Below are positions 1 to 64,000 of a DNA stretch of 64,000 nucleotides, piece after piece; positions within the stretch are counted from its first letter, which is position 1, and every line of letters begins with the position of its first letter. The notes beneath the pieces are model-generated. The model saw only the letters and a program-made list of their open reading frames with translations, was not told where the DNA came from and did no database searches. Source of the stretch: Stutzerimonas stutzeri (GTDB lineage: Bacteria; Pseudomonadota; Gammaproteobacteria; Pseudomonadales; Pseudomonadaceae). The translations under genes were made by a program, and so were the position numbers. The stretch covers positions 1 through 64,000 of the forward strand of contig NZ_POUL01000002.1 in the NCBI RefSeq assembly GCF_002890895.1, given 5' to 3'.

Positions 1-108
1 TCCGGAAAACAAATCGTCTGTGCAGCGATGCGCAAGCTGCTGCACATCGCCTATGGGGTACTTAAATCGGGCCAGCGTTTCGACCCTCAACTGGCCCTTG
101 CTCGGTAA
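1..108 (+). CDS. IS110-family transposase, C-terminal end (partial)
   Basis: The first 36 codons of the window are an open frame ending in TAA at 106-108. The translated tail carries the pattern MRKLLHIAYGVLKSGQ followed by FDP, which I recognise as the usual end of IS110/IS1111-type transposases (DEDD recombinases). The gene starts before the window, so its completeness cannot be judged. IS110 elements normally lack long terminal inverted repeats, and no element boundary could be placed in the 160 bases that follow. Family assignment rests on a short tail only. Confidence 0.72.
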   Translation, partial: SGKQIVCAAMRKLLHIAYGVLKSGQRFDPQLALAR

Positions 109-268
109 TGGGGAAGACGGTATCTACCGGGATACAACCCGCTTCAGCGCAATGCCAGTCGTCGTCCGCACGCCGTAATAATGGCGCTGATATATTGACC
201 TTGCTGTGCAAAACTTATACAAAGCGGTCCGTCCCGTTTCTGTTTTGTAACACTTAAAGAAGGTTCCC

Positions 269-2230
269 ATGAAAGGGTTACGTAGTCTCTTGCTCGATCT
301 GAGCGTACGGCGCAAGTTGCTGACAGGCTTTGGCCTGGTGCTGCTGATCACCTTGATCATCGCGTGGATAAGCTACAACGCGCTGGATTCCGTGTTCGAG
401 CGGTTCGCCAAACTCAACCGGGTGGCTGAAATCAAGTCGCTCGTTTCCGATGCCCGACAAGGCGAAAAGAACTTCCTGCTCAGGCGAGATGCGGTCTTCC
501 TGGAGGAGGCAAAAGGCGCCGTCAACAAGACCATCGCCGTCGCGCAGGATGCCCGTGAGTCCTTTGAAAGCGCAGACAGCATCCAGCTGATGGATCGCAT
601 TGAGCAGGATGGTAATGAGTACCAGGCCCGGCTTGCCCAGTTTGCCGAAGCCATGCGTCAACGGCAGAAGGCCGAAGACAACATGGAAGAGGCGGCTCGT
701 GAAGCCCTTGCAGGCTTCAATGCAGCCGAGGCGGAACTGCGTAGGAGGGTGCAGGAGCAGATTGTCGCCACCGGTGACGCCGAAAGCATCCAGACCCTGG
801 TCCTATCCAACCAGGCATCCAACCTTGCCAAGCAGTTGTTCGATACCCGCCGGCTGGAAAAGAATTTCGTGAGCGGCGGTAACCCGCGCGACGCAGAGGC
901 CCTGCTGGCCCAGCTGGACGTCTCAGCTCAGGCGGGCCGTGAGTTGAAGGCCAGCCTGCCGGACGGCCGCAGCAGCGAAGCGCTAGCCCAGGCGCTCGAT
1001 CGTCTGGACCAGTATCGGTCGGAATTTCTCGACTACCGCAAGGCACAGTCGGATCGCGTCGCCAGCGAAGAGGCACTGACCGAGCGCGCCCGGATGATCG
1101 TCGACGTTGCGCAGACGGCCTATGCCAGTCAGCTCGAGGAGCTGCGTACCGAGCAACGCCAAGTTCGGACAGTGCTGATCGTCGCCACGGTGATCGCACT
1201 GGTGATCAGCGTGCTGTGTGCGGCGCTGATTACTCAAATGATCGTCAAGCCCTTGCAGGAGGTTGTTGCAGTGGCACGTCGTGTAGCCGATGGCGACCTG
1301 TCTACCAATCTGACGGTCGATCGCCGCGATGAACTTGGCCAGTTGATGCAGGCCATGCAGCAGATGAGCGAGAGCCTGCGCTCTTTGCTGACCCGGCTCT
1401 CGGACGGGATTGCGCAACTCGCCACTGCCGCAGAACAGATGTCGGCCGTGACCGAGCAAACCAGTGTCGGTGTAGGCCAGCAGAAGCTTGAAACTGACCA
1501 GGTGGCCACGGCGATGAACGAGATGACAGCGACCGTTCAAGATGTGGCTCGTAACGCGGAAACCGCCGCACATTCGGCGTCGTCTGCTGACATACAGGCC
1601 CAACAAGGCCGTTCGGTTGTCAGGCAGACCATAGAACATATCGAAGAACTGGCTCGCTCGGTTGGCGAGTCCGCCGAATCCATTGAGCGGTTGAAACACC
1701 ACAGCGCCGGTATCGGCAATGTGCTCGATGTGATCAAGAGCGTTGCCGATCAAACGAACCTGTTGGCACTCAACGCTGCGATCGAAGCGGCCCGTGCAGG
1801 GGAGGCTGGGCGTGGATTCGCTGTGGTGGCGGACGAAGTCAGATCGCTCGCGCGGCGAACGCAGCAATCGACGTCGGAGATCGAGCAGCTGATCGTCGCG
1901 CTCCAAACCGGGACCGAAGGCGCTGTGCAGGTAATGGGTAAAAGCTGTGATCTTGCAGATCAGACCGTCGAGGCAGCACAGCTGGCCGGTGAGGCGCTGA
2001 CGGCCATCAACGATGCGGTTTCAAGCATCCAGCAGATGAACCAGCAAATTGCGACAGCCTCCGAACAGCAGAGTGCGGTTGCCGAGGAGATCAATCGCAG
2101 CGTGTCCAAAATCCGCGATGTGGCAGATCAGTCCGCTGCGGCTACGGAGCAGACTTCGGCTGCCAGTTCCGATCTTGCTCGGCTGGGCGGTGAGTTGCAG
2201 GCCCAGGTAAGCCGATTCCGTCTGGTCTGA
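269..2230 (+). CDS. Methyl-accepting chemotaxis protein with HBM-type sensor
   Basis: Inner-membrane chemoreceptor of 653 residues that would signal through CheW/CheA. It has a membrane segment at about 18-38, a long helical periplasmic region (about 40-300), a second membrane segment at about 300-322, a HAMP region ([18 protein letters not shown]) and a cytoplasmic domain with the conserved hairpin tip [16 protein letters not shown]. The periplasmic part, about 255 residues with two repeated RxxEKNF-like helices (GEKNFLLR and LEKNFVSGG), fits the helical bimodular (HBM) class known from Pseudomonas McpS-type receptors for organic acids. AAGAAGG lies 7-13 bases before the ATG. A strong hairpin terminator follows. 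The ligand cannot be read from the sequence. Confidence 0.93.
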
Positions 2231-2282
2231 GGCCGCCGGGCGAGTTTGCTAGCCAGCTTCTGGCGACAGGTGCGAAAAAGCG

Positions 2283-2320
2283 AAGGGCTGGGACCGTTAC
2301 GGTGCCAGCCCTTTTTTTTC
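2283..2320. terminator. Rho-independent terminator after the HBM chemoreceptor
   Basis: AAGGGCTGG (2283-2291) pairs with CCAGCCCTT (2305-2313), with an inner ACCG/CGGT stem around a TTA loop, followed by a run of T on the plus strand. It ends the chemoreceptor transcript and abuts the stop codon of the convergent atoE-like gene, so it could serve both strands. Confidence 0.85.
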
Positions 2321-3659
2321 AGCCGAAAAAATACAGACAGCCTGAAATGACGATGCCCGAATAAACCAGCATCAGCAGGCAATAGCCCATGATGTCGCGC
2401 GCGCCGAGCCCAACGATGCCGAGGATCGGCAACGCCCAGAACGGTTGGATCATATTGGTCCAGGCGTCCCCCCAGGCAATCGCCATGGCTGTGACGGCTG
2501 GCGTCACGCCGAGCGCCTGGCCAGCCGGCAGCATGATCGGCCCTTGCACTGCCCATTGGCCGCCACCGGATGGCACGAAGACGTTGACCAGCCCAGCGCT
2601 CAGGAAAGCCAGCACCGGGAAGGTGTCAGCCGAAGACCAGGCGATGAAGGTGTCGGTGATCTGTCGGCCCAGTGACAATCCTTCGGCGTTGGCGCCGACC
2701 ATCATCCCCATGATTCCGGCGTAGAAGGGGAACTGGATGACGATGCCGCTGATGCCCCCGATCCCGTCCTGTACCGCACGCATGTAGCGTTCTGGCGAGC
2801 CGTGCAGCGCCAGGCCGATAAACAGGAACAAGCCGATGACGATGTTCAGCGTGAGGGCGAAGCCGTTCTCGGCGAAGTAGAAACCGAAATACACTACAGC
2901 CAGCGCAACGATGATCACGTTGAGGATGCGGCTGTCGTCCATGCGCTGCGCCAGGGTGTTACGCGGCAGGGCCTCATGGGCGGGGTCGAGCAGTTTTGCA
3001 GGGTCTGCAACTTTCGGGTCTTTCGGATGCATGGCCCAATTGAGGATCGGCAGACCGATCACCAGCAGCGCAATGATGGTCAGGTTCATGGTGGTGAACA
3101 GAGTGTCGCCGACGCCGATGGCGGCCGTCACCACGCCGCCGGTCATGCGCTCCAGGTCTGCGCCTCCGGTGGCCAGCGAAAGGGGAATGGAACCGGACAG
3201 TCCGCCGTGCCAGATCAGAAAGCCCGAGTAGGCCGCAGCGACCAGCAGCGGATAGTCGACACCTTTTACTTCACGGGCCAGAGCGCGGGCAAACACCGCG
3301 CCGATCACCAGGCCGAAGCCCCAGTTGATCCACGAGCCGGCCAGCGCCACCAGCGTAACCAGCACTACCGCACGGCCCGGCGTGCGGGCGGTTCGCGCCA
3401 GGCCCGCCAGCAAACGATGGATCAAGGGGGCGCTGGCCAGGGCATGACCGGTGACCAGAATCAATGCCATCTGCATGGCGAAGGTGAGCAAATTCCAAAA
3501 ACCCGTACCCCAGTGCTGGGCCATGGCGGGCAAACCCTGGCCGGTGACCAGGATGCTGGCGGCGAGGACGATGAGGCTGAGGAGAATGGCAAACACGAAA
3601 GGCGAGGGGAGGTATCGCTGAATGAGCTTGACGCTCAAAGCGGTAACGGAGCTGAGCAT
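2319..3659 (-). CDS. atoE: AtoE-like short-chain fatty acid transporter
   Basis: Polytopic inner-membrane protein of 446 residues, close to the about 440 of E. coli AtoE. Many hydrophobic segments run along its length, with the family-typical stretches SWINWGFGLVIGAVFAR and FVPSGGGQWAVQGP. Family role: uptake of short-chain fatty acids or 3-ketoacids. The start was taken at MLSSVTAL because AAGGA lies 8 bases upstream; the frame stays open 22 codons further but without a better signal. It is the last gene of the minus-strand dhcA-dhcB-atoB-atoE run, an order known from the P. aeruginosa dhc locus. The actual substrate is not known. Confidence 0.85.
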   Translation of the reverse strand: MLSSVTALSVKLIQRYLPSPFVFAILLSLIVLAASILVTGQGLPAMAQHWGTGFWNLLTFAMQMALILVTGHALASAPLIHRLLAGLARTARTPGRAVVLVTLVALAGSWINWGFGLVIGAVFARALAREVKGVDYPLLVAAAYSGFLIWHGGLSGSIPLSLATGGADLERMTGGVVTAAIGVGDTLFTTMNLTIIALLVIGLPILNWAMHPKDPKVADPAKLLDPAHEALPRNTLAQRMDDSRILNVIIVALAVVYFGFYFAENGFALTLNIVIGLFLFIGLALHGSPERYMRAVQDGIGGISGIVIQFPFYAGIMGMMVGANAEGLSLGRQITDTFIAWSSADTFPVLAFLSAGLVNVFVPSGGGQWAVQGPIMLPAGQALGVTPAVTAMAIAWGDAWTNMIQPFWALPILGIVGLGARDIMGYCLLMLVYSGIVISGCLYFFG

Positions 3660-3793
3660 GGCTATTGATCCTTGGTTGTTCTTCTTTTTAAGGCGGCGCA
3701 CGTGCGTGGCGTGCGCCGCAGTCATTTCAATACGTCGAGGCGGTCGATCCTGACCGCAGCGCTAATCCTCCTCTATGGGCCAATGTAGTTGGT

Positions 3794-4975
3794 TCAGCCG
3801 CGCTCGATGGCCAGCGCAACGCCCTGGCCGCCGCCGATGCACAGCGTGGCAAGGCCTTTTTTCGCGTCGCGGCGAATCATCTCGTGCAGCAGCGTGACCA
3901 GCACCCGGCAGCCCGAAGCACCAATCGGGTGGCCAAGGGCGATGGCGCCGCCGTTGACGTTGACCTTGCTCGCATCCCAGCCGAGCTCTTGCCCCACCGA
4001 CAGTGCCTGAGCCGCGAAGGCCTCGTTGGCTTCGATCAGGTCCAGCTCGTCGAGCGACCAGCCTGCTTTGTCCAGGCAGCGACGGGTGGCCGAAACCGGC
4101 GCAATCCCCATGATTGCTGGGTCAACGCCTGCGTTGGCGTAGGCCTTGATCGTCGCCAGCACCGGCAGGCCGAGAGCCTTGGCTTTGTCGGCGCTCATCA
4201 GCAAAACCGCCGCGGCGCCATCGTTGAGACTGGAGGCGTTGCCGGCGGTGACTGAACCGTCCTTCTTGAAGGCCGGGTTGAGCTTGGCCAGTGACTCGGC
4301 GGTGGTGCCGGCGCGCGGTTGCTCGTCGGTGTCGAAACGCAGCGGATCACCTTTGCGCTGAGGGATTTCGATGGGCGTGATCTCGTCGTTGAAACGCCCG
4401 GCCTCGATGGCGGCGACTGCCTTCTGCTGCGATGCGGCAGAAAATGCGTCCTGCGCTTCACGGCTGATCTCGTACTTGTCGACGAGGTTCTCCGCCGTGA
4501 TACCCATATGAAAATCATTGAAGGCATCCCAAAGGCCATCGCTGATCATGCTGTCGACCAGCTCGGCATGGCCCATGCGCAGACCGGTGCGCGCCTTGGG
4601 CAGCACATAGGGCGCGAGGCTCATGTTTTCCTGGCCCCCGGCAATAACCACCTCGGCATCGCCGCAGCGAATGGCCTGGGTTGCCAGATGCAGCGCCTTG
4701 AGGCCCGAACCGCACACCTTGTTCAGCGTAAATGACGGGACCGCAGGGGGCAGACCGGCCTTAATTGACGCCTGACGCGCAGGGTTCTGGCCGGAACCGG
4801 CCGTGAGCACCTGGCCGAGAATGACTTCGTCGACTTCGGCAGGGTTGAGCGCCGTCTGCTCAAGCAGGCGCTTGATCACGGCAGCACCCAGATCAGGCGC
4901 ATCGATGTTCGCCAGGCTGCCTTGAAAGGCGCCAATGGCAGTGCGGGTGGCGGCTACGATAACGACGTCTTGCAT
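3794..4975 (-). CDS. atoB: Acetyl-CoA C-acetyltransferase (thiolase)
   Basis: Cytoplasmic biosynthetic-type thiolase of 393 residues that interconverts acetoacetyl-CoA plus CoA and two acetyl-CoA. The acyl-accepting cysteine is C88 in [13 protein letters not shown]. The C-terminal motifs [15 protein letters not shown] (active-site His) and CIGGGQG (second Cys) are both present. The start at [13 protein letters not shown] is the standard thiolase N-terminus; the 18 extra codons upstream are not family-like. It lies between the CoA-transferase genes and the transporter, so it finishes 3-ketoacid breakdown. It is distinct from the longer beta-ketoadipyl thiolase PcaF encoded at 24.3 kb. Confidence 0.95.
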
Positions 4976-5050
4976 GAAAGATTCTCCAATCCGAAACGGG
5001 AAAAGCCCCGCATGCGCTGTGCGCACCACGAGGCTCTCGAACGACGCCGA

Positions 5051-5710
5051 TCAGGCGAACTGCATTTCCGGCACATGATCGGGGACCACCAGCTCACCAG
5101 CAGTCTTGGCGACGATCTCCTCGACGCTCACGCCCGGCGCGCGTTCCTTAAGGACAAAGGCGCCATTCTCGATCTCCAGATAGGCCAGGTCGGTGAGCAC
5201 GCGCTTGATGCAACCGGCGCCGGTCAGCGGCAGGGTGCACTTGGATAGAAGCTTGGACTCGCCATCCTTGGACGCGTGCGTCATCAGCACGATGATGTTT
5301 TCGGCACCGGCGACCAGATCCATGGCGCCGCCCATGCCTTTGACCAGCTTGCCGGGGATCATCCAGGAGGCGATGTTGCCCAGCACGTCGACCTCGAAAG
5401 CGCCGAGTACGGTGAGATCGATGTGGCCACCGCGGATCATCGCGAAGGATTCGGCGGAGTTGAAAATGGACGCCCCGACCCGGGCGGTGACAGTCTGTTT
5501 GCCGGCGTTGATCATGTCGGCGTCGAGCTCTTCCTCGGTGGGAAAGGCGCCCATTCCGAGCAGGCCGTTCTCCGACTGCAGCATCACTTCCATGCCTTCC
5601 GGCACGTAGTTGGCAACCAGCGTCGGGATGCCAATGCCGAGGTTCACGTAGTAGCCGTCCTGCAGTTCACGGGCGACGCGCTGGGCCATTTGTTCACGAG
5701 ACAGTGCCAT
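5051..5710 (-). CDS. dhcB: 3-oxoacid / dehydrocarnitine CoA-transferase, subunit B
   Basis: Beta subunit (219 residues) of a family I CoA-transferase that moves CoA from succinyl-CoA or a similar donor to a 3-ketoacid such as acetoacetate or dehydrocarnitine. The catalytic glutamate is the E of SENGLLGMG near residue 47, and the glycine-rich GIGIPTLVANYVPEGM motif precedes it. It is paired with the alpha subunit 24 bases upstream. Gene order with a divergent LysR, a thiolase and an AtoE-like transporter matches the P. aeruginosa dhcA-dhcB locus, which is why I use that symbol rather than atoA or scoB. A second, clearly paralogous B subunit lies at 59.2 kb. Confidence 0.82.
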   Translation of the reverse strand: MALSREQMAQRVARELQDGYYVNLGIGIPTLVANYVPEGMEVMLQSENGLLGMGAFPTEEELDADMINAGKQTVTARVGASIFNSAESFAMIRGGHIDLTVLGAFEVDVLGNIASWMIPGKLVKGMGGAMDLVAGAENIIVLMTHASKDGESKLLSKCTLPLTGAGCIKRVLTDLAYLEIENGAFVLKERAPGVSVEEIVAKTAGELVVPDHVPEMQFA

Positions 5711-5734
5711 CGTCTATTCCTCTTATTCTTTTGA

Positions 5735-6433
5735 TTAGCTGCGGACGGTGCGCTTTTCGATGCGCTTTTCGAAGGTGCCGCAGATGATGCGGTCAACGTA
5801 GATGCCAGGCGTGTGGATCTGGGTGGGGTCGATCTCGCCGGGTTCGACGATTTCCTCGACCTCCACCACGGTGATCTTGCCGGCGGCCGCAGCCAGCGGA
5901 TTGAAGTTCTGCGCCGTGTGACGGTAGATGACGTTGCCGTAGCGGTCGGCCTTCCAGCCTTTAACGATGGCGAAGTCACCGGTGATGGCGTGCTCGAGGA
6001 TGTGCGGACGGCCATTGAAATCACGCACGTCCTTGCCTTCGGCGATGGGGGTGCCGTAGCCGGTGGCGGTGTAGAAGGCCGGAATGCCGGCTCCGCCTGC
6101 ACGCATCTTTTCAGCCAGCGTGCCCTGGGGCGTCAGCTCGACCTCCAGCTCGCCGTTGAGCAGCTGCTTTTCGAACAGCGCGTTTTCACCGACGTAGGAA
6201 GCGATCATCTTGCGGATCTGCCGATCCTCCAGCAGTACCCCGAGGCCAAAGCCGTCGACGCCGCAGTTGTTGGAAACGACGGTCAGGTCGCGAGTGCCCT
6301 TGCGCTTGATTTCAGCGATCAGGTTTTCAGGGATGCCGCAAAGGCCGAAGCCACCGGCCAGAACGGTCATGCCATCTTCGAGGCCTTCAAGTGCCTCGGC
6401 ATAGGAATTCACGCGCTTGTCGAAACCAGCCAT
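5735..6433 (-). CDS. dhcA: 3-oxoacid / dehydrocarnitine CoA-transferase, subunit A
   Basis: Alpha subunit, 232 residues. It shows the CoA-transferase signature [10 protein letters not shown] near residue 28, then [11 protein letters not shown] and FTPQGT-like [15 protein letters not shown]. It forms a heteromer with the B subunit directly downstream. It is the first gene of the minus-strand operon and is divergent from the LysR gene at 6602, which probably controls it. Its N-terminus MAGFDKRV and the [14 protein letters not shown] end differ from the paralogue at 59.8 kb (MNKIYPNAK start), so the two pairs likely have different acceptors. The assignment as Dhc rather than Ato/Sco rests on gene order. 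Confidence 0.82.
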
Positions 6434-6601
6434 AAACCTTTCCTTCTTGTTGTTGGAGACCTGATCGTGATGATGACGGGGTCGTGGCTTGAGTCTTCCC
6501 CTGATGAGTGGATTTGTTAAGTTGATTTTTAAGCGCTATTAATTGATAAATCGAAACAACCTGTCGATTACTTGCAACCCCGTTGCTCCTGGACGCTGCT
6601 G
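6434..6601. promoter_or_regulatory. Divergent promoter region dhcA / LysR
   Basis: 168 bases between the divergent CoA-transferase operon and the LysR gene. The part at about 6510-6560 is clearly A+T-rich for this genome (TTAAGTTGATTTTTAAGCG and ATTAATTGATAAATCG), as expected of back-to-back promoters with a LysR operator. No sigma-54 element or TGTCC-N8-GGACA dyad is present. The exact operator was not resolved. Confidence 0.5.
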
Positions 6602-7501
6602 ATGACCGTCAAACAACTTCGTGCATTCCTGGCTGTGGCGAACACCTTGAGTTTTGCCCAGGCCTGCGAGCGTCTGCATCTGTCGCAGTCGGCGCTGAGC
6701 CTGACCATCAAGGCGCTTGAGGACGGCCTGGGAGGGCGGTTGTTCAGCCGCACCACGCGTGCCGTCAGCCTTACCCCTGAAGGCGAAGCGCTGCTGCCGC
6801 TGGCGCGTCGCTTGCTGGCCGATTGGGATAATGCCGAGGATGAGCTGCGTCAGCGGTTTACGCTGCGACAGGGGCGGGTAGTGCTGGCCTCGATGCCGTC
6901 CTTTGCCGGCAACCTGCTGCCGGCGGTCCTGCGTACCTTCCGCGACCGTTACCCCTCAATCAGCGTCACCGTGCATGACGTGATCAACGAGCAGGTGATG
7001 GAGATGGTCCGTGACCGCCTGGTGGAAATCGGCATTGCCTTCGAGCCCGAGCCCAGCACACCGCTGACCTTCACGCCGCTGTACACCGACCGCTTCGTGG
7101 CGGTGGTGCCGGCTAACTCGATGTTGGCGAGCCAGACGGAAGTGAGTTGGGACGCCTTGCTGGAATATCCCTTCATTACCCTTCAGCGCCCCTCGACGGT
7201 GCGCGTCATGCTTGAAGACCACCTGCGCCCGCGGGGCCGTCAGTTACCGGTGCAGTTCGAGAGTCACCAGCTGGCAACGGTGGGGCGCATGGTGGGCAGT
7301 GGTCTGGGTGTCAGTGCTGTACCGGCGCTGTGTCGTCAGCAGATGCTGGAGCTCGGTGCGTGCTGTGTTGCACTGACCGATCCGGTGATCGAGAGGCCGG
7401 TTGGCATCCTGACCAAGCCCGGTCACGAACCCTCGGTGGCGGCGCAGGCGATTGCAGACACCTTGCGCGCAGAAACGAGCTACCCATACGGTCCTGCCTG
7501 A
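6602..7501 (+). CDS. dhcR: LysR-type regulator, DhcR-like
   Basis: LysR-type transcription factor of 299 residues. The winged HTH covers about residues 1-60 (MTVKQLRAFLAVANTLSFAQ, LSQSALSLTIKALE), and the effector-binding domain follows from about 90. The start at 6602 is the usual LysR N-terminus; a TTG ten codons earlier is possible but lacks a ribosome site. Its divergent position beside the dhcA-dhcB-atoB-atoE operon and the same arrangement at the P. aeruginosa dhcR locus suggest that it activates that operon in response to a 3-ketoacid or carnitine catabolite. The effector is inferred. Confidence 0.78.
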   Translation: MTVKQLRAFLAVANTLSFAQACERLHLSQSALSLTIKALEDGLGGRLFSRTTRAVSLTPEGEALLPLARRLLADWDNAEDELRQRFTLRQGRVVLASMPSFAGNLLPAVLRTFRDRYPSISVTVHDVINEQVMEMVRDRLVEIGIAFEPEPSTPLTFTPLYTDRFVAVVPANSMLASQTEVSWDALLEYPFITLQRPSTVRVMLEDHLRPRGRQLPVQFESHQLATVGRMVGSGLGVSAVPALCRQQMLELGACCVALTDPVIERPVGILTKPGHEPSVAAQAIADTLRAETSYPYGPA

Positions 7502-7727
7502 GCGCTTGAGGCCACGGCAGCAGTAGCTCTGGGCCTGAGGGGATCCTTCGAAAGCGTGCGGTAACCGGCCGTCTGGGATGTCGGAGCCCGGACCGATCTT
7601 CTATGCTCTTTGCAGTTATTTGCTTCGCAGCCCGACCGACCGGCCAATGCCCGGAATCAGGTATGGGCAGGCCTGGCGCCGCTGTACTGGCGCGGCCTCA
7701 CCATAATAAAGACAAGAGTGCCTCGCG

Positions 7728-8681
7728 ATGGACAATCTGCTGAATAGCAAAAGCCGGATCTTCGACCGGGTCGACCCTCACCTGGTCTCGGAGTACGTCA
7801 ATCAGCACGTCGGCTCGCACTGCATTCAGCTGCCGCGCACGGGCCACCCGCAAGCCAGCCTCAGCCATTGCACCTTCGGCAAGCTCGACCTCTGCAAGCT
7901 AAGCTACGGCGGCAGTGTCCATGTCACCTCGCCAGCTCTGGAAACCATCTACCACCTGCAACTGCTGCAGCGCGGGCATTGCCTGTGGCGAGGTCGTGGA
8001 CAGGAGCACTATTTCACCCCAGGCGAGCTGCTGCTGATCAACCCGGACGACCCGGTAGACCTGACCTACTCCGACGATTGCGAGAAGCTGATCGTCAAGT
8101 TACCCGCTTCGTTTCTTGAAAAGGCCTGCGCCGATAACCAGTGGCGAGCGCCCGGTGAGGGCATTCGATTTACCGCCAGCCGTTACGAGCTCAAGCAGCT
8201 CGACGGCATCGAAAGCCTGCTGGGCCTGATTTGCCAGGAAGCCGAAGCCGAACATTGCGTGCCTCAGCTGCAGGATCAGTACAGCCGCATCATCGCCTCC
8301 AAGCTGCTCTGCACCTTGGCCAATAACATCTACCGTGAGCCGCTGAGCGAGAGCTGCCCGTCGTTCGGGCGCATCACCGATTACATCGACGAACACCTCA
8401 AACACGACATCTCCATCGAGCAGCTGGCGCAACTGGCGAACATGAGCGCGCGGTCGCTGTACACACTGTTCGAGCGCAAGGTTGGCACCACGCCGAAGTC
8501 CTACATCCGCCAACGCAAGCTGGAGCAGATCCATGGGCGCCTGAGCGACCCCTCGGCCAAGGTCCGCAACATCACCGAAATTGCCATGGACTACGGCTTC
8601 CTCCATCTCGGGCGATTCTCCGAAAGCTACAAGAGCACCTTCGGTGAGCTGCCGTCGGACACACTGCGCAAGCATCACTAG
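7728..8681 (+). CDS. benR: BenR, AraC/XylS-type activator of benzoate genes
   Basis: AraC/XylS-family activator, 317 residues, the length of P. putida BenR. The N-terminal effector domain (about 1-200) carries the sequence around PALETIYHLQLLQRGHCLWRG seen in BenR/XylS. Two C-terminal HTHs follow: one around EQLAQLANMSARSLYTLFE, the second around ITEIAMDYGFLHLGRFSESY. It binds benzoate and activates the ben promoter. A matching tandem operator TGCA-N6-GGATA precedes benA at 10934-10970. In most pseudomonads benR sits directly before benA; here a sensor kinase gene lies between them. Confidence 0.95.
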   Translation: MDNLLNSKSRIFDRVDPHLVSEYVNQHVGSHCIQLPRTGHPQASLSHCTFGKLDLCKLSYGGSVHVTSPALETIYHLQLLQRGHCLWRGRGQEHYFTPGELLLINPDDPVDLTYSDDCEKLIVKLPASFLEKACADNQWRAPGEGIRFTASRYELKQLDGIESLLGLICQEAEAEHCVPQLQDQYSRIIASKLLCTLANNIYREPLSESCPSFGRITDYIDEHLKHDISIEQLAQLANMSARSLYTLFERKVGTTPKSYIRQRKLEQIHGRLSDPSAKVRNITEIAMDYGFLHLGRFSESYKSTFGELPSDTLRKHH

Positions 8682-8883
8682 TCTTCCGCTTGGCGGTAGT
8701 GCAACTGCTTGCGCTGTGCGCCATCCCAGGGCGCTTGGCTGGCGATTCGATTTCCAACCGCGCGGGCGAACTCTCGCGTTGCCGGGGTGCCTATGCTGGT
8801 GGGAAGCTGGCGAGCTGCGCATATCCTCTGCGGGCAGCGCTGGTCCATAATCCTGACTAAATCGCTCGGCAAGGAATATTGGC

Positions 8884-10824
8884 ATGCAAGGGGCCGCGTC
8901 GAACACGCTGATGGGACTCGATGATCGATACCGCCTGTTGATCGAAGCGGTAACCGACTATGCGATCTACATGCTCGATATCGATGGTCGGGTCGTCAGT
9001 TGGAACGCCGGCGCGAAGCGTTTCAAGGGCTACGAAGAGGCCGAAATAATCGGCGAGCACTTCTCCCGCTTCTACACGGCTGAAGACCGCGCGGCCGGCA
9101 TGCCGCAGCGGACTCTGGAGCTGGCGGCGAGGGGCCGGTTCGAAGGCGAGGGCTGGCGGATGCGCAAGGACGGCTCGCGCTTCTGGTGCCATGTGGTGGT
9201 TGACCCTATCCGTTCTCCGGACGGCGCCCTGATCGGTTTTGCCAAGATCACCCGCGACCTCACTGAGCGCAAGCTCGCCGAGGAATCGCTCAAGCAGAGC
9301 GAACAGCAGTTTCGGCTGCTGGTGCTGAGCGTCACCGATTACGCCATTTACATGCTGGACCCGACCGGGCTCGTCACCAACTGGAACGCGGGCGCACAGC
9401 GCATCAAGGGTTATCGGCCCGATGAAGTGATCGGTCAGCACTACTCGCTGTTTTTCACCGAGGAGGATCGGCAGAACGGCACGCCACAACGAGGCCTCGC
9501 CACCGCGTTGCGCGATGGTCGGTTCGAGAGTCAGGGTTGGCGGGTGCGCAAGGACGGTTCACGGTTCTGGGCGAGCGTGGTGGTCGACCCGATTCGCAGC
9601 GAGACCGGCGTTCTGATCGGCTTTGCCAAGGTGACCCGTGATATCACCGAAACTGTCGAGGCGCAGCGCGCACTGGAGAAGACGCGCGAGGCGCTGTTCC
9701 AGGCGCAGAAGATGGAATCGCTCGGCAGGCTGACCGGCGGCATCGCCCATGACTTCAATAACCTGCTGATGGCCGTGCGCGGCGGCCTGGAAATCGTCCG
9801 TCGGCGTGTGGACGGCGACCCGAGAGTCGTCCCCTTGCTGGACAACGCCATCCAGGGTGCGCAGCGGGGCATATCGCTGTCCCAGCGCATGCTGGCCTAT
9901 GCACGACGCCAGGAACTGCACCTCGAGTTGGTCGATCTGTCTGCTCTGGTGCGCGGCATGGCGGATCTGCTCAGACAATCGCTCGGTCCCTGTATCGACA
10001 TCGAAACGCGCTTTCCGCTTTCGCTTCAGCCCGTCCTGGCGGATGCCAATCAGGTCGAACTGGCGCTACTGAATCTGGCCGTGAACGCACGGGACGCAAT
10101 GCCCAATGCCGGCACTGTCACCATCTCGGCGTGCGAATACCGCTTCGATAACAAGGAGGGGCCTTTGGAACCGGGCAACTACGTGTGCCTGGCGCTGACC
10201 GATGAAGGCTCGGGGATGGACGAGGCGACGCTTGCACAGGCGATGGAACCGTTCTTTACCACCAAGGGCGTTGGTAAGGGCACAGGCCTGGGACTCTCGA
10301 TGGTTCATGGCTTGGCCGCTCAGTCGGGCGGCCGTTTGTTGCTCAAAAGCGAGAAGGGTCGCGGTACCACCGCCGAGCTGTGGTTGCCCCTGGCGGTCAG
10401 TGCGGTTGCACCGGCTAGGCCTGACAGCGTCCAGCAGCCGGAGCCACAGTGCCTGATGGCGCTGCAAGTGCTGGTGGTCGATGATGATCCGCTGGTGCTG
10501 ATGACGACCGCGGCAATGCTCGAGGAGCTTGGTTGCGAGGTGATCGAGGCAAGCTCTGCCGAGCAGGCGATCGAGGTGCTGACGCAACATCAGGTCGATC
10601 TGGTGCTGACCGATCAGGCCATGCCGCAGATGACAGGCACACAGCTGGCCGACTTCATCCGGAACCGCTATCCGCAACTGCAAGTAATTCTCGCGACCGG
10701 TTACGCCGACAAACTCGGAGGGGGCGCCGGCAACCTGCCTAGACTGGGCAAGCCGTTCGATATGGACGCGCTGGCCGAGAAGATTACAGCGGTCATGAGC
10801 AGCCCTGACGGCTGGCACGTCTGA
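8884..10824 (+). CDS. Soluble hybrid histidine kinase with two PAS domains and a receiver
   Basis: 646 residues without membrane segments, so a cytoplasmic sensor. Layout: PAS 1 (about 15-130), PAS 2 (about 140-255), a HisKA helix with phospho-acceptor H289 in GGIAHDFNNLL, HATPase with N401 in NARDAMP and G boxes DEGSGMD and GTGLGLSM, then a receiver (about 527-640) with phospho-acceptor D577 in LTDQAMP and K623. The two PAS domains are near-copies (TDYAIYMLD, WNAGA-R-KGY, RKDGSRFW, VVVDPIR, LIGFAK-TRD in both), indicating a recent internal duplication. There is no DNA-binding output and no partner regulator nearby. It lies between benR and benA. Its signal and target are unknown. Confidence 0.9.
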   Translation: MQGAASNTLMGLDDRYRLLIEAVTDYAIYMLDIDGRVVSWNAGAKRFKGYEEAEIIGEHFSRFYTAEDRAAGMPQRTLELAARGRFEGEGWRMRKDGSRFWCHVVVDPIRSPDGALIGFAKITRDLTERKLAEESLKQSEQQFRLLVLSVTDYAIYMLDPTGLVTNWNAGAQRIKGYRPDEVIGQHYSLFFTEEDRQNGTPQRGLATALRDGRFESQGWRVRKDGSRFWASVVVDPIRSETGVLIGFAKVTRDITETVEAQRALEKTREALFQAQKMESLGRLTGGIAHDFNNLLMAVRGGLEIVRRRVDGDPRVVPLLDNAIQGAQRGISLSQRMLAYARRQELHLELVDLSALVRGMADLLRQSLGPCIDIETRFPLSLQPVLADANQVELALLNLAVNARDAMPNAGTVTISACEYRFDNKEGPLEPGNYVCLALTDEGSGMDEATLAQAMEPFFTTKGVGKGTGLGLSMVHGLAAQSGGRLLLKSEKGRGTTAELWLPLAVSAVAPARPDSVQQPEPQCLMALQVLVVDDDPLVLMTTAAMLEELGCEVIEASSAEQAIEVLTQHQVDLVLTDQAMPQMTGTQLADFIRNRYPQLQVILATGYADKLGGGAGNLPRLGKPFDMDALAEKITAVMSSPDGWHV

Positions 10825-10933
10825 TCAACTCCTCTCGTAATCCGCACTGACGCGATCACCCGGCGCCGCTTATGGCGTCACAGCTTGTTGCGCAAGGTCG
10901 TCCGGCCTGTTCGGGCCACGTTCTCCATTGTTT

Positions 10934-10970
10934 TGCAGAAAACGGATAAAGGTGCTGCAGGAATCGGATA
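10934..10970 (+). promoter_or_regulatory. BenR tandem operator upstream of benA
   Basis: Two exact copies of the XylS/BenR half-pattern TGCA-N6-GGNTA: TGCAGAAAACGGATA at 10934-10948 and TGCAGGAATCGGATA at 10956-10970, in direct orientation. The repeat period is 22 bases; the Pm promoter of XylS, as I recall it, has 21. Twenty-one bases after the proximal copy comes TAGCCT (10992-10997), placed like the TAGGCT -10 of Pm. The benA ATG is at 11035. Confidence 0.88.
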
Positions 10971-11034
10971 TTGATGCCGTCTCCCGCGCCGTAGCCTTCA
11001 TCACGTAGACACAATAACAATGGAGGCCCCGGCC

Positions 11035-12396
11035 ATGTCCCTGGGATTCGACTACCTTGATTCACTGCTCGAAGAAGATAAAGAGAAGGGCGTCTTTCGC
11101 TGCAAGCGCGAGATGTTCACCGACCCTCGGTTGTTCGATCTGGAGATGAAACACATCTTCGAGGGCAACTGGCTGTACCTCGCTCACGAGAGCCAGATTC
11201 CCGAGAAGAACGACTACTACACCACCCAGATGGGTCGCCAGCCGGTCTTCATCGCGCGCAACAAGGAGGGCGAACTCAACGCCTTCATTAATGCCTGCAG
11301 CCATCGCGGCGCCATGCTGTGCCGCTTCAAGAGCGGCAACAAGGCGACCTATACCTGTCCATTCCATGGCTGGACGTTCAATAACTCCGGCAAGCTACTG
11401 AAGGTCAAGGACCCGAAAGAAGCCGGCTACCCCGACAGCTTCAACTGCGACGGCTCCCATGATCTTAAGAAGATCGCCCGTTTCGAGTCCTACCGCGGCT
11501 TCCTGTTCGGCAGCTTGCGTGAAGACGTCGCGCCGCTGGAAGACTTCCTCGGCGAATCGAAAAAGATCATCGACATGGTGGTCGACCAGTCCGCTGAGGG
11601 CATCGAAGTCCTGCGCGGCTCGTCCACCTACGTTTACGAAGGCAACTGGAAGCTGCAGGCGGAAAACGGCGCCGACGGCTACCACGTCACCGCGGTGCAC
11701 TGGAACTACGCCGCCACCCAGCAGCAACGAAAGCTCAAGGAAGCGGGCGACGACATCCGCGCCATGAGCGCCGGCGGCTGGGGCAAGAAGGGCGGTGGCT
11801 TCTACTCCTTCGAGAACGGCCACCTGCTGCTCTGGACCCGCTGGGACAACCCGGAAGACCGCCCGCTTTATGCGCGCCGTGACGAGATGATCGCCGAGGT
11901 CGGCCAGGCTCGCACCGACTGGATGATCGAAAACTCCCGCAACCTCTGCCTCTACCCGAATCTGTATCTGATGGACCAGTTCGGCTCGCAGCTGCGCATC
12001 GCCAAGCCGATCTCCGTCGACAAGACCGAAGTCACCATCTATTGCATCGCGCCCAAGGGCGAGAGCGCCGAAGCCCGCGCCCGCCGCATCCGCCAGTACG
12101 AAGATTTCTTCAACGTCAGCGGCATGGCCACCCCCGACGACCTGGAAGAATTTCGCGCCTGCCAGCAGGGCTTCGCCGGAAGGGCGATGGAATGGAACGA
12201 CATGTCCCGCGGTGCCAAGCACTGGATCGACGGCGCCGACGAGGGCGCGCAGGAAATCGACCTGCATCCGCTGATGAGCGGCGCACGTACCGAGGATGAA
12301 GGCCTGTTCGTGCTGCAGCACCACTACTGGCAGCAGCAAATGATCAAGGGGCTCAAGGAAGAGCAGGACCAGCTGATCCACGTGGAGGGTGCGTGA
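11035..12396 (+). CDS. benA: Benzoate 1,2-dioxygenase, large (alpha) subunit
   Basis: Catalytic subunit (453 residues) of the ring-hydroxylating dioxygenase that turns benzoate into the cis-1,2-dihydrodiol 1-carboxylate. The Rieske [2Fe-2S] ligands are C88, H90, C108 and H111 (CSH and CPFHGW). The mononuclear iron site includes H217 and H222 in [12 protein letters not shown], with a downstream Asp near 371. The start at 11035 follows GGAGG by nine bases; the five extra codons upstream would place the start inside the ribosome site. Its stop codon overlaps the benB start (TGATG), so translation is coupled. It is the first gene of the benABCDK-cat run. Confidence 0.98.
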
Positions 12397-12884
12397 TGAC
12401 TCTTTCCTACGACGCCGCGCGCGACTTCCTCTACCGCGAGGCGCGCTATCTGGACGACAAGGACTGGGACGCGTGGCTCGAACTCTATGCGCCGGACGCC
12501 ACCTTCTGGATGCCGGCCTGGGATGATCGCGACCAGCTGACCCAGGACCCGATGAGCGAAATCTCGCTGATCTGGTATGGCAACCGCAGTGGCTTGGAAG
12601 ATCGGGTGTTCCGCATCCGCACCGAGCGCTCCAGCGCGACCATTCCGGATACGCGCACGAGCCACAACATCAGCAACCTCGAACTGCTCGAGCAGGCCGA
12701 TGGTGTCTGCAAGCTGCGCTTCAACTGGCACACGATGAGCTTTCGCTACAAGACGGTCGACCACTTCTACGGAACCAGCTTCTACACCCTGGATACGCGC
12801 GGCGAGAACCCGCTGATCAAGGCCAAGAAGGTCGTGCTGAAGAACGACTACATCCGCCAGATGATCGACGTGTACCACCTCTGA
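12396..12884 (+). CDS. benB: Benzoate 1,2-dioxygenase, small (beta) subunit
   Basis: Structural beta subunit (162 residues) of the benzoate dioxygenase hexamer; it has no cofactor. The N-terminus LSYDAARDFLYREARYLDD and the NTF2-like fold features (LDDKDWDAWLELYAPDATFW) are typical of BenB/XylY. The ATG at 12396 overlaps the benA stop, with GGAGG about seven to eleven bases upstream in the end of benA. A GTG one codon earlier is the only alternative. benC starts ten bases after its stop. Confidence 0.97.
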   Translation: MTLSYDAARDFLYREARYLDDKDWDAWLELYAPDATFWMPAWDDRDQLTQDPMSEISLIWYGNRSGLEDRVFRIRTERSSATIPDTRTSHNISNLELLEQADGVCKLRFNWHTMSFRYKTVDHFYGTSFYTLDTRGENPLIKAKKVVLKNDYIRQMIDVYHL

Positions 12885-12894
12885 GGGCGCCGCC

Positions 12895-13905
12895 ATGACT
12901 CACAAGATCGCATTGAACTTCGAAGACGGCGTCACCCGTTTCATCGACGCCAACTTAGGCGAAACCGTCGCCGATGCCGCCTACCGCCAAGGCATCAACG
13001 TCCCGCTGGATTGCCGGGACGGTGCCTGCGGAGCCTGCAAGTGCTTCGCCGAAAGCGGTCGCTACGACCTCGGCGAGGAATACATCGAGGACGCGCTGAG
13101 CGAAGCCGAAGCCGAGCAGGGTTACGTGCTGACCTGCCAGATGCGCGCCGAGAGCGACTGCGTGATTCGCGTGCCGGCCGCTTCGGACATCTGCAAGACC
13201 CAGCAGGCCAACTACCAGGCTGCCATCAGCAATGTGCGGCAGCTGTCAGAGAGCACCATCGCACTGTCGATCAAGGGCGAGTCGCTGAGTCAGTTGGCCT
13301 TTTTGCCTGGGCAGTACGTCAATCTGCAGGTGCCTGGCAGCGACCAGACCCGCGCCTATTCCTTCAGTTCGTTGCAGAAGGACGGCGAGGTCAGCTTCCT
13401 GATTCGCAACGTGCCGGGCGGGCTGATGAGCAGCTTTCTGACCAACCTTGCCAAGGCTGGCGACAGCGTCAACCTGGCCGGGCCGCTTGGCGCCTTCTAT
13501 CTGCGCGAAATCAAGCGGCCGCTGCTGTTGCTGGCGGGCGGCACCGGCCTCGCGCCGTTCACCGCAATGCTGGAGAAGATCGCCGAGCACGGCAGCGAGC
13601 ATCCGCTGCACCTCATCTACGGCGTCACCCACGACCACGACCTGGTGGAAATGGACAAGCTCGAGGCCTTCGCCGCGCGCATCCCTAACTTCACCTACAG
13701 CGCCTGCGTCGCGAGCCCGGACAGCGCCTATCCACAGAAGGGTTACGTGACCCAGCACATCGAGCCCAAGCACCTGAATGACGGTGAGGTGGACATCTAC
13801 CTCTGCGGCCCGCCACCGATGGTCGAGGCGGTCAGCGGGTTCATTCGTGAGCAGGGGCTGGAGCCGGCGAACTTCTACTACGAGAAGTTCGCCGCCAGCG
13901 CCTGA
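12895..13905 (+). CDS. benC: Benzoate 1,2-dioxygenase electron transfer component (reductase)
   Basis: Single-chain reductase (336 residues) that passes electrons from NADH through FAD and a ferredoxin centre to the Rieske cluster of BenA. The N-terminal plant-type [2Fe-2S] domain has ligands C40, C45, C48 and C81 (CRDGACGACKC then LTCQM). The FAD-binding RAYSFSS motif is near residue 155, the NAD-binding GGTGLAPFTAML near 216, and the C-terminal CGPPPMVEAV follows. All expected cofactor residues are present. A long hairpin separates it from benD. Confidence 0.97.
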   Translation: MTHKIALNFEDGVTRFIDANLGETVADAAYRQGINVPLDCRDGACGACKCFAESGRYDLGEEYIEDALSEAEAEQGYVLTCQMRAESDCVIRVPAASDICKTQQANYQAAISNVRQLSESTIALSIKGESLSQLAFLPGQYVNLQVPGSDQTRAYSFSSLQKDGEVSFLIRNVPGGLMSSFLTNLAKAGDSVNLAGPLGAFYLREIKRPLLLLAGGTGLAPFTAMLEKIAEHGSEHPLHLIYGVTHDHDLVEMDKLEAFAARIPNFTYSACVASPDSAYPQKGYVTQHIEPKHLNDGEVDIYLCGPPPMVEAVSGFIREQGLEPANFYYEKFAASA

Positions 13906-13918
13906 TTCGCCAGCCGTA

Positions 13919-13948
13919 CGGTGGGCAACTGCGCCGCATTGCCCACCG
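13919..13948. repeat. REP-like hairpin between benC and benD
   Basis: CGGTGGGCAA (13919-13928) and TTGCCCACCG (13939-13948) form a perfect ten-base stem with a ten-base loop. The GGTGGGC/GCCCACC core recurs at 25583-25600. With no T run it is probably an mRNA-stabilising or attenuating REP-like element inside the operon rather than a terminator. Confidence 0.7.
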
Positions 13949-13977
13949 AATCCCTCGCCATTCCAGAGGTTGGGTAG

Positions 13978-14757
13978 ATGAACACACGTTTTCAGAACAA
14001 GGTCGCCGTGATCACCGGCGCGGCCCAGGGCATCGGTCGTCGTGTTGCCGAGCGCATGGGCGAAGAGGGTGCCCGGCTGTTGCTGGTCGACCGCTCTGAG
14101 TTGGTCCATGAACTGGCCGATGAGCTAGGGGCGAAGGGTGTCGAGGCGCTGACGCTGACGGCTGATCTCGAGCAGTTCGCCGACTGCCATCGCGTCATGG
14201 CCGCGGCGAAGGCGCGCTTCGGTCGCCTCGACATCCTCGTCAATAACGTCGGCGGCACCATCTGGGCCAAGCCCTTCGAGCATTACCAGGAACACGAAAT
14301 CGAGGCCGAGGTGCGGCGCTCGCTGTTCCCCACGCTCTGGTGCTGCCACGCCGCACTGCCGCACATGCTGGAACAGGGCGCTGGCGCCATCGTCAACGTT
14401 TCCTCCATTGCCACCCGCAGCCTCAACCGCGTGCCCTACGGCGCGGCCAAGGGCGGCGTCAATGCGCTGACCGCGTGCCTGGCCTTCGAGAATGCCGAGC
14501 GCGGCATTCGCGTCAACGCCACCGCGCCGGGCGGGACCGAGGCGCCGCCGCGCCGCATTCCGCGCAACGCCGCCGAGCAGAGCGAGCAGGAAAAGATCTG
14601 GTACCAGCAGATCGTCGATCAAACCGTCGACTCATCGCTGATGAAACGCTACGGGACAGTCGACGAGCAGGCCGGCGCCATCCTGTTTCTCGCTTCGGAC
14701 GACGCTTCCTACATCACCGGCGTGACGCTGCCGGTGGGCGGTGGCGATCTCGGCTGA
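13978..14757 (+). CDS. benD: 1,6-dihydroxycyclohexa-2,4-diene-1-carboxylate dehydrogenase
   Basis: Short-chain dehydrogenase (259 residues) that oxidises and decarboxylates the benzoate dihydrodiol to catechol with NAD+. The cofactor motif is GAAQGIGRRVAERM near residue 14, NNVG follows near 88, and the active site shows the serine in NVSS and YGAAKGG (YxxxK). The long insert TAPGGTEAPPRRIPRNAAEQ after the active site is characteristic of BenD/XylL. It lies 72 bases after benC in the same direction and is most likely in the same transcript. Confidence 0.96.
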   Translation: MNTRFQNKVAVITGAAQGIGRRVAERMGEEGARLLLVDRSELVHELADELGAKGVEALTLTADLEQFADCHRVMAAAKARFGRLDILVNNVGGTIWAKPFEHYQEHEIEAEVRRSLFPTLWCCHAALPHMLEQGAGAIVNVSSIATRSLNRVPYGAAKGGVNALTACLAFENAERGIRVNATAPGGTEAPPRRIPRNAAEQSEQEKIWYQQIVDQTVDSSLMKRYGTVDEQAGAILFLASDDASYITGVTLPVGGGDLG

Positions 14758-14860
14758 ATCACAGAGACCGGCCTGGTCGGCCAACGTCAGGGCACCTCGG
14801 GCTTGCAGCGCTACCGCTGCGGCCGAACCGCGACTAACAAAAACAATAGAGAGTCTTGCC

Positions 14861-16204
14861 ATGCGAAAAGTAGATGTTCACGAAATCATCGATAACGCGC
14901 GCTTCAGCCGCTTCCACTGGCTGGTCGTGTGCCTCTGCGCACTGCTGCTGATCTTCGACGGCTACGACCTGTTCATCTACGGCGTGGTGTTGCCGGTGAT
15001 CATGAAAGAGTGGGGGCTGAGCCCACTGGAAGCCGGCGCCCTCGGCAGTTATGCGCTGTTCGGCATGATGTTCGGCGCGCTGGTGTTCGGCACTCTGGCT
15101 GACCGCATCGGCCGCAAAAAAGGCATCGCCGTGTGCTTCGTGCTGTTCAGCGGGGCCACCGTGCTCAATGGCTTCGCCAGCACGCCGACCGAGTTCGGCA
15201 TTTTCCGTTTTCTCGCCGGCCTCGGCTGCGGCGGGCTGATGCCCAACGTGGTGGCGCTGATGAATGAGTACGCGCCGAAGAAACTGCGCAGCACGCTGGT
15301 AGCCGTCATGTTCAGCGGCTACTCGCTGGGCGGCATGCTCTCGGCCGGCCTCGGAATCTACATGCTGCCGCGCTTCGGCTGGGAAGCGATGTTCTTCGCT
15401 GCTGCCGTGCCGCTGCTGCTGTTGCCGGTGATTCTCTGGTATCTGCCGGAATCGGTGGGTTTCCTGGTTCGTCAGGGGCGAGGTGAACAGGCCCGGGCGC
15501 TGCTGAACAAGGTCGACCCAAGCCGCCAGCTGACAGCGGACGATGAGCTGGTGATGACCGATGTGAAAGGCAAGAGCGCTTCGGTGCTGGAGCTGTTTCG
15601 CGACGGCCGTGGCGTACGGACCTTCTCCCTGTGGCTGGCGTTCTTCTGCTGCCTGCTGATGGTTTACGCGCTGGGTTCATGGCTGCCGAAGCTGATGGCG
15701 AACGCCGGTTATAGCCTGGGCTCCAGCCTGTCCTTCCTGCTGGCGCTGAACTTCGGCGGGATGGCCGGTGCCATTCTCGGCGGCTGGCTGGGCGACCGTT
15801 TCAACCTGTCCAAGGTAGTGGTGGTGTTCTTCGCCGTGTCGGTAGTCTCCATCAGCCTGCTGGGCTTCAAGACGCCGATGCCGGTGCTCTACACGCTGAT
15901 CTTCATCGCCGGCGCCACGGTGATCGGCACGCAGATCCTGCTGTACGCAACCGCTGCCCAGTTCTATGGCCTGTCGATCCGCTCCACCGGTCTCGGCTGG
16001 GCCTCGGGTATCGGCCGCAACGGCGCCATCGTCGGCCCGCTGCTGGGAGGGGCACTGCTAGGCATCAACCTGCCGCTGCAACTCAACTTCATGGCTTTTG
16101 CCGTACCGGGCGTTATCGCCGCCTTGGCCATGGCTGTCTTCGCCTTCTCCAGCAAGCGCAGCACCGACTCCGCCCCGGTGGTGCTGTCGGCCGCGAAGGC
16201 CTGA
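14861..16204 (+). CDS. benK: Benzoate transporter, MFS aromatic acid:H+ symporter
   Basis: Inner-membrane permease of 447 residues with twelve predicted membrane segments, of the AAHS group (PcaK/BenK). Seen: the acidic DGYDLF motif in the first membrane segment, LADRIGRKKG after the second, and a second copy of that loop pattern as WLGDRFNLSK in the C-terminal half. The start at MRKVDVHEIIDNARFSRFHW is the usual BenK N-terminus; the longer open frame upstream reads through the benD-benK spacer and has no family match. Only 27 bases separate it from catB. Confidence 0.95.
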   Translation: MRKVDVHEIIDNARFSRFHWLVVCLCALLLIFDGYDLFIYGVVLPVIMKEWGLSPLEAGALGSYALFGMMFGALVFGTLADRIGRKKGIAVCFVLFSGATVLNGFASTPTEFGIFRFLAGLGCGGLMPNVVALMNEYAPKKLRSTLVAVMFSGYSLGGMLSAGLGIYMLPRFGWEAMFFAAAVPLLLLPVILWYLPESVGFLVRQGRGEQARALLNKVDPSRQLTADDELVMTDVKGKSASVLELFRDGRGVRTFSLWLAFFCCLLMVYALGSWLPKLMANAGYSLGSSLSFLLALNFGGMAGAILGGWLGDRFNLSKVVVVFFAVSVVSISLLGFKTPMPVLYTLIFIAGATVIGTQILLYATAAQFYGLSIRSTGLGWASGIGRNGAIVGPLLGGALLGINLPLQLNFMAFAVPGVIAALAMAVFAFSSKRSTDSAPVVLSAAKA

Positions 16205-16231
16205 TCCCGAGCACCCACATTGGAAAACGAT

Positions 16232-17353
16232 ATGACCCCAATCCTGATCGAAAGCATCCAGGCAATCGTCGTCGACCTGCCAACCATTCGACCGCACAAG
16301 CTGGCCATGCACACCATGCAGAAGCAGACACTGGTGGTCATCCGAGCGAAGTGCAGTGACGGTATCGAAGGCATCGGTGAGTCCACCACCATTGGTGGCC
16401 TGGCCTACGGCAACGAGAGCCCGGAAAGCATCAAGCAGAACATCGACAGCCACCTCGGTCCGCTGCTGGTGGGTCAGGATGCGGCGAATATCAACGCCGC
16501 CATGTTGCGGCTGGACAAGGCCGCCAAGGGCAACACCTTCGCCAAGTCCGGCCTGGAAAGCGCGCTGCTGGACGCTCAGGGCAAGCGCCTCGGGCTGCCG
16601 GTCAGCGAGCTGCTCGGCGGCCGCGTACGTGACAGCCTGGAAGTCGCCTGGACCCTGGCCAGCGGCAACACGGCCAAGGACATCGAAGAGGCCGAGCGCA
16701 TGCTCGATATCCGCCGCCACCGCATCTTCAAGCTGAAGATCGGCGCCGGTGAAGTGAATGCTGACCTCAAGCACGTCATCGCCATCAAGCAGGCCCTTGG
16801 CGAGCGCGCCAGTGTGCGCGTCGACGTCAACCAGGCGTGGGACGAGTCGGTGGCGCTGCGGGCCTGCCGCATCCTCGGCGACAACGGCATTGATCTGATC
16901 GAGCAGCCCATCTCGCGGATCAACCGCGGCGGGCAGATCAGGCTGAACCAGCGCAGCCCCTCGCCGATCATGGCCGACGAATCCATCGAGAGCGTCGAAG
17001 ATGCCTTCAGCCTGGCCGCCGACGGCGCCGCCAGTATTTTCGCCCTGAAGATCGCCAAGAACGGGGGCCCACGTGCCGTGCTGCGCACCGCGCAGATCGC
17101 CGAAGCCGCAGGCGTCGCGCTGTACGGCGGCACCATGCTCGAAGGCGCCATCGGCACCCTGGCTTCGGCGCATGCCTTCCTCACGCTGAACAAACTGCAG
17201 TGGGGCACCGAGCTGTTCGGGCCGCTGCTGCTCACCGAAGAAATCGTCACCGAGCCGCCGGTCTATCGCGACTTTCAGCTGGAAGTGCCGCGCACGCCGG
17301 GCCTTGGCCTGACCCTCGATGAAGAGCGCCTGGTGTTCTTCAGTCGCAAATAA
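16232..17353 (+). CDS. catB: Muconate cycloisomerase
   Basis: Enolase-superfamily enzyme (373 residues) that converts cis,cis-muconate to (+)-muconolactone using Mn2+. The catalytic lysine motif is FKLKIGAG (KxK) near residue 168. Acidic metal ligands follow at DVNQAWD, IEQPI and ADESI. The start at MTPILIES is preceded by GGAAAA; the TTG four codons earlier was rejected. It follows benK by 27 bases and precedes catC by 15. No catR gene lies next to it, unlike the usual catR-catBCA arrangement, so it is probably read from the BenR-driven transcript. Confidence 0.96.
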   Translation: MTPILIESIQAIVVDLPTIRPHKLAMHTMQKQTLVVIRAKCSDGIEGIGESTTIGGLAYGNESPESIKQNIDSHLGPLLVGQDAANINAAMLRLDKAAKGNTFAKSGLESALLDAQGKRLGLPVSELLGGRVRDSLEVAWTLASGNTAKDIEEAERMLDIRRHRIFKLKIGAGEVNADLKHVIAIKQALGERASVRVDVNQAWDESVALRACRILGDNGIDLIEQPISRINRGGQIRLNQRSPSPIMADESIESVEDAFSLAADGAASIFALKIAKNGGPRAVLRTAQIAEAAGVALYGGTMLEGAIGTLASAHAFLTLNKLQWGTELFGPLLLTEEIVTEPPVYRDFQLEVPRTPGLGLTLDEERLVFFSRK

Positions 17354-17368
17354 CCGGAGGCTGAACCG

Positions 17369-17659
17369 ATGCTGTTCCACGTAAAGATGACCGTAAAACT
17401 GCCCGTCGACATGGACGCCGGCAAGGCCTTCAAGCTGAAGGCCGACGAGAAGGAACTGGCCCAGCGCCTTATGCGCGAGGGTAAGTGGCGCCACCTGTGG
17501 CGCATCGCCGGTCAGTACGCCAACTACAGCGTGTTCGATGTCGCCAGCGTGCAGGAGCTGCACGACACCCTGATGCAGCTGCCGCTGTTCCCCTATATGG
17601 AAATCGAGGTCAACCCGCTCTGTCGGCACCCGTCTTCGATCCGGGAAAACGACAGCTGA
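17369..17659 (+). CDS. catC: Muconolactone delta-isomerase
   Basis: Small cytoplasmic enzyme (96 residues, the family length) that isomerises muconolactone to beta-ketoadipate enol-lactone and assembles as a large ring oligomer. Family sequence is visible at MLFHVKMTVKLPVDM, GKWRHLWRIAGQYANYSVFDV and MEIEVNPLCRHPSS. A good ribosome site (CGGAGG) precedes the ATG. Confidence 0.97.
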   Translation: MLFHVKMTVKLPVDMDAGKAFKLKADEKELAQRLMREGKWRHLWRIAGQYANYSVFDVASVQELHDTLMQLPLFPYMEIEVNPLCRHPSSIRENDS

Positions 17660-17672
17660 CCGATTTTCAAAA

Positions 17673-17690
17673 GGCCGGTGTCCGCCGGCC
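17673..17690. repeat. Hairpin between catC and catA
   Basis: GGCCGG (17673-17678) and CCGGCC (17685-17690) pair around a six-base loop in the 73-base catC-catA spacer. No T run follows, so it more likely tunes mRNA stability or partly attenuates than ends transcription. Confidence 0.5.
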
Positions 17691-17732
17691 AGCGACCCCG
17701 CGTTACCACAACTACAAGATGAGGCCTGAGCC

Positions 17733-18671
17733 ATGACTGTGAAAATCTCCCACTCCCCGGAAGTCCAGCAATTCTTCAAGGAAGCCAGCGGCTTTCAGAA
17801 CGACCAGGGCAGCAGCCGGATGAAGACCGTGACCAACCGCATCCTGGTCGACGCGGCGAAGATCATTGAAGACCTGGAAATCAGCCAGGACGAATTCTGG
17901 AAGGCAGTTGACTACCTCAATCGCCTCGGCGGGCGCAATGAAGCCGGCTTGCTGGTGGCCGGGCTCGGCCTCGAACATTTCCTCGACTTGCTGGAAGATG
18001 CCAAGGACGCTCAGGTGGGTCTGACCGGTGGCACGCCGCGCACCATCGAAGGGCCGCTTTACGTCGCCGGCGCGCCGATTGCCGAAGGTGAAGTCCGCAT
18101 GGACGATGGCAGCGAGGAGGGTGTCGCCACGACGATGTTCCTCCAGGGGCGTGTTACCGGCCCGGACGGAAAGCCGCTCGCCGGCGCCACCGTAGACCTG
18201 TGGCATGCCAACACCCAAGGCAACTACTCGTACTTCGACCAGAGCCAGTCGGAGTACAACCTGCGCCGCCGCATCATCACCGACGCCGAAGGCCGCTACC
18301 GTGCTCGCAGCATCGTGCCATCCGGCTACGGTTGCTCGCCGGATGGTCCAACCCAGGAAGTACTGAACCAGCTCGGCCGGCACGGGCAGCGCCCAGCGCA
18401 CATTCACTTCTTTATCTCCGCACCGGGTCATCGTCATCTGACCACCCAGATCAACCTGGCCGGCGACAAGTACCTGTGGGACGACTTCGCCTACGCCACC
18501 CGTGACGGCCTGATCGGTGACATACATTTCAACGACGATCCAGAGGCGGCGCAGGCTCACGGGGTGCAGGGGCGGTTTGCCGAAGTCGAATTCGACTTTC
18601 AGTTGCAGCAGGCGCCCGCACCGACCGCCGAGCAACGCAGCAATCGCCCGCGGGCTCTGCAAGAGGCGTGA
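17733..18671 (+). CDS. catA: Catechol 1,2-dioxygenase
   Basis: Intradiol ring-cleaving dioxygenase (312 residues) that opens catechol to cis,cis-muconate with a non-heme Fe(III). The four iron ligands are visible: Y165 (QGNYSYF), Y199 (PSGYG), H223 and H225 (RPAHIHF). The N-terminal helical dimerisation domain (about 1-105) is intact. It is last in the catBCA order and is followed by a REP-like doublet and then benE. The 73-base gap from catC holds a hairpin but no clear promoter. Confidence 0.98.
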   Translation: MTVKISHSPEVQQFFKEASGFQNDQGSSRMKTVTNRILVDAAKIIEDLEISQDEFWKAVDYLNRLGGRNEAGLLVAGLGLEHFLDLLEDAKDAQVGLTGGTPRTIEGPLYVAGAPIAEGEVRMDDGSEEGVATTMFLQGRVTGPDGKPLAGATVDLWHANTQGNYSYFDQSQSEYNLRRRIITDAEGRYRARSIVPSGYGCSPDGPTQEVLNQLGRHGQRPAHIHFFISAPGHRHLTTQINLAGDKYLWDDFAYATRDGLIGDIHFNDDPEAAQAHGVQGRFAEVEFDFQLQQAPAPTAEQRSNRPRALQEA

Positions 18672-18713
18672 GGCGCGGCGGCGGCGGTGGCAGGCACGGA
18701 TGTCGCGGCTGAC

Positions 18714-18827
18714 GTAGGGTGGATGACGCTTTTTTCATCCACCGGCTTCTACGCAACGCCTGCGGAGGAGGGCATTGGCGCTAGTGTGGTGCCGCGCGGT
18801 GGATGGGTGAAGCGTCATCCACCCTAC
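18714..18827. repeat. REP-like doublet (inverted pair) between catA and benE
   Basis: An 18-base arm GTAGGGTGGATGACGCTT (18714-18731) has a perfect inverted copy at 18810-18827. Each arm is also part of its own hairpin: GGTGGATGA/TCATCCACC at 18718-18743 and GGTGGATG/CATCCACC at 18798-18823. Two inverted REP units about 80 bases apart are the form of a REPIN. It may terminate or stabilise the ben-cat transcript before benE. Confidence 0.82.
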
Positions 18828-18911
18828 GGTGCCTGGTGCAGTACAAGACCCGATGGCGGGTCGAATGCGTGACCTACAAAAAGAGCGCTCCGGACACTGT
18901 CACGGAGTGCC

Positions 18912-20156
18912 ATGCCTGACGTGCGAGGCGATATGAAAGCGCTGTACCAAGATTTTTCCCTGTCGGCGGTGGTCGCCGGGTTTATCGCGACGATGATTTC
19001 CTACGCCGGTCCGCTGGTGATCATTTTCCAGGCGGCGGAGGCGGGCGGCTTGCCGCGCGACATTCTGTCTTCCTGGGTGTGGACGGTGTCCATCGGGAGC
19101 GGTGTGCTGGGCATCGTTCTCAGCCTGCGCTACCGCGTGCCGATCATCATTGCCTGGTCAGCGCCGGGGTCGGCATTGCTGGTCAGTATGCTTCCCGACA
19201 TCAGCCTGAACGAGGCGGTGGGCGCCTACCTGGTCTCCAGCCTGATCGTGCTGCTGGTCGGTCTGTCGGGCGCATTTGACCGAATCATTCGCAAGCTGCC
19301 CGCAGCGATCTCTGCGGCCATGCTGGCGGGCATTCTGTTTCGCTTCGGCACCGGGCTATTCGTGGCAGTCAAGGATCAGCCCGGCCTGGTTCTGGCGATG
19401 TTCACAACCTATCTGCTGTTCAAGCGGGCAATGCCGCGCTATGCCGTGATGGCCGTGCTGGTGGTAGGCGTTGCCATGGCCGTTGCCAGCGGCGAGCTGC
19501 ACAGCGAGGCGTTGGTGATCGGCCTGGCGACACCGGTCTGGATCACCCCCGAATTCAGCTGGCAGGTCGTCGTGGGCGTGGCCTTGCCGCTGGTGATGGT
19601 GGCGCTGACTGGGCAGTTTGTGCCGGGCATGGCGGTACTGCGTAACGACGGTTACCAGACGCCGGCGAGCCCCTTGATCAGCAGCTCTGCGTTGGGCTCG
19701 CTGATCTTGGCGCCGTTCGGTTGCCACGGCCTGAACCTGGCTGCAATCACCGCCGCCATCTGCACTGGCAAGGAAGCCCACGAGGATCCGGCCAAACGCT
19801 ATGTCGCCGGCGTCTCCGGGGGAGTGTTCTACCTGTTGCTGGGTATTTTTGGCGCGACCCTGGTGTCGGTGTTCACGGCGTTTCCCGCGGCACTGATCGC
19901 TGCCTTGGCTGGGCTGGCGCTACTGGCCGCCATCGGCGGTGCACTGAGCGCTGCGATGTCAGTGCCAGCGGATCGCGAAGCCGCACTGATCACCTTTCTG
20001 GTGACCGCCTCCGGCATGTCGTTGCTCGGTTTGTCCGCGGCATTCTGGGGGCTGATCTTCGGCCTGGCCGCTCATCTGCTGCTGGCGGCGCGACGGCCTC
20101 GGTCAACCGCACCGGTTGGCACTCCGGTACTTGAAGAGAAACAGCCAACGCGCTGA
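18912..20156 (+). CDS. benE: Benzoate:H+ symporter BenE
   Basis: Inner-membrane transporter (414 residues) of the benzoate/H+ symporter family, with 10-12 hydrophobic segments throughout. Family-like stretches include SLSAVVAGFIATMISYAGPLVIIFQA, split by membrane boundaries, and APFGCHGLNLAAITAAICTG. The chosen ATG follows CGGAG; a second ATG ten codons later (18942) also has a GAGG ribosome site and gives the length usual for BenE, so either is possible. It provides a second uptake route beside BenK. Confidence 0.93.
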   Translation: MPDVRGDMKALYQDFSLSAVVAGFIATMISYAGPLVIIFQAAEAGGLPRDILSSWVWTVSIGSGVLGIVLSLRYRVPIIIAWSAPGSALLVSMLPDISLNEAVGAYLVSSLIVLLVGLSGAFDRIIRKLPAAISAAMLAGILFRFGTGLFVAVKDQPGLVLAMFTTYLLFKRAMPRYAVMAVLVVGVAMAVASGELHSEALVIGLATPVWITPEFSWQVVVGVALPLVMVALTGQFVPGMAVLRNDGYQTPASPLISSSALGSLILAPFGCHGLNLAAITAAICTGKEAHEDPAKRYVAGVSGGVFYLLLGIFGATLVSVFTAFPAALIAALAGLALLAAIGGALSAAMSVPADREAALITFLVTASGMSLLGLSAAFWGLIFGLAAHLLLAARRPRSTAPVGTPVLEEKQPTR

Positions 20157-20252
20157 GCCACACCGCTTCCACCTGAACCTCGTCTGTCTGCCCGCTCATG
20201 CTGGCGGTACGGCGGTGTGTACCTGAAAAACAACAACAACGAGTCCATAACG

Positions 20253-21524
20253 ATGACAAACAAGTTAAAACCGTCCCGCATCGCCCTGGCTATCGGCACC
20301 ACCCTCAGCCTTGGTGCAGCGCATGCCGCCGAGGTGGGCTTCATCGACGGCACGACGGCAACACTGCAGGCGCGAAACTATTACTTCAGTCGCGATTTCT
20401 CCGACATTGTCGGGCCTAACCAGCAATCCAAAGCGCAGGAGTGGGCGCAAGGTTTCATTCTGGACGTCAGGTCGGGCTACACCGAAGGCACGGTCGGTTT
20501 TGGCGTCGATGTGCTTGGCCAGCTCGGCTTCAAGCTCGACAGCAGCGGAAGTCGGGTCAACACGGGCTTGCTTCCGACCGGCAGTGATGGCAACGCGGCA
20601 GATGACTTCGGTCGCATTGGCGCAGCGCTCAAGGCCCGGCTGTCGAAGACCGAACTCAAGATTGGCGAGCTGACCCCGAACCTGCCAGTGCTGACCTTCA
20701 GTGACATCCGCCTGCTGCCACCGACTTATCAAGGCGCCAGTCTCGTATCCCAGGAAATCGACGGCCTGACCGTGCTGGCCGGTCAGTTCCGCTCGGCCAG
20801 CGTGCTCAACGAAGCGGGTGACGGCAAGATGCGCGCGAAGCTCGGCCATGTCCCGCAGTTGGGTGGCTATGCCGAGACTGACCGCTTCAACTATGCCGGC
20901 GCGGACTATGCCTTCAACGACAAGCGCACCAGCGCCGGGATCTGGTATGCGCAGCTCAAGGACATCTACAACCAGCGTTTCTATAACCTCAAGCACAGTG
21001 AGCAAGTGGGAGATTGGGTGTTCGGCGCCAATCTCGGCTTCTATGATTCTGAAGAGGACGGCGAGCGCATGCTGGGTGAAATCGACAACCAGGCGCTGTT
21101 TTCGCTGCTGTCGGCCAAGCGTGGAGGCCACACCTTTTCGGTCGGCTACCAGGCGATGTTTGGCGACGATGCCTTTCCCCGGGTCTTCAACAATGTCAGC
21201 CCGCTGGGTAACGAAGTGCCCACCTACGAGTTCGCTGGCGCTGATGAGCGCTCCTGGCAGTTGCGGCATGACTTCGACTTTTCCGCTGTCGGCATTCCTG
21301 GGCTGGTGACCACGCTGCGATACTTGCGCGGCAACAATGTGGACACCGGCAGTGGCTTCGAGGGCAAAGAGTGGGAGCGCGATCTGGACCTTGGCTACAC
21401 CTTCCAGAGCGGCGTGCTGAAGAATCTGGCGGTACGGGTGCGCAACGTCACTGCGCGCTCCAACTATCGCAGCGATATCGACGAGAATCGGCTGATCTTC
21501 AACTACACCTGGCAACTTTTGTAA
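20253..21524 (+). CDS. benF: OprD-family outer-membrane porin, BenF-like
   Basis: Predicted outer-membrane beta-barrel channel (423 residues) of the OprD/Occ family. A signal peptide ends at about AAHA near residue 25, and the barrel begins with the family pattern [21 protein letters not shown] then [18 protein letters not shown]. The start [12 protein letters not shown] was chosen because it gives a normal signal peptide; the longer frame with a GTG start does not. Its position after benE suggests benzoate entry. The chain ends in WQLL rather than the terminal aromatic residue usual in barrels. Confidence 0.9.
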
Positions 21525-21556
21525 CAGCTACAGCCCTTGGCTTTAAGTGATCAGCT

Positions 21557-21590
21557 CTGCGATTATCGAACGCCAGTACGATAATCGCCC
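21557..21590. promoter_or_regulatory. PcaR-type operator pair upstream of pcaR
   Basis: Compared with the PcaR site GTTCGATAATCGCAC as I recall it from P. putida, 21557-21571 (CTGCGATTATCGAAC, minus orientation) matches 14 of 15 and 21576-21590 (GTACGATAATCGCCC, plus orientation) 13 of 15. They are inverted with a 19-base offset. The pcaR ATG is at 21616, so this fits autorepression. Confidence 0.8.
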
Positions 21591-21615
21591 ATCGCTTTCG
21601 CCAAGGACGCCTGCC

Positions 21616-22458
21616 ATGAATGACGAATCCCGCACCAGTCTTGCTCCAATGGCGCCGGCCATCATCGCGTCGCCGGCCAAACGCATCGAAGCGCTGACCG
21701 GTGACCCGAATTTCATGACCTCGCTGGCGCGGGGGCTGGCGGTGATACATGCGTTTCAGGAGCGCAAGCGCCACCTGACCATTGCCCAGATCAGCCACCG
21801 CACGGAAATCCCCCGGGCCGCTGTGCGGCGTTGCCTGCACACGCTGATCAAGCTGGGTTACGCCACCACCGACGGGCGCACCTATTCGCTGCTGCCCAAG
21901 GTGCTGACCCTCGGCCATGCGTACCTGTCCTCAACGCCGCTGGCGGTCACCGCGCAGCCGATCCTCGACCGTCTGAGCGATCAACTCCACGAAGCCTGTT
22001 CGATGGCAACACTGGAAGGCGATGAAGTGCTCTACGTGGCGCGTTCTGCCACGCCACAGCGACTGATTTCGGTCGATCTCAGCGTCGGCAGCCGGCTGCC
22101 TGCGTACTGCACCTCCATGGGCCGCATTCTGCTGGCGGCACTGGATGATGCGGCGCTGGACGACTATCTGGAACATGCCAATCTGCAGATCAAGACCAGC
22201 CGTACGCTGCATACGCCCGAGGCCATCCGTGGCTCGATAGCCGAGATACGACAAAAGGGCTGGGTGATCATTGACCAGGAGCTGGAAGTCGGCCTGCGGT
22301 CGCTGGCCGTGCCGCTCAAGGATTCTGCGGGCCAAGTTCTGGCCGCGCTGAACGTCGGCACCCACGCCAGCCGCATGACCAAGCAGGAGCTCGAGACGCG
22401 CTTCCTGCCGGTGTTACTGGAGGCAAGCCAGGAGCTGAGCACCCGTCTGTTTCACTGA
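21616..22458 (+). CDS. pcaR: PcaR, IclR-type regulator of beta-ketoadipate genes
   Basis: IclR-family regulator (280 residues) that responds to beta-ketoadipate. The sequence AKRIEALTGDPNFMTSLARG followed by LTIAQISHRTEIPRAAVRRCLHTL (HTH) is highly characteristic of PcaR. The effector domain holds MATLEGDEVLYVARSAT and LPAYCTSMGRILLAA. The ATG at 21616 has AAGGA eight bases upstream. Operator-like sites lie before this gene and before pcaI, so it likely represses itself and activates pcaIJF. The usual downstream pcaK, pcaT, pcaB and pcaC genes are absent here. Confidence 0.96.
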   Translation: MNDESRTSLAPMAPAIIASPAKRIEALTGDPNFMTSLARGLAVIHAFQERKRHLTIAQISHRTEIPRAAVRRCLHTLIKLGYATTDGRTYSLLPKVLTLGHAYLSSTPLAVTAQPILDRLSDQLHEACSMATLEGDEVLYVARSATPQRLISVDLSVGSRLPAYCTSMGRILLAALDDAALDDYLEHANLQIKTSRTLHTPEAIRGSIAEIRQKGWVIIDQELEVGLRSLAVPLKDSAGQVLAALNVGTHASRMTKQELETRFLPVLLEASQELSTRLFH

Positions 22459-22533
22459 CGCTGCAGCCGTTATCCGAATACCGCGGATGGCGAGCGGAGC
22501 CTGTCTTGGTCGGACCGAGGTGCTGTGGTTAGT

Positions 22534-22567
22534 GTTCGTTAATCGCACATCTAATCGATTATCGGAT
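22534..22567. promoter_or_regulatory. PcaR-type operator pair upstream of pcaIJF
   Basis: GTTCGTTAATCGCAC at 22534-22548 matches the remembered PcaR site GTTCGATAATCGCAC at 14 of 15 positions. An inverted partner with the nine-base core CGATTATCG lies at 22553-22567 (about 10 of 15). The offset of 19 bases equals that of the pcaR pair, but the order of orientations is swapped. pcaI starts at 22645. Confidence 0.8.
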
Positions 22568-22644
22568 TGTCCCGGCGGGGTTCGATGGGTAGTGTGGATC
22601 GCAAGCGCATCACGCGCATTTCGCTATTCACACGAGACTGACCC

Positions 22645-23514
22645 ATGGCCGACCTCCTTTCCCTTCGCGAAGCAGTGGATCGCTTCGTCAGCAACGGTGA
22701 CACCGTTGCGCTTGAAGGCTTCACGCATCTGATTCCCACCGCCGCCGCCCATGAACTCATCCGTCAGGACAAGAAGGACCTGACCCTGGTGCGGATGACC
22801 CCCGACCTGGTCTATGACCTGCTGATCGGCGCCGGTTGCGCGAAGAAGCTGGTGTTCTCCTGGGGCGGCAATCCGGGTGTGGGTTCCTTGCATCGCCTGC
22901 GTGATGCGGTGGAAAAGCAGTGGCCGCAGCCGCTGGAAATCGAAGAGCACAGCCATGCCGATCTGGCCAACGCCTACGTTGCCGGTGCGTCGGGACTGCC
23001 GTTTGCCGTCCTGCGCGCCTATCTCGGTTCCGATTTGCCGAAGGTCAACCCGATGATCAAGTTCATCGACTGCCCCTTTACCGGCGAAACCCTGGCTGCA
23101 GTTCCCAGCGTGCGCCCGGACGTCACCGTGATTCACGCGCAAAAAGCCGATCGCAAGGGCAACGTGCTGATCGCCGGCATTCTGGGTGTGCAGAAGGAAG
23201 CGGCGCTGGCGGCCAAGCGCTGCATCGTCACCGTCGAGGAAATCGTCGATGACCTGCAGGCACCGATGAATGCCTGCGTATTGCCGACCTGGGCACTGAG
23301 CGCCGTGTGTCTGGTACCGGGAGGGGCGCATCCGTCCTACGCGCATGGCTACTACGAGCGCGACAACCGCTTCTATCAGCAGTGGGATCCAATCGCTCGC
23401 GACCGCGACAGCTTCACCGCCTGGATCGATGAGTTCATTCGCGGTACCGAAGATTTCTCAGCGTTTCAAGAAAAGATAGGGGCCAAGCTGGCCGCGCAGC
23501 AGGAGGCCAAGTGA
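22645..23514 (+). CDS. pcaI: 3-oxoadipate CoA-transferase, subunit A
   Basis: Alpha subunit (289 residues) of succinyl-CoA:3-oxoadipate CoA-transferase. It is longer than the acetoacetate-type A subunits elsewhere in the window and lacks their [10 protein letters not shown] motif; instead it has the PcaI/CatI-type DTVALEGFTHLIPTAAAHEL and SWGGNPGVGSLHRLRDA. It pairs with PcaJ, whose start codon overlaps its stop (TGATG). It is likely activated by PcaR from the operator 100 bases upstream. Confidence 0.95.
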   Translation: MADLLSLREAVDRFVSNGDTVALEGFTHLIPTAAAHELIRQDKKDLTLVRMTPDLVYDLLIGAGCAKKLVFSWGGNPGVGSLHRLRDAVEKQWPQPLEIEEHSHADLANAYVAGASGLPFAVLRAYLGSDLPKVNPMIKFIDCPFTGETLAAVPSVRPDVTVIHAQKADRKGNVLIAGILGVQKEAALAAKRCIVTVEEIVDDLQAPMNACVLPTWALSAVCLVPGGAHPSYAHGYYERDNRFYQQWDPIARDRDSFTAWIDEFIRGTEDFSAFQEKIGAKLAAQQEAK

Positions 23515-24308
23515 TGAGCGCTCACGCCAATGACTACAGCACCAACGAAATGATGACCGTTGCCGCCTCCCGCCGGCTCGGTGATGGTAGCGTCTGCTTT
23601 GTCGGCATCGGCCTGCCGTCGAAAGCCGCCAATCTGGCGCGCCTGACTCACGCACCGGAAGTGGTGCTGATCTACGAATCCGGCCCCATTGGCGCCAAGC
23701 CGTCCGTGCTGCCGCTGTCCATCGGCGACGGCGAGTTGGCCGAGACCGCTGACACTGTGGTGCCCACCGCGGAGATCTTCCGCTACTGGCTGCAAGGTGG
23801 CCGCATCGACGTCGGCTTTCTCGGCGCGGCGCAGGTCGACAAGTACGGCAACATCAACACCACGGTGATCGGTGACTATCACCAACCGAAAGTTCGCTTG
23901 CCAGGGGCGGGCGGGGCGCCGGAAATTGCCGGGTCGGCCAAGCAGGTGCTGATCATTCTCAAACAGTCGCACCGCACCTTTGTCGACAAGCTGGCGTTCA
24001 TCACCTCGGTCGGCTTTGGCGAGGGCGGTGACCACCGCAAGCAGCTCGGGCTGCCGGGCAATGGGCCGGTGGGAATCATCACTGACCTGTGCATCATGGA
24101 GCCCGAAGCCGGGTCCAACGAATTCGTGGTGACCTCGCTGCACCCGGGCGTGACCCGTGAACAGGTAATCGAGAACACCGGTTGGGCCATCCGTTTCGCC
24201 GATCAACTGGGCGAAACCGAGGCGCCGACCACTACTGAACTGGAGGCCCTGCGTGCCCTTGAGGCCCGCACTGCCGCCGCCCACGGACAAGCTGGAGGTG
24301 ACGAGTGA
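23514..24308 (+). CDS. pcaJ: 3-oxoadipate CoA-transferase, subunit B
   Basis: Beta subunit (264 residues) carrying the catalytic glutamate of the CoA-transferase, in the [22 protein letters not shown] region (E in YESG). The ATG at 23514 overlaps the pcaI stop and follows AGGAGG by seven bases, so the pair is translationally coupled. Its own stop overlaps the GTG start of pcaF. Confidence 0.95.
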
Positions 24309-25510
24309 CACGCGAAGTCTATATCTGCGATGCAGTACGCACGCCCATTGGCCGCTTCGGCGGTGCGCTGGCTGCCGTGCGAACCGATGATCTGGCCGCC
24401 ACGCCGATCAAGGCACTGCTCGAGCGCAACCCCGGGCTCGACCCGGCGGCGGTTGACGAGGTCTTCATGGGCAGCGCCAACCAGGCGGGTGAGGACAACC
24501 GTAACGTCGCGCGTATGGCCGCGCTCTTGGCCGGCCTGCCGGAAACCGTACCGGGCATGACACTCAATCGCCTCTGTGCGTCGGGCATGGATGCCGTGGG
24601 CAGCGCCTTTCGCGCCATTGCCTGCGGTGAAATGGAGCTGGCCATTGCCGGCGGCGTCGAGTCCATGACCCGCGCGCCGTACGTGATGGGCAAGGCCGAT
24701 ACCGCTTTTGGCCGCACACAAAAGATCGAGGACACCACCATTGGCTGGCGCTTCATCAACCCGAAGATGAAGGAGATGTACGGCGTCGACGCCATGCCGC
24801 AAACCGCCGACAACGTGGCCGAAGAGCATCAGATCAGTCGTGAGGACCAGGACGCCTTCGCGCTGCGCAGTCAGCAACGTACTGGCAAGGCGCAGGCGGC
24901 CGGGTTCTTTGCTGAGGAAATCGTCCCGGTGATGATCAAGGGCCGCAAGGGCGATACCGTCGTTGATACCGACGAGCATCCGCGTCCGGACACCACCGCC
25001 GAAGCGCTGGCCAAGCTCAAGCCGGTCAACGGGCCGGACAAGACGGTGACCGCCGGTAACGCGTCGGGTGTCAACGACGGCGCGGCAGCGATGATTCTCG
25101 CCAGCGCCGAAGCGGTTAACAAGTACGGCCTCAAGCCTCGCGCCAAAGTGCTCGGCATGGCCAGCGCCGGCGTGGCGCCGCGGGTCATGGGCTACGGTCC
25201 GGTACCGGCAGTGCGCAAGCTGTGCGAGCGGCTGAATCTGGCCGTGAGCGACTTCGATGTGATCGAACTCAACGAAGCCTTCGCCGCCCAGGCGCTGGCG
25301 GTGACGCGCGACCTGGGGCTGGAAGATGACAGCCCGAAGGTCAACCCGCAGGGCGGCGCCATTGCCCTTGGCCACCCACTGGGCATGAGCGGCGCCAGGC
25401 TGGTACTGACGACCGTGCATGCGCTGGAAAAGAACGGCGGCAAGCTGGGGCTGGCGACCATGTGCGTCGGCGTGGGGCAGGGTTTGGCGCTGGCACTGGA
25501 AAAGGTCTGA
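24305..25510 (+). CDS. pcaF: Beta-ketoadipyl-CoA thiolase
   Basis: Thiolase (401 residues) that splits beta-ketoadipyl-CoA to succinyl-CoA and acetyl-CoA, the last step of the pathway. C90 in [14 protein letters not shown] is the acyl-enzyme cysteine; [17 protein letters not shown] gives the active-site His and MCVGVGQG the second Cys. The GTG start overlaps the pcaJ stop, with GGAGG about six to ten bases upstream. The N-terminus [19 protein letters not shown] is PcaF-specific, unlike the AtoB thiolase at 3.8 kb. Confidence 0.96.
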
Positions 25511-25582
25511 GGTCTCGCCAGGGTGGGCTGCAGCGGAACGCCGCGCGGCCCAACAACGGCCGTTAATGTCGCGCCCGTGTAG

Positions 25583-25600
25583 GGTGGGCTTCTGCCCACC
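25583..25600. repeat. REP-like hairpin between pcaF and pcaD
   Basis: GGTGGGC (25583-25589) and GCCCACC (25594-25600) with a TTCT loop, preceded by GTAG as in the REP doublet after catA. It lies in the 199-base pcaF-pcaD spacer and belongs to the same hairpin family as 13919-13948. Confidence 0.65.
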
Positions 25601-25709
25601 AGTGCTACCCATGACGGCCTTTGCCGCGCCACGGCCCTGTGTGACTGCAGGCACCGCGTCTTTCTCGCGCGTGTGCGGCCAACTTTGATCGACGTTCAGG
25701 AGGGCTCCC

Positions 25710-26498
25710 ATGCCCAGCATCAAACTCGCCGATGGCGAACTGAATTACCGCTTCGATGGCCCGGTGGATGCGCCTGTGCTGGTGCTGTCCAACTCGCTGG
25801 GCACGACATTCGACATGTGGGATGCACAGGTCCCCGCATTCAGCGAACACTTCCGTGTGCTGCGTTATGACACCCGTGGCCACGGCGGATCCTCCGTTAC
25901 CCCCGGCCCGTACAGCATCGAGCAGCTCGGCCGGGACGTGCTGGATCTGGTCGATTCCCTGGCGATCGACCGTTTCGCCTTCTGCGGTTTGTCCATGGGT
26001 GGCCTGATCGGCCAATGGCTGGGCATCCACGCAGGCGAGCGCTTGACCCGTCTGGTGCTGTGCAACACCGGCGCGAAAATCGGCACCGACGCGGTGTGGA
26101 ACGAGCGGATCGACGGCGTGCTGCGCGGCGGCGAGCAGGCCATGCGCGACATGCGCGATGCCGCCATTTCACGCTGGTTCACAGCGACCTTTGCCGGTCG
26201 CTCGCCCGAGCAGACTGGCCGTATTACCCAGATGATCGCAGGCACCTCACCGGCTGGATACGCCGCCAACTGCGCTGCGGTGCGCGATGCCGATTATCGG
26301 GAGCAGCTGGGCGCGATCAAGGTACCGACGCTGGTGGTCTGTGGCCGCCACGATCCGGTCACGACACCTGAGCACGGGCGCTTCATCCAGGCTCATGTGG
26401 ACGGTGCACAGCTGATCGAACTGGAGGCGGCGCACCTGTCGAATGTCGAGACAGGCGATGAGTTCACCCGTCCGGTGCTGGCGTTTCTGCGCGGCTGA
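25710..26498 (+). CDS. pcaD: 3-oxoadipate enol-lactonase
   Basis: Alpha/beta hydrolase (262 residues) that hydrolyses beta-ketoadipate enol-lactone to beta-ketoadipate. The nucleophile is S95 in GLSMGG, the acid residue is the Asp in GRHDPVTTPEH, and the His is in AAHLSNVE. The oxyanion region is LSNSLGTTFDMWD, typical of PcaD. The ATG follows AGGAGG. It is separated from pcaF by 199 bases with a REP-like hairpin, so it may be partly uncoupled from pcaIJF. Confidence 0.95.
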   Translation: MPSIKLADGELNYRFDGPVDAPVLVLSNSLGTTFDMWDAQVPAFSEHFRVLRYDTRGHGGSSVTPGPYSIEQLGRDVLDLVDSLAIDRFAFCGLSMGGLIGQWLGIHAGERLTRLVLCNTGAKIGTDAVWNERIDGVLRGGEQAMRDMRDAAISRWFTATFAGRSPEQTGRITQMIAGTSPAGYAANCAAVRDADYREQLGAIKVPTLVVCGRHDPVTTPEHGRFIQAHVDGAQLIELEAAHLSNVETGDEFTRPVLAFLRG

Positions 26499-26513
26499 GC
26501 GATCCTCGATTCG

Positions 26514-26540
26514 ATAAAAAACCGGGCCGCAAGGGCCCGG
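26514..26540 (-). terminator. Terminator downstream of the OprD-type porin gene
   Basis: CCGGGCC (26522-26528) and GGCCCGG (26534-26540) pair round a five-base loop. On the minus strand the stem is followed by TTTTTTATC. It lies between the convergent pcaD and porin genes and fits a rho-independent terminator for the porin. Confidence 0.8.
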
Positions 26541-26582
26541 CAAAAGATCAATGAGGAGTCATTGCTGTGTTGCTTTCTGGTC

Positions 26583-27839
26583 TTACCAGAGCGCCAGGGT
26601 GTAGCTGAGAATCACGCGGGTTTCATTGATGTCACTGCCGAAGTTGCTGCGCACGGTGGCGTTGCGCACCTTCATGCCGAGGTTCTTCAACGGCCCGCTC
26701 TGGACTACATAGGCGATGTCGGTGTCGCGCTCCCACTCTTCACCTTCTCCGCCGCCTGCCAGGTTGACGTTGTCACCGGACACATAGCGGGTCATCAGGC
26801 TCAGCCCGGGGATGCCCGCCGCGGCGAAGTCATAGTCGTAGCGGACCTGCCAGGATTTCTCGTCTTCGTTACCGAAGTCGTTGATCTGCAGCAGGTTGAT
26901 CAGCATGTTGTCGCCACCGCTGATATACGCAAAACCGGTGTCGCCGCTCAACGTCTGGTAACCGCCAGTAAACGCGTGGCCGCCGAGCTTGTAAGTGAAC
27001 AGCGCACCGAAGGCGTTGTTGTCGACGTTGCTGCCGCCGTCATCGGTGGAGCGCACGTAGCGCAGGTCGGTCTTGAAGCTCTGGTTTTCGCCGAGCGCCA
27101 TGATGTGGACCAGCTGCGTGTTGTGTTGCTTGTAGATGCCGTCCAGTCCGCCGTAGTAATAGCTACCGGTCAGTTCGGGCATGAACTGGTATTTGCCGCC
27201 GGCGAACATGAACTCGTCGCTGGTGGCGGTATTCCCCAGCACAATATTTCGCGCGCCGCCATTGAACACCGCCATCTCTTCGTAGTTCGAGGAGTCACGG
27301 TAGCTGGTGCGGTCGAGCATGCCGAGATCGAGCGTCAGCCCATCGACCTCTTTGCTCTGCAACCAGGCACCACGGTAGATGCTAGGCAACAGACGGCTGT
27401 CGTTGCGCATCACCACCGGGATGATCGGTTGCAGGGTGCCGACGTGCAGGGTTGTGTTGGACATCTTCGCTTTGGCGGTCAGGCCGGCGGTGCCGTAGTC
27501 GTCGGACGGCTGACCGGACGAGCCCCTCTGCAGGATGCCGGTGCCGGAGCGATCCGGGCTGGAATCGAGCTTGACGCCCAGCAGGCCGAGGGCATCAAGG
27601 CCAAAGCCGACCGGCCCTTCGGTGTAGCCTGATTCCATTTTCAGAATGAAACCCTGCGCCCACTCGTCAGCCTTGGACTGCGGAGCGCCGGACTGACGGA
27701 AATCACGGTTCATGTAGAAGTTACGCAGCTCGACGGTTGCCTTGCTGTCATCGAGAAATGCGGCGTTGGCGGTGCCGGCAGTGCCTAGCGCAACGCCTAG
27801 GCAAAGGAGGCCGCGGGTGGTCTTGCGGTGGTCTTGCAT
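26583..27839 (-). CDS. OprD-family outer-membrane porin
   Basis: Predicted substrate-specific outer-membrane channel (418 residues). A signal peptide ends around GTANA near residue 26, then comes the OprD pattern AFLDDSKATVELRNFYMNRDF and [20 protein letters not shown]. The chain ends in YTLALW with the terminal aromatic residue expected of a barrel. The start has AGAGGAAA upstream; the open frame continues 82 codons further but that part is promoter DNA. It has its own sigma-54-type promoter (27873-27888) and dyads. It neighbours the exported esterase gene and probably admits the substrate or product of that enzyme. The substrate is unknown. Confidence 0.9.
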   Translation of the reverse strand: MQDHRKTTRGLLCLGVALGTAGTANAAFLDDSKATVELRNFYMNRDFRQSGAPQSKADEWAQGFILKMESGYTEGPVGFGLDALGLLGVKLDSSPDRSGTGILQRGSSGQPSDDYGTAGLTAKAKMSNTTLHVGTLQPIIPVVMRNDSRLLPSIYRGAWLQSKEVDGLTLDLGMLDRTSYRDSSNYEEMAVFNGGARNIVLGNTATSDEFMFAGGKYQFMPELTGSYYYGGLDGIYKQHNTQLVHIMALGENQSFKTDLRYVRSTDDGGSNVDNNAFGALFTYKLGGHAFTGGYQTLSGDTGFAYISGGDNMLINLLQINDFGNEDEKSWQVRYDYDFAAAGIPGLSLMTRYVSGDNVNLAGGGEGEEWERDTDIAYVVQSGPLKNLGMKVRNATVRSNFGSDINETRVILSYTLALW

Positions 27840-27872
27840 GGTCTTTCCTCTTGTTGTTATTGGGTTGGCCTC

Positions 27873-27888
27873 AGCGAATGCCGTGCCA
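27873..27888 (-). promoter_or_regulatory. Sigma-54 (-24/-12) promoter of the porin gene
   Basis: On the minus strand: TGGCACGGCATTCGCT, with GG and GC separated by the required ten bases and TGGCACG exact for the -24 box. It differs at one base from the element before bdhA. The porin ATG is 34 bases further downstream. Confidence 0.75.
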
Positions 27889-27997
27889 GCTCTGGTTGGG
27901 CGCGCTAACAAATCCCGGAACAGCGTGCGCAGAGCGTCATCGGAGCAGGATGTGCAGTTGCTGCACCGAGGATCTGAGGCAGCGGCGACGGATCGGA

Positions 27998-28056
27998 TGT
28001 CCAATCGTGCGGACATGTTCAGGGCAGGAGCCAGGAAGTGTTCAGTCCGCTGGACG
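27998..28056. promoter_or_regulatory. Enhancer dyads TGTCC-N8-GGACA upstream of the porin
   Basis: A perfect dyad TGTCC-AATCGTGC-GGACA at 27998-28015 and a degenerate one TGTTC-N8-GGACG at 28039-28056, 41 bases apart centre to centre (about four turns). The near dyad centre lies about 118 bases from the promoter edge. Likely binding sites for a sigma-54 activator (inference). Confidence 0.65.
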
Positions 28057-28117
28057 CTTGTCGGGGAGGCTACGAAGCGCCGCATTCATCCTGAGCAGCA
28101 TGAATGCGGCGGCGGCT

Positions 28118-29845
28118 TCAGTGCCGGCCTTGATGGCTCTTCACGCAGACAAAGCTGGAGGCGTCGTTTACATCGCCGCGTCGCTTGTACTTCGGCCAGC
28201 CGGGGTATTCACAAAGTGGGCGGGTGCGACCAGGGACGGCGACGGTGTCTGTGACGATCTGGCGCTTGGGCGCGAAGCCCACCTCGACCCAGTTTTCCAG
28301 CGCCGACAGCGAATCCCAGGCGGCGTTGAACACCGTGCTGGCCGCATGGGCGTAGCCGGGGATCTCGTAATAGCGCATGAACCGACGGGTCTGCCCAACG
28401 CCCATGTCCAGTTGCACGCGCCGGTAGTACTCAGCCGTGGCGCGGGTGCTGACCAACTGATCCGAGGTGCCGTGAGCCATCAGAATCTTGCCGCCATTGG
28501 CAACGAATGCCGACAGATCAGTCTGGTTGACGTCCTGGCGCAACGACAGCGCATCGACTCGCGCTTGCCACGGGCCAAGGTTGGCGGGGTCAAGTGTCAG
28601 CGAGTTGAAGGCTGGATTGCGGGTCACGAAATAGCGCACCCACTCATCCCAAAACCCGGAGTGGTAGGGCGCGCCCTCGGCGAAGCCTGTGCCGTGTACC
28701 GGCATCGGATAGTCGGGCTGCAGGGTGTTGAGGCCAAGCCGGTTGACGATCGCTTGCAGGCCTTCGCCAGGCCGTCCCAGATCGGTGCCCCAGGTATTGA
28801 AGCCGGGGTAGCCGCGTTCGCCACTGGCCAGGGGCTGGCTGAAACGGATCGGCGTATCGAACACCTTGAGCGCACTGATCTGCGCATCGGACAAGCAGCT
28901 GCTACCCGTGTCAGCGCCATCGGAGCAGCGCAAGGGGCGGCCGTTGAGCTTGGCGGTGGCTGGATCGAACTGGGCGTTGCATGCCGCCTGGTTGCTGATC
29001 ACCCCGTCGCGCACGCCATCAAGCCCGTCGCAGGCCTGCATCGAGGCTTCCAGCAGGGCAGAGCGCTTTTCCAGGCTGGGGTAGGCGCCCGGCGAGGCAA
29101 GCGCGCGGGTAATGCGGCCAAATTGCAGATCGAGTGCGGCGGCGTTGTAGGCCGGGTAGAGCACGATCGCGCCGTGAAAATCCGTTGGCCACTGCTGCAC
29201 CACCGCAAGCGCCTCTCGGCCCCCGGTGGAACCGCCGGCGAAGTAGCTGCGCACCGGAGGCTGGCCGTAGCGTTGCTCGATCAGGTACATCGCCGTATCA
29301 CGGGTCTTCTTCAAGGCATCGTGACCGTAGTTGGCCAAGGCCTCTTCGTTCCAGGCGAAGTCGCCGGGGTTGAGGGGATTGGCTACGTGGCCAGAGTCGC
29401 TGGCGAACACCGCATAGCCACGGCCCAGCGGCGTCGGCTGGTCGACCGGGCCGGCCGGAACATTGCCGGCCACGTTTGGCACGGTGCCGTTATAGCCGCC
29501 ACCGCCATACATCATCGCTTTGCTGTTCCATCGTTCAGGCAGAACGATGCGCATCCTGATGTTGGGCGCGCTCCGGTCAATCGGCGCGATTTCCACGCTC
29601 AGGTCGCAATATGGGCCAAAGGTTTGCGGTGCGCTGCCACCGCCTGGCACCAACGTCGCAGCGGTAACTTTCGCTCCAGAGGTCGGCAGAGCTATCGCAG
29701 CGGCAGGAATCTGGGCACCGTTCAACTCAGCGCAACTGGCAGCGAGCGTGGGTTCGGCCGCTGCCAGCGCGAGTAAGGCCGGGATCGTCAGCCGCAGCCG
29801 CTGGGATGTGGCGTAGCGAAAGCGGGGTGCATGGGGTGCTTTCAT
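28118..29845 (-). CDS. Exported tannase/feruloyl esterase-family hydrolase
   Basis: 575-residue esterase of the tannase family (the fold of feruloyl esterase B and MHETase). A signal peptide ends near residue 36 (PTLAAS), so it is periplasmic or secreted. Catalytic candidates are S206 in AGGSTGGRE, D462 in HGTSDQLV and H500 in PGYAHA. A calcium loop DGLDGVRDGVI is at about 273-283. The two cysteines that flank Ser and His in typical members (CS-D-HC motif) are here G205 and A501, although eight other cysteines remain. It has its own sigma-54-type promoter and dyads. Substrate unknown: aromatic esters by family, hydroxyacid esters if the regulon inference holds. Confidence 0.88.
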   Translation of the reverse strand: MKAPHAPRFRYATSQRLRLTIPALLALAAAEPTLAASCAELNGAQIPAAAIALPTSGAKVTAATLVPGGGSAPQTFGPYCDLSVEIAPIDRSAPNIRMRIVLPERWNSKAMMYGGGGYNGTVPNVAGNVPAGPVDQPTPLGRGYAVFASDSGHVANPLNPGDFAWNEEALANYGHDALKKTRDTAMYLIEQRYGQPPVRSYFAGGSTGGREALAVVQQWPTDFHGAIVLYPAYNAAALDLQFGRITRALASPGAYPSLEKRSALLEASMQACDGLDGVRDGVISNQAACNAQFDPATAKLNGRPLRCSDGADTGSSCLSDAQISALKVFDTPIRFSQPLASGERGYPGFNTWGTDLGRPGEGLQAIVNRLGLNTLQPDYPMPVHGTGFAEGAPYHSGFWDEWVRYFVTRNPAFNSLTLDPANLGPWQARVDALSLRQDVNQTDLSAFVANGGKILMAHGTSDQLVSTRATAEYYRRVQLDMGVGQTRRFMRYYEIPGYAHAASTVFNAAWDSLSALENWVEVGFAPKRQIVTDTVAVPGRTRPLCEYPGWPKYKRRGDVNDASSFVCVKSHQGRH

Positions 29846-29938
29846 TTGGCGTTTCCTTCTTCTTGTTGTCATGCCTTGTAGCTGACGCCACAAGGTGGAT
29901 ACCCGAGAAGACAGCGCTGCAACCGGGCCTGGAGGTTG

Positions 29939-29954
29939 AGCCAAAGCTGTGCCA
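29939..29954 (-). promoter_or_regulatory. Sigma-54 (-24/-12) promoter of the exported esterase gene
   Basis: On the minus strand: TGGCACAGCTTTGGCT, with GG-N10-GC spacing and an exact TGGCAC -24 core. It differs at two positions from the bdhA element. The esterase ATG is 94 bases further downstream and has AAGGA before it. Confidence 0.7.
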
Positions 29955-30063
29955 GTCATACGTGGGTCGAGGTTGAGGCCGATGACCGGTCACCAGATCA
30001 CAGGCGGACCGCTCTAGCGCGTCGAGCAGCAGGTTGAACGCGGTGCTCTCAGACGATCTCGTC

Positions 30064-30112
30064 TGTCCAAGTTGCAGGACATGGATAGGCGCAATGTCGT
30101 CCCGTCTGGACA
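30064..30112. promoter_or_regulatory. Enhancer dyads TGTCC-N8-GGACA upstream of the esterase
   Basis: A perfect dyad TGTCC-AAGTTGCA-GGACA at 30064-30081 and a near-perfect one TGTCG-N8-GGACA at 30095-30112, 31 bases apart (about three turns). The near dyad centre is about 118 bases from the promoter edge, as at the porin. The rest of the spacer up to 30365 shows no gene. Confidence 0.65.
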
Positions 30113-30365
30113 CTCTGTATGGCTACTCGGACTTTTTCGACAGGCGGTGCGGGGAGAGTCGCAGAAAAGCTGCGTTCAGGCGTGACGGGGCGCCTGAGCG
30201 ATGACGTCTGTGCTTGTAGCACGCCAAGCGTCGCGGTTGTCGCCAGTTAGTCCAAGCGGATCTGATCCGCGAACCGGCTATTCCAAAACCTCCCGACTAT
30301 ACTTTCGTCGCGTGCGCGCACAGGCCGCATGCCCCCCGCCTTTTTTGTAGAGATCAGCCCGCCCC

Positions 30366-32006
30366 ATGGAAACGCTTTACCTCATCTTCCTGCTGCTGCT
30401 TGCGGTCGGCGCAAGTCGCATCCTGGCCAACGTTGTTCCGCTACCACTGCCGATCATGCAGATCATCATGGGCAGCGTGCTGGCGCTCCCGCCGTTTGGT
30501 ATGGGCGTGGAACTGCGGCCCGAGATCTTCATGCTGCTGTTCATTCCCCCGCTGTTGTTCTACGACGGCTGGAAGATACCCAAGCGCGAATTTACCGAGC
30601 ACGGTCCGGAAATGACCGCCATGGCGCTGGTGCTGGTGCTGATCATTCTGGTGGTGGTGGGCTATTTCATTCACTGGTTGTTGCCGGCCATTCCGCTGGG
30701 CGCCAGTTTCGCCTTGGCCGCGATCCTTTCGCCAACCGATGCGCTGGCGGTGATCGCCATCGCCCAGGGCCGGCTGCCACGGCACATGTCTCACCAGCTG
30801 GAAGGTGAGGCGATGATGAACGATGCCACGGGCCTGGTCTCGTTCAAGTTCGCCTTGGCTGCGGCCATCACCGGTTCGTTCTCTCTCTTGAACGTCACCG
30901 GAGAGTTCTTTGTTATTGCGCTGGGCGGACTGGCAATCGGAGCAGGGCTGAGCTGGTCAGTGGGCAAGGCCAAGCAGTGGATGACCGCGCGGGACCTGTT
31001 CGATCCCTCGACCTACGTGGTGATGATCCTGCTACTGCCGTTCGCTGCGTTCTTCCTGGCTGAGCATGCCGGCATGTCCGGCATTCTTTCGGCAGTAGCA
31101 GCAGGCATGGTGCAGAGCCGCATCGACATGCTGCCGGTCAAAACCAGCACCCGCATCCTCAACCGTAGCATCTGGGAAATGCTCGATTTCAGCTTCAACG
31201 GACTGGTGTTCCTGTTGCTGGGTCTGCAGTTCCCGCGGATCGTTGAGCGTGTCTGGCAAGCGGCCGGGCACGAGACCTACAGCATGCCGATGCTGGTGTT
31301 CAGTGCGCTGGCGATCATGGCGCTGCTGCTGGTAGTGCGCTTCGGGTTCGTGTTTGCCTATCACTGGGGCGAGGCCCGGGTGCGCCGCCTGCTCGGCAAG
31401 ACGGTTCAGCCCAAGCCCCTTGGCTTGTTCTCCGCACTAAGCGCGGTGGCTGGCGTGCGCGGCGCGATCACCCTGGCCGGTGTGCTCTCGATCCCATTGA
31501 TGATTGGCGACACGCCGTTTCCCGGCCGGGATCTGATGATCTTCCTCGCTGCGGCGGTGATCATCCTGTCCCTGCTGATCGGGGCGCTGGGTATTCCCTA
31601 TTTCCTCAAGCAGTTACCCAACAACGACTTCGAAGAACATCGGGAAGAGTTGAAAAAAGCCCGTCGAATCGCCGCTCAGGCGGCGGTCAGCTGGCTGGAG
31701 AACTGGAAACAGGCCAACCCGGTCGAGAACCCGGACGAGATGCTGCTGCGCAGTGAGGTCACGGCGCGGGTTACCGAATCCTACCGGCACGACATCGAGG
31801 CCCTGATGGATCACCACGGCCGGGCAAACCAGGCACGTGAAACCATGGCGCTGGAGCGCGATATCCGCCTCAACGCCATTGCTGTGCAGCGCAAGGAAAT
31901 GTATCGGATGAGAAAGCGGCACGAGATCGACGAGCAGATGCTGCAGACGCTGCTACGTGAACTCGATTACGAAGAGGCCGCGCTGGGCGCTGGTGAGAGC
32001 GTTTAA
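30366..32006 (+). CDS. Na+/H+ antiporter, CPA1 (NhaP-type) family
   Basis: 546-residue inner-membrane antiporter with about twelve membrane segments in the first 410 residues and a charged cytoplasmic tail (about 415-546). The ion-site motif is FALAAILSPTDALAVIAIA near residue 120, and EGEAMMNDATGLVSFK follows, both typical of CPA1 exchangers. The C-terminal tail is helical and rich in Glu and Arg, as in bacterial NhaP/YjcE-type proteins. Ion selectivity (Na+, K+ or Li+) cannot be decided. Its TAA overlaps the stop of the convergent hypothetical gene. Confidence 0.92.
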   Translation: METLYLIFLLLLAVGASRILANVVPLPLPIMQIIMGSVLALPPFGMGVELRPEIFMLLFIPPLLFYDGWKIPKREFTEHGPEMTAMALVLVLIILVVVGYFIHWLLPAIPLGASFALAAILSPTDALAVIAIAQGRLPRHMSHQLEGEAMMNDATGLVSFKFALAAAITGSFSLLNVTGEFFVIALGGLAIGAGLSWSVGKAKQWMTARDLFDPSTYVVMILLLPFAAFFLAEHAGMSGILSAVAAGMVQSRIDMLPVKTSTRILNRSIWEMLDFSFNGLVFLLLGLQFPRIVERVWQAAGHETYSMPMLVFSALAIMALLLVVRFGFVFAYHWGEARVRRLLGKTVQPKPLGLFSALSAVAGVRGAITLAGVLSIPLMIGDTPFPGRDLMIFLAAAVIILSLLIGALGIPYFLKQLPNNDFEEHREELKKARRIAAQAAVSWLENWKQANPVENPDEMLLRSEVTARVTESYRHDIEALMDHHGRANQARETMALERDIRLNAIAVQRKEMYRMRKRHEIDEQMLQTLLRELDYEEAALGAGESV

Positions 32007-32419
32007 CCGCCTACCGAGTCCTGTTGTTGCTCGGGTTCAAGCACGGCAATCGTATGGTCGCTGTGCTTGAACGCCACCAGCTGGGTCAGCCAGGCCTGCA
32101 GCACAGGAGAGTGAGATTTCCGGTTGCGCATCGCGATCGCCAGAATCTCGCGAGCAATGGTGACAACCGCGCTCTTGCTGCCGAGAAAGTGCCAGTTGAA
32201 CCAGCCGTCGCCATAGGTCAGCGGCGTGTGCTGCCCGGCCGGTAAGGGGATGTAGACCTTGACCGAAAGATCGAAAAGCACTTCCGGCTTGGAGATGATC
32301 AGCAGCTTTACATCCGCCACCTTGCTCAACCAATAGCGATGATCGAAGCGCCCCCCCGTCAGTTCCGCAGACTGGCTCAAGGCATCGTTGATCAGCGCTC
32401 GGTTATCAATGAGTTGCAC
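32003..32419 (-). CDS. Hypothetical protein
   Basis: I do not recognise this 138-residue protein. It reads as a real gene: codon third positions are G+C-rich and composition is ordinary (hydrophobic core VKLLIISKPEVLFDLSVKVYIPL, then YGDGWFNWHFLGSKSAVVTI). No signal peptide or membrane segment is evident. The start is a GTG with no clear ribosome site. The frame remains open upstream to a TAA at about 32624 without any ATG, GTG or TTG, so the true N-terminus may be longer or lost. It is convergent with the antiporter. Confidence 0.5.
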   Translation of the reverse strand: MQLIDNRALINDALSQSAELTGGRFDHRYWLSKVADVKLLIISKPEVLFDLSVKVYIPLPAGQHTPLTYGDGWFNWHFLGSKSAVVTIAREILAIAMRNRKSHSPVLQAWLTQLVAFKHSDHTIAVLEPEQQQDSVGG

Positions 32420-33040
32420 GGTAATGGCTTCCGTCTGCAGGGTGGTGGTTGCGCATTTCGAGCTGAAGCGATCAATACGCAGCAGGACGAAATCCGCGAG
32501 ATAGTGCGGTGCGAGGCCTTCAGCCGTGAACTGTTCAGCCTTCGCTTGGCATGACGGGTTATCGGTTGGTCGAGGGTTTTGTTTAGCCCCGAGCGCGCGA
32601 AAAGTTCGTCCGTCACGCAGCTCTTATCTGCTGAATGCCTTTGTCGCTGCCACCATTCCCGGTGTAGGTGATCGCATAACCGTCGGGGCGTACACGAGCA
32701 GAACGAAGGCGTGCGGGGAGACAGCAGCCTGCAGCGAACGGATGACGCTCTGGCGGACGCCATCTCGGAATCAGATGCGAGAGCTTCGCTTAGTCGTTGG
32801 AGTCCAACAGAACCCACTGATCAGCACGAGTGCGTTCAGGCCGGCGTTGCACCGGCACTCGCTCGCAGCGGGGTTTGAGCATCAGTAAGCCATCCGCCGC
32901 GAGGCTTCAACGTGATCTGCTGCATGCCTCTGATCAAGCACAGGGGCGTCAGCCCGAAAGCGGAAGGTCCAGCGGTTCAAGGCTGTCCAACCTGCTGGGT
33001 CGCGGGTAGCCGCCGATGCTCAATCAGCCGACCATCAGGG
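32420..33040. other. 621 bases without a supported gene
   Basis: Short open frames here (for example 32392-32817 minus and 32526-32888 plus) have no recognisable family, ribosome site or consistent codon bias. The left third is an in-frame, start-less extension of the hypothetical gene at 32003-32419. No hairpin with a T run or known repeat was found. Confidence 0.5.
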
Positions 33041-33466
33041 TCATTTGGCAAACAGCTGGCTCATGTCCTTGAAGGCTTTGAATTCCAGGGCATTGCCGCA
33101 GGGGTCGAAGAGAAACATGGTGGCCTGTTCGCCTACCTAGCCTTGAAAGCGCACGTAGGGTTCGATCACGAACTGAGTGCCGCGGGCGCGCAGGCGCTCT
33201 GCCAAGGCTTCCCACTCGGGCCAGCTGAGCACGATGCCGAAATGCGGGACCGGGACGTTGTGACCGTCCACCGCGTTGGTGTGTGCGGCTTCCTGCGTAG
33301 CAGTGCGCGGGTGCTCGTGAATGACCAGTTGATGGCCGTAGAAGTCGAAGTCGACCCAGTGCTCGGACGATCGTCCTTCGGCCAGGCCGAAGACTTCACC
33401 GTAAAAGCGGCGCGCGGCCGGCAAGTCGTAGACGGGAATCGCAAGGTGAAAAGGGGAGAGGCTCAT
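33041..33466 (-). pseudogene. VOC (glyoxalase-like) protein with in-frame amber codon
   Basis: Without the interruption this is a 141-residue vicinal-oxygen-chelate protein: [28 protein letters not shown], then [19 protein letters not shown], and a C-terminal part [30 protein letters not shown] ending at 33041. Codon 110 is TAG (33137-33139, read on the minus strand), splitting the last third, which holds a conserved metal-site strand. The frame and codon use are otherwise intact on both sides, so the lesion is recent or a sequencing error. AGAAGGAAG precedes the ATG. It is divergent from a LysR gene that probably regulates it. Confidence 0.85.
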
Positions 33467-33580
33467 CAGGGCTTCCTTCTGTTGTGGGGCCTTGAGTGCC
33501 ATCTTGCCGATTTGTCGCACCCGTCAACAGCGGATATCGTTCATGTCGAGCCTCGAATATTTCGATCAATCTAGGTCTTT

Positions 33581-34471
33581 ATGATCCGTGAACTGAGAAC
33601 TTTTCTCGCGGTTGCCCGCTGCGGCAGTTTTGCTGCTGCAGGCCACAAGGTCGGTCTGACTCAATCCGCCGTCAGCGCTCAGATCAAGAATCTCGAAACG
33701 GCGCTGGGCCTGCGTTTGTTTGATCGAACGGGCCGCTCGGCTTATCTCAACCCGGCCGGACTGCGGGCCGTGCCGATGGCCGAGCAGATCCTAGAGACGT
33801 TCAGTCTGATGGGGCAGCCGGACTCTCTCGAAGACTACCGGGGCGAACTGCGCATCGGTGCGATCGGGACCGTACAGACCGGGCTGTTACCGTCAGTGCT
33901 GCTTCGCCTGCTGGAACAAGCGCCGGGTGTCGCGCCAAAGCTGATTCCCGGCGTTTCGCTGAACCTGCTGTCGCAGGTCGATGCTGGCGAGATCGACCTG
34001 GCCATCATGATCCGACCGCCGTTCGCCCTGCCCAAGGAACTGCACGCCGAGCTGATTCAACGCGAGCCGTTCGTGCTACTCACGCCGCTCGACGTAGCCG
34101 GTGATGACCCGCTGAAACTGCTCGTCGAGCAGCCTTTCGTGCGTTACGACCGCAGCTCGTTTGGCGGTCGGCAGGTGAGTCAGTTCCTGCGCAAACATCA
34201 TCTGGATGTACGCCCAGGCCTGGAACTCGATGAGCTGGATGCCATCGTCAAGATGGTCGCCTGTGGTTTAGGCGTCGCGCTGGTGCCAGAGGCCGGCTTA
34301 TGGCTCGAGCGTCAGCCGACCGTTCGCGTCCTGCGTCTGGGGGGCGCGACCTTTTACCGGGAGCTGGTCTTGGTTGGCCGACACAGCGCCCGACAGCTGC
34401 CGGTGCAGCAGCTGTTTCGCCGCTGTGTGCGGGACGTGCTGGCGGAGCAGGGTCGTCCGGCGGCTGCTTAG
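33581..34471 (+). CDS. LysR-type regulator
   Basis: 296-residue LysR-type transcription factor. The HTH is at about 1-60 (MIRELRTFLAVARCGSFAAA, LTQSAVSAQIKNLE), and the substrate-binding domain starts near 90. It is divergent from the interrupted VOC gene, 114 bases away, which suggests that VOC gene is its target. No effector can be named. Confidence 0.9.
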   Translation: MIRELRTFLAVARCGSFAAAGHKVGLTQSAVSAQIKNLETALGLRLFDRTGRSAYLNPAGLRAVPMAEQILETFSLMGQPDSLEDYRGELRIGAIGTVQTGLLPSVLLRLLEQAPGVAPKLIPGVSLNLLSQVDAGEIDLAIMIRPPFALPKELHAELIQREPFVLLTPLDVAGDDPLKLLVEQPFVRYDRSSFGGRQVSQFLRKHHLDVRPGLELDELDAIVKMVACGLGVALVPEAGLWLERQPTVRVLRLGGATFYRELVLVGRHSARQLPVQQLFRRCVRDVLAEQGRPAAA

Positions 34472-34671
34472 TGAATCGACGAGATAGAGCGTCTGCCAGC
34501 CGCGCCGAACGTCGGCTACAGAAGGCTTTTTTCGGGGCATGCCGGGCTCTTGGGCTACCCTAGTCAAGGTGGAAGGCAACGCAATGCCGCGCATATGGAT
34601 TCGCCTCAGAACGGTAACCGACTCTGTGGGTCCAACCTGAAGCCCGCCATACACTCCATTGGATAATCTGC

Positions 34672-37257
34672 ATGGCCCAACCAGATCTGCAATCCCGGCT
34701 TGCTTTCACGCTGCAATCGGCTGGATTGCTGGAGTGGTACGTCGAACTGGACGATTCGCTGAGCGATACCCAGGCAACGGTCGAAGCCGTTACCCATGCG
34801 CTCGATGCCTGTTCTTTAGGCAGCACCTCGCTTACCGAATTTCTTGAACATATCCATCCCGACGACCGCGATCCGGTCGCCGAACATGTCGCCATAGCGC
34901 TCTCGACCGGTAATGAGGTGCGCTTCGAATGCCGTGTCCTGGTCGGCGACAGCGGCGTGCAAATGGTCAGCGTGACCGGTCGCTCCACCGCCCATCCCGA
35001 ACTACGCGCGCTGCATTTCATCAGCCAGGACGTGACTGACTGCCGCCGCTCCGAGGCGATTGCCGAAGGGCAGATGCGCTCACTCGAGCTGGCGGTGGCC
35101 GGTGCACCTTTGACGGAGGTACTGGTTGAACTTACCCGCTCGGCGCAAAAGCAGTCGGCTGGAACCATTCGTGCCGCGATCATGCGCCTGGACGAGGATG
35201 GCAAGCTGCGATTCGTTGAAGCCTCCAGCCTCCCTGCGGATTTTGTCGCAGCGGTAGATGAGATGGATGCCGGTTCCAATGAATCGAGTTGCAGCTTGGC
35301 GGTGCGCACCGGCAAGCCAAGCGTCGCCGTGGATATCGGTAGCGACCCGTATTGGGCCACGCACCGGGACAAGGCGCTCGAGCATGGCCTGCGCGCCTGC
35401 TGGTCGACACCCGTGCTTTCCGACGGCGGCGAGGTGATGGGCACCATCGCCTGTTACAGCACTGTCTGCAGCGCGCCGTCGTCCCTGGAGCAGGAAGGCA
35501 TCACCCTCCTGGCCAACACGGCAGCATTGGTGGTGCAGCGTGATCGAGCCAACCGGGCGCGGGCCAAGGTTGAACGAAAAATGGCAGCCAACGAGCGCCG
35601 CTTCAGGGGGCTGGTCAAAGCGACGAATAGTCTGATCTGGTCTGCTTCGCCTGAGGTTGATCTTGTCGAGCCGCAGCACGATTGGGCTGAGTTCACTGGG
35701 CAGACCTTTGAGCAATCGCGAGGCAAGGGCTGGCTCGAAGCCGTGCATCCAGAGGACCGCGCCGAGCTTGAATCCGTCATTGAAGAAATGTGTTCGGTCT
35801 ATACCAACAAGCGCGCGGAGTACCGCATTAGGCGGGCGGACGGCGAGTATCGGCATATGTCCGGTCATGCGGTGCCGATCTTCGATGACCGCGGAATCAT
35901 GAAGGAATGGTCAGGCGGGCTGACCGACATCACCGACCGCAAGCAGGTCGAGCACCGGCTTCACCACATGGCCACGCATGACTCCTTGACGGGCCTTCCC
36001 AACCGCACCTACCTCAACGATCACTTGCGCGAATTGGTCAATTTCATCCCGGAAAACCAGCAGCTGATGATCATGCTGATCGACCTGGATCGCTTCAAGG
36101 AAGTGAACGACTCGATGGGGCATGGCTACGGCGACGTGCTGTTGGTGCAGATTGCCCATCGCCTGCGTGAGGCGCTGCCATCCGGTGACCTGGTGGCGCG
36201 CCTGGGCGGGGACGAGTTTGTGGTGGTGGCCCATTTACCTGACGGGGTGCGCTCGGCCGAGCGGCTGGCGACCGACCTGCTGCATGCGATCCAGGTGCCC
36301 TGCGATGTGCTCGGCACCCGTTACTACCCCTCGGCATCGATGGGCATGTGTCTGTATCCAAACCCTGACACCACCATCGACGAACTGCTACAGCACGCCG
36401 ATATCGCCATGTATCGCGCCAAGGATGCAGGCGGCACCGGGATGCAGTTCTTTTCCGCCGAGATGAGCATCGAGACCAAGAACCGCATGGCGCTGGAGCT
36501 CGATTTGCGCGAAGCGCTGGAACGAAACGAGTTCGTGCTGCATTACCAGCCGCGCATCTGCCTGGACGACGACACCCCGTGCGGTGTGGAAGCGCTGATC
36601 CGTTGGAACCACCCAAGCAAGGGACTGGTTTCACCGGCAGTGTTCATTCCCATCGCTGAGGCCACGGGCCTTATCTGCAAGATTGGTAACTGGGTGCTGC
36701 AGCAGGCGTGCAAAGACATTCAGCAGTTGACCGAGCGCATCGGTACCGAGTTGATGCTATCGGTCAACGTGTCACCGGTGCAGCTCAAATCGCCGACATT
36801 GTGCAGCGAAGTCAGTGGAGCATTAAGTGCGGCCGGGTTGGATACGCACCGTCTTGAACTGGAGCTGACCGAGTCCGGGCTTATCGAAGACACCGACACG
36901 TCGCATCAACTGCTGAGAAACCTTGGGGCCATCGGCGTGCGGCTTGCCATCGATGACTTTGGCACCGGGTACGCCGGAATCGCCTATTTGCGCCAGTACC
37001 CTATTGATGTCGTGAAGCTCGACAGGACATTTCTCTGCCCCTCAAGCAAGGCCGACAACTGTCTCGACTTCATCAAAGCAGTGACCGAAATGTGTCACTC
37101 GCTTGGCATGCGCGTTGTGGCCGAAGGTGTGGAGGATGCCGATATGCTGCGTCAGTTGATGCGGTCGTCATGCGACGAGGCGCAGGGCTATCTGTTCGCC
37201 CAGCCCATGCCGCTGACCAAGCTGGGGGACTACATCATCGATCGCCGGGCGAGTTGA
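34672..37257 (+). CDS. GAF-PAS-GGDEF-EAL cyclic-di-GMP protein
   Basis: 861 residues without membrane segments. Layout: a PAS-like N-terminus (about 10-125), GAF (about 135-290), PAS (about 305-425), diguanylate cyclase GGDEF (about 430-595, signature GGDEF at 512-516) and phosphodiesterase EAL (about 605-855, EALIRW at 640-645, DDFGTGYAGI and VVAEGVED). Both active-site signatures are intact, so it could make and break cyclic-di-GMP, with the balance set by the sensory part. The signal is unknown. It is the first of four large signalling genes between 34.7 and 49.3 kb. Confidence 0.93.
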   Translation: MAQPDLQSRLAFTLQSAGLLEWYVELDDSLSDTQATVEAVTHALDACSLGSTSLTEFLEHIHPDDRDPVAEHVAIALSTGNEVRFECRVLVGDSGVQMVSVTGRSTAHPELRALHFISQDVTDCRRSEAIAEGQMRSLELAVAGAPLTEVLVELTRSAQKQSAGTIRAAIMRLDEDGKLRFVEASSLPADFVAAVDEMDAGSNESSCSLAVRTGKPSVAVDIGSDPYWATHRDKALEHGLRACWSTPVLSDGGEVMGTIACYSTVCSAPSSLEQEGITLLANTAALVVQRDRANRARAKVERKMAANERRFRGLVKATNSLIWSASPEVDLVEPQHDWAEFTGQTFEQSRGKGWLEAVHPEDRAELESVIEEMCSVYTNKRAEYRIRRADGEYRHMSGHAVPIFDDRGIMKEWSGGLTDITDRKQVEHRLHHMATHDSLTGLPNRTYLNDHLRELVNFIPENQQLMIMLIDLDRFKEVNDSMGHGYGDVLLVQIAHRLREALPSGDLVARLGGDEFVVVAHLPDGVRSAERLATDLLHAIQVPCDVLGTRYYPSASMGMCLYPNPDTTIDELLQHADIAMYRAKDAGGTGMQFFSAEMSIETKNRMALELDLREALERNEFVLHYQPRICLDDDTPCGVEALIRWNHPSKGLVSPAVFIPIAEATGLICKIGNWVLQQACKDIQQLTERIGTELMLSVNVSPVQLKSPTLCSEVSGALSAAGLDTHRLELELTESGLIEDTDTSHQLLRNLGAIGVRLAIDDFGTGYAGIAYLRQYPIDVVKLDRTFLCPSSKADNCLDFIKAVTEMCHSLGMRVVAEGVEDADMLRQLMRSSCDEAQGYLFAQPMPLTKLGDYIIDRRAS

Positions 37258-37288
37258 GCTTTACGCCGTTACTGCCCGCGCTGAACTC

Positions 37289-37304
37289 GATTCTTGTAAG
37301 AATC
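37289..37304. promoter_or_regulatory. Perfect palindrome upstream of the 37.5-kb kinase
   Basis: GATTCTTGTAAGAATC: seven-base perfect arms around GT, in the 280-base spacer between the GGDEF-EAL gene and the kinase gene. It could be an operator or a short hairpin; there is no T run. Nothing else was found in the spacer. Confidence 0.35.
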
Positions 37305-37537
37305 AGATGCACGGTGGCTTCTGCCCGCACAGTCGGCTCTGTACCATTTGCCTACACCACTACATTAGATGCGTTGGCCAGACCGCTGCGGCGGCTGACT
37401 GGCGCACTGCTGTCCAGCACAGCAGCCCCTTCAGACTATCGGGCGCTTACGTAGTGGCTTCTTCTATGCAGACGTTTGAGTGCTAAACGGACGCGAAGGG
37501 CAACCTCACCTGTTCCTAACTACCGGAAAGCACCGAC

Positions 37538-39646
37538 GTGACTGCTGACATTTCATCCGAGGCCAGGCGGCTATTGATTGGCACTGGCTGCGGCGTCGAT
37601 TTCTCTCACCTGATCCAGCTACTGGACGAAGAGGGTTATGAGATCGCTTTCTGCTCCAGCGACAGTTTTTTTCAACAGCTGGATCACCGTGTAGGTGCGG
37701 TGATCGCCACCGACCGGTTCCTTGCATCGGCGATGGCGAGCGGCGGCGCCGTCATGGAGGCAAGCGACAAAGCGGATATCCCCTTTGTCCTGATTTCCGA
37801 CACCCGGAGTGAATCACGCGACGACTTCACCGCGATCAAGGAGCGGTTGCCTGCATGGTTACCGGACCTGGTGATTCTTGAGCAACCGGTAACACCGGCA
37901 GCTCTGCTGAGTACTGTGGCGATGGCTTGGCGCTCACGGCTCCGTCAGTTCGAAATTGCAGACCGTCTTGTCGAACTTGCTGAGCAGCAGGCGACGCTCG
38001 AGAGGCTGGTCGAACATCTTCCGGTTGGCATATGCCTGATCGACGTGAACGGGACCACCGTACTCAGCAATCCCACCTACGAGCGATATGTGCCCAATCG
38101 CAGAATCCCATCTGCCGACACTCAGCATGCCGAACGGTGGGTGGGGCTGGACAGCGAGGGTCAACTGATACCGCGCAATCGGTTCGCCGGCGCCCGTGCG
38201 CTGCGCGGAGAAACGGTGGAAGGAGCGGATTTCCGCTACTACCCAGACGAAGGGCCCGAGCTGTGGACGCGCGTCAATGCCGTGCCGTTGTATGACAGCC
38301 AGCGGAAGATCAAAGGCGCGGCCCTAGTGGTCATCGACATCAACGCTGAAAAGCAGAACGAAGAGATGCTGCGCCGTTTCAACGATGATCTCGAGTACCA
38401 GGTCAAGGCACGCACCCGTGCGCTGGAAGAGGCATTGGAAAAGCTGACGCAGGAGAGCCAGGAGCGCGCCCGAACCGAAGAGCAGCTCCGTCAATCCATG
38501 AAGATGGACGCGGTGGGTCAGCTCACGGGTGGCATCGCTCATGACTTCAACAACATGCTGACCGGTGTGATCGGCGCGCTGGACCTGATGCGCCTTCGTA
38601 TTGGTCGGCAGCAATACGGCGATCTGGATCGCTACATGACGGCCGCTCACACGTCCGCCAGCCGAGCGGCGGCCCTGACCCAGCGTTTATTGGCGTTCTC
38701 CCGCCGACAGTCGCTTGAAGCCCGCGCCACGTCGGTGAACCCACTGATTCTGTCGTTAGGTGATTTGCTCAAACGGACCATGACGGAGCGAATCAAGCTT
38801 GAGCTTCAGCTTGACGACAATGCTGGACTGGCATTGGTCGACCCCAACCAACTTGAAAATGCCTTGTTGAACCTCTGCATCAATGCGCGTGATGCCATGC
38901 CCGACGGGGGCACGCTGGCGATTGTGACCAGCCGGGCTGATGTCGACGAGGCAGACGCGATTCGTCTGGGTGGTAACAAGGGGGGCTATGTCAGCATCAG
39001 GGTATCGGACACCGGGGTTGGCATCCCTGAGTCTGTGCTGGGGAAAATTTTCGAACCTTTCTTCACGACCAAACCTTTGGGGCAAGGTACTGGGCTGGGC
39101 CTTTCCATGGTTTACGGATTCGTCCAGCAGAGCAGCGGGTTCGTCTCGGTAACCAGCGAGGAGGGCGCCGGAACGTCGATCACCTTGTATATACCACTGG
39201 CGCAGACGTCTGCTGTCGAGAAGGCATCGACCGTCGCACCCGTGGATTTTACCTGCGGTAAAGGGCAGGCGATCCTGGTGGTCGAGGATGATGATTCGGT
39301 ACGCCTGCTGCTAGCCGCGGCGCTGGGAGACTTTGGCTATCAAGTCCACCTCGCTGAAGACGGTCAGCAGGCGTTGAGTCTGCTCGATGGCTTGCATGCG
39401 TTGGACTTGTTGATAACCGACGTCGGGTTGCCCGGTCTGAACGGCCGCCAGCTGGCAGAAATCATCCAGCAGAAACGGCCAGATCTGCCCGTCCTGTTTA
39501 TCAGTGGCTACGCGGAAAACGCGGCGATTCGATCCGAGTTTCTCGGCGTGGGGATGAGCATGATGACCAAACCCTTCACGCTCGAGCATCTGGCAGATAC
39601 GGTTTCAGCCGCCTTTGAAGCGCAGGCTGCATCGGGCGCTATTTGA
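37538..39646 (+). CDS. Hybrid sensor histidine kinase with receiver
   Basis: 702-residue soluble hybrid kinase. An N-terminal alpha/beta region (about 10-130) resembles a receiver fold without its acidic site. Then come PAS (about 150-270), a coiled coil (about 275-320), HisKA with H335 in GGIAHDFNNML, HATPase (NARDAMPDGG, DTGVGIPE, GTGLGLSM) and a C-terminal receiver with D628 in ITDVGLPG. The GTG start follows GGAAAG. Its kinase and receiver parts resemble those of the 46.3-kb kinase. No cognate output protein is next to it, so it may feed a phosphorelay elsewhere. Confidence 0.9.
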   Translation: MTADISSEARRLLIGTGCGVDFSHLIQLLDEEGYEIAFCSSDSFFQQLDHRVGAVIATDRFLASAMASGGAVMEASDKADIPFVLISDTRSESRDDFTAIKERLPAWLPDLVILEQPVTPAALLSTVAMAWRSRLRQFEIADRLVELAEQQATLERLVEHLPVGICLIDVNGTTVLSNPTYERYVPNRRIPSADTQHAERWVGLDSEGQLIPRNRFAGARALRGETVEGADFRYYPDEGPELWTRVNAVPLYDSQRKIKGAALVVIDINAEKQNEEMLRRFNDDLEYQVKARTRALEEALEKLTQESQERARTEEQLRQSMKMDAVGQLTGGIAHDFNNMLTGVIGALDLMRLRIGRQQYGDLDRYMTAAHTSASRAAALTQRLLAFSRRQSLEARATSVNPLILSLGDLLKRTMTERIKLELQLDDNAGLALVDPNQLENALLNLCINARDAMPDGGTLAIVTSRADVDEADAIRLGGNKGGYVSIRVSDTGVGIPESVLGKIFEPFFTTKPLGQGTGLGLSMVYGFVQQSSGFVSVTSEEGAGTSITLYIPLAQTSAVEKASTVAPVDFTCGKGQAILVVEDDDSVRLLLAAALGDFGYQVHLAEDGQQALSLLDGLHALDLLITDVGLPGLNGRQLAEIIQQKRPDLPVLFISGYAENAAIRSEFLGVGMSMMTKPFTLEHLADTVSAAFEAQAASGAI

Positions 39647-39710
39647 AGACGCACGCAGAGGGCAGGCACAGGCACAGGTGCTGGCCAGTGCCTGCTGGCT
39701 TGATCGCCGT

Positions 39711-42233
39711 TTAGCACCCGCCGGCCTCGACGACATGCTCCACCCGCGCATCCGCCAGGACCTGCTGGAACAGCAGCGGTGACATGGGGCGACCGAGATA
39801 GAAGCCCTGCGCCTGGTCACACGCAAGCTCGGTCAGCTTTCCAAGCTGTGCAACTGTCTCGATACCTTCGGCGGTTACGGTCAGCGAGAGGGCGTGACCC
39901 ATGCTGACAATGGCGTGGACGATTGCTTCGCTGCTTTGTGACTGGTCAAGTCCGGAGATGAAGCTGCGGTCGATCTTGATGCCGTCGAACGGATAGCTGC
40001 GAAGGTAGCTCAGGGACGAATAGCCAGTGCCAAAGTCATCCATGGACAGGCGAGTTCCCAGCGCCTTGAGCGCGTTCATGGTCGTCAGCGCCGAGGCGGC
40101 ATCTTCGAGCATGACGCTTTCGGTGATCTCCAGCTCAAGACGCTGCGGCGCAATGCCCGTGCTCTTGAGAACGGTTGCGATACGGTCGACTAGATCACTG
40201 CGCTGAAACTCAACCGGAGACAGGTTCACCGAAACCATCAGCTCATCGCCCCAGCTCAGGGCGTTAAGGCAGGCTTCACGCAGCACCCAGTCGCTGAGCT
40301 CCACGATCAGGCCGGTTTCCTCGGCCAATGGGATGAAACAGGCCGGGCTGAGCAGATCACGGATCGGATGCTGCCAGCGCACGAGGGCCTCGGCACCGAC
40401 GATGGTTTGTGAAGACGCATCGTAGCGCGGCTGGAAATCGAGGCGGAACTCATGGCGGCGCAACGCCTGTCGCATGTCCATTTCGAGTTGGCGACGCTCC
40501 ATGATTCGCTCGTTCATCGCCGGCTCGTAAAACCGGAACAGGTTACGGCCGCTGGACTTGGCTTCGTACAGCGCGATGTCGGCATAGCGCAGCAGGTCCT
40601 CCGCGGTCAGCCCGTCGAACGGCGCCGAAACGATACCGATGCTGGCGCCTACGCTGACGTCGTTGGTTCCGATTCGTATAGGTTGGTTGATCTGCTCGAT
40701 CAGCCGCAGGCATAGCCGCTCTGCCTGCTCCTGGGTGCGGCAGTCGGTGGCCACAACGATGAACTCGTCGCCGCCAAGCCTTGCTACCAGGTCTGTCTCC
40801 CGTGTGCCGCCGGTGAGCGCCTTGGCCACTTCGCGAAGCACCACATCGCCCGCAGCGTGACCAAAGGTGTCGTTGACAGGCTTGAAGCGGTCCAGATCCA
40901 GAGCGAGAAGAAACACGGGGTGGTCACCACTCAGGCCTTCGCTCAAGCGGGTATTGAGAAAGTTGTTCAGACGGTGACGATTGGCCAGCCCCGTTAGGGC
41001 ATCGTGCTGGCTGATGTGCTCGATGCGCGCCTTGGCTTCGATTTCCTCGGTGATGTCGCAGACAGTGCCCTGGTAACCCTGCAACTGTTCTGCAACCCGC
41101 ACGGCGCGGGCAGAGAGCTGGCAATAGCGTGGGCTCTGGTGGTCGTCGCGCATTTCACATGGAATTGGTCTGCGACCGGCAGCGACTCCGTCTTCGGCAG
41201 TGGCAGCCATCAGCTGTTTGTCATACGCCAGCAACTCGGTGAGCTGACGCCCTATCCAGGCGTGACAGGCTAGACCCGTGACCTGCGTGAAACGCTCGGA
41301 CAGAAACGTCAGCCGTTGTTCTGAATCGGTTTCCCAGATCCAATCCGAGGATGCTTCCGAAATATTCTTGAAGCGCTGCTCGCTGACCCGTAACGCTTGC
41401 TGAGAGGTATCGATCATGTCCGCTGCATGGATGACACGACTGCGCAACCAGAACATAAGCGCGGCGACCAGTGTTCCGAGCAGCAACAGCATGGGCAGGA
41501 ATTTCGCCAGCACCGACCTGCCCAGCGCTTCGCTCTGCCATTGCAGTGTGGTTGCAATGCCGAGGCTTTCTTGCAGCGTCAGCATCGGTCTCGAGCCGTC
41601 GGGAACGGTGCCAACGGTAGCGGTGAGGCCGATCAGGTCGAATGCTTCGTCCAGCACCTTCAGCTTCGGGCCGGTCAGCACGTCGACATAGACGAGATAG
41701 GACAGCTGTGCGAAATCATCGTACGAGCTGTCCGGCCGTATCACAGCGGCCGACACCACGGCCGGCATTCCTGTGACTGAAAAGTAGACCTGCGTGAAGC
41801 CGTCTTCGGCAGACCGGCTGCGGGCGCTGGCCAACAGCGCCGGCAAGTCGCCGGCTATCCAGTCGTGCGCTTCAACGTCGCTCAACTCGCCATCGACGAT
41901 GGCATAGCGGGTCGATGCGTCGGGCCCCAGAACGAAAACGCCGTCCAGGCCGTACGTGGAAAACAGCGACTGGCCGATGTTGTCGCCTTCGAACGCCCAG
42001 CCTACATCCACGTCGCCGCTCATATGCTTGTAGGCATCGTTCCAGAAAGCGTAGTCGGCCAGCGCGGTGCCGATCTTGTCTCGCCGGCTCTCCATTGCCT
42101 TGGCCGCGTCTGTTTCGCTGTGCTGTACCTGCTGTTCGTCCAGCTCCATGCACAGATAGACCAGCGCCAGGGCGACGGTGATGAAAAGCGTAGCGACCAC
42201 ATAGATGAAACCGAGTGAGGCTCGGCGGGTCAT
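39711..42233 (-). CDS. Membrane CHASE4-PAS-GGDEF-EAL cyclic-di-GMP protein
   Basis: 840 residues. Two membrane segments (about 8-28 and 250-275) frame a periplasmic CHASE4-like sensor. Inside follow PAS (about 295-400), GGDEF (about 410-575, signature at 487-491) and EAL (about 585-830, EALVRW at 615-620, DDFGTGYSSL, VTAEGIET). Both catalytic signatures are intact. I chose the start MTRRASLGFIYVV because it begins just before the first membrane segment; the frame is open 56 codons further, and an ATG at 42287 is possible, but neither has a strong ribosome site. Convergent with the kinase at 37.5 kb. Confidence 0.92.
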   Translation of the reverse strand: MTRRASLGFIYVVATLFITVALALVYLCMELDEQQVQHSETDAAKAMESRRDKIGTALADYAFWNDAYKHMSGDVDVGWAFEGDNIGQSLFSTYGLDGVFVLGPDASTRYAIVDGELSDVEAHDWIAGDLPALLASARSRSAEDGFTQVYFSVTGMPAVVSAAVIRPDSSYDDFAQLSYLVYVDVLTGPKLKVLDEAFDLIGLTATVGTVPDGSRPMLTLQESLGIATTLQWQSEALGRSVLAKFLPMLLLLGTLVAALMFWLRSRVIHAADMIDTSQQALRVSEQRFKNISEASSDWIWETDSEQRLTFLSERFTQVTGLACHAWIGRQLTELLAYDKQLMAATAEDGVAAGRRPIPCEMRDDHQSPRYCQLSARAVRVAEQLQGYQGTVCDITEEIEAKARIEHISQHDALTGLANRHRLNNFLNTRLSEGLSGDHPVFLLALDLDRFKPVNDTFGHAAGDVVLREVAKALTGGTRETDLVARLGGDEFIVVATDCRTQEQAERLCLRLIEQINQPIRIGTNDVSVGASIGIVSAPFDGLTAEDLLRYADIALYEAKSSGRNLFRFYEPAMNERIMERRQLEMDMRQALRRHEFRLDFQPRYDASSQTIVGAEALVRWQHPIRDLLSPACFIPLAEETGLIVELSDWVLREACLNALSWGDELMVSVNLSPVEFQRSDLVDRIATVLKSTGIAPQRLELEITESVMLEDAASALTTMNALKALGTRLSMDDFGTGYSSLSYLRSYPFDGIKIDRSFISGLDQSQSSEAIVHAIVSMGHALSLTVTAEGIETVAQLGKLTELACDQAQGFYLGRPMSPLLFQQVLADARVEHVVEAGGC

Positions 42234-42495
42234 GGCGGTGTAGCCTGCTGCTTCGTTGGGGATGCTAGTTGCGATGGGACGTATCATCGATATGGCCGGG
42301 CTCGAGTGAGTTGCGCTGAGAACGCTTGCACGGTCTGTATCGGCTGAAGCCCGTCTTGCCGCTGTGCTGGTCGGCAGATTCCGACCGATGGCGCGAGGCA
42401 CGATTCCTATCGCTGCACAAACGTTCTAGCTCGCCTGCTTCTCCGCGAGTCGATAATCTCCGTTGGATACGCGGTGTCCAGAAGCCGGGGGCGAC

Positions 42496-43335
42496 ATGAA
42501 CGACAGCAGCTGGATCGACCTGAAGTTGGATGCCGAAACAGGCATCGAGACCATCCGCGCGCATTTCGAAGGCCATGCCTACGATCCGCATTGGCATGAC
42601 AGCTACCTCATCGGCTTTACGGAGCAAGGCGTTCAGCAGTTCCACTGCCGTAGGGCCCTGCACAGCAGCATCGTAGGGCAGGCGTTTCTGCTGGAGCCGG
42701 GCGAGATCCACGATGGCCGTGCGCCGACTCCCGGCGGCTTCACCTACTCGACCTTCTACCTGCAGCCCCATTGGCTGGAGGCCCAGCTGCGCGGGCTGTT
42801 CGAAGATGCACCGAGCGATTGCCTGCCCAGTTTCAAGGAAACCCTTGCCGATGAGCCGGGCCTGGTGAGGCACATCGCCTACGCATTTCAGGCCGTTCAC
42901 CTCGACGAGATGCGCATCGTTCGGCATGCCGCACTCGACGGTCTGCTGGATGTGTTGTCGGGGCGGATGCACTGGCGCAAGCGTCTGGAGGCTTCCGCGC
43001 CGCTACCTTCGGTTGCGATCAGGACCAGGGATTACCTTCATGCTCATCTTGACCAGGACCTCGGGCTCGACGAGCTTGCAGCGGTAGCCGGGGTCGACCG
43101 CTTCCGCTTGTCCCGTGCGTTCAAGGCTTCCTTTGGGCTGGCGCCCCACGCCTATCTCGTTCAGCTTCGGCTAAGCGCCGCTCGCAAGCTGCTGCGGCAG
43201 GGTTTGGCACCTGCTAACGTCGCCATGGAGCTGGGATTCGCCGACCAGAGCCACCTTGGCCGATGGTTTCGCCGGACCTACGGCCTTAGCCCCGCGGCGT
43301 ATCGAAAAAGCTGCTCAAACCTTCCAGACCGCTGA
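42496..43335 (+). CDS. AraC-type regulator next to a LysE-type exporter
   Basis: 279-residue AraC-family regulator with an N-terminal cupin-like sensor (DPHWHDSYLIGFTEQG, LLEPGEIHDGRAP) and two C-terminal HTHs (LDELAAVAGVDRFRLSRAFK and VAMELGFADQSHLGRWFRRTYG). The gene directly downstream, in the same direction 104 bases away, encodes a LysE/RhtB exporter; this pairing is common and suggests the regulator controls amino-acid export. The effector is unknown. Confidence 0.88.
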   Translation: MNDSSWIDLKLDAETGIETIRAHFEGHAYDPHWHDSYLIGFTEQGVQQFHCRRALHSSIVGQAFLLEPGEIHDGRAPTPGGFTYSTFYLQPHWLEAQLRGLFEDAPSDCLPSFKETLADEPGLVRHIAYAFQAVHLDEMRIVRHAALDGLLDVLSGRMHWRKRLEASAPLPSVAIRTRDYLHAHLDQDLGLDELAAVAGVDRFRLSRAFKASFGLAPHAYLVQLRLSAARKLLRQGLAPANVAMELGFADQSHLGRWFRRTYGLSPAAYRKSCSNLPDR

Positions 43336-43439
43336 GCCGAACAGACGCAAAGTGGCAGGACCGAAACTGGAGACCTGCCCATGCCTTCCACCGCCCCCCA
43401 TTCATGCACCGCTCCCCGTCCTGTTAGCGGGGGGCTGCG

Positions 43440-44033
43440 ATGAACCAGCTTCTCCCGTTTGTACTCTTCACCTTTGTCGCTTCGATCACCCCTGGGCCTA
43501 CTAACATGCTCGTGCTCAGCAGCAGCGCCCGTTTCGGTTGGCGCGCCGCTCTCCCTCTGCTGACGGGCGCCTGCCTAAGCGCCGCGCTGATCGTCATGCT
43601 GGTCGGCCTGGGGTTGGGCGAAATATTGATGCGGCTGCCAGCTGTGCAACATGCGATGGCCTGGTTGGGCGTTGCCTGGATCACGCTGCTGGCCTGGAAA
43701 CTCTGGCGCAGCGCCGATGAGCCCTTGGATACAGACTCGGCCGGCATACGCATCGGGGCATGGGGCGGGGCGGCTTTGCAGCTGATAAATCCCAAGACAT
43801 GGATGATGGCGCTTGCGGTAGTCAGCGTATTCGCGGGCGCTGACGCAGGCCCGGCAGGATACGCGGGCTACGCGCTCATCTTTCTTGGCATAGCGGTGCC
43901 TTGCCTGATTGGATGGGCCGCGCTCGGCCGAGGGGCGGTCAGGCTGCTGCGCTCCCCGGCATCGCTGCGGTGCTTCAATCGGGTTATGGCGCTACTGTTG
44001 CTCGTCTCGGCATGGGGCAGCCTGCTGATGTAA
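43440..44033 (+). CDS. LysE/RhtB-family exporter
   Basis: 197-residue inner-membrane protein with six hydrophobic segments. The family signature is visible: FTFVASITPGPTNMLVLSSS near the start and QLINPKTWMMALAVVSVF in the second half. Such proteins export amino acids or similar metabolites. The ribosome site is GGGGGCTGCG. It probably forms a unit with the AraC-type regulator upstream. Specificity cannot be told. Confidence 0.9.
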   Translation: MNQLLPFVLFTFVASITPGPTNMLVLSSSARFGWRAALPLLTGACLSAALIVMLVGLGLGEILMRLPAVQHAMAWLGVAWITLLAWKLWRSADEPLDTDSAGIRIGAWGGAALQLINPKTWMMALAVVSVFAGADAGPAGYAGYALIFLGIAVPCLIGWAALGRGAVRLLRSPASLRCFNRVMALLLLVSAWGSLLM

Positions 44034-44257
44034 GGCGCTTTCTCGCGGCGGCGTTTAGCGCGCTACGCCTGGTTCGCAAAGGCAACTATCATGCGCGGCC
44101 GGGGCGCTTGCATATTCATCGCGGACTGGGGAACCAAAGCCGACTCAGTGATGGTCGAAGCGCCTAGACAATGACCACCACCGGTCTTGGTTTTCGATTG
44201 CCTCCCGTGCGGCGCTGTTGCCTGAGGCGACCTACTTACCCTTCAAAGGAACGATAG

Positions 44258-45922
44258 ATGAGCATCGACCTCAACGCAGGACGCCTCCCGGAAGAACATT
44301 CATTGACCAACATTCCGCGCCTGATCTCGCGCTACTACAGCGAGCGACCAGATCCGTCCGATCCAGCGCAGCAGGTTTCTTTCGGCACCTCCGGGCATCG
44401 CGGCTCCTCGCTTAAGGCGAGCTTCAACGAGTGGCACATCCTGGCGACCACACAGGCGATCTGTGACTATCGCCGGGAGCAGGGCATAAATGGCCCGATC
44501 TTCGTGGGCATGGACACCCATGCGTTGTCCGAGCCGGCATTCGTCTCCGCGCTGGAAGTGCTGGCCGCCAATGGCGTCGAGACGCGCATCGACGCCGGCT
44601 GCAGCGAAACCAACGGCGAGCCGGGCTATACGCCGACGCCTGCTATTTCCAACGCCATTCTCGAGTACAACGCCGGTCGCAGCAGCAGCCTGGCTGACGG
44701 CATTGTCATCACGCCGTCGCACAATCCGCCCGCTGACGGCGGCTTCAAATACAACCCCACCAACGGCGGCCCGGCCGATACCGGCGTGACCAAGTGGATC
44801 CAGGAGCGTGCCAATGCGCTGCTGGTCGCCGGGCTCAAGGGCGTCCAGCGAATGGATTACGCCCAGGCGCTCAAGGCGCCCACTACTCAGCGCTTCGATT
44901 TCATCGACAGCTATGTAAGCGGCCTGGAGCAGGTGATCGATCTCGAAGCGATCCGTAATTCCGGGCTGAAGTTTGGCGTCGATCCGCTGGGCGGGGCTGG
45001 CGTGCACTATTGGACGCGCATTGCCGAGCGCTACAGCCTGCCGCTTGAGGTGCTCTCGACCCGCGTGGATCCCACCTTCCGCTTCATGCGCCTGGACTGG
45101 GACGGCAAGATCCGTATGGACTGCAGTTCACCGCATGCCATGGCCGGTCTGATCGAGAACAAGGACCGCTTCGACGTCTCCTTTGCCTGCGACACCGACC
45201 ACGACCGCCACGGCATCGTCGCGCGCTCGGTGGGCCTGTTGAACCCCAATCACTACCTGGCCGTTGCCATCGAATACCTGTTCACGCATCGCCCCGAGTG
45301 GGGCGCTGCGGCGGGCATCGGTAAGACCTTGGTGTCGTCTTCGATGATCGACCGCGTTGCCAAGGGCATCGACCGCAAGGTCGTCGAGGTGCCGGTGGGC
45401 TTCAAATGGTTCGTAGACGGTTTGATGGACGGCAGCCTGGGCTTCGGCGGTGAGGAATCCGCTGGCGCGTCGTTCCTGCGCAAGCAGGGCGGCGCCTGGT
45501 CGACGGACAAGGATGGCCTGATCCTCGGCCTGCTGGCTGCGGAAATCACCGCAGTGACTGGCAAGGACCCGGGCGAGCGCTATCAGGCGCTGACCGAGCG
45601 TTTCGGCGCTCCGGTCTATCAGCGTATCGATGCCCCCGCGAACCGCGAGCAGAAAGCCAAACTCGGCAAGCTCTCTGCGTCTCAGGTCACGGCGGGCGAA
45701 CTGGCGGGTCAGCCAATTACCCAGATTCTTACCGAAGCTCCAGGCAACGGTGCCGCCATTGGCGGCCTCAAGGTTGTAACCGACAACGGCTGGTTTGCGG
45801 CGCGGCCGTCCGGTACCGAGGATGTCTACAAAATCTATGCGGAGAGTTTCGAGGGCGACGCTCACCTCAAGCGCATTCAGGAAGAGGCCAAGGCGCTGGT
45901 CGACAAGGTGCTCGCAGGATGA
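44258..45922 (+). CDS. pgm: Phosphoglucomutase (alpha-D-glucose phosphate-specific)
   Basis: 554-residue cytoplasmic enzyme interconverting glucose-1-phosphate and glucose-6-phosphate, supplying sugar nucleotides and glycogen. The catalytic phosphoserine is in [17 protein letters not shown]. The metal loop is [10 protein letters not shown], the sugar-binding loop [10 protein letters not shown] and the phosphate-binding loop [17 protein letters not shown]. Length and N-terminus ([21 protein letters not shown], split at the start) fit the E. coli Pgm type. It stands alone. Confidence 0.97.
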
Positions 45923-46279
45923 AGTTTTCTACACTGCCATGGCGGCAACGCGCTGCACAGGTTGGTTGATCCGAGCAGGCGATTTGCTTTGTGCGACTTA
46001 AACTCCAGCTCCTGGCAGCGCGGCCGTTTCCTAGCGAAGCGGCCTGAAGCACATCCACCTATCCAGGGGCACGATTCCCAGCTGAAGGTGTGAACGCGTC
46101 CGGTGTGATGGCGGTGGATGCAATAAGGTTTGCCGTGCCGCCGCACGTGCGTTTGGGCTCACTTCGCCAGAACCGGGGTAGGTGCTTGTGTCGAATGAAG
46201 GCTGGATAATGCGCACAGGTCGTCCGGTCAGCAGGTCGCGGAGAGTGGCCGCCGTCGTCATCAAAGAGATAGGTATTGC
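45923..46279. other. 357 bases without a supported gene
   Basis: Spacer between pgm and the large kinase gene. Short frames here are antisense shadows. No clear terminator hairpin after pgm, no known repeat and no recognisable promoter could be assigned. Confidence 0.5.
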
Positions 46280-49200
46280 TTGAAAGACCATACCAGAGAG
46301 GCGCTTGAGGCAGAGATAAAGCGCCTGCGCACGCTGCTCGAACAGGCAGGAACCGGCGCGAAAAAACAGGCGTGGCCCGATCTCCATCAGCCGGCTGCTG
46401 TAATGATGCCCCACGCGACAAGTGCGAGCGGACCGGTGCACGTGCAGAGACCTGCCGGAGAAACTGGGTCCAGCACGGGCGCGCGTGTCTGTGGCGATGC
46501 ACGCCGACTTGCGGTGTTCAACAACCTCAATGAGTTGGCCATTATCCTGACCGACCCGGCCGGCATCGTTACCGACTGGAATGCGGAGGCCGAGCGGGTG
46601 ATGGGGTGGCGCGCGGAAGAAATGATTGGCCAGAGCATCGAACGTATCTTCACGGCGACCGATCGAGCCACCCATCGGGCCAAGCAGGAAATGGACGATG
46701 CCCTCCATCAGGGGCGCATGACCAACGAGCGCTGGCATCTGCACAAGGATGGTCAGCAGTACTGGATGTCGGAGGCGATGTCGCCGCTGTATGCCGATGA
46801 TCGAAGCCATATCGGATACATGAAAGTCCTCCAGGATCGCACCAGCGAACAACTGGCGGGCCGCGCTATCGAAGAATCCCAACAACGCTATCGTCTGGCT
46901 GCTGAAGCGACCAATGACGCCATCTGGGATTGGGATCTGAGCAGCAATCAAGTGCTCTGGAACGACGCGTTGGAACAGGCGTATGGCTACTCGCTAGCGG
47001 ACGTCGACAACCAGGCAGAGTGGTGGATCGGACGCATCCATCCCGACGACCGCACGCGGATTCATTCATCGATCTACGCCGTTATCGATGGAGGCGGTAT
47101 CACTTGGACAGACGAGTACCGCTTTCTACGTCAGGACGGCACATACGCCGAGGTAATCGATCGCGGCCAGGTGATTCGCAACGCTGCAGGGCGGGCGGTG
47201 CGCATGATTGGGGCGATGCTTGATCTGACCCGCATGCGCGCCGTAGAGATAGCGCTGCGTCAGAGCGAAGAGCGATTCAGAACCATTCTGGAGACGATCG
47301 AAGCAGCGTTTGCTATCGTTCAGGTCAAGTTTGACGCGGATGATCAGCCCGTGGACTACATGTTCCTGGAGGCCAACCCCGCCTTCGAACGTCAGGCTGG
47401 TGTCGACCTGAGAGGCAAATGGGTTACCGAATTCGCCCCGGAGTTGGAGCATTTCTGGTTTGAAACCTATGGCCATGTTGCCAAAACCGGGGAGCCTGCC
47501 AGTTTCGAGAATTATGCTGAGGCGTTCGAGCGATGGTTCGATGTTCGGGCTGTTCGGGTAGGAGACCCCGCCGACCGCCAGATCGCGATTCTCTTTAGCG
47601 ATGTCACACAAAGGCGAGCTGCCGAAGAGCGTCTACGCGTCAGTGAATCGCTGGCTCGGGAAAACGTTCAGCGCGTTCAGCTTGCCTTGGCGGCGGGCGC
47701 GATCATCGGCACTTGGAACTGGCATCTGCCGAACGACCGCTTCACCGTCGATGAGGGCTTTGCACATACCTTTGGCCTCGACCCGTCCTTAGGCCGTGAA
47801 GGTCTGAGCCTTGAGCAGGTAATTGCCACCGTGCACGCCGAGGACCGGGAGGGACTCAAGGCTGCGATTGCGGAAGCAATCTCCCGCGGCGGTGCCTACG
47901 CCCATCAATACCGGGTACGGCGGGCTGACGGCAGGTACTACTGGATAGAGGCGAATGGACGTGTCGATCATGCCCAGGACGGTACCCCTCAAAATTTCCC
48001 AGGCGTTCTGATTGATGTCGAGCACAAGCGCTCCATCGAGGCAGAGCGCGACCGTGCAACCGCAGCACTGAGATCGCTCAATGACACGTTGGAACAACGT
48101 GTGGCCGACCGGACTGCAGCACTGATGCAGGCCGAAGATAAGCTGCGCCAGTCGCAGAAGATGGAGGCAGTCGGACAGCTCACTGGCGGGCTCGCCCATG
48201 ACTTCAACAACCTGCTCGCTGGTATATCTGGTGCATTGGAGCTGATGAGCCTGCGTTTGTCCCAGGGCCGTCTGGACGATATCGACCGATACCTGGCTAC
48301 TGCCCAGGGCGCTGCAAAACGCGCAGCCGGTGTGACCCACCGTCTTCTGGCGTTTTCGCGCCGGCAGACGCTCGATCCAAGGCCGATCGACGCAGATCTG
48401 CTGGTGGAGGGCATGACAGAGTTGATTCAGCGCACGGTCGGTCCGGGCATCCAGGTCAACACTGTCAGTGCCGATGACTTGTGGTCGGCGTCCGTCGATG
48501 CCAGCCAGCTTGAGAGTGCCATCCTCAATCTCTGCCTGAATTCACGCGATGCCATGCCGGACGGCGGACGGATCACCATCGAGACGGCCAACAGATGGCT
48601 CGAGGGAGAATCGGCTCGCGCCTACGATGTTCCTGAAGGCCAATATCTGTCATTGAGCGTTACCGACACCGGAACGGGTATGACGCCTGCAGTGATCACC
48701 AAGGCCTTCGAACCCTTTTTCACGACCAAGCCGATCGGTCAGGGTACAGGCCTGGGACTGTCGATGATCTATGGCTTCGCCAATCAGTCTGGTGGTCAGG
48801 TTCGTATTGATTCAGAGGTCGGGCGCGGCACCCGGGTGTCGCTGTTCCTGCCGCGCTATAGAGGTGATGTGACCGAGCCCCTAGTTGCCCCGGCGTGCAC
48901 TGATAGTGTCCTGGGCGAAGCCAGGGGAACCATTCTGATTGTCGATGACGAACCGACCGTGCGCTTGTTTCTCATGGATGTCCTGGGCGAACTTGGCTAT
49001 ACGCTGATTGAAGCGGCCGACAGCATCGGCGGCCTCAAGGTGCTGCAATCGGACGTCAACATCGATCTGCTCATCACCGACGTCGGCTTGCCCGGCGGCA
49101 TGAATGGACGGCAGATGGCCGATGCGGGCCGGGAAGTCCGTGCCGATCTGAAAACTTTGTTCATCACCGGTTACGCAGAGAGCGCAGCCCTTGGGTATCA

Positions 49201-49288
49201 AACGCTTGGGCCAGGGATGCAGGTGCTGACGAAGCCGTTCGCTATCGACACGCTTACCACCAGGGTTCAGGGGCTGATGACTCGGTAG
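46280..49288 (+). CDS. Multi-PAS hybrid sensor histidine kinase
   Basis: 1002-residue soluble kinase: an N-terminal coiled helix (about 1-25), four PAS-type regions (about 75-190, 200-320, 330-440 and 455-590), a coiled segment, HisKA with H640 in GGLAHDFNNLL, HATPase (NSRDAMPDGG, DTGTGMTP, GTGLGLSM) and a receiver with D934 in ITDVGLPGGMNG. The start is a TTG; the next ATG is about 40 codons later and would remove the helix that usually opens such kinases. No output domain or adjacent regulator, as for the two other hybrid kinases in the window. Confidence 0.9.
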   Translation: MKDHTREALEAEIKRLRTLLEQAGTGAKKQAWPDLHQPAAVMMPHATSASGPVHVQRPAGETGSSTGARVCGDARRLAVFNNLNELAIILTDPAGIVTDWNAEAERVMGWRAEEMIGQSIERIFTATDRATHRAKQEMDDALHQGRMTNERWHLHKDGQQYWMSEAMSPLYADDRSHIGYMKVLQDRTSEQLAGRAIEESQQRYRLAAEATNDAIWDWDLSSNQVLWNDALEQAYGYSLADVDNQAEWWIGRIHPDDRTRIHSSIYAVIDGGGITWTDEYRFLRQDGTYAEVIDRGQVIRNAAGRAVRMIGAMLDLTRMRAVEIALRQSEERFRTILETIEAAFAIVQVKFDADDQPVDYMFLEANPAFERQAGVDLRGKWVTEFAPELEHFWFETYGHVAKTGEPASFENYAEAFERWFDVRAVRVGDPADRQIAILFSDVTQRRAAEERLRVSESLARENVQRVQLALAAGAIIGTWNWHLPNDRFTVDEGFAHTFGLDPSLGREGLSLEQVIATVHAEDREGLKAAIAEAISRGGAYAHQYRVRRADGRYYWIEANGRVDHAQDGTPQNFPGVLIDVEHKRSIEAERDRATAALRSLNDTLEQRVADRTAALMQAEDKLRQSQKMEAVGQLTGGLAHDFNNLLAGISGALELMSLRLSQGRLDDIDRYLATAQGAAKRAAGVTHRLLAFSRRQTLDPRPIDADLLVEGMTELIQRTVGPGIQVNTVSADDLWSASVDASQLESAILNLCLNSRDAMPDGGRITIETANRWLEGESARAYDVPEGQYLSLSVTDTGTGMTPAVITKAFEPFFTTKPIGQGTGLGLSMIYGFANQSGGQVRIDSEVGRGTRVSLFLPRYRGDVTEPLVAPACTDSVLGEARGTILIVDDEPTVRLFLMDVLGELGYTLIEAADSIGGLKVLQSDVNIDLLITDVGLPGGMNGRQMADAGREVRADLKTLFITGYAESAALGYQTLGPGMQVLTKPFAIDTLTTRVQGLMTR

Positions 49289-49345
49289 CCTGTCGGGCAG
49301 GAGCACCGTTAACGATGGCGGCTTGCGCCTGTCTGAAGGCTGACG

Positions 49346-49750
49346 TCAGTGGGTAGATGACTCGGGCAGCTTCGCGATCACCTTGATTTCGAACTGAAAC
49401 CCATACAGCCAGGTCACGCCAATGGCCGTCACGGTAGGGTGCGGCGCGCTGCCCCAATATTCCGGCACAACGCTCCAGACACGCTCGAAATTGGCCTGTG
49501 GGTCGACCATAAAGACGGTCACGTCAACCACATCGTCAAACGTGCAACTGGCAGCCTTGAGCACCGCGTTCAGGTTCTCAAAGGCGAGTCTTACCTGAGC
49601 TTCGAGTTCGGGTTCCGGCGATCCGTCCTCGCGGCTGCCGACCTGTCCCGATACGAACAGCATTCCATTGGATCGAACGGCTGGCGAGTAACGGTTCTGC
49701 TCATAAAGTGCTTGTCGCCCAGCAGGGAAAACCACGTCACGTGTGTTCAT
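49346..49750 (-). CDS. RidA-family (YjgF/YER057c) protein
   Basis: 134-residue protein of the RidA superfamily; the founding members deaminate reactive enamines and imines. Visible family features are LFVSGQVGSREDG near residue 32, FENLNAVLKAASCTFDDVVDVTVFM and PTVTAIGV. The catalytic arginine of true RidA (usually in a ...RxxV/R..P pattern near residue 105) is not evident: the segment reads SAPHPTVTAIGVTWL, so this may be a non-deaminase member. It is divergent from and close to a LysR gene. Confidence 0.87.
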   Translation of the reverse strand: MNTRDVVFPAGRQALYEQNRYSPAVRSNGMLFVSGQVGSREDGSPEPELEAQVRLAFENLNAVLKAASCTFDDVVDVTVFMVDPQANFERVWSVVPEYWGSAPHPTVTAIGVTWLYGFQFEIKVIAKLPESSTH

Positions 49751-49872
49751 AAGAGCCTCTTGCGTCGGTTGATCTTGATGGAGACTGTAGAGCTGCCCGT
49801 TGCAGGGATAAACTCGCCAGCTTGTTCAGCACTGTTCTCAAAATCCAAACAATCCCAGCGCCCGGAGCCGAC

Positions 49873-50799
49873 ATGGACCGCTTTGTCGCGATGCAGGCCT
49901 TTGCTCGAGTGGTCGAAACCGGCAGCTTCACCAGAGCTGCCGACACACTGCACCTGAGTAAAACCAGCGTGACCCAACTGGTGCAACAGCTCGAAGCGCG
50001 GCTGCGCGTGAAGCTGCTCAACCGAACGACACGCAAAGTCAATGTCACCGCCGATGGCGCCGCGTATTACGAGCGCGTGGTGCGGTTATTAGCGGATCTG
50101 GATGATGCCGAAACCAGCCTGTCCAGTGCGTCGACATCGCCGCGTGGTCGCCTCAGGGTGGACGTGCCCAGCCCGTTTGCGCGCTCCATCCTGATACCAG
50201 CGCTTCCCACCTTTCATGCGAGGTATCCGGAAATTCAGCTGGACCTGGGTGTCAGCGACCGGATGGTGGATCTGATCAACGAGAACGTCGATTGCGTGGT
50301 GCGCGGGGGTGAACTCACCGACCTGTCACTCATGGCTCGGCACATTGGCGACCTCCAGCTGGGGGTCTATGCCGCACCCAGTTACCTCGAGCGAGCAGGA
50401 ACGCCGTCCCATCCACGTGAGCTGGAGGACACGCATCACCGCATCGTGGGCTTTTTGTGGGCGCGCACCGGGAAGGTCTTTCCCTACGCCATACATCGCG
50501 ACGGCGAACGCGTCAGCGTCATGGGTCGTTATGTGCTTTCTGTGGACGACGGCAACGCCTATCTGGCTGCCGGCCTGGCGGGATTGGGTGTGTTATGGCT
50601 GCCTGACTATCTGTCCCACGCTCATCTGGAAAATGGCGATTTGGCGCCATTGTTTGAAGACTGGCGCCTTGAGCCGATGCCGCTGTATGTCGCCTTCCCA
50701 CCGAACCGGCACGTCAGCGTGAAGGTGCGGGTCTTCATCGACTGGATCGCTGAGTTGATGGCTCAGCAAGCGCCGGTTGCGCGTCAGGAGCGCGCGTAA
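49873..50799 (+). CDS. LysR-type regulator
   Basis: 308-residue LysR-type factor of the group that starts MDRFVAMQAFARVVETGSFTRAA. The HTH is at about 1-60 (LSKTSVTQLVQQLEARL), with the effector domain from about 90. It is divergent from the RidA gene and precedes the broken M42 peptidase gene, either of which it may control. The start was set at the LysR consensus N-terminus, with GGAG upstream. Confidence 0.9.
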   Translation: MDRFVAMQAFARVVETGSFTRAADTLHLSKTSVTQLVQQLEARLRVKLLNRTTRKVNVTADGAAYYERVVRLLADLDDAETSLSSASTSPRGRLRVDVPSPFARSILIPALPTFHARYPEIQLDLGVSDRMVDLINENVDCVVRGGELTDLSLMARHIGDLQLGVYAAPSYLERAGTPSHPRELEDTHHRIVGFLWARTGKVFPYAIHRDGERVSVMGRYVLSVDDGNAYLAAGLAGLGVLWLPDYLSHAHLENGDLAPLFEDWRLEPMPLYVAFPPNRHVSVKVRVFIDWIAELMAQQAPVARQERA

Positions 50800-50862
50800 C
50801 CACTGCCGCACCCTGCGGATGCCTTGCTGTCACACCGAGGAGTAGACAGAACAGGAGGGTGC

Positions 50863-51929
50863 ATGTCGGTCGAGGCGGATTTTTCACTGCTTGAATCACT
50901 GTTGCTGGCCGTGGGCCTGGCGGCCAGGAAGAGGAAGTCCGGGCGGTGTGCCGCGCGGAACTTGAAGCGAGCTGCGATGAGGTCTGGGTAGATGCAGCGA
51001 ACAACCTGATCGGGGTGATCCGTGCTGCAAACGTGGCGCGAGAAACGGCGCAGTCACGAGCGATTCGGGTCATGGCACATCAGGATGAAATCGCCATGGT
51101 GGTCAAACGCATCGGCGACGATGGGCGGCTTCACGTCGTTGCGCTGGGAGGGGCCTTTCCGGTGAACTTCGGGATGTGTCCGGTCGATGTGATGGGCGAA
51201 TCGCAAAATCTGCCGGGGGTGCTGTCTTTTGGCACCATGCACGGGACAGCCGAATCGACCCAGTCGATGGATATCCTCAGCGGCAATGTGCAGTGGCGCG
51301 ATGTACACGTCATCACCCGGCGAACCAGAGACGAGCTGGCGCAAATGGGCGTAAGACCGGGCACTCGGGTCGTTCTGAGTCAACATTGGCGTCGACCATT
51401 CCGCGTACACGACGCCATTGCCGGCCACTTCCTCGATGACCGCGCGCCGGTGGTTGCCGTCCTGCGCGCAGCTGAGGCGCTGGCTGAGCGCAAGGGCGAG
51501 CTCGAACAGGACCTGTATTTCGTGCTGACCACCAACGAAGAGGAAACCAACTCGGGTGCGCAGTACGCGGCGCGAACACTGCCGGGCGTGGTGTGCATCG
51601 CGATTGAAGTGGGACCCATCGCGCAAGAGTACGGCACGCGGTTGTGTGCGGACCCGATCATCCTGACCGGGGACGAGAAGGGCCTGTACACCAAGTCCGT
51701 CTCCGATGACCTGTTGGGCGCGGCCATCCGCTGTGGCTACACCCCTCAACCGGCGCTTATGCCCGGCTTTGCCTCCGATGCCAGCGCAGTGCTCAGCTCG
51801 GGCTCTTCGCCTCAAGCCGGTTGCCTGGCTATCCCGACGGAGAATACGCATGGCTACGAGTTGATTACCGATGACGGCATGCACGCCTGTGCGCGCACGC
51901 TCATCGAGTACCTCCTGAATGCAGCGTAA
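50863..51929 (+). pseudogene. M42-family metallo-aminopeptidase with one-base frameshift
   Basis: The gene begins with AGGAGG and ATG at 50863, reading MSVEADFSLLESLLLAVGLA. Around 50922 the frame shifts: after one extra base the product continues GQEEEVRAVCRAELEASC and runs intact to 51929. Metal-site motifs of the M42 (tetrahedral aminopeptidase) family are present downstream: AHQDEI, HFLDDRAP, TTNEEETNSGA, IEVGP and ENTHGYE. Total length 1067 bases is one short of 356 codons, consistent with loss of one G from GCGGGCC. The downstream frame has only a GTG at 50946 with no ribosome site. A recent mutation or a sequencing error. Confidence 0.85.
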
Positions 51930-52068
51930 ACAGGCTGGCCGCGGCTGGCCGGATTTTCGCCGTCACAGGCGCAACTGAGCCAAGGCGAAGCAGCAAACAC
52001 GGGTGCTCTGCTTGTCTCAGGCTCTACCAGACCAAGCACCTCACGCCTTCGGGGGCTGAACGCAATGG

Positions 52069-52136
52069 CGTCCAGCCAATCGGACACTGGCGTTGCGCTA
52101 TGTATGCCAGGGTACGCATGTACAGATTCTTAGACA
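52069..52136. promoter_or_regulatory. Enhancer dyads upstream of bdhA
   Basis: CGTCC-AGCCAATC-GGACA at 52069-52086 (nine of ten arm bases) and TGTAC-AGATTCTT-AGACA at 52119-52136 (eight of ten), 50 bases apart. They lie about 105 and 155 bases from the promoter edge at 52233. These are weaker copies of the dyad at the porin, esterase and TRAP units. The rest of 51930-52230 shows no gene. Confidence 0.5.
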
Positions 52137-52232
52137 TCGGGTCGACTATCGTTGAGTCATGAAGCCCTTTAAAAGCCCTGCAATGAGGCGATTTCAGGGG
52201 CGACTGAGACTTTTATAGCTCATTCCGCCTAT

Positions 52233-52248
52233 TGGCACGGCTTTCGCT
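52233..52248 (+). promoter_or_regulatory. Sigma-54 (-24/-12) promoter upstream of bdhA
   Basis: TGGCACGGCTTTCGCT: an exact TGGCACG -24 box, GG and GC ten bases apart, and TCGC in place of TTGC at -12. It differs at one position from the porin promoter. The bdhA ATG is about 230 bases on, leaving room for a leader that contains the small ORF at 52335. Confidence 0.7.
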
Positions 52249-52334
52249 CCGTTGTCTGGGTCTTGCCTGTTCGCTCGGAGCCTTCAGCGAACCGGACCGC
52301 CGAATATGGCGCCAGAACAATAAGGAATCTTGCA

Positions 52335-52484
52335 ATGAAGCCCCGTCCCGAACCTGCTGACGCGTCAGTTTGCTTTGTGTCGTCTGTCTCCGTCTTACCA
52401 TTAATGGCCCATGCTGTGTATTGCGCGCGCGGTATGTCCCGCGCCGCCATTGGTGACGCTGTGCGCCTGCGGAGGCCAGTATGA
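52335..52484 (+). CDS. Small ORF overlapping the bdhA start (possible leader peptide)
   Basis: 49-codon frame starting ATG with AAGGA eight bases upstream, ending in a TGA that overlaps the bdhA ATG (ATGA). The product MKPRPEPADASVCFVSS and onward has a mildly hydrophobic centre and an Arg-rich end, and no family I know. Spacing and overlap would allow translational coupling with bdhA. It may equally be chance; bdhA has its own GGAGG. Confidence 0.3.
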   Translation: MKPRPEPADASVCFVSSVSVLPLMAHAVYCARGMSRAAIGDAVRLRRPV

Positions 52485-53251
52485 AACTCAACGGCCGATC
52501 GGCTCTCGTAACTGGCTCGACCAGCGGAATAGGGCTCGGCATCGCTTGCAAGCTGGCGGAGGCGGGCGCGAATGTGATGCTCAATGGTTTTGGCGATGTC
52601 GATGCCGCCGTTGCGCAAGTATCAGCGTATGGCACCCGCGTCCTGCATCACCCAGCTGACGTATCCGACGCCGATCAGATTGCGGAAATGGTCGCCGAGA
52701 CCGAACGCGAATTCGGCACCTTGGACGTGCTGGTGAACAACGCGGGTATTCAGCACGTTGCGCCGATCGAGAGCTTTCCGGCAGAGCGTTGGAACAGCAT
52801 CATCGCCATCAATCTGTCTTCGGCCTTTCACACCATCCGCCTGGCCTTGCCCGGTATGCGGCAGCGCAACTGGGGGCGGATCATCAACGTTTCTTCGGCC
52901 CACGGGCTGGTGGCTTCGGCTCAGAAGTCTGCCTACGTGGCGGCCAAGCACGGCTTGGTCGGATTGACCAAAAGTGTCGCGCTGGAAACCGCCACTACCG
53001 GAATAACCTGCAACGCCATCTGCCCGGGTTGGGTGCTGACGCCTCTGGTGCAGCAGCAGATCGACAACATTGCCAAAGCCCATGGCGACCCCCAGCGTGC
53101 AACGCGTGAGTTGCTGATGGAAAAACAGCCGTCACTGGACTTCGTGACGCCGGAGCAACTCGGTGAATTGACGCTTTTCCTGTGCAGCGATGCAGCCATT
53201 CAGGTGCGTGGCGTCGCCTGGAACATGGATGGCGGCTGGGTCGCGCAGTAG
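52481..53251 (+). CDS. bdhA: 3-hydroxybutyrate dehydrogenase
   Basis: Short-chain dehydrogenase (256 residues) that oxidises (R)-3-hydroxybutyrate to acetoacetate with NAD+. The cofactor motif GSTSGIGLGIACKL is near residue 12, NNAGIQHV near 86, the catalytic serine in NVSSAHGLVAS and YVAAKHG (YxxxK). The C-terminus VRGVAWNMDGGWVAQ and the insert QQQIDNIAK-AHG are typical of bacterial BdhA. GGAGG precedes the ATG. It is convergent with the sigma-54 activator gene and has a sigma-54-type promoter upstream. Its product feeds the CoA-transferase and thiolase genes in this window. Confidence 0.93.
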   Translation: MKLNGRSALVTGSTSGIGLGIACKLAEAGANVMLNGFGDVDAAVAQVSAYGTRVLHHPADVSDADQIAEMVAETEREFGTLDVLVNNAGIQHVAPIESFPAERWNSIIAINLSSAFHTIRLALPGMRQRNWGRIINVSSAHGLVASAQKSAYVAAKHGLVGLTKSVALETATTGITCNAICPGWVLTPLVQQQIDNIAKAHGDPQRATRELLMEKQPSLDFVTPEQLGELTLFLCSDAAIQVRGVAWNMDGGWVAQ

Positions 53252-53307
53252 TTGCCTGAAGAAGCCATGGCGCAGCGGTACGGGTTCAACCGGTTCCGCT
53301 GAGCTGT

Positions 53308-53349
53308 CGCAGGGTGCGGACGGAGAGACTCGATCGCTCACACCCTGCG
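53308..53349 (+). terminator. Possible terminator after bdhA
   Basis: CGCAGGGTG (53308-53316) and CACCCTGCG (53341-53349) are perfect inverted arms with a 24-base loop, followed by GCAAGTTTTCTTG. The loop is long and the T run short, so termination is plausible but unsure. It lies between the convergent bdhA and activator genes. Confidence 0.4.
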
Positions 53350-53453
53350 GCAAGTTTTCTTGACCGCTTGGGACGAAGCAGCCGACCGCGTGCAGCGGCG
53401 TTTTGACCTGTTCACGAGTTCGTGGCGTGTCTCGATGATCTTGCGGCGTGACT

Positions 53454-54944
53454 TCAGCGCTCGCTCAAGCCATGCAACTGAAGCTTTGAGTACAGGCTTG
53501 CTCTGGAGATGCCCAGCTCGACCGCTGCGCGGCGGCGGTTGCCTTTGCAGGCGAGCAGGGCGGTCTGCAAGGCGCGGCGTTCGGCCTGGGCGATGCTCTC
53601 TGCGAGGAGTTGCAGTGGGGCGTTGGGTTCCGGTGTGGGTTCAGCAAGCATCGGCTCACTGGGGGTGAAGGCAGCCTGCGGCGCGGCGGCAGTCTTCGCG
53701 CCCAACAGCGGCAGGAAATGGCGCGCTTCCAGCGGTGTGCCATCCGCGCTCAGCTGTGCGCGTTCTAGTAGGTTGCCCAATTCGCGCACGTTGCCGCGCC
53801 AGGGCTGGTTACAGAGCAATGCAATGGCGCTCGGCGCAAGTTCCATCGGAGCCTGCCCGGAGCGGTTGGCAATGTCATCGAGCAGATGTTCGATCACGGC
53901 GGGTATGTCGGCGGCACGGTCGCGCAACGGCGGCACCTGCAGCGCCAGCACGTTGAGTCGATAATAGAGGTCATCGCGAAACTCGCCGGCAGCGACCTTG
54001 GCTTCCAGATCAATGTGCGTGGCGGCGATCACCCGCACGTTCAGTGGCTTGACCTGATTGGAGCCCAGTGGCTCGATTTCCTGCTCCTGCAGCACCCGCA
54101 ACAGCTTGGCTTGCAGGGCCAATGGGAGGTCGCCGATTTCGTCGAGAAAAAGCGTGCCCCCGTTGGCCACTTCGAACTTGCCGATGCGCGCCTTGCGATC
54201 TGCACCAGTAAAGGCGCCAGGCGCGGTGCCGAACAGCTCGGCTTCGACCAATGTCTCTGGAATCGCCGCGACGTTGACGGCAACGAAAGGCCCATTGGCG
54301 CGCGGCGACAGGTTATGAATGCCCTGAGCCAGCAGCTCCTTGCCGGTGCCGGTCTCGCCGCGGATCAGCACGGTGGCGTCCAGCTGTGCGGCGCGACGAG
54401 CCTGACGTTTAACTTCACTGGCGGCCGGGCTGGTGCCGATAAAGCCTGCAATGGTGTAGCGCGCCCGGCGAGCCTTGGCCAGCTCGTTCTGGGTCGCGAC
54501 CAGCTGCGTCTGCAGCGTGGTGAACTTGGACATCAAGGGCTTCAGGTGCCGGGCTCGGTCGAACAGCACGAAACCCAGGGCGCCGACCAGGGTGCCGTCC
54601 TCGTCACGAAGCGGGATTCGCGTCACGACAAAATGCTCGCTGCCGAAAGCCATCAGATCGAGCATGCTCGGCTGGCCGCTCTCCACCACTTCGCGCAAGC
54701 GGCTGGCGGGCAGCACTTCTTCGATTTCCTTGCCGAGAACACTGCGCGGGTCGCTGATGCCGATCTTTTCCGCGTATTTGTCATTGATCCAGACGATACG
54801 CGCCTGGCGATTGACCGCGATGGTGCCTTCGCACTGAGCATTGAGGTGGTCGAACAGCAGCGGCATGGCCACCGCACGGAAGCGTTCGGGCGATACGCCG
54901 ATGGTCAGGCCGTTGAGGTCAAGGTCGTTGCGGGCGATTGCCAT
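53454..54944 (-). CDS. Sigma-54 enhancer-binding activator (PAS-AAA+-Fis), HbcR-like
   Basis: 496 residues: PAS-like sensor (about 25-135), coiled coil (about 138-160), AAA+ domain (about 165-400) and a Fis-type HTH (about 465-492). Walker A is GETGTGK at 196-202, the sigma-54 contact loop GAFTGA at 243-248 is intact, and Walker B is in GTLFLDEIGDL. It would bind upstream dyads and open sigma-54 promoters. It lies 76 bases after dctM, so is likely in the TRAP operon, and opposite bdhA. In P. aeruginosa an activator of this kind (PA2005/HbcR) controls 3-hydroxybutyrate use; I infer the same role here. The start has no strong ribosome site. Confidence 0.9.
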   Translation of the reverse strand: MAIARNDLDLNGLTIGVSPERFRAVAMPLLFDHLNAQCEGTIAVNRQARIVWINDKYAEKIGISDPRSVLGKEIEEVLPASRLREVVESGQPSMLDLMAFGSEHFVVTRIPLRDEDGTLVGALGFVLFDRARHLKPLMSKFTTLQTQLVATQNELAKARRARYTIAGFIGTSPAASEVKRQARRAAQLDATVLIRGETGTGKELLAQGIHNLSPRANGPFVAVNVAAIPETLVEAELFGTAPGAFTGADRKARIGKFEVANGGTLFLDEIGDLPLALQAKLLRVLQEQEIEPLGSNQVKPLNVRVIAATHIDLEAKVAAGEFRDDLYYRLNVLALQVPPLRDRAADIPAVIEHLLDDIANRSGQAPMELAPSAIALLCNQPWRGNVRELGNLLERAQLSADGTPLEARHFLPLLGAKTAAAPQAAFTPSEPMLAEPTPEPNAPLQLLAESIAQAERRALQTALLACKGNRRRAAVELGISRASLYSKLQLHGLSER

Positions 54945-55020
54945 GGGTTCGAGCTGTCCGGTGAGGTTCGGCCGATTATGGAAGGCGCCGGCTGCCGTGG
55001 GCAAGGCAACCGGTCCGGGC

Positions 55021-56388
55021 TCAGAGTCCGTACACCTCGTTGGGTAGCCACGTCGCCAGCGGCGCAAAGAAGAACACCAAGGCCAGGCCGAGCAGCTGAA
55101 TCAGGATGTAGGGCATAACGCCGAGATAGACGTCCCGCGTCGTGACCTCCGGAGGGCAGACCCCCTTGATGTAGAACAGCGCGAAGCCCACGGGCGGAGT
55201 CAGGAAGGAGGTTTGCAGGCACAGCGCGAAGAGCACCGCGAACCAGAGCGGGTCGACACCCATGGAAAACAGCACCGGCGCAACCAGCGGCAGGATGATC
55301 AGCGTGATCTCCACCCAGTCCAGGAAAAAGCCCAGCAGGAAGGTGATGAACAGTACGGTTAGCAGCACACCGGTCTGACCGAACGGCAAACCCGTGAGCG
55401 CGGCACGGATCACGTCATCACCGCCCAGGCCGCGCAACACTGCGGCGAACACCGTGGCGCCGATAAAGATGCCGAAGATGAATGCCGAGGTGCGGCTGGT
55501 CTGGTAGAGCGCTTCCTTCAATACCGCCATGTTCAGCTTGCGGCTGAGGGCCGCCATCAGCACCGCACCAAACGCACCGACCGCAGACGCTTCCGTCGTT
55601 GTAGCGATACCGAAGAAGATCGAGCCGAGCACGGCCAGAATCAGGACGAAGGGCGGCACCACTGCCCAGAACACATCGATCAGCGCCTTGGCATCAAGCT
55701 TCTGGCGATTGGCAGGAGCAGGCGCAAAGTCCTTCTTCAGCCACGACACCACCACGATGTAGAGGATGTACATCAGGGCCAGCATCATCCCGGGTACCAG
55801 AGCACCCATGAACAGCTTGCCCACCGAGGCTTCGGAGGTGCCGAGTCGGTCGGCCATCAGGACCAGCATGATGCTAGGCGGAATCAGAATGCCCAGCGTA
55901 CCGACCGAACAAGCGGTGCCGACGGCAAGGCTCTTGTTGTATTTGGCCTGCAGCATCGGCCCGATCGAGAGCATGCCGAGCAAGGCCACCGAGGCGCCGA
56001 CGATACCGGTAGAAGCGGCCAGCAAAATGCCCACCAGCACCACTGTTACGGCGTAACCACCACGCAACGGACCGAGCACCCGGACCAGGCTGTGCATCAG
56101 CCGCTCGGCGATGCCGGAGCGGTCGAGCATGATGCCCATGAAGATGAAAAGCGGCAGGGCAACCATCAGCTCATTGGCGACAATGCCGTAGATGCGTGCG
56201 TCCAGTACCCCGATGGTGCCGTCCCAGGTGAACCAGAGGTCAGCATCGAAGTGCTCGACCATGACGTGCCCGAGTACCGCGAACAACAACCCGATGCCGG
56301 CCAGTGACCAGGCGACCGGAAAGCCAAGCAGCAGCAGCCCCATGAAGGTGGCGAACATGCTGATGACGAGAATTTCTTCCAGACCCAT
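55021..56388 (-). CDS. dctM: TRAP transporter large permease (DctM)
   Basis: 455-residue large membrane subunit of a tripartite ATP-independent periplasmic transporter, with about twelve hydrophobic segments that carry the Na+-coupled transport path. Family stretches: FATFMGLLLLGFPVAWSLAG, PLFIFMGIMLDRSGIA, GILIPPSIMLVL and TEASAVGAFGAVL. It lies 16 bases after dctQ. The start MGLEEILVISMF was preferred; 16 further upstream codons are open but overlap the dctQ end. Substrate unknown. Confidence 0.93.
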   Translation of the reverse strand: MGLEEILVISMFATFMGLLLLGFPVAWSLAGIGLLFAVLGHVMVEHFDADLWFTWDGTIGVLDARIYGIVANELMVALPLFIFMGIMLDRSGIAERLMHSLVRVLGPLRGGYAVTVVLVGILLAASTGIVGASVALLGMLSIGPMLQAKYNKSLAVGTACSVGTLGILIPPSIMLVLMADRLGTSEASVGKLFMGALVPGMMLALMYILYIVVVSWLKKDFAPAPANRQKLDAKALIDVFWAVVPPFVLILAVLGSIFFGIATTTEASAVGAFGAVLMAALSRKLNMAVLKEALYQTSRTSAFIFGIFIGATVFAAVLRGLGGDDVIRAALTGLPFGQTGVLLTVLFITFLLGFFLDWVEITLIILPLVAPVLFSMGVDPLWFAVLFALCLQTSFLTPPVGFALFYIKGVCPPEVTTRDVYLGVMPYILIQLLGLALVFFFAPLATWLPNEVYGL

Positions 56389-56404
56389 GATTACGGCTAC
56401 TCCA

Positions 56405-57025
56405 TCAGGGCTGCGAATGGCCGCGGTCGCGGTCATGCGTCGGGGCTATAAAAGCCCGGGGAAAGTTGAATAGCAGCGTGCTGCAGCGTGTGGCCCGTGA
56501 CAGCAAGGCCAGCGCAACCAGCGTCAGCCCGATGGGCAATACGCTCTTGAAGATGTAACGGTGCGGCAGCCCGCTTGGCGCCTGAGAACGCTCGTCATAG
56601 ATGAAGGCTTGGTAGGCGAAGGGCACCAGCGCATCGACCATCAGCACCACGATCGGCAATGCCAATATCAGGATCGCCAGCAGTTCGATGAGGGCCTGGC
56701 TGCGCAGCGTGAATTTCTCGCGCAGCACGTCGACGCGGACATGGTCGTCACGCACCACGGCATAGGCCAGGGCGAGCATCAAAGCGGCACCGAACAGATG
56801 CCAGGACAATTCTTCCAACGCGATCGAGCCGCGAGACAGCACGAAGCGGCTGAACACGTTGGTCAGCACCACCGCCAGGACCAGCAGCCAGATCCATGCG
56901 CTGGCTTCACCGATGGCGACAAGCGCCTTGTCCAGCCACCAAGACAGTTTGTTGTGAGGCAGTGCATCCGCTTGAGCGGCAGGCACTGCGTCATTAGGGG
57001 AAACGGGATGAGCGGACACGGCCAC
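56405..57025 (-). CDS. dctQ: TRAP transporter small permease (DctQ)
   Basis: 206-residue small membrane subunit with four predicted membrane segments (for example ASAWIWLLVLAVVLTNVFSRF and ALMLALAYAVVRDDHVRVD, the latter a DctQ hallmark). It bridges DctM and the binding protein. The start is a GTG at 57025; a second GTG two codons later, with GAGG before it, is equally likely. A long stem-loop separates it from dctP. Confidence 0.88.
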   Translation of the reverse strand: MAVSAHPVSPNDAVPAAQADALPHNKLSWWLDKALVAIGEASAWIWLLVLAVVLTNVFSRFVLSRGSIALEELSWHLFGAALMLALAYAVVRDDHVRVDVLREKFTLRSQALIELLAILILALPIVVLMVDALVPFAYQAFIYDERSQAPSGLPHRYIFKSVLPIGLTLVALALLSRATRCSTLLFNFPRAFIAPTHDRDRGHSQP

Positions 57026-57100
57026 CTCGGAGATCCGAACCAGGAGAAAGCACGGCGCGAACCGTGCGCTAGAGACCTGTCAGGTTGGCAAGATTCTTCA

Positions 57101-57172
57101 CCTGCTGTGCTAAGACTGCGTTACTGCGCTTCGGCAGTTGCCGACCGACCGCAGAGACCTCAGCACAGCAGG
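57101..57172. repeat. Stem-loop between dctP and dctQ
   Basis: CCTGCTGTGCT (57101-57111) has a perfect inverted copy at 57162-57172 with about 50 bases between. Located in the 202-base dctP-dctQ spacer, it could stabilise the dctP part of the transcript, giving more binding protein than permease, as in other TRAP and ABC operons (inference). Confidence 0.55.
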
Positions 57173-57227
57173 ATCCAAACGTTGATGAAAGGCCAACCCT
57201 AGCGGGTACTAGGCTTTGCTGAGTGGA

Positions 57228-58313
57228 TCACTCGTACTGGTAGTAATCGCGCGGCAAGTAGCCTTTGCCGTGCCAGATCGAGTGATGCTTCATGAAGTCG
57301 CGCTGGCTGCTCAGAACGCGGTTGAACATCTCGTCCTTGGCGGCTATTTCATCGAGCACTTCGTTGGTTACGCGCTCCAGCTCACGCAGTACTTCTTCAG
57401 GCAGCACCTGGGCCTTCACGCCTTGCTTTTCGTACTCGCGCAAGGCGGTCGGCTGGGCCCACTCGCTCTCGGCAAAGCCTTTGAGCGTGGCCGACTCGCA
57501 ACCCATCTCGATCAACGCGCGGCTCTGTGGCTCAAGCTTGTCCCAGACGTCCTTGTTGACCAGCAGGTGCGAGGTGGTCAGCGTCTGGTGCCAGCCCGGC
57601 ATGATGTAGTTCTTGATGATCTGATCGAGGCCCAGCATCTTGTCGATTGCTGGCTGCGAGAACTCGGTGGCGTCGATGGTCTTGCGCTCCAGCGCCTGAT
57701 AGATCTCGCCGCCGGGGATCATGGTGACCGAGGCGCCGAGCTTCTCCAGTACCTTGCCGCCGATGCCGGCAAAGCGGATGCGCAGGCCATCGAAGTCTTC
57801 CAGCTTCTCGATTGGCTGGGCAAACCAACCCGCGCCCTCAGGACCGATGATGCTGCAGAGCATCGGGTGAATGTTGCGCTCGGCATAAATCTCTTCCAGC
57901 AGCTTCTTGCCATCACCCTCGTAGTACCAGGCCAGATAGGCTGGCGGCTCCATATTGAAGGGTGCGCCGGAGTACAGGGGGAGTGAGGCAATTGTGCCCT
58001 GGTCGTAGCCGATCCAGGTGTAGCCAGCGGGGTACTTGCCGTTGCTGACTGCATCCATGATTTCGAAGGGTGGCACCAGTTCGCCAGGCTCGTAGTAGCG
58101 CAGCTGGATATCACCGCCAGAAATGGCTTTGAGGGATTCTGAGAGATGCTTGATAGGTGTGGTCAGACCGACCAGGTGAGAGGGAAAGGCCAGGGGCACT
58201 TGCCAGCGAATCTTCTCGGCTGCCATGACGTCAGTGCTGATCAGGCTGGCGCTGAGAAGGGTGGTAGCACCGATGGCGCAGGCGAGTCGGGACAGCTTTT
58301 TGGATATCGACAT
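57228..58313 (-). CDS. dctP: TRAP transporter substrate-binding protein (DctP)
   Basis: 361-residue periplasmic binding protein. A signal peptide ends around DVMA near residue 34, and the mature chain starts AEKIRWQVPLAFPSHLVG. The features GLRIRFAGIGGKVLEKLGAS and PGGEIYQALERKTIDATEF are DctP-typical, including the conserved substrate-binding arginine. It resembles the mannitol/chloroaromatic subgroup. AAGGAAACC precedes the ATG. First gene of dctP-dctQ-dctM-activator, with a sigma-54-type promoter and three dyads upstream. A 3-hydroxyacid is a reasonable guess at the ligand given the bdhA neighbour, but this is inference. Confidence 0.92.
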   Translation of the reverse strand: MSISKKLSRLACAIGATTLLSASLISTDVMAAEKIRWQVPLAFPSHLVGLTTPIKHLSESLKAISGGDIQLRYYEPGELVPPFEIMDAVSNGKYPAGYTWIGYDQGTIASLPLYSGAPFNMEPPAYLAWYYEGDGKKLLEEIYAERNIHPMLCSIIGPEGAGWFAQPIEKLEDFDGLRIRFAGIGGKVLEKLGASVTMIPGGEIYQALERKTIDATEFSQPAIDKMLGLDQIIKNYIMPGWHQTLTTSHLLVNKDVWDKLEPQSRALIEMGCESATLKGFAESEWAQPTALREYEKQGVKAQVLPEEVLRELERVTNEVLDEIAAKDEMFNRVLSSQRDFMKHHSIWHGKGYLPRDYYQYE

Positions 58314-58444
58314 TGCAGGTTTCCTTCTTTTTTTTGTTTTGGTAACCAGAGGCGCGGGCCGGCGTTCAGTTGGCCGGAAAGCGAGACGAGGCAGCACTGA
58401 TTTATCGTCCCGCCAGGTGTTCTGGCGTCTTGCCTGTATTACTT

Positions 58445-58460
58445 AGCAGGTTCTGTGCCT
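58445..58460 (-). promoter_or_regulatory. Sigma-54 (-24/-12) promoter of the TRAP operon
   Basis: On the minus strand: AGGCACAGAACCTGCT, with GG-N10-GC spacing, GGCAC at -24 and CTGC at -12. It is a weaker match than those before bdhA and the porin. The dctP ATG is about 130 bases downstream. The remaining spacer (58314-58690) holds the dyads and no gene. Confidence 0.6.
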
Positions 58461-58524
58461 GACTGTGGGAAAACCTGATAACCCACGGGCCAGAGGCTTA
58501 TCGGCGTTCAGCCAATTTTGCATG

Positions 58525-58603
58525 TGTCCAACTGGCCGGACACTCATCCGCGCCGACCTAAGGGCTGTCCAAACCTCTGGACTGATGTCTATATATCTGG
58601 ACC
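58525..58603. promoter_or_regulatory. Three enhancer dyads upstream of the TRAP operon
   Basis: TGTCC-AACTGGCC-GGACA (58525-58542, perfect), TGTCC-AAACCTCT-GGACT (58566-58583, nine of ten) and TGTCT-ATATATCT-GGACC (58586-58603, eight of ten). Centre spacings are 41 and 20 bases (about four and two turns). The centres lie about 73, 114 and 134 bases from the promoter edge. Likely binding sites of the activator encoded in the same operon. Confidence 0.7.
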
Positions 58604-58690
58604 CGAAGGCTCAATCCGGCAGCAAGCATGACGTTAGGAGCGCTGCGATCTTTCCCTCTAGGGTGCTTTAAGCGAAAGCGGGGGCCGGAC

Positions 58691-59086
58691 TCAGCCCACA
58701 TCCTTTTCCACGGTCGCCTTCAGCGCGGTGAGGCAACGTTCTTCGGCGGTATCAAGTTCCAGCTGCATTTGCTGAATATCAAGCAATTGCTGTTCGAGCT
58801 GCTGGCGGCGTTCGGCAATCATGCCAAGCATGATGTTCAGCTGTTTCTGGTTGCCGGCCTTGGGGTCGTAGAGTTCGATCAGGGTCTTGCATTCGGCGAG
58901 CGAGAAGCCGATGCGCTTGCCACGCAGGATGAGCTTCAGGGCGACACGATCCTTGGGGGTGTAGATACGCTCCTGGCCGCGCCGCTTCGGCGAGAGCATG
59001 CCTTGTTCTTCATAGAAGCGTATGGCGCGGGTGGTGATATCGAGCTCGTTGGCCAAATCGGAAATGCTGTACGTCTGCTTTGCCAT
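58691..59086 (-). CDS. liuR: LiuR, MerR-type regulator of leucine catabolism
   Basis: 131-residue MerR-family regulator. The winged HTH is at the N-terminus (TYSISDLANELDITTRAIRFYEEQG), followed by LILRGKRIGFSLAECKTLIELYDP and a coiled dimerisation helix (RRQQLEQQLLDIQQMQLELD). This sequence is characteristic of LiuR/GnyR, which controls the liu genes for leucine and isovalerate breakdown. Here it is the distal gene on the minus strand, behind the CoA-transferase pair, rather than heading liuABCDE; the liuABC genes are not in the window. Confidence 0.88.
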   Translation of the reverse strand: MAKQTYSISDLANELDITTRAIRFYEEQGMLSPKRRGQERIYTPKDRVALKLILRGKRIGFSLAECKTLIELYDPKAGNQKQLNIMLGMIAERRQQLEQQLLDIQQMQLELDTAEERCLTALKATVEKDVG

Positions 59087-59216
59087 GAAGGTATCCAGTT
59101 CTGCCTATCCACCCACGACTCACGGAGCCGGGCGCGTTTACTACGGTTTGAAAGCGAGTCAAGGCTACACGCTGCGTTGGCCCGATGCACAGTGGCGTCG
59201 GGCCATATCGCGCCAC

Positions 59217-59843
59217 TCACTGCTGGATCGAACAACCGGTGGCGTCTTGTAGCTCCTCGAAGCTCACCCCGTCGGCCAGCTCTACCAGCTTCAGGCCTTG
59301 CTCGGTCACGTCAAGCACGCCCAGATCGGTAATGATCCGGTTGACTACACCGACGCCGGTCAGCGGCAGGTCGCATTGCTTGATGATCTTGTGCGCGCCC
59401 TTGGCGGTGTGCTCCATCAAGACGACCACGCGCTTGACCCCAGCCACCAGATCCATCGCACCGCCCATGCCCTTGACCATCTTGCCGGGGATCATCCAGT
59501 TCGCCAGGTCGCCTTTCTCCGAGACCTGCATGGCGCCAAGGATGGCCAGATTGATATGGCCGCCGCGGATCATGCCGAAACTCATCGCATTGTCGAAGAA
59601 GGCGCTGCCGGGGAGGGCGGTGACGGTCTGCTTGCCGGCATTGATCAGGTCCGGGTCGATCTCGTCTTCGGTAGGGAAAGGACCGATGCCGAGCAGGCCA
59701 TTCTCACTCTGCAGCCAGACGTCCATCCCTTCGGGAATGTAGTTGGCGACGAGAGTCGGCAAGCCGATGCCCAGGTTGACGTAGAAACCGTCCTGCAGCT
59801 CCTGCGCGGCGCGTTGCGCCATCTGTTCGCGTGTCCAGGCCAT
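59217..59843 (-). CDS. 3-oxoacid CoA-transferase, subunit B
   Basis: Beta subunit (208 residues) of a succinyl-CoA:3-ketoacid CoA-transferase. The catalytic Glu is in [14 protein letters not shown], after [18 protein letters not shown]. It is a paralogue of the 5.1-kb subunit and ends [12 protein letters not shown]. It follows its A subunit by two bases, with GAGGAG overlapping the A stop, so they are coupled. Position behind liuE suggests it activates the acetoacetate released by HMG-CoA lyase; it could also take acetoacetate from BdhA. Confidence 0.9.
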
Positions 59844-59845
59844 GA

Positions 59846-60541
59846 TCAGCTCCTCACCGTGCGCTTTTCGATGCGCTTCTCGGCGTTCGGGTTATGGATG
59901 ATGCGCTGCACGTAAATGCCCGGCAGGTGGATCTGGTCGGCGTCCAGTTCTCCGGTTTCCACCAGATGATCAACCTCGACCACGCAGACCTTGCCTGCCA
60001 TGGCCGCCAGCGGGTTGAAGTTGCGCGCGGTCTTGTTGAAAACCAGGTTGCCGGCCTTGTCCGCCTTGTAAGCTTTGACCAGCGATACGTCGGCGGGCAG
60101 CGACTCTTCCATCACGTACCACTCGCCATTGAACTGGCGGGTTTCCTTGCCTTCGGCGATCAGCGTGCCGTAACCGGTACGGGTATAGAAGGCGGGTATG
60201 CCGGAGCCAGCGGCGCGCAGTTTCTCGGCCAGGGTGCCTTGCGGAGTGAATTCGAGTGCCAGTTCGCCGGCCAGGTACTGGCGCTCGAACTCTTTGTTCT
60301 CACCGACGTAGGAGGAAATCATCTTGCGCACCTGGCGCGTTTCGAGCAGCAGACCGAGGCCAAAGCCGTCGACGCCGGCGTTGTTGCTGATCACGGTGAG
60401 GTCTTTCCTGCCCGTGTCGCGCAGTGCCTCGATCAGTGCCTCGGGAATGCCGCACAGGCCAAAACCGCCAACGGCGAGCGTCATGCCGTCCTCGACCAGG
60501 CCGTCGAGCGCCTGCTTGGCGTTGGGATAGATCTTGTTCAT
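59846..60541 (-). CDS. 3-oxoacid CoA-transferase, subunit A
   Basis: Alpha subunit (231 residues) with [16 protein letters not shown] near residue 26, [14 protein letters not shown] and [18 protein letters not shown]. It shares its framework with the DhcA-like protein at 5.7 kb, including the [10 protein letters not shown] end. It lies about 40 bases after liuE and probably shares its transcript. Acetoacetate is the most likely acceptor, from context. Confidence 0.9.
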
Positions 60542-60581
60542 GAAATGCCTCTTGTTATCTGAGGTTGGCTACAGACTCGGG

Positions 60582-61496
60582 TTACTCCGCGCTCAGTCGG
60601 GCCCGCGCGACGCGTGATCCGTTGGGACGACCCAGCACATCGCTGATGCGCTGACCGGCCGCGATCAGCGCGTTCAGGTCGATGCCGGTCTGGATGCCCA
60701 GGCCGTCGAGCATGTAGAGCACGTCTTCACTGGCCACATTGCCGCTGGCGCCTTTGGCATAGGGGCAGCCGCCGAGGCCTGCGACCGAACTGTCGAAGGT
60801 GCCGACGCCTTCCAGCAGGCTGGCGTAGATGTTCGCCAGCGCCTGACCATAGGTGTCGTGAAAGTGACCGGCGAGCTTGTCACGCGGAACCTCGCGACTG
60901 ACCGCCTCGATCAGCTGTCGGGTTTTGCCCGGTGTGCCGGCACCGATGGTGTCGCCCAGCGAAACCTCATAGCAGCCCATGGCGAACAGCTCGTGCGCCA
61001 CATGCGCGACGCGCTTGGGGTCTACTTCGCCTTCGTAAGGGCAGCCCAACACGCAAGAGACGTAGCCGCGTACCTGAATGCCGTTCTCGCGCGCTGCAGT
61101 CATCAGCGGAGCGAAGCGCGCCAGGCTTTCGTCGATGGAGCAGTTGATGTTCTTTTGCGAGAAGGCTTCCGAGGCGGCGCCAAACACAGCCACTTCACTG
61201 ACGCCGGCTTCGATGGCTGCTTCGAGTCCTTTCATATTGGGCGTCAGCGCGGCGTAGGTGACGCCGGGCTTCTGCTTGATCTGCGCGAACACATCGGCAG
61301 AACCCGCCATTTGTGGCACCCACTTGGGCGAGACGAAGCTGCCCACCTCGACATAGTGCAGCCCCGCGCTGGTGAGGTCGTCGACCAGGCGAACCTTGTC
61401 TGCAACGCTGATGGGCTGCTTTTCGTTCTGCAGGCCGTCGCGGGGGCCGACTTCCACAAGGCGTACCCGACGTGGCATTTCAGTGGTTGGAGTCAT
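60582..61496 (-). CDS. liuE: Hydroxymethylglutaryl-CoA lyase
   Basis: 304-residue TIM-barrel enzyme that splits HMG-CoA into acetoacetate and acetyl-CoA, the last step of leucine breakdown. Seen: VRLVEVGPRDGLQNEK (metal and catalytic Arg-Asp), GYVSCVLGCPYEG, HFHDTYGQALAN (metal histidines) and GGCPYAKGASGNVASED with the reactive Cys. GAGG precedes the ATG. The rest of the liu operon should lie to the right, but a chemoreceptor gene in the opposite direction separates it from liuD. Confidence 0.96.
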   Translation of the reverse strand: MTPTTEMPRRVRLVEVGPRDGLQNEKQPISVADKVRLVDDLTSAGLHYVEVGSFVSPKWVPQMAGSADVFAQIKQKPGVTYAALTPNMKGLEAAIEAGVSEVAVFGAASEAFSQKNINCSIDESLARFAPLMTAARENGIQVRGYVSCVLGCPYEGEVDPKRVAHVAHELFAMGCYEVSLGDTIGAGTPGKTRQLIEAVSREVPRDKLAGHFHDTYGQALANIYASLLEGVGTFDSSVAGLGGCPYAKGASGNVASEDVLYMLDGLGIQTGIDLNALIAAGQRISDVLGRPNGSRVARARLSAE

Positions 61497-61648
61497 TGGT
61501 TGTCCTCATGAACAAGTTCGAGCGCCGTGCGGTGAAAGCCGATGACCGGCAGGTCATAGCAAGACTCTGCGGCTCAAGTTATCAACAGCATGGCAGATAA
61601 AACTGGAAGCCCCGCCTCTTGCTGGCGGCACCACGTTTGAGAACCGCC

Positions 61649-63271
61649 ATGCTACGCAAATTGAAAATCTCCCATCGCACGCTGCTGTTCTTTGCGCTTG
61701 TAGCCGTGCTGCTGGCCGCGCTTGGGTTGTTCAGCCTGATGCAGATGTCCGCGATACGTGCTGCGGGCAGCGAGATCGACTCCGATTGGATGCCAAGCCA
61801 GGCGGCCGCTGACGATATGGCGCTGAATCTTGCTCACGTGCGGATCGAATCCATGCGGCAGTTGGCCTTCCAAGACGCCGAAACGCTTCGCAAGAGCGAC
61901 GAGCAGATCGCTGCAGCAATGACCAAGCTCAGCCAGCTGATGGCTCGTTACGAGGAGCACATATCCAATCCTGATGAGGCTCGCGTGTTCGGTGTCGTCA
62001 AGAATGTATACGCCAGCTATCCCCAAGCGCTTCAGGATCGCCAGCGCGTGCTTGCCGCCAACCCGAGCGAGGACAGGGCTGCCGCGGTGAACGCGCGGGT
62101 TAGCGAGCTTAGCCACCAGCTCGAACAGGCTTTGTTGGAACTCCGGTCGTTTAACGAGGAGGGCGCCCATCATGCTGTCGAGGCGGCCACGTCCGTTTAT
62201 CGGAACGCGCAGAGGGTGATCGCCTCGGTGATCCTGGTTGCGTTGGTCTCGACCGTTGCGCTGGCGCTGCTGTTGACCGCCAGCATCGTGCGGCCCATGC
62301 GTCGCGCTGTCGCCGTTTCGAATCAGATTGCCAAAGGCGACCTCACCCATGAAGTTCATGTTAATGGCAACGACGAAGCCACTGAGCTGCTGACCTCGCT
62401 GAGCGAGATGCAGGCCAACCTGCGTAGCATCATCGGGCAGATCAACGATTCGGCCCATGTGCTGACGGCTTCGGCCGAAGAAATGAGCGCTGTCATGCTG
62501 GACAGCACCGAGGGCTTGCAGCGGCAGAACGATCAGATTGAACAGGCCGCCACGGCGGTGAATGAGATGACTTGTGCGGTCGAAGAGGTGGCCAGCAATG
62601 CCGTATCCACCTCCGAGGCGTCGCGGGCTTCCAGCGAGTCGGCTCAGCAGGGACGTATGCAGCTCGAAGACGCCATTGCATCGATACAGGCGTTGGCGGC
62701 TGATGTTGTCAGCGCCTCGGCCCGTGCCGGTGAGCTGGCCGATCAGACCCACAACATCACCCGTGTGCTGGATGTAATTCGCGCGGTGGCCGAGCAGACC
62801 AACCTGCTGGCCCTGAACGCTGCCATTGAGGCGGCGCGAGCCGGAGACGCCGGCCGCGGCTTCGCCGTGGTGGCGGATGAGGTGAGAGCATTGGCGAAAC
62901 GTACCGGTGAGTCGACCCGAGAAATCGAGTCGATGCTTGGCAGCATTCAGCAAGGCACCGGGCTGACAGTCGAAGCGCTGCAACAAGGCGCCTCGCGCGC
63001 GCAGACCACCCTGAACAAGGCCGAAGCGGCTGGCGTTGCCCTGGTGCGGATTGCCGAGACGGTCGCCGGAATCAACGAGCGCAACCTGGTCATCGCCAGT
63101 GCGTCGGAGGAGCAGGCGCAGGTGGCCCGTGAGATAGATCGAAACTTGGTCAGCATTCGTGATCTCTCGGTGCAAACCTCTGCTGGCGCCCAGCAAACCA
63201 GTGTGGCGACTCAGGAGCTGTCGCGCCTGGCGGTGGATCTGAATGGACTGGTGAGTCGTTTCCGGATGTAG
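61649..63271 (+). CDS. Methyl-accepting chemotaxis protein, 4-helix-bundle sensor
   Basis: 540-residue chemoreceptor: membrane segment at about 10-30, a periplasmic four-helix-bundle domain (about 33-190, 4HB_MCP-like), a second membrane segment (about 192-215), HAMP ([18 protein letters not shown]) and a signalling domain with [21 protein letters not shown]. The start [11 protein letters not shown] was preferred over a TTG ten codons earlier. It lies between liuD and liuE on the opposite strand. The ligand is unknown. Confidence 0.92.
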
Positions 63272-63356
63272 CCGCTGCGCTGTGACTGCGCCGCTCCCGG
63301 AGCGTGAAGGGCGATTTATTGCTCGTCCGCGAGAGCGGCGACCTCTCGGGTCGCTG

Positions 63357-63383
63357 CCTTCGCAAGCAGGCTCGCTTCTACAA
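63357..63383. repeat. REP-like sequence after the 4HB chemoreceptor
   Basis: CTTCGCAAGCAGGCTCGCTTC followed by TAC resembles the common Pseudomonas REP (CTTCGCGAGCAAGCTCGCTC and onward). It is an imperfect palindrome in the spacer between the convergent chemoreceptor and liuD genes. Confidence 0.5.
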
Positions 63384-63471
63384 CGGCCGCATTGAGCGGC
63401 TGGACCTACGCCACCAGCGCCTGGCGAGGCCGGCAGAGCCTGCCCGATTGCCCGGCCTGCGGCGGCTTTCA

Positions 63472-64000
63472 TCACTCAAGCTCTACCAAAGTGGTGCCTT
63501 CACTGATCATCTCGCCTTCAGTGCAGTAGACGGCTTTCACCACGCCCGCTTCGGCGGCTCGGATGCTGTGCTCCATCTTCATCGCTTCCAGCACGACCAG
63601 TGTGGTGCCGGCCTCGACGGTCTGCCCGGCCTCGACCAGTACGCGAACAATGCTGCCATTCATGGGGGCGGTGAGGCCGCCGTGATGTTGGTGGCTGGCC
63701 TCGACTTCGGCGATGGGATCAAACGCGGTGACCGCCTGCAACTCGCCATTCCATTCAAGGTAAAGCGTTTCGTCCTTACGGAGGGTCTTTGGCTGACGGC
63801 TGGCTTGCGAGGCGGCCAACTCGCTTCTGGCGGTGGCAGTATCGATGCGCACCAGTCGGCTTTCACCGTTGCATTGCAGGTGCACGCCGATCCGCGCCGG
63901 CATACCGAAGCGCAGGCCATCGCGCTGCGCCCAAGGCGAATGAAGGTCGTCCTCACGAATTTTCGCCGGCTCGGTCTGCACGAACAGCCCGGCGGCGAGC
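63472..64000 (-). CDS. liuD: Methylcrotonyl-CoA carboxylase alpha subunit, C-terminal end (partial)
   Basis: The last 176 or so residues of a biotin carboxylase subunit; the gene continues past the right edge. The biotinyl domain is clear: MNGSIVRVLVEAGQTVEAG and the biotin attachment lysine in EAMKMEH, close to the C-terminus. Given liuE and liuR nearby, the enzyme is most likely the 3-methylcrotonyl-CoA carboxylase of leucine catabolism, though acetyl/propionyl- or geranyl-CoA carboxylases have similar ends. Confidence 0.85.
   Translation of the reverse strand, partial: LAAGLFVQTEPAKIREDDLHSPWAQRDGLRFGMPARIGVHLQCNGESRLVRIDTATARSELAASQASRQPKTLRKDETLYLEWNGELQAVTAFDPIAEVEASHQHHGGLTAPMNGSIVRVLVEAGQTVEAGTTLVVLEAMKMEHSIRAAEAGVVKAVYCTEGEMISEGTTLVELE

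Follow-up and report, generated by a model that had tools for sequence, protein, structure and literature searches.

Four transcription units in a 64,000-nucleotide window of the Stutzerimonas stutzeri genome (the whole stretch analysed here) probably constitute one regulon for scavenging breakdown products of poly(3-hydroxybutyrate) (PHB), a natural plastic. They encode an outer-membrane porin, an exported esterase, a TRAP transporter together with a sigma-54 activator, and BdhA, and the regulon would be governed by this activator, an HbcR-type protein presumably responsive to (R)-3-hydroxybutyrate (3HB). We found no description, in the literature searched, of how PHB fragments cross the envelope of pseudomonads and are cut to monomer.

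The porin and esterase genes, both on the minus strand, carry the same upstream architecture. The porin gene is preceded by the -24/-12 element TGGCACGGCATTCGCT (27873-27888), a perfect TGTCC-N8-GGACA dyad, TGTCCAATCGTGCGGACA (27998-28015), and, 41 bp beyond it, an imperfect dyad with two mismatches (28039-28056). Before the esterase gene lie the element TGGCACAGCTTTGGCT (29939-29954), the perfect dyad TGTCCAAGTTGCAGGACA (30064-30081) and, 31 bp further, a dyad with one mismatch (30095-30112). The distance from the centre of the perfect dyad to the promoter edge is identical for the two genes, at 118.5 bp. All elements of the original prediction, which had assigned each gene its own promoter, a perfect dyad about 118 bases away and a second imperfect dyad, could thus be located, and its estimate of 22 kb to the activator gene agrees with the measured distance of about 22-25 kb. 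The TRAP-activator operon, also on the minus strand, has the element AGGCACAGAACCTGCT (58445-58460), a perfect dyad 73.5 bp upstream of this promoter (58525-58542) and a one-mismatch dyad 41 bp beyond (58566-58583). On the plus strand, bdhA is preceded by a one-mismatch dyad (52069-52086), a two-mismatch dyad 50 bp from the first (52119-52136) and the element TGGCACGGCTTTCGCT (52233-52248).

Dyads with at most one mismatch occur eight times in the window compared with 2.0 expected, a count reached by no shuffle, and a chance origin was therefore rejected. By contrast, the -24/-12 pattern taken alone was not significant (18 versus 12.4 expected in the window); it is the combination of dyad and promoter that is significant. 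Across the 4.45-Mb genome, we counted 11 perfect dyads, and only at the porin, the esterase and the TRAP operon does a plausible -24/-12 element lie no more than 260 bp away. Strong -24/-12 elements also number 11, and dyads lie within 300 bp of them only at the porin, the esterase and bdhA.

Conservation of the dyads had been named beforehand as a check that could overturn the proposal, and both sites proved to be kept. Among Stutzerimonas orthologues, dyads and promoter are retained upstream of 32 of 35 esterase genes and 26 of 27 porin genes, against a background of about 2% in mononucleotide shuffles. Of 21 TRAP upstream regions in this genus, 20 have the dyad and all have a near-identical GG-N10-GC element. 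The sites are present in 18 of 31 bdhA upstream regions and, within Stutzerimonas, only in the lineage of the window; in a second lineage, bdhA is located elsewhere and lacks both dyads and promoter sites. In S. azotifigens, the activator is absent and the esterase gene has neither dyad nor promoter, and one further genome (G026) has the esterase promoter but no recognisable esterase dyad. Neighbouring dyads are mostly 19-21, 31-33, 41-43 or 49-53 bp apart and, judged from their sequence positions, sit on one helix face. Outside Stutzerimonas, esterase homologues occur in varied gene contexts, where dyads were not found; betaproteobacterial neighbourhoods (a chemoreceptor, a tRNA ligase, a metallo-hydrolase, SDRs with BKACE) pointed to no conclusive substrate, and scanning a viral collection yielded no relatives.

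Gene order provides independent support. In many Stutzerimonas genomes, atoDA, a thiolase gene, dctPQM and the activator, esterase and porin genes form one contiguous block, and two other Pseudomonadaceae genera have the order activator-porin-bdhA, with or without TRAP genes. A third genus has activator-GntP-bdhA and a fourth activator-GntP-CoA transferase-porin; in the window, bdhA lies 0.2 kb from the activator gene. In S. xanthomarina, the esterase gene lacks an adjoining porin gene. This contiguity and linkage in Stutzerimonas and two further genera, together with the conserved sites, argue for the earlier proposals that the four units answer to the same activator and form a shared route.

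The link to PHB comes from relatives. In two other genera, a gene for an extracellular PHB depolymerase heads the activator cluster, with dyads upstream and promoters that have CC at -12 where GC is expected. Three Stutzerimonas genomes carry the depolymerase gene behind paired dyads 19 bp apart, followed about 142-151 bp on by TGGCACAACATGCGCA. The relatives' depolymerase, encoded outside the window, matches the profile for extracellular type 1 scl-PHA depolymerases (NF050058, 204 and 215 bits; cut-off 150). The same control sites before PHB-degrading enzymes make this look like an undescribed use of PHB fragments, and the secreted depolymerase lends weight to the original guess that the esterase substrate would be a 3HB ester or oligomer. 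No PF10503 depolymerase was detected in the window's own genome, and the relatives' enzyme is encoded in just 3 of 56 Stutzerimonas genomes, suggesting that most would rely on oligomers made by others.

The esterase (28118..29845, minus strand; start ATG 29845) has a signal peptide, belongs to the Tannase/feruloyl esterase family (PF07519, 359 bits versus a gathering score of 29.8) and matches MHETase in sequence (E 3e-49). Its AF2 model (pLDDT 90.5) aligns with the MHETase structure at Z 37.9 and 27% identity. S206, D462 and H500, invariant across 37 homologues, form the Ser-Asp-His triad according to the alignment. A hallmark of the family is the CS-D-HC motif, in which a disulfide joins the neighbours of the catalytic Ser and His. 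In the clade of this esterase, these positions are never Cys (Gly205 in 37 of 37, Ala501 in 33 of 37), and four other Cys pairs are retained. Arg411 of MHETase, which binds the substrate carboxylate, is not kept either; the aligned residue is Tyr394 in 36 of 37 homologues. A Pfam scan at E 0.001 returned only Tannase and two general hydrolase profiles, with no match to a known sequence family of 3HB-oligomer hydrolases. We regard the esterase as a candidate 3HB-oligomer hydrolase; titles and abstracts from our literature searches mentioned no such enzyme in the tannase family and no TRAP or porin system for 3HB.

The OprD-family porin (26583..27839, minus strand; PF03573, 504 bits) is OccK-like: going by its matches to solved chains, it is closest to OccK rather than OccD members (3t24, 555 bits, and also OpdO and OpdH; OprD itself, 227 bits). 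The TRAP transporter is complete, with the solute-binding protein DctP (57228..58313, start ATG 58313; PF03480), the small permease DctQ (56405..57025; PF04290) and the large permease DctM (55021..56436; PF06808), all on the minus strand; among solved chains, DctP comes closest to 7ug8, a protein that binds ketoacids, and to TRAP binding proteins related to it. BdhA (52481..53251, plus strand) is a 3-hydroxybutyrate dehydrogenase (NCBIfam TIGR01963, 358 bits, above cut-off). Domain profiles identify the activator (53454..54944, minus strand) as a PAS, AAA+ and Fis-type HTH protein. Its open reading frame as listed extends to TTG 55067 and overlaps dctM, but ATG 54944 is the more likely start because the match to many orthologues starts only at residues 38-42. 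Orthologues in other Pseudomonadaceae are about 68-84% identical and include one in the activator-GntP-bdhA order. The features shared with HbcR-type systems are the AAA+ sigma-54 domain with a Fis-type HTH, the nearby bdhA, and -24/-12 elements with common upstream dyads before the targets.

We propose the following model. The activator would sense (R)-3-hydroxybutyrate, bind pairs of dyads on one helix face about 70-160 bp upstream and open the sigma-54 promoters. A secreted PHB depolymerase, the cell's own in a few strains and that of other organisms for S. stutzeri, would release short 3HB oligomers, which could pass the outer membrane through the OccK-type porin. The exported esterase, presumably periplasmic, would cleave them to 3HB, the TRAP system would take 3HB into the cell, and BdhA and the acetoacetate enzymes would convert it to acetyl-CoA. 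Since its gene lies after dctM, the activator probably boosts its own expression.

Several other readings bear on this model. The same regulon might serve another 3HB ester, such as an exopolysaccharide carrying 3-hydroxybutyryl groups or a simple alkyl ester of 3HB: the fold class of feruloyl esterases, tannase and MHETase is known to strip acyl groups off larger molecules, and the genome itself lacks a PHB depolymerase. That three genera have a depolymerase gene within the cluster or under these control sites argues against this, and we consider it unlikely. Alternatively, the activator could respond to a different small beta-hydroxy or keto acid and direct general scavenging of short-chain hydroxyacids, as the GntP permease and CoA transferase that replace bdhA in some genera and a Stutzerimonas lineage whose bdhA does not belong to the regulon might indicate. 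However, several genera encode BdhA or a PHB depolymerase along with the activator, and P. fluorescens HbcR is activated by (R)-3HB (PMC10482368), making such an inducer quite improbable.

The tannase-family annotation and the pca genes adjacent in the window's lineage would fit a role of esterase and porin in supplying these genes from aromatic esters (ferulate or MHET-like). Yet dyads and sigma-54 sites are absent before pcaF (0 of 12) and pcaD (0 of 12), and the other lineage has the esterase-porin pair beside the activator and TRAP genes, at a distance from pcaD. On this context, the missing sites and the Tyr in place of Arg411, we rejected the aromatic route as very unlikely. The dyads could instead serve another regulator and lie near sigma-54 promoters by coincidence, given that 8 of the 11 exact dyads are located elsewhere in the genome, but none of these eight has a convincing sigma-54 element. 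The sites also accompany the activator gene across genera and, at the esterase, are gone where the activator is gone; such a coincidence is highly improbable.

The PHB-fragment regulon would bring together a full gene set with a common control site and give a likely job to the porin, the TRAP system and this MHETase-like esterase branch. It also suggests that many Stutzerimonas may feed on oligomers freed by other organisms, a point of relevance to bioplastic decay. We see an even chance for the strongest form of the proposal: a complete outside-to-inside system for PHB oligomers under one (R)-3HB-responsive sigma-54 activator, with the disulfide-less MHETase-fold esterase as a new, unrelated family of 3HB-oligomer hydrolases and the OccK porin and TRAP transporter as the first channel and the first pump devoted to PHB fragments.

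The esterase resembles Ideonella sakaiensis MHETase in its predicted fold over the whole length and its predicted triad, but differs in lacking the active-site disulfide and Arg411 and in its genomic setting. Its proposed reaction, 3HB oligomers to monomer, is that of the extracellular PhaY-type hydrolases (EC 3.1.1.22; Pseudomonas sp. A1, as cited in PMC7830162), whereas its sequence family is another. The OccK porins of P. aeruginosa (OpdO, OpdH and OpdK; 291-457 bits) are carboxylate-type channels of the same family as the Stutzerimonas porin, which, in contrast, appears to be co-regulated with 3HB catabolism through shared sites. The closest regulatory parallel is P. aeruginosa HbcR (PA2005), a sigma-54 activator adjoining bdhA and, according to citing articles, controlling it (Microbiology 2015, doi 10.1099/mic.0.000163; via PMC13390443, PMC4894688); the (R)-3HB inducer is known for the P. 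fluorescens protein (PMC10482368). Compared with the HbcR-bdhA pair as those articles present it, the Stutzerimonas regulon would be wider: it would also cover the OprD-type porin, the exported esterase and the TRAP transporter, with a PHB depolymerase joining them in relatives.

Both the OccK-like OprD-family porin gene (26583-27839, minus strand) and the exported PF07519 esterase gene (28118-29845, minus strand) have a -24/-12 element upstream. In each case the centre of an exact TGTCC-N8-GGACA dyad lies 118.5 bp upstream of this element, and a second, imperfect dyad lies 41 bp (porin) or 31 bp (esterase) beyond the first. bdhA and the TRAP-activator operon have the same dyad and sigma-54 arrangement upstream. 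Of the 11 exact dyads that we detected across the genome, just three, all in the window, lie no more than 260 bp from a plausible sigma-54 element. The genome also has 11 strong -24/-12 elements, and of these just three, belonging to porin, esterase and bdhA, have a dyad no more than 300 bp away. The dyad count in the window exceeded that of every shuffle. These scans and the identical spacing bear out the original prediction that porin and esterase carry matching promoters and dyads, and we are highly confident that porin, esterase, TRAP and bdhA share the HbcR-type activator.

Counting only non-identical upstream regions, we observed a dyad with no more than one mismatch, followed 50-200 bp later by a -24/-12 element, for the esterase (32/35), the porin (26/27) and bdhA (18/31), compared with approximately 2% of mononucleotide shuffles and no regions of the control genes hmgL, pcaF, pcaD and LysR; NhaP, in this comparison, shares the intergenic region of the esterase. 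A dyad was present in 20 of 21 dctP regions, most with a near-identical AGGCACAGAACCTGC[TA] element. Upstream of atoD, dyad matches occurred without a promoter: in several Stutzerimonas loci, 15 of 23 regions had one-mismatch dyads lacking a sigma-54 element, probably inside the hmgL coding sequence. Neighbouring dyads tended to be 19-21, 31-33, 41-43 or 49-53 bp apart, spacings that approximate whole turns of the helix. The exceptions are telling: S. azotifigens, which has no activator, and S. nosocomialis keep the esterase with dyad and promoter absent. S. xanthomarina, whose esterase shares 92% identity with the one in the window, and two others have neither a porin beside the esterase nor a porin dyad; in S. 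xanthomarina, a chemoreceptor-like gene (L092:11887-14013) takes the porin's place between esterase and pcaD.

In many Stutzerimonas, including S. chloritidismutans, S. kunmingensis and S. stutzeri KOS6, hmgL-atoD-atoA-thiolase-dctP-dctQ-dctM-activator-esterase-porin is contiguous and co-oriented. The window's lineage has the esterase-porin pair beside pca genes, about 22 kb away, and its bdhA carries the control sites; in the second lineage, bdhA (~75% identity) is located elsewhere, without sites. S. stutzeri 24a75 has a distant CoA-transferase pair (26-28% to AtoDA) between esterase and porin (L116:12105-13544). An M42-type peptidase gene (50946-51929) immediately precedes bdhA, and some relatives (L085, L090) also retain it next to the cluster. 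The listed TTG start of the activator ORF (53454-55067) overlaps dctM; translation more probably begins at the ATG at 54944.

Activator orthologues (~68-84% identity) were found in other Pseudomonadaceae, and at most loci examined the same dyad and a TGGCAY-type promoter recur beside them. Gene orders there include PhaZ-dctPQM-activator-porin-bdhA, PhaZ-activator-porin-bdhA, activator-GntP-bdhA and activator-GntP-CoA transferase-porin. Because the porin (66-70% identical) recurs beside the activator, their link is independent of the esterase. PhaZ combines Esterase_PHB and Ig-like domains with an N-terminal signal-like sequence and its score exceeds the cut-off of the NF050058 model for extracellular type 1 scl-PHA depolymerases. 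In three Stutzerimonas genomes, the region upstream of phaZ has dyads spaced by 19 bp and, 142-151 bp downstream from the nearer one, TGGCACAACATGCGCA, a geometry resembling that of the second lineage's esterase promoter. In the two other genera with phaZ, the gene is preceded by three dyads, with a conserved TGGCAC/T-N4-ATTCCA whose -12 deviates from consensus. The window's own genome has no phaZ-type gene. At L230, L232 and L270, from two other Pseudomonadaceae genera, the PHB depolymerase adjoins TRAP and/or an HbcR-type activator, apparently forming PHB-use clusters.

Use of PHB oligomers is the best reading of the regulon, and a fairly probable one. P. aeruginosa work reportedly points to (R)-3-hydroxybutyrate as the inducer, as does HbcR of P. 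fluorescens (PMC10482368), and by analogy this compound would switch on the activator. Recruited by paired dyads, the activator would then fire the putatively RpoN-dependent promoters; oligomers would enter through the porin, be cleaved by the esterase, presumably outside the cytoplasm, and the likely product would be imported by TRAP and oxidized by BdhA.

The esterase occurs in 45 of the 56 Stutzerimonas genomes searched and, at E 1e-60, in none of the other Pseudomonadaceae genera sampled; its relatives at 54-67% are mostly from Burkholderiales, which together suggests horizontal acquisition. In three betaproteobacterial loci (L123:7233-9206, L151:8223-9782, L155:1-951), the gene immediately upstream of the esterase homologue encodes a sigma-54 activator of a different type (36-39% identity); a promoter scan of these loci detected no -24/-12 element. 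In Paraburkholderia and Burkholderia (L157, L160, L161), SDR dehydrogenases precede the homologue, as does a beta-keto acid cleavage enzyme in L157, with relatives by clustering in L160 and L161; a parallel hydroxyacid-ester route is possible.

An AlphaFold2 model of the esterase, built from an alignment of 37 homologues (pLDDT 90.5), matched MHETase best among solved structures, over its full length (Z 37.9, 2.9 A, 506 residues), and alignment places the triad at Ser206-Asp462-His500. In MHETase, feruloyl esterases and tannase, a Cys pair bridges the neighbours of the catalytic Ser and His. In the esterase, by contrast, these positions are Gly205 and Ala501, the other four Cys pairs being retained, and MHETase Arg411 aligns with Tyr394. 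Thus, the esterase is not an MHETase but belongs to a distinct PF07519 clade.
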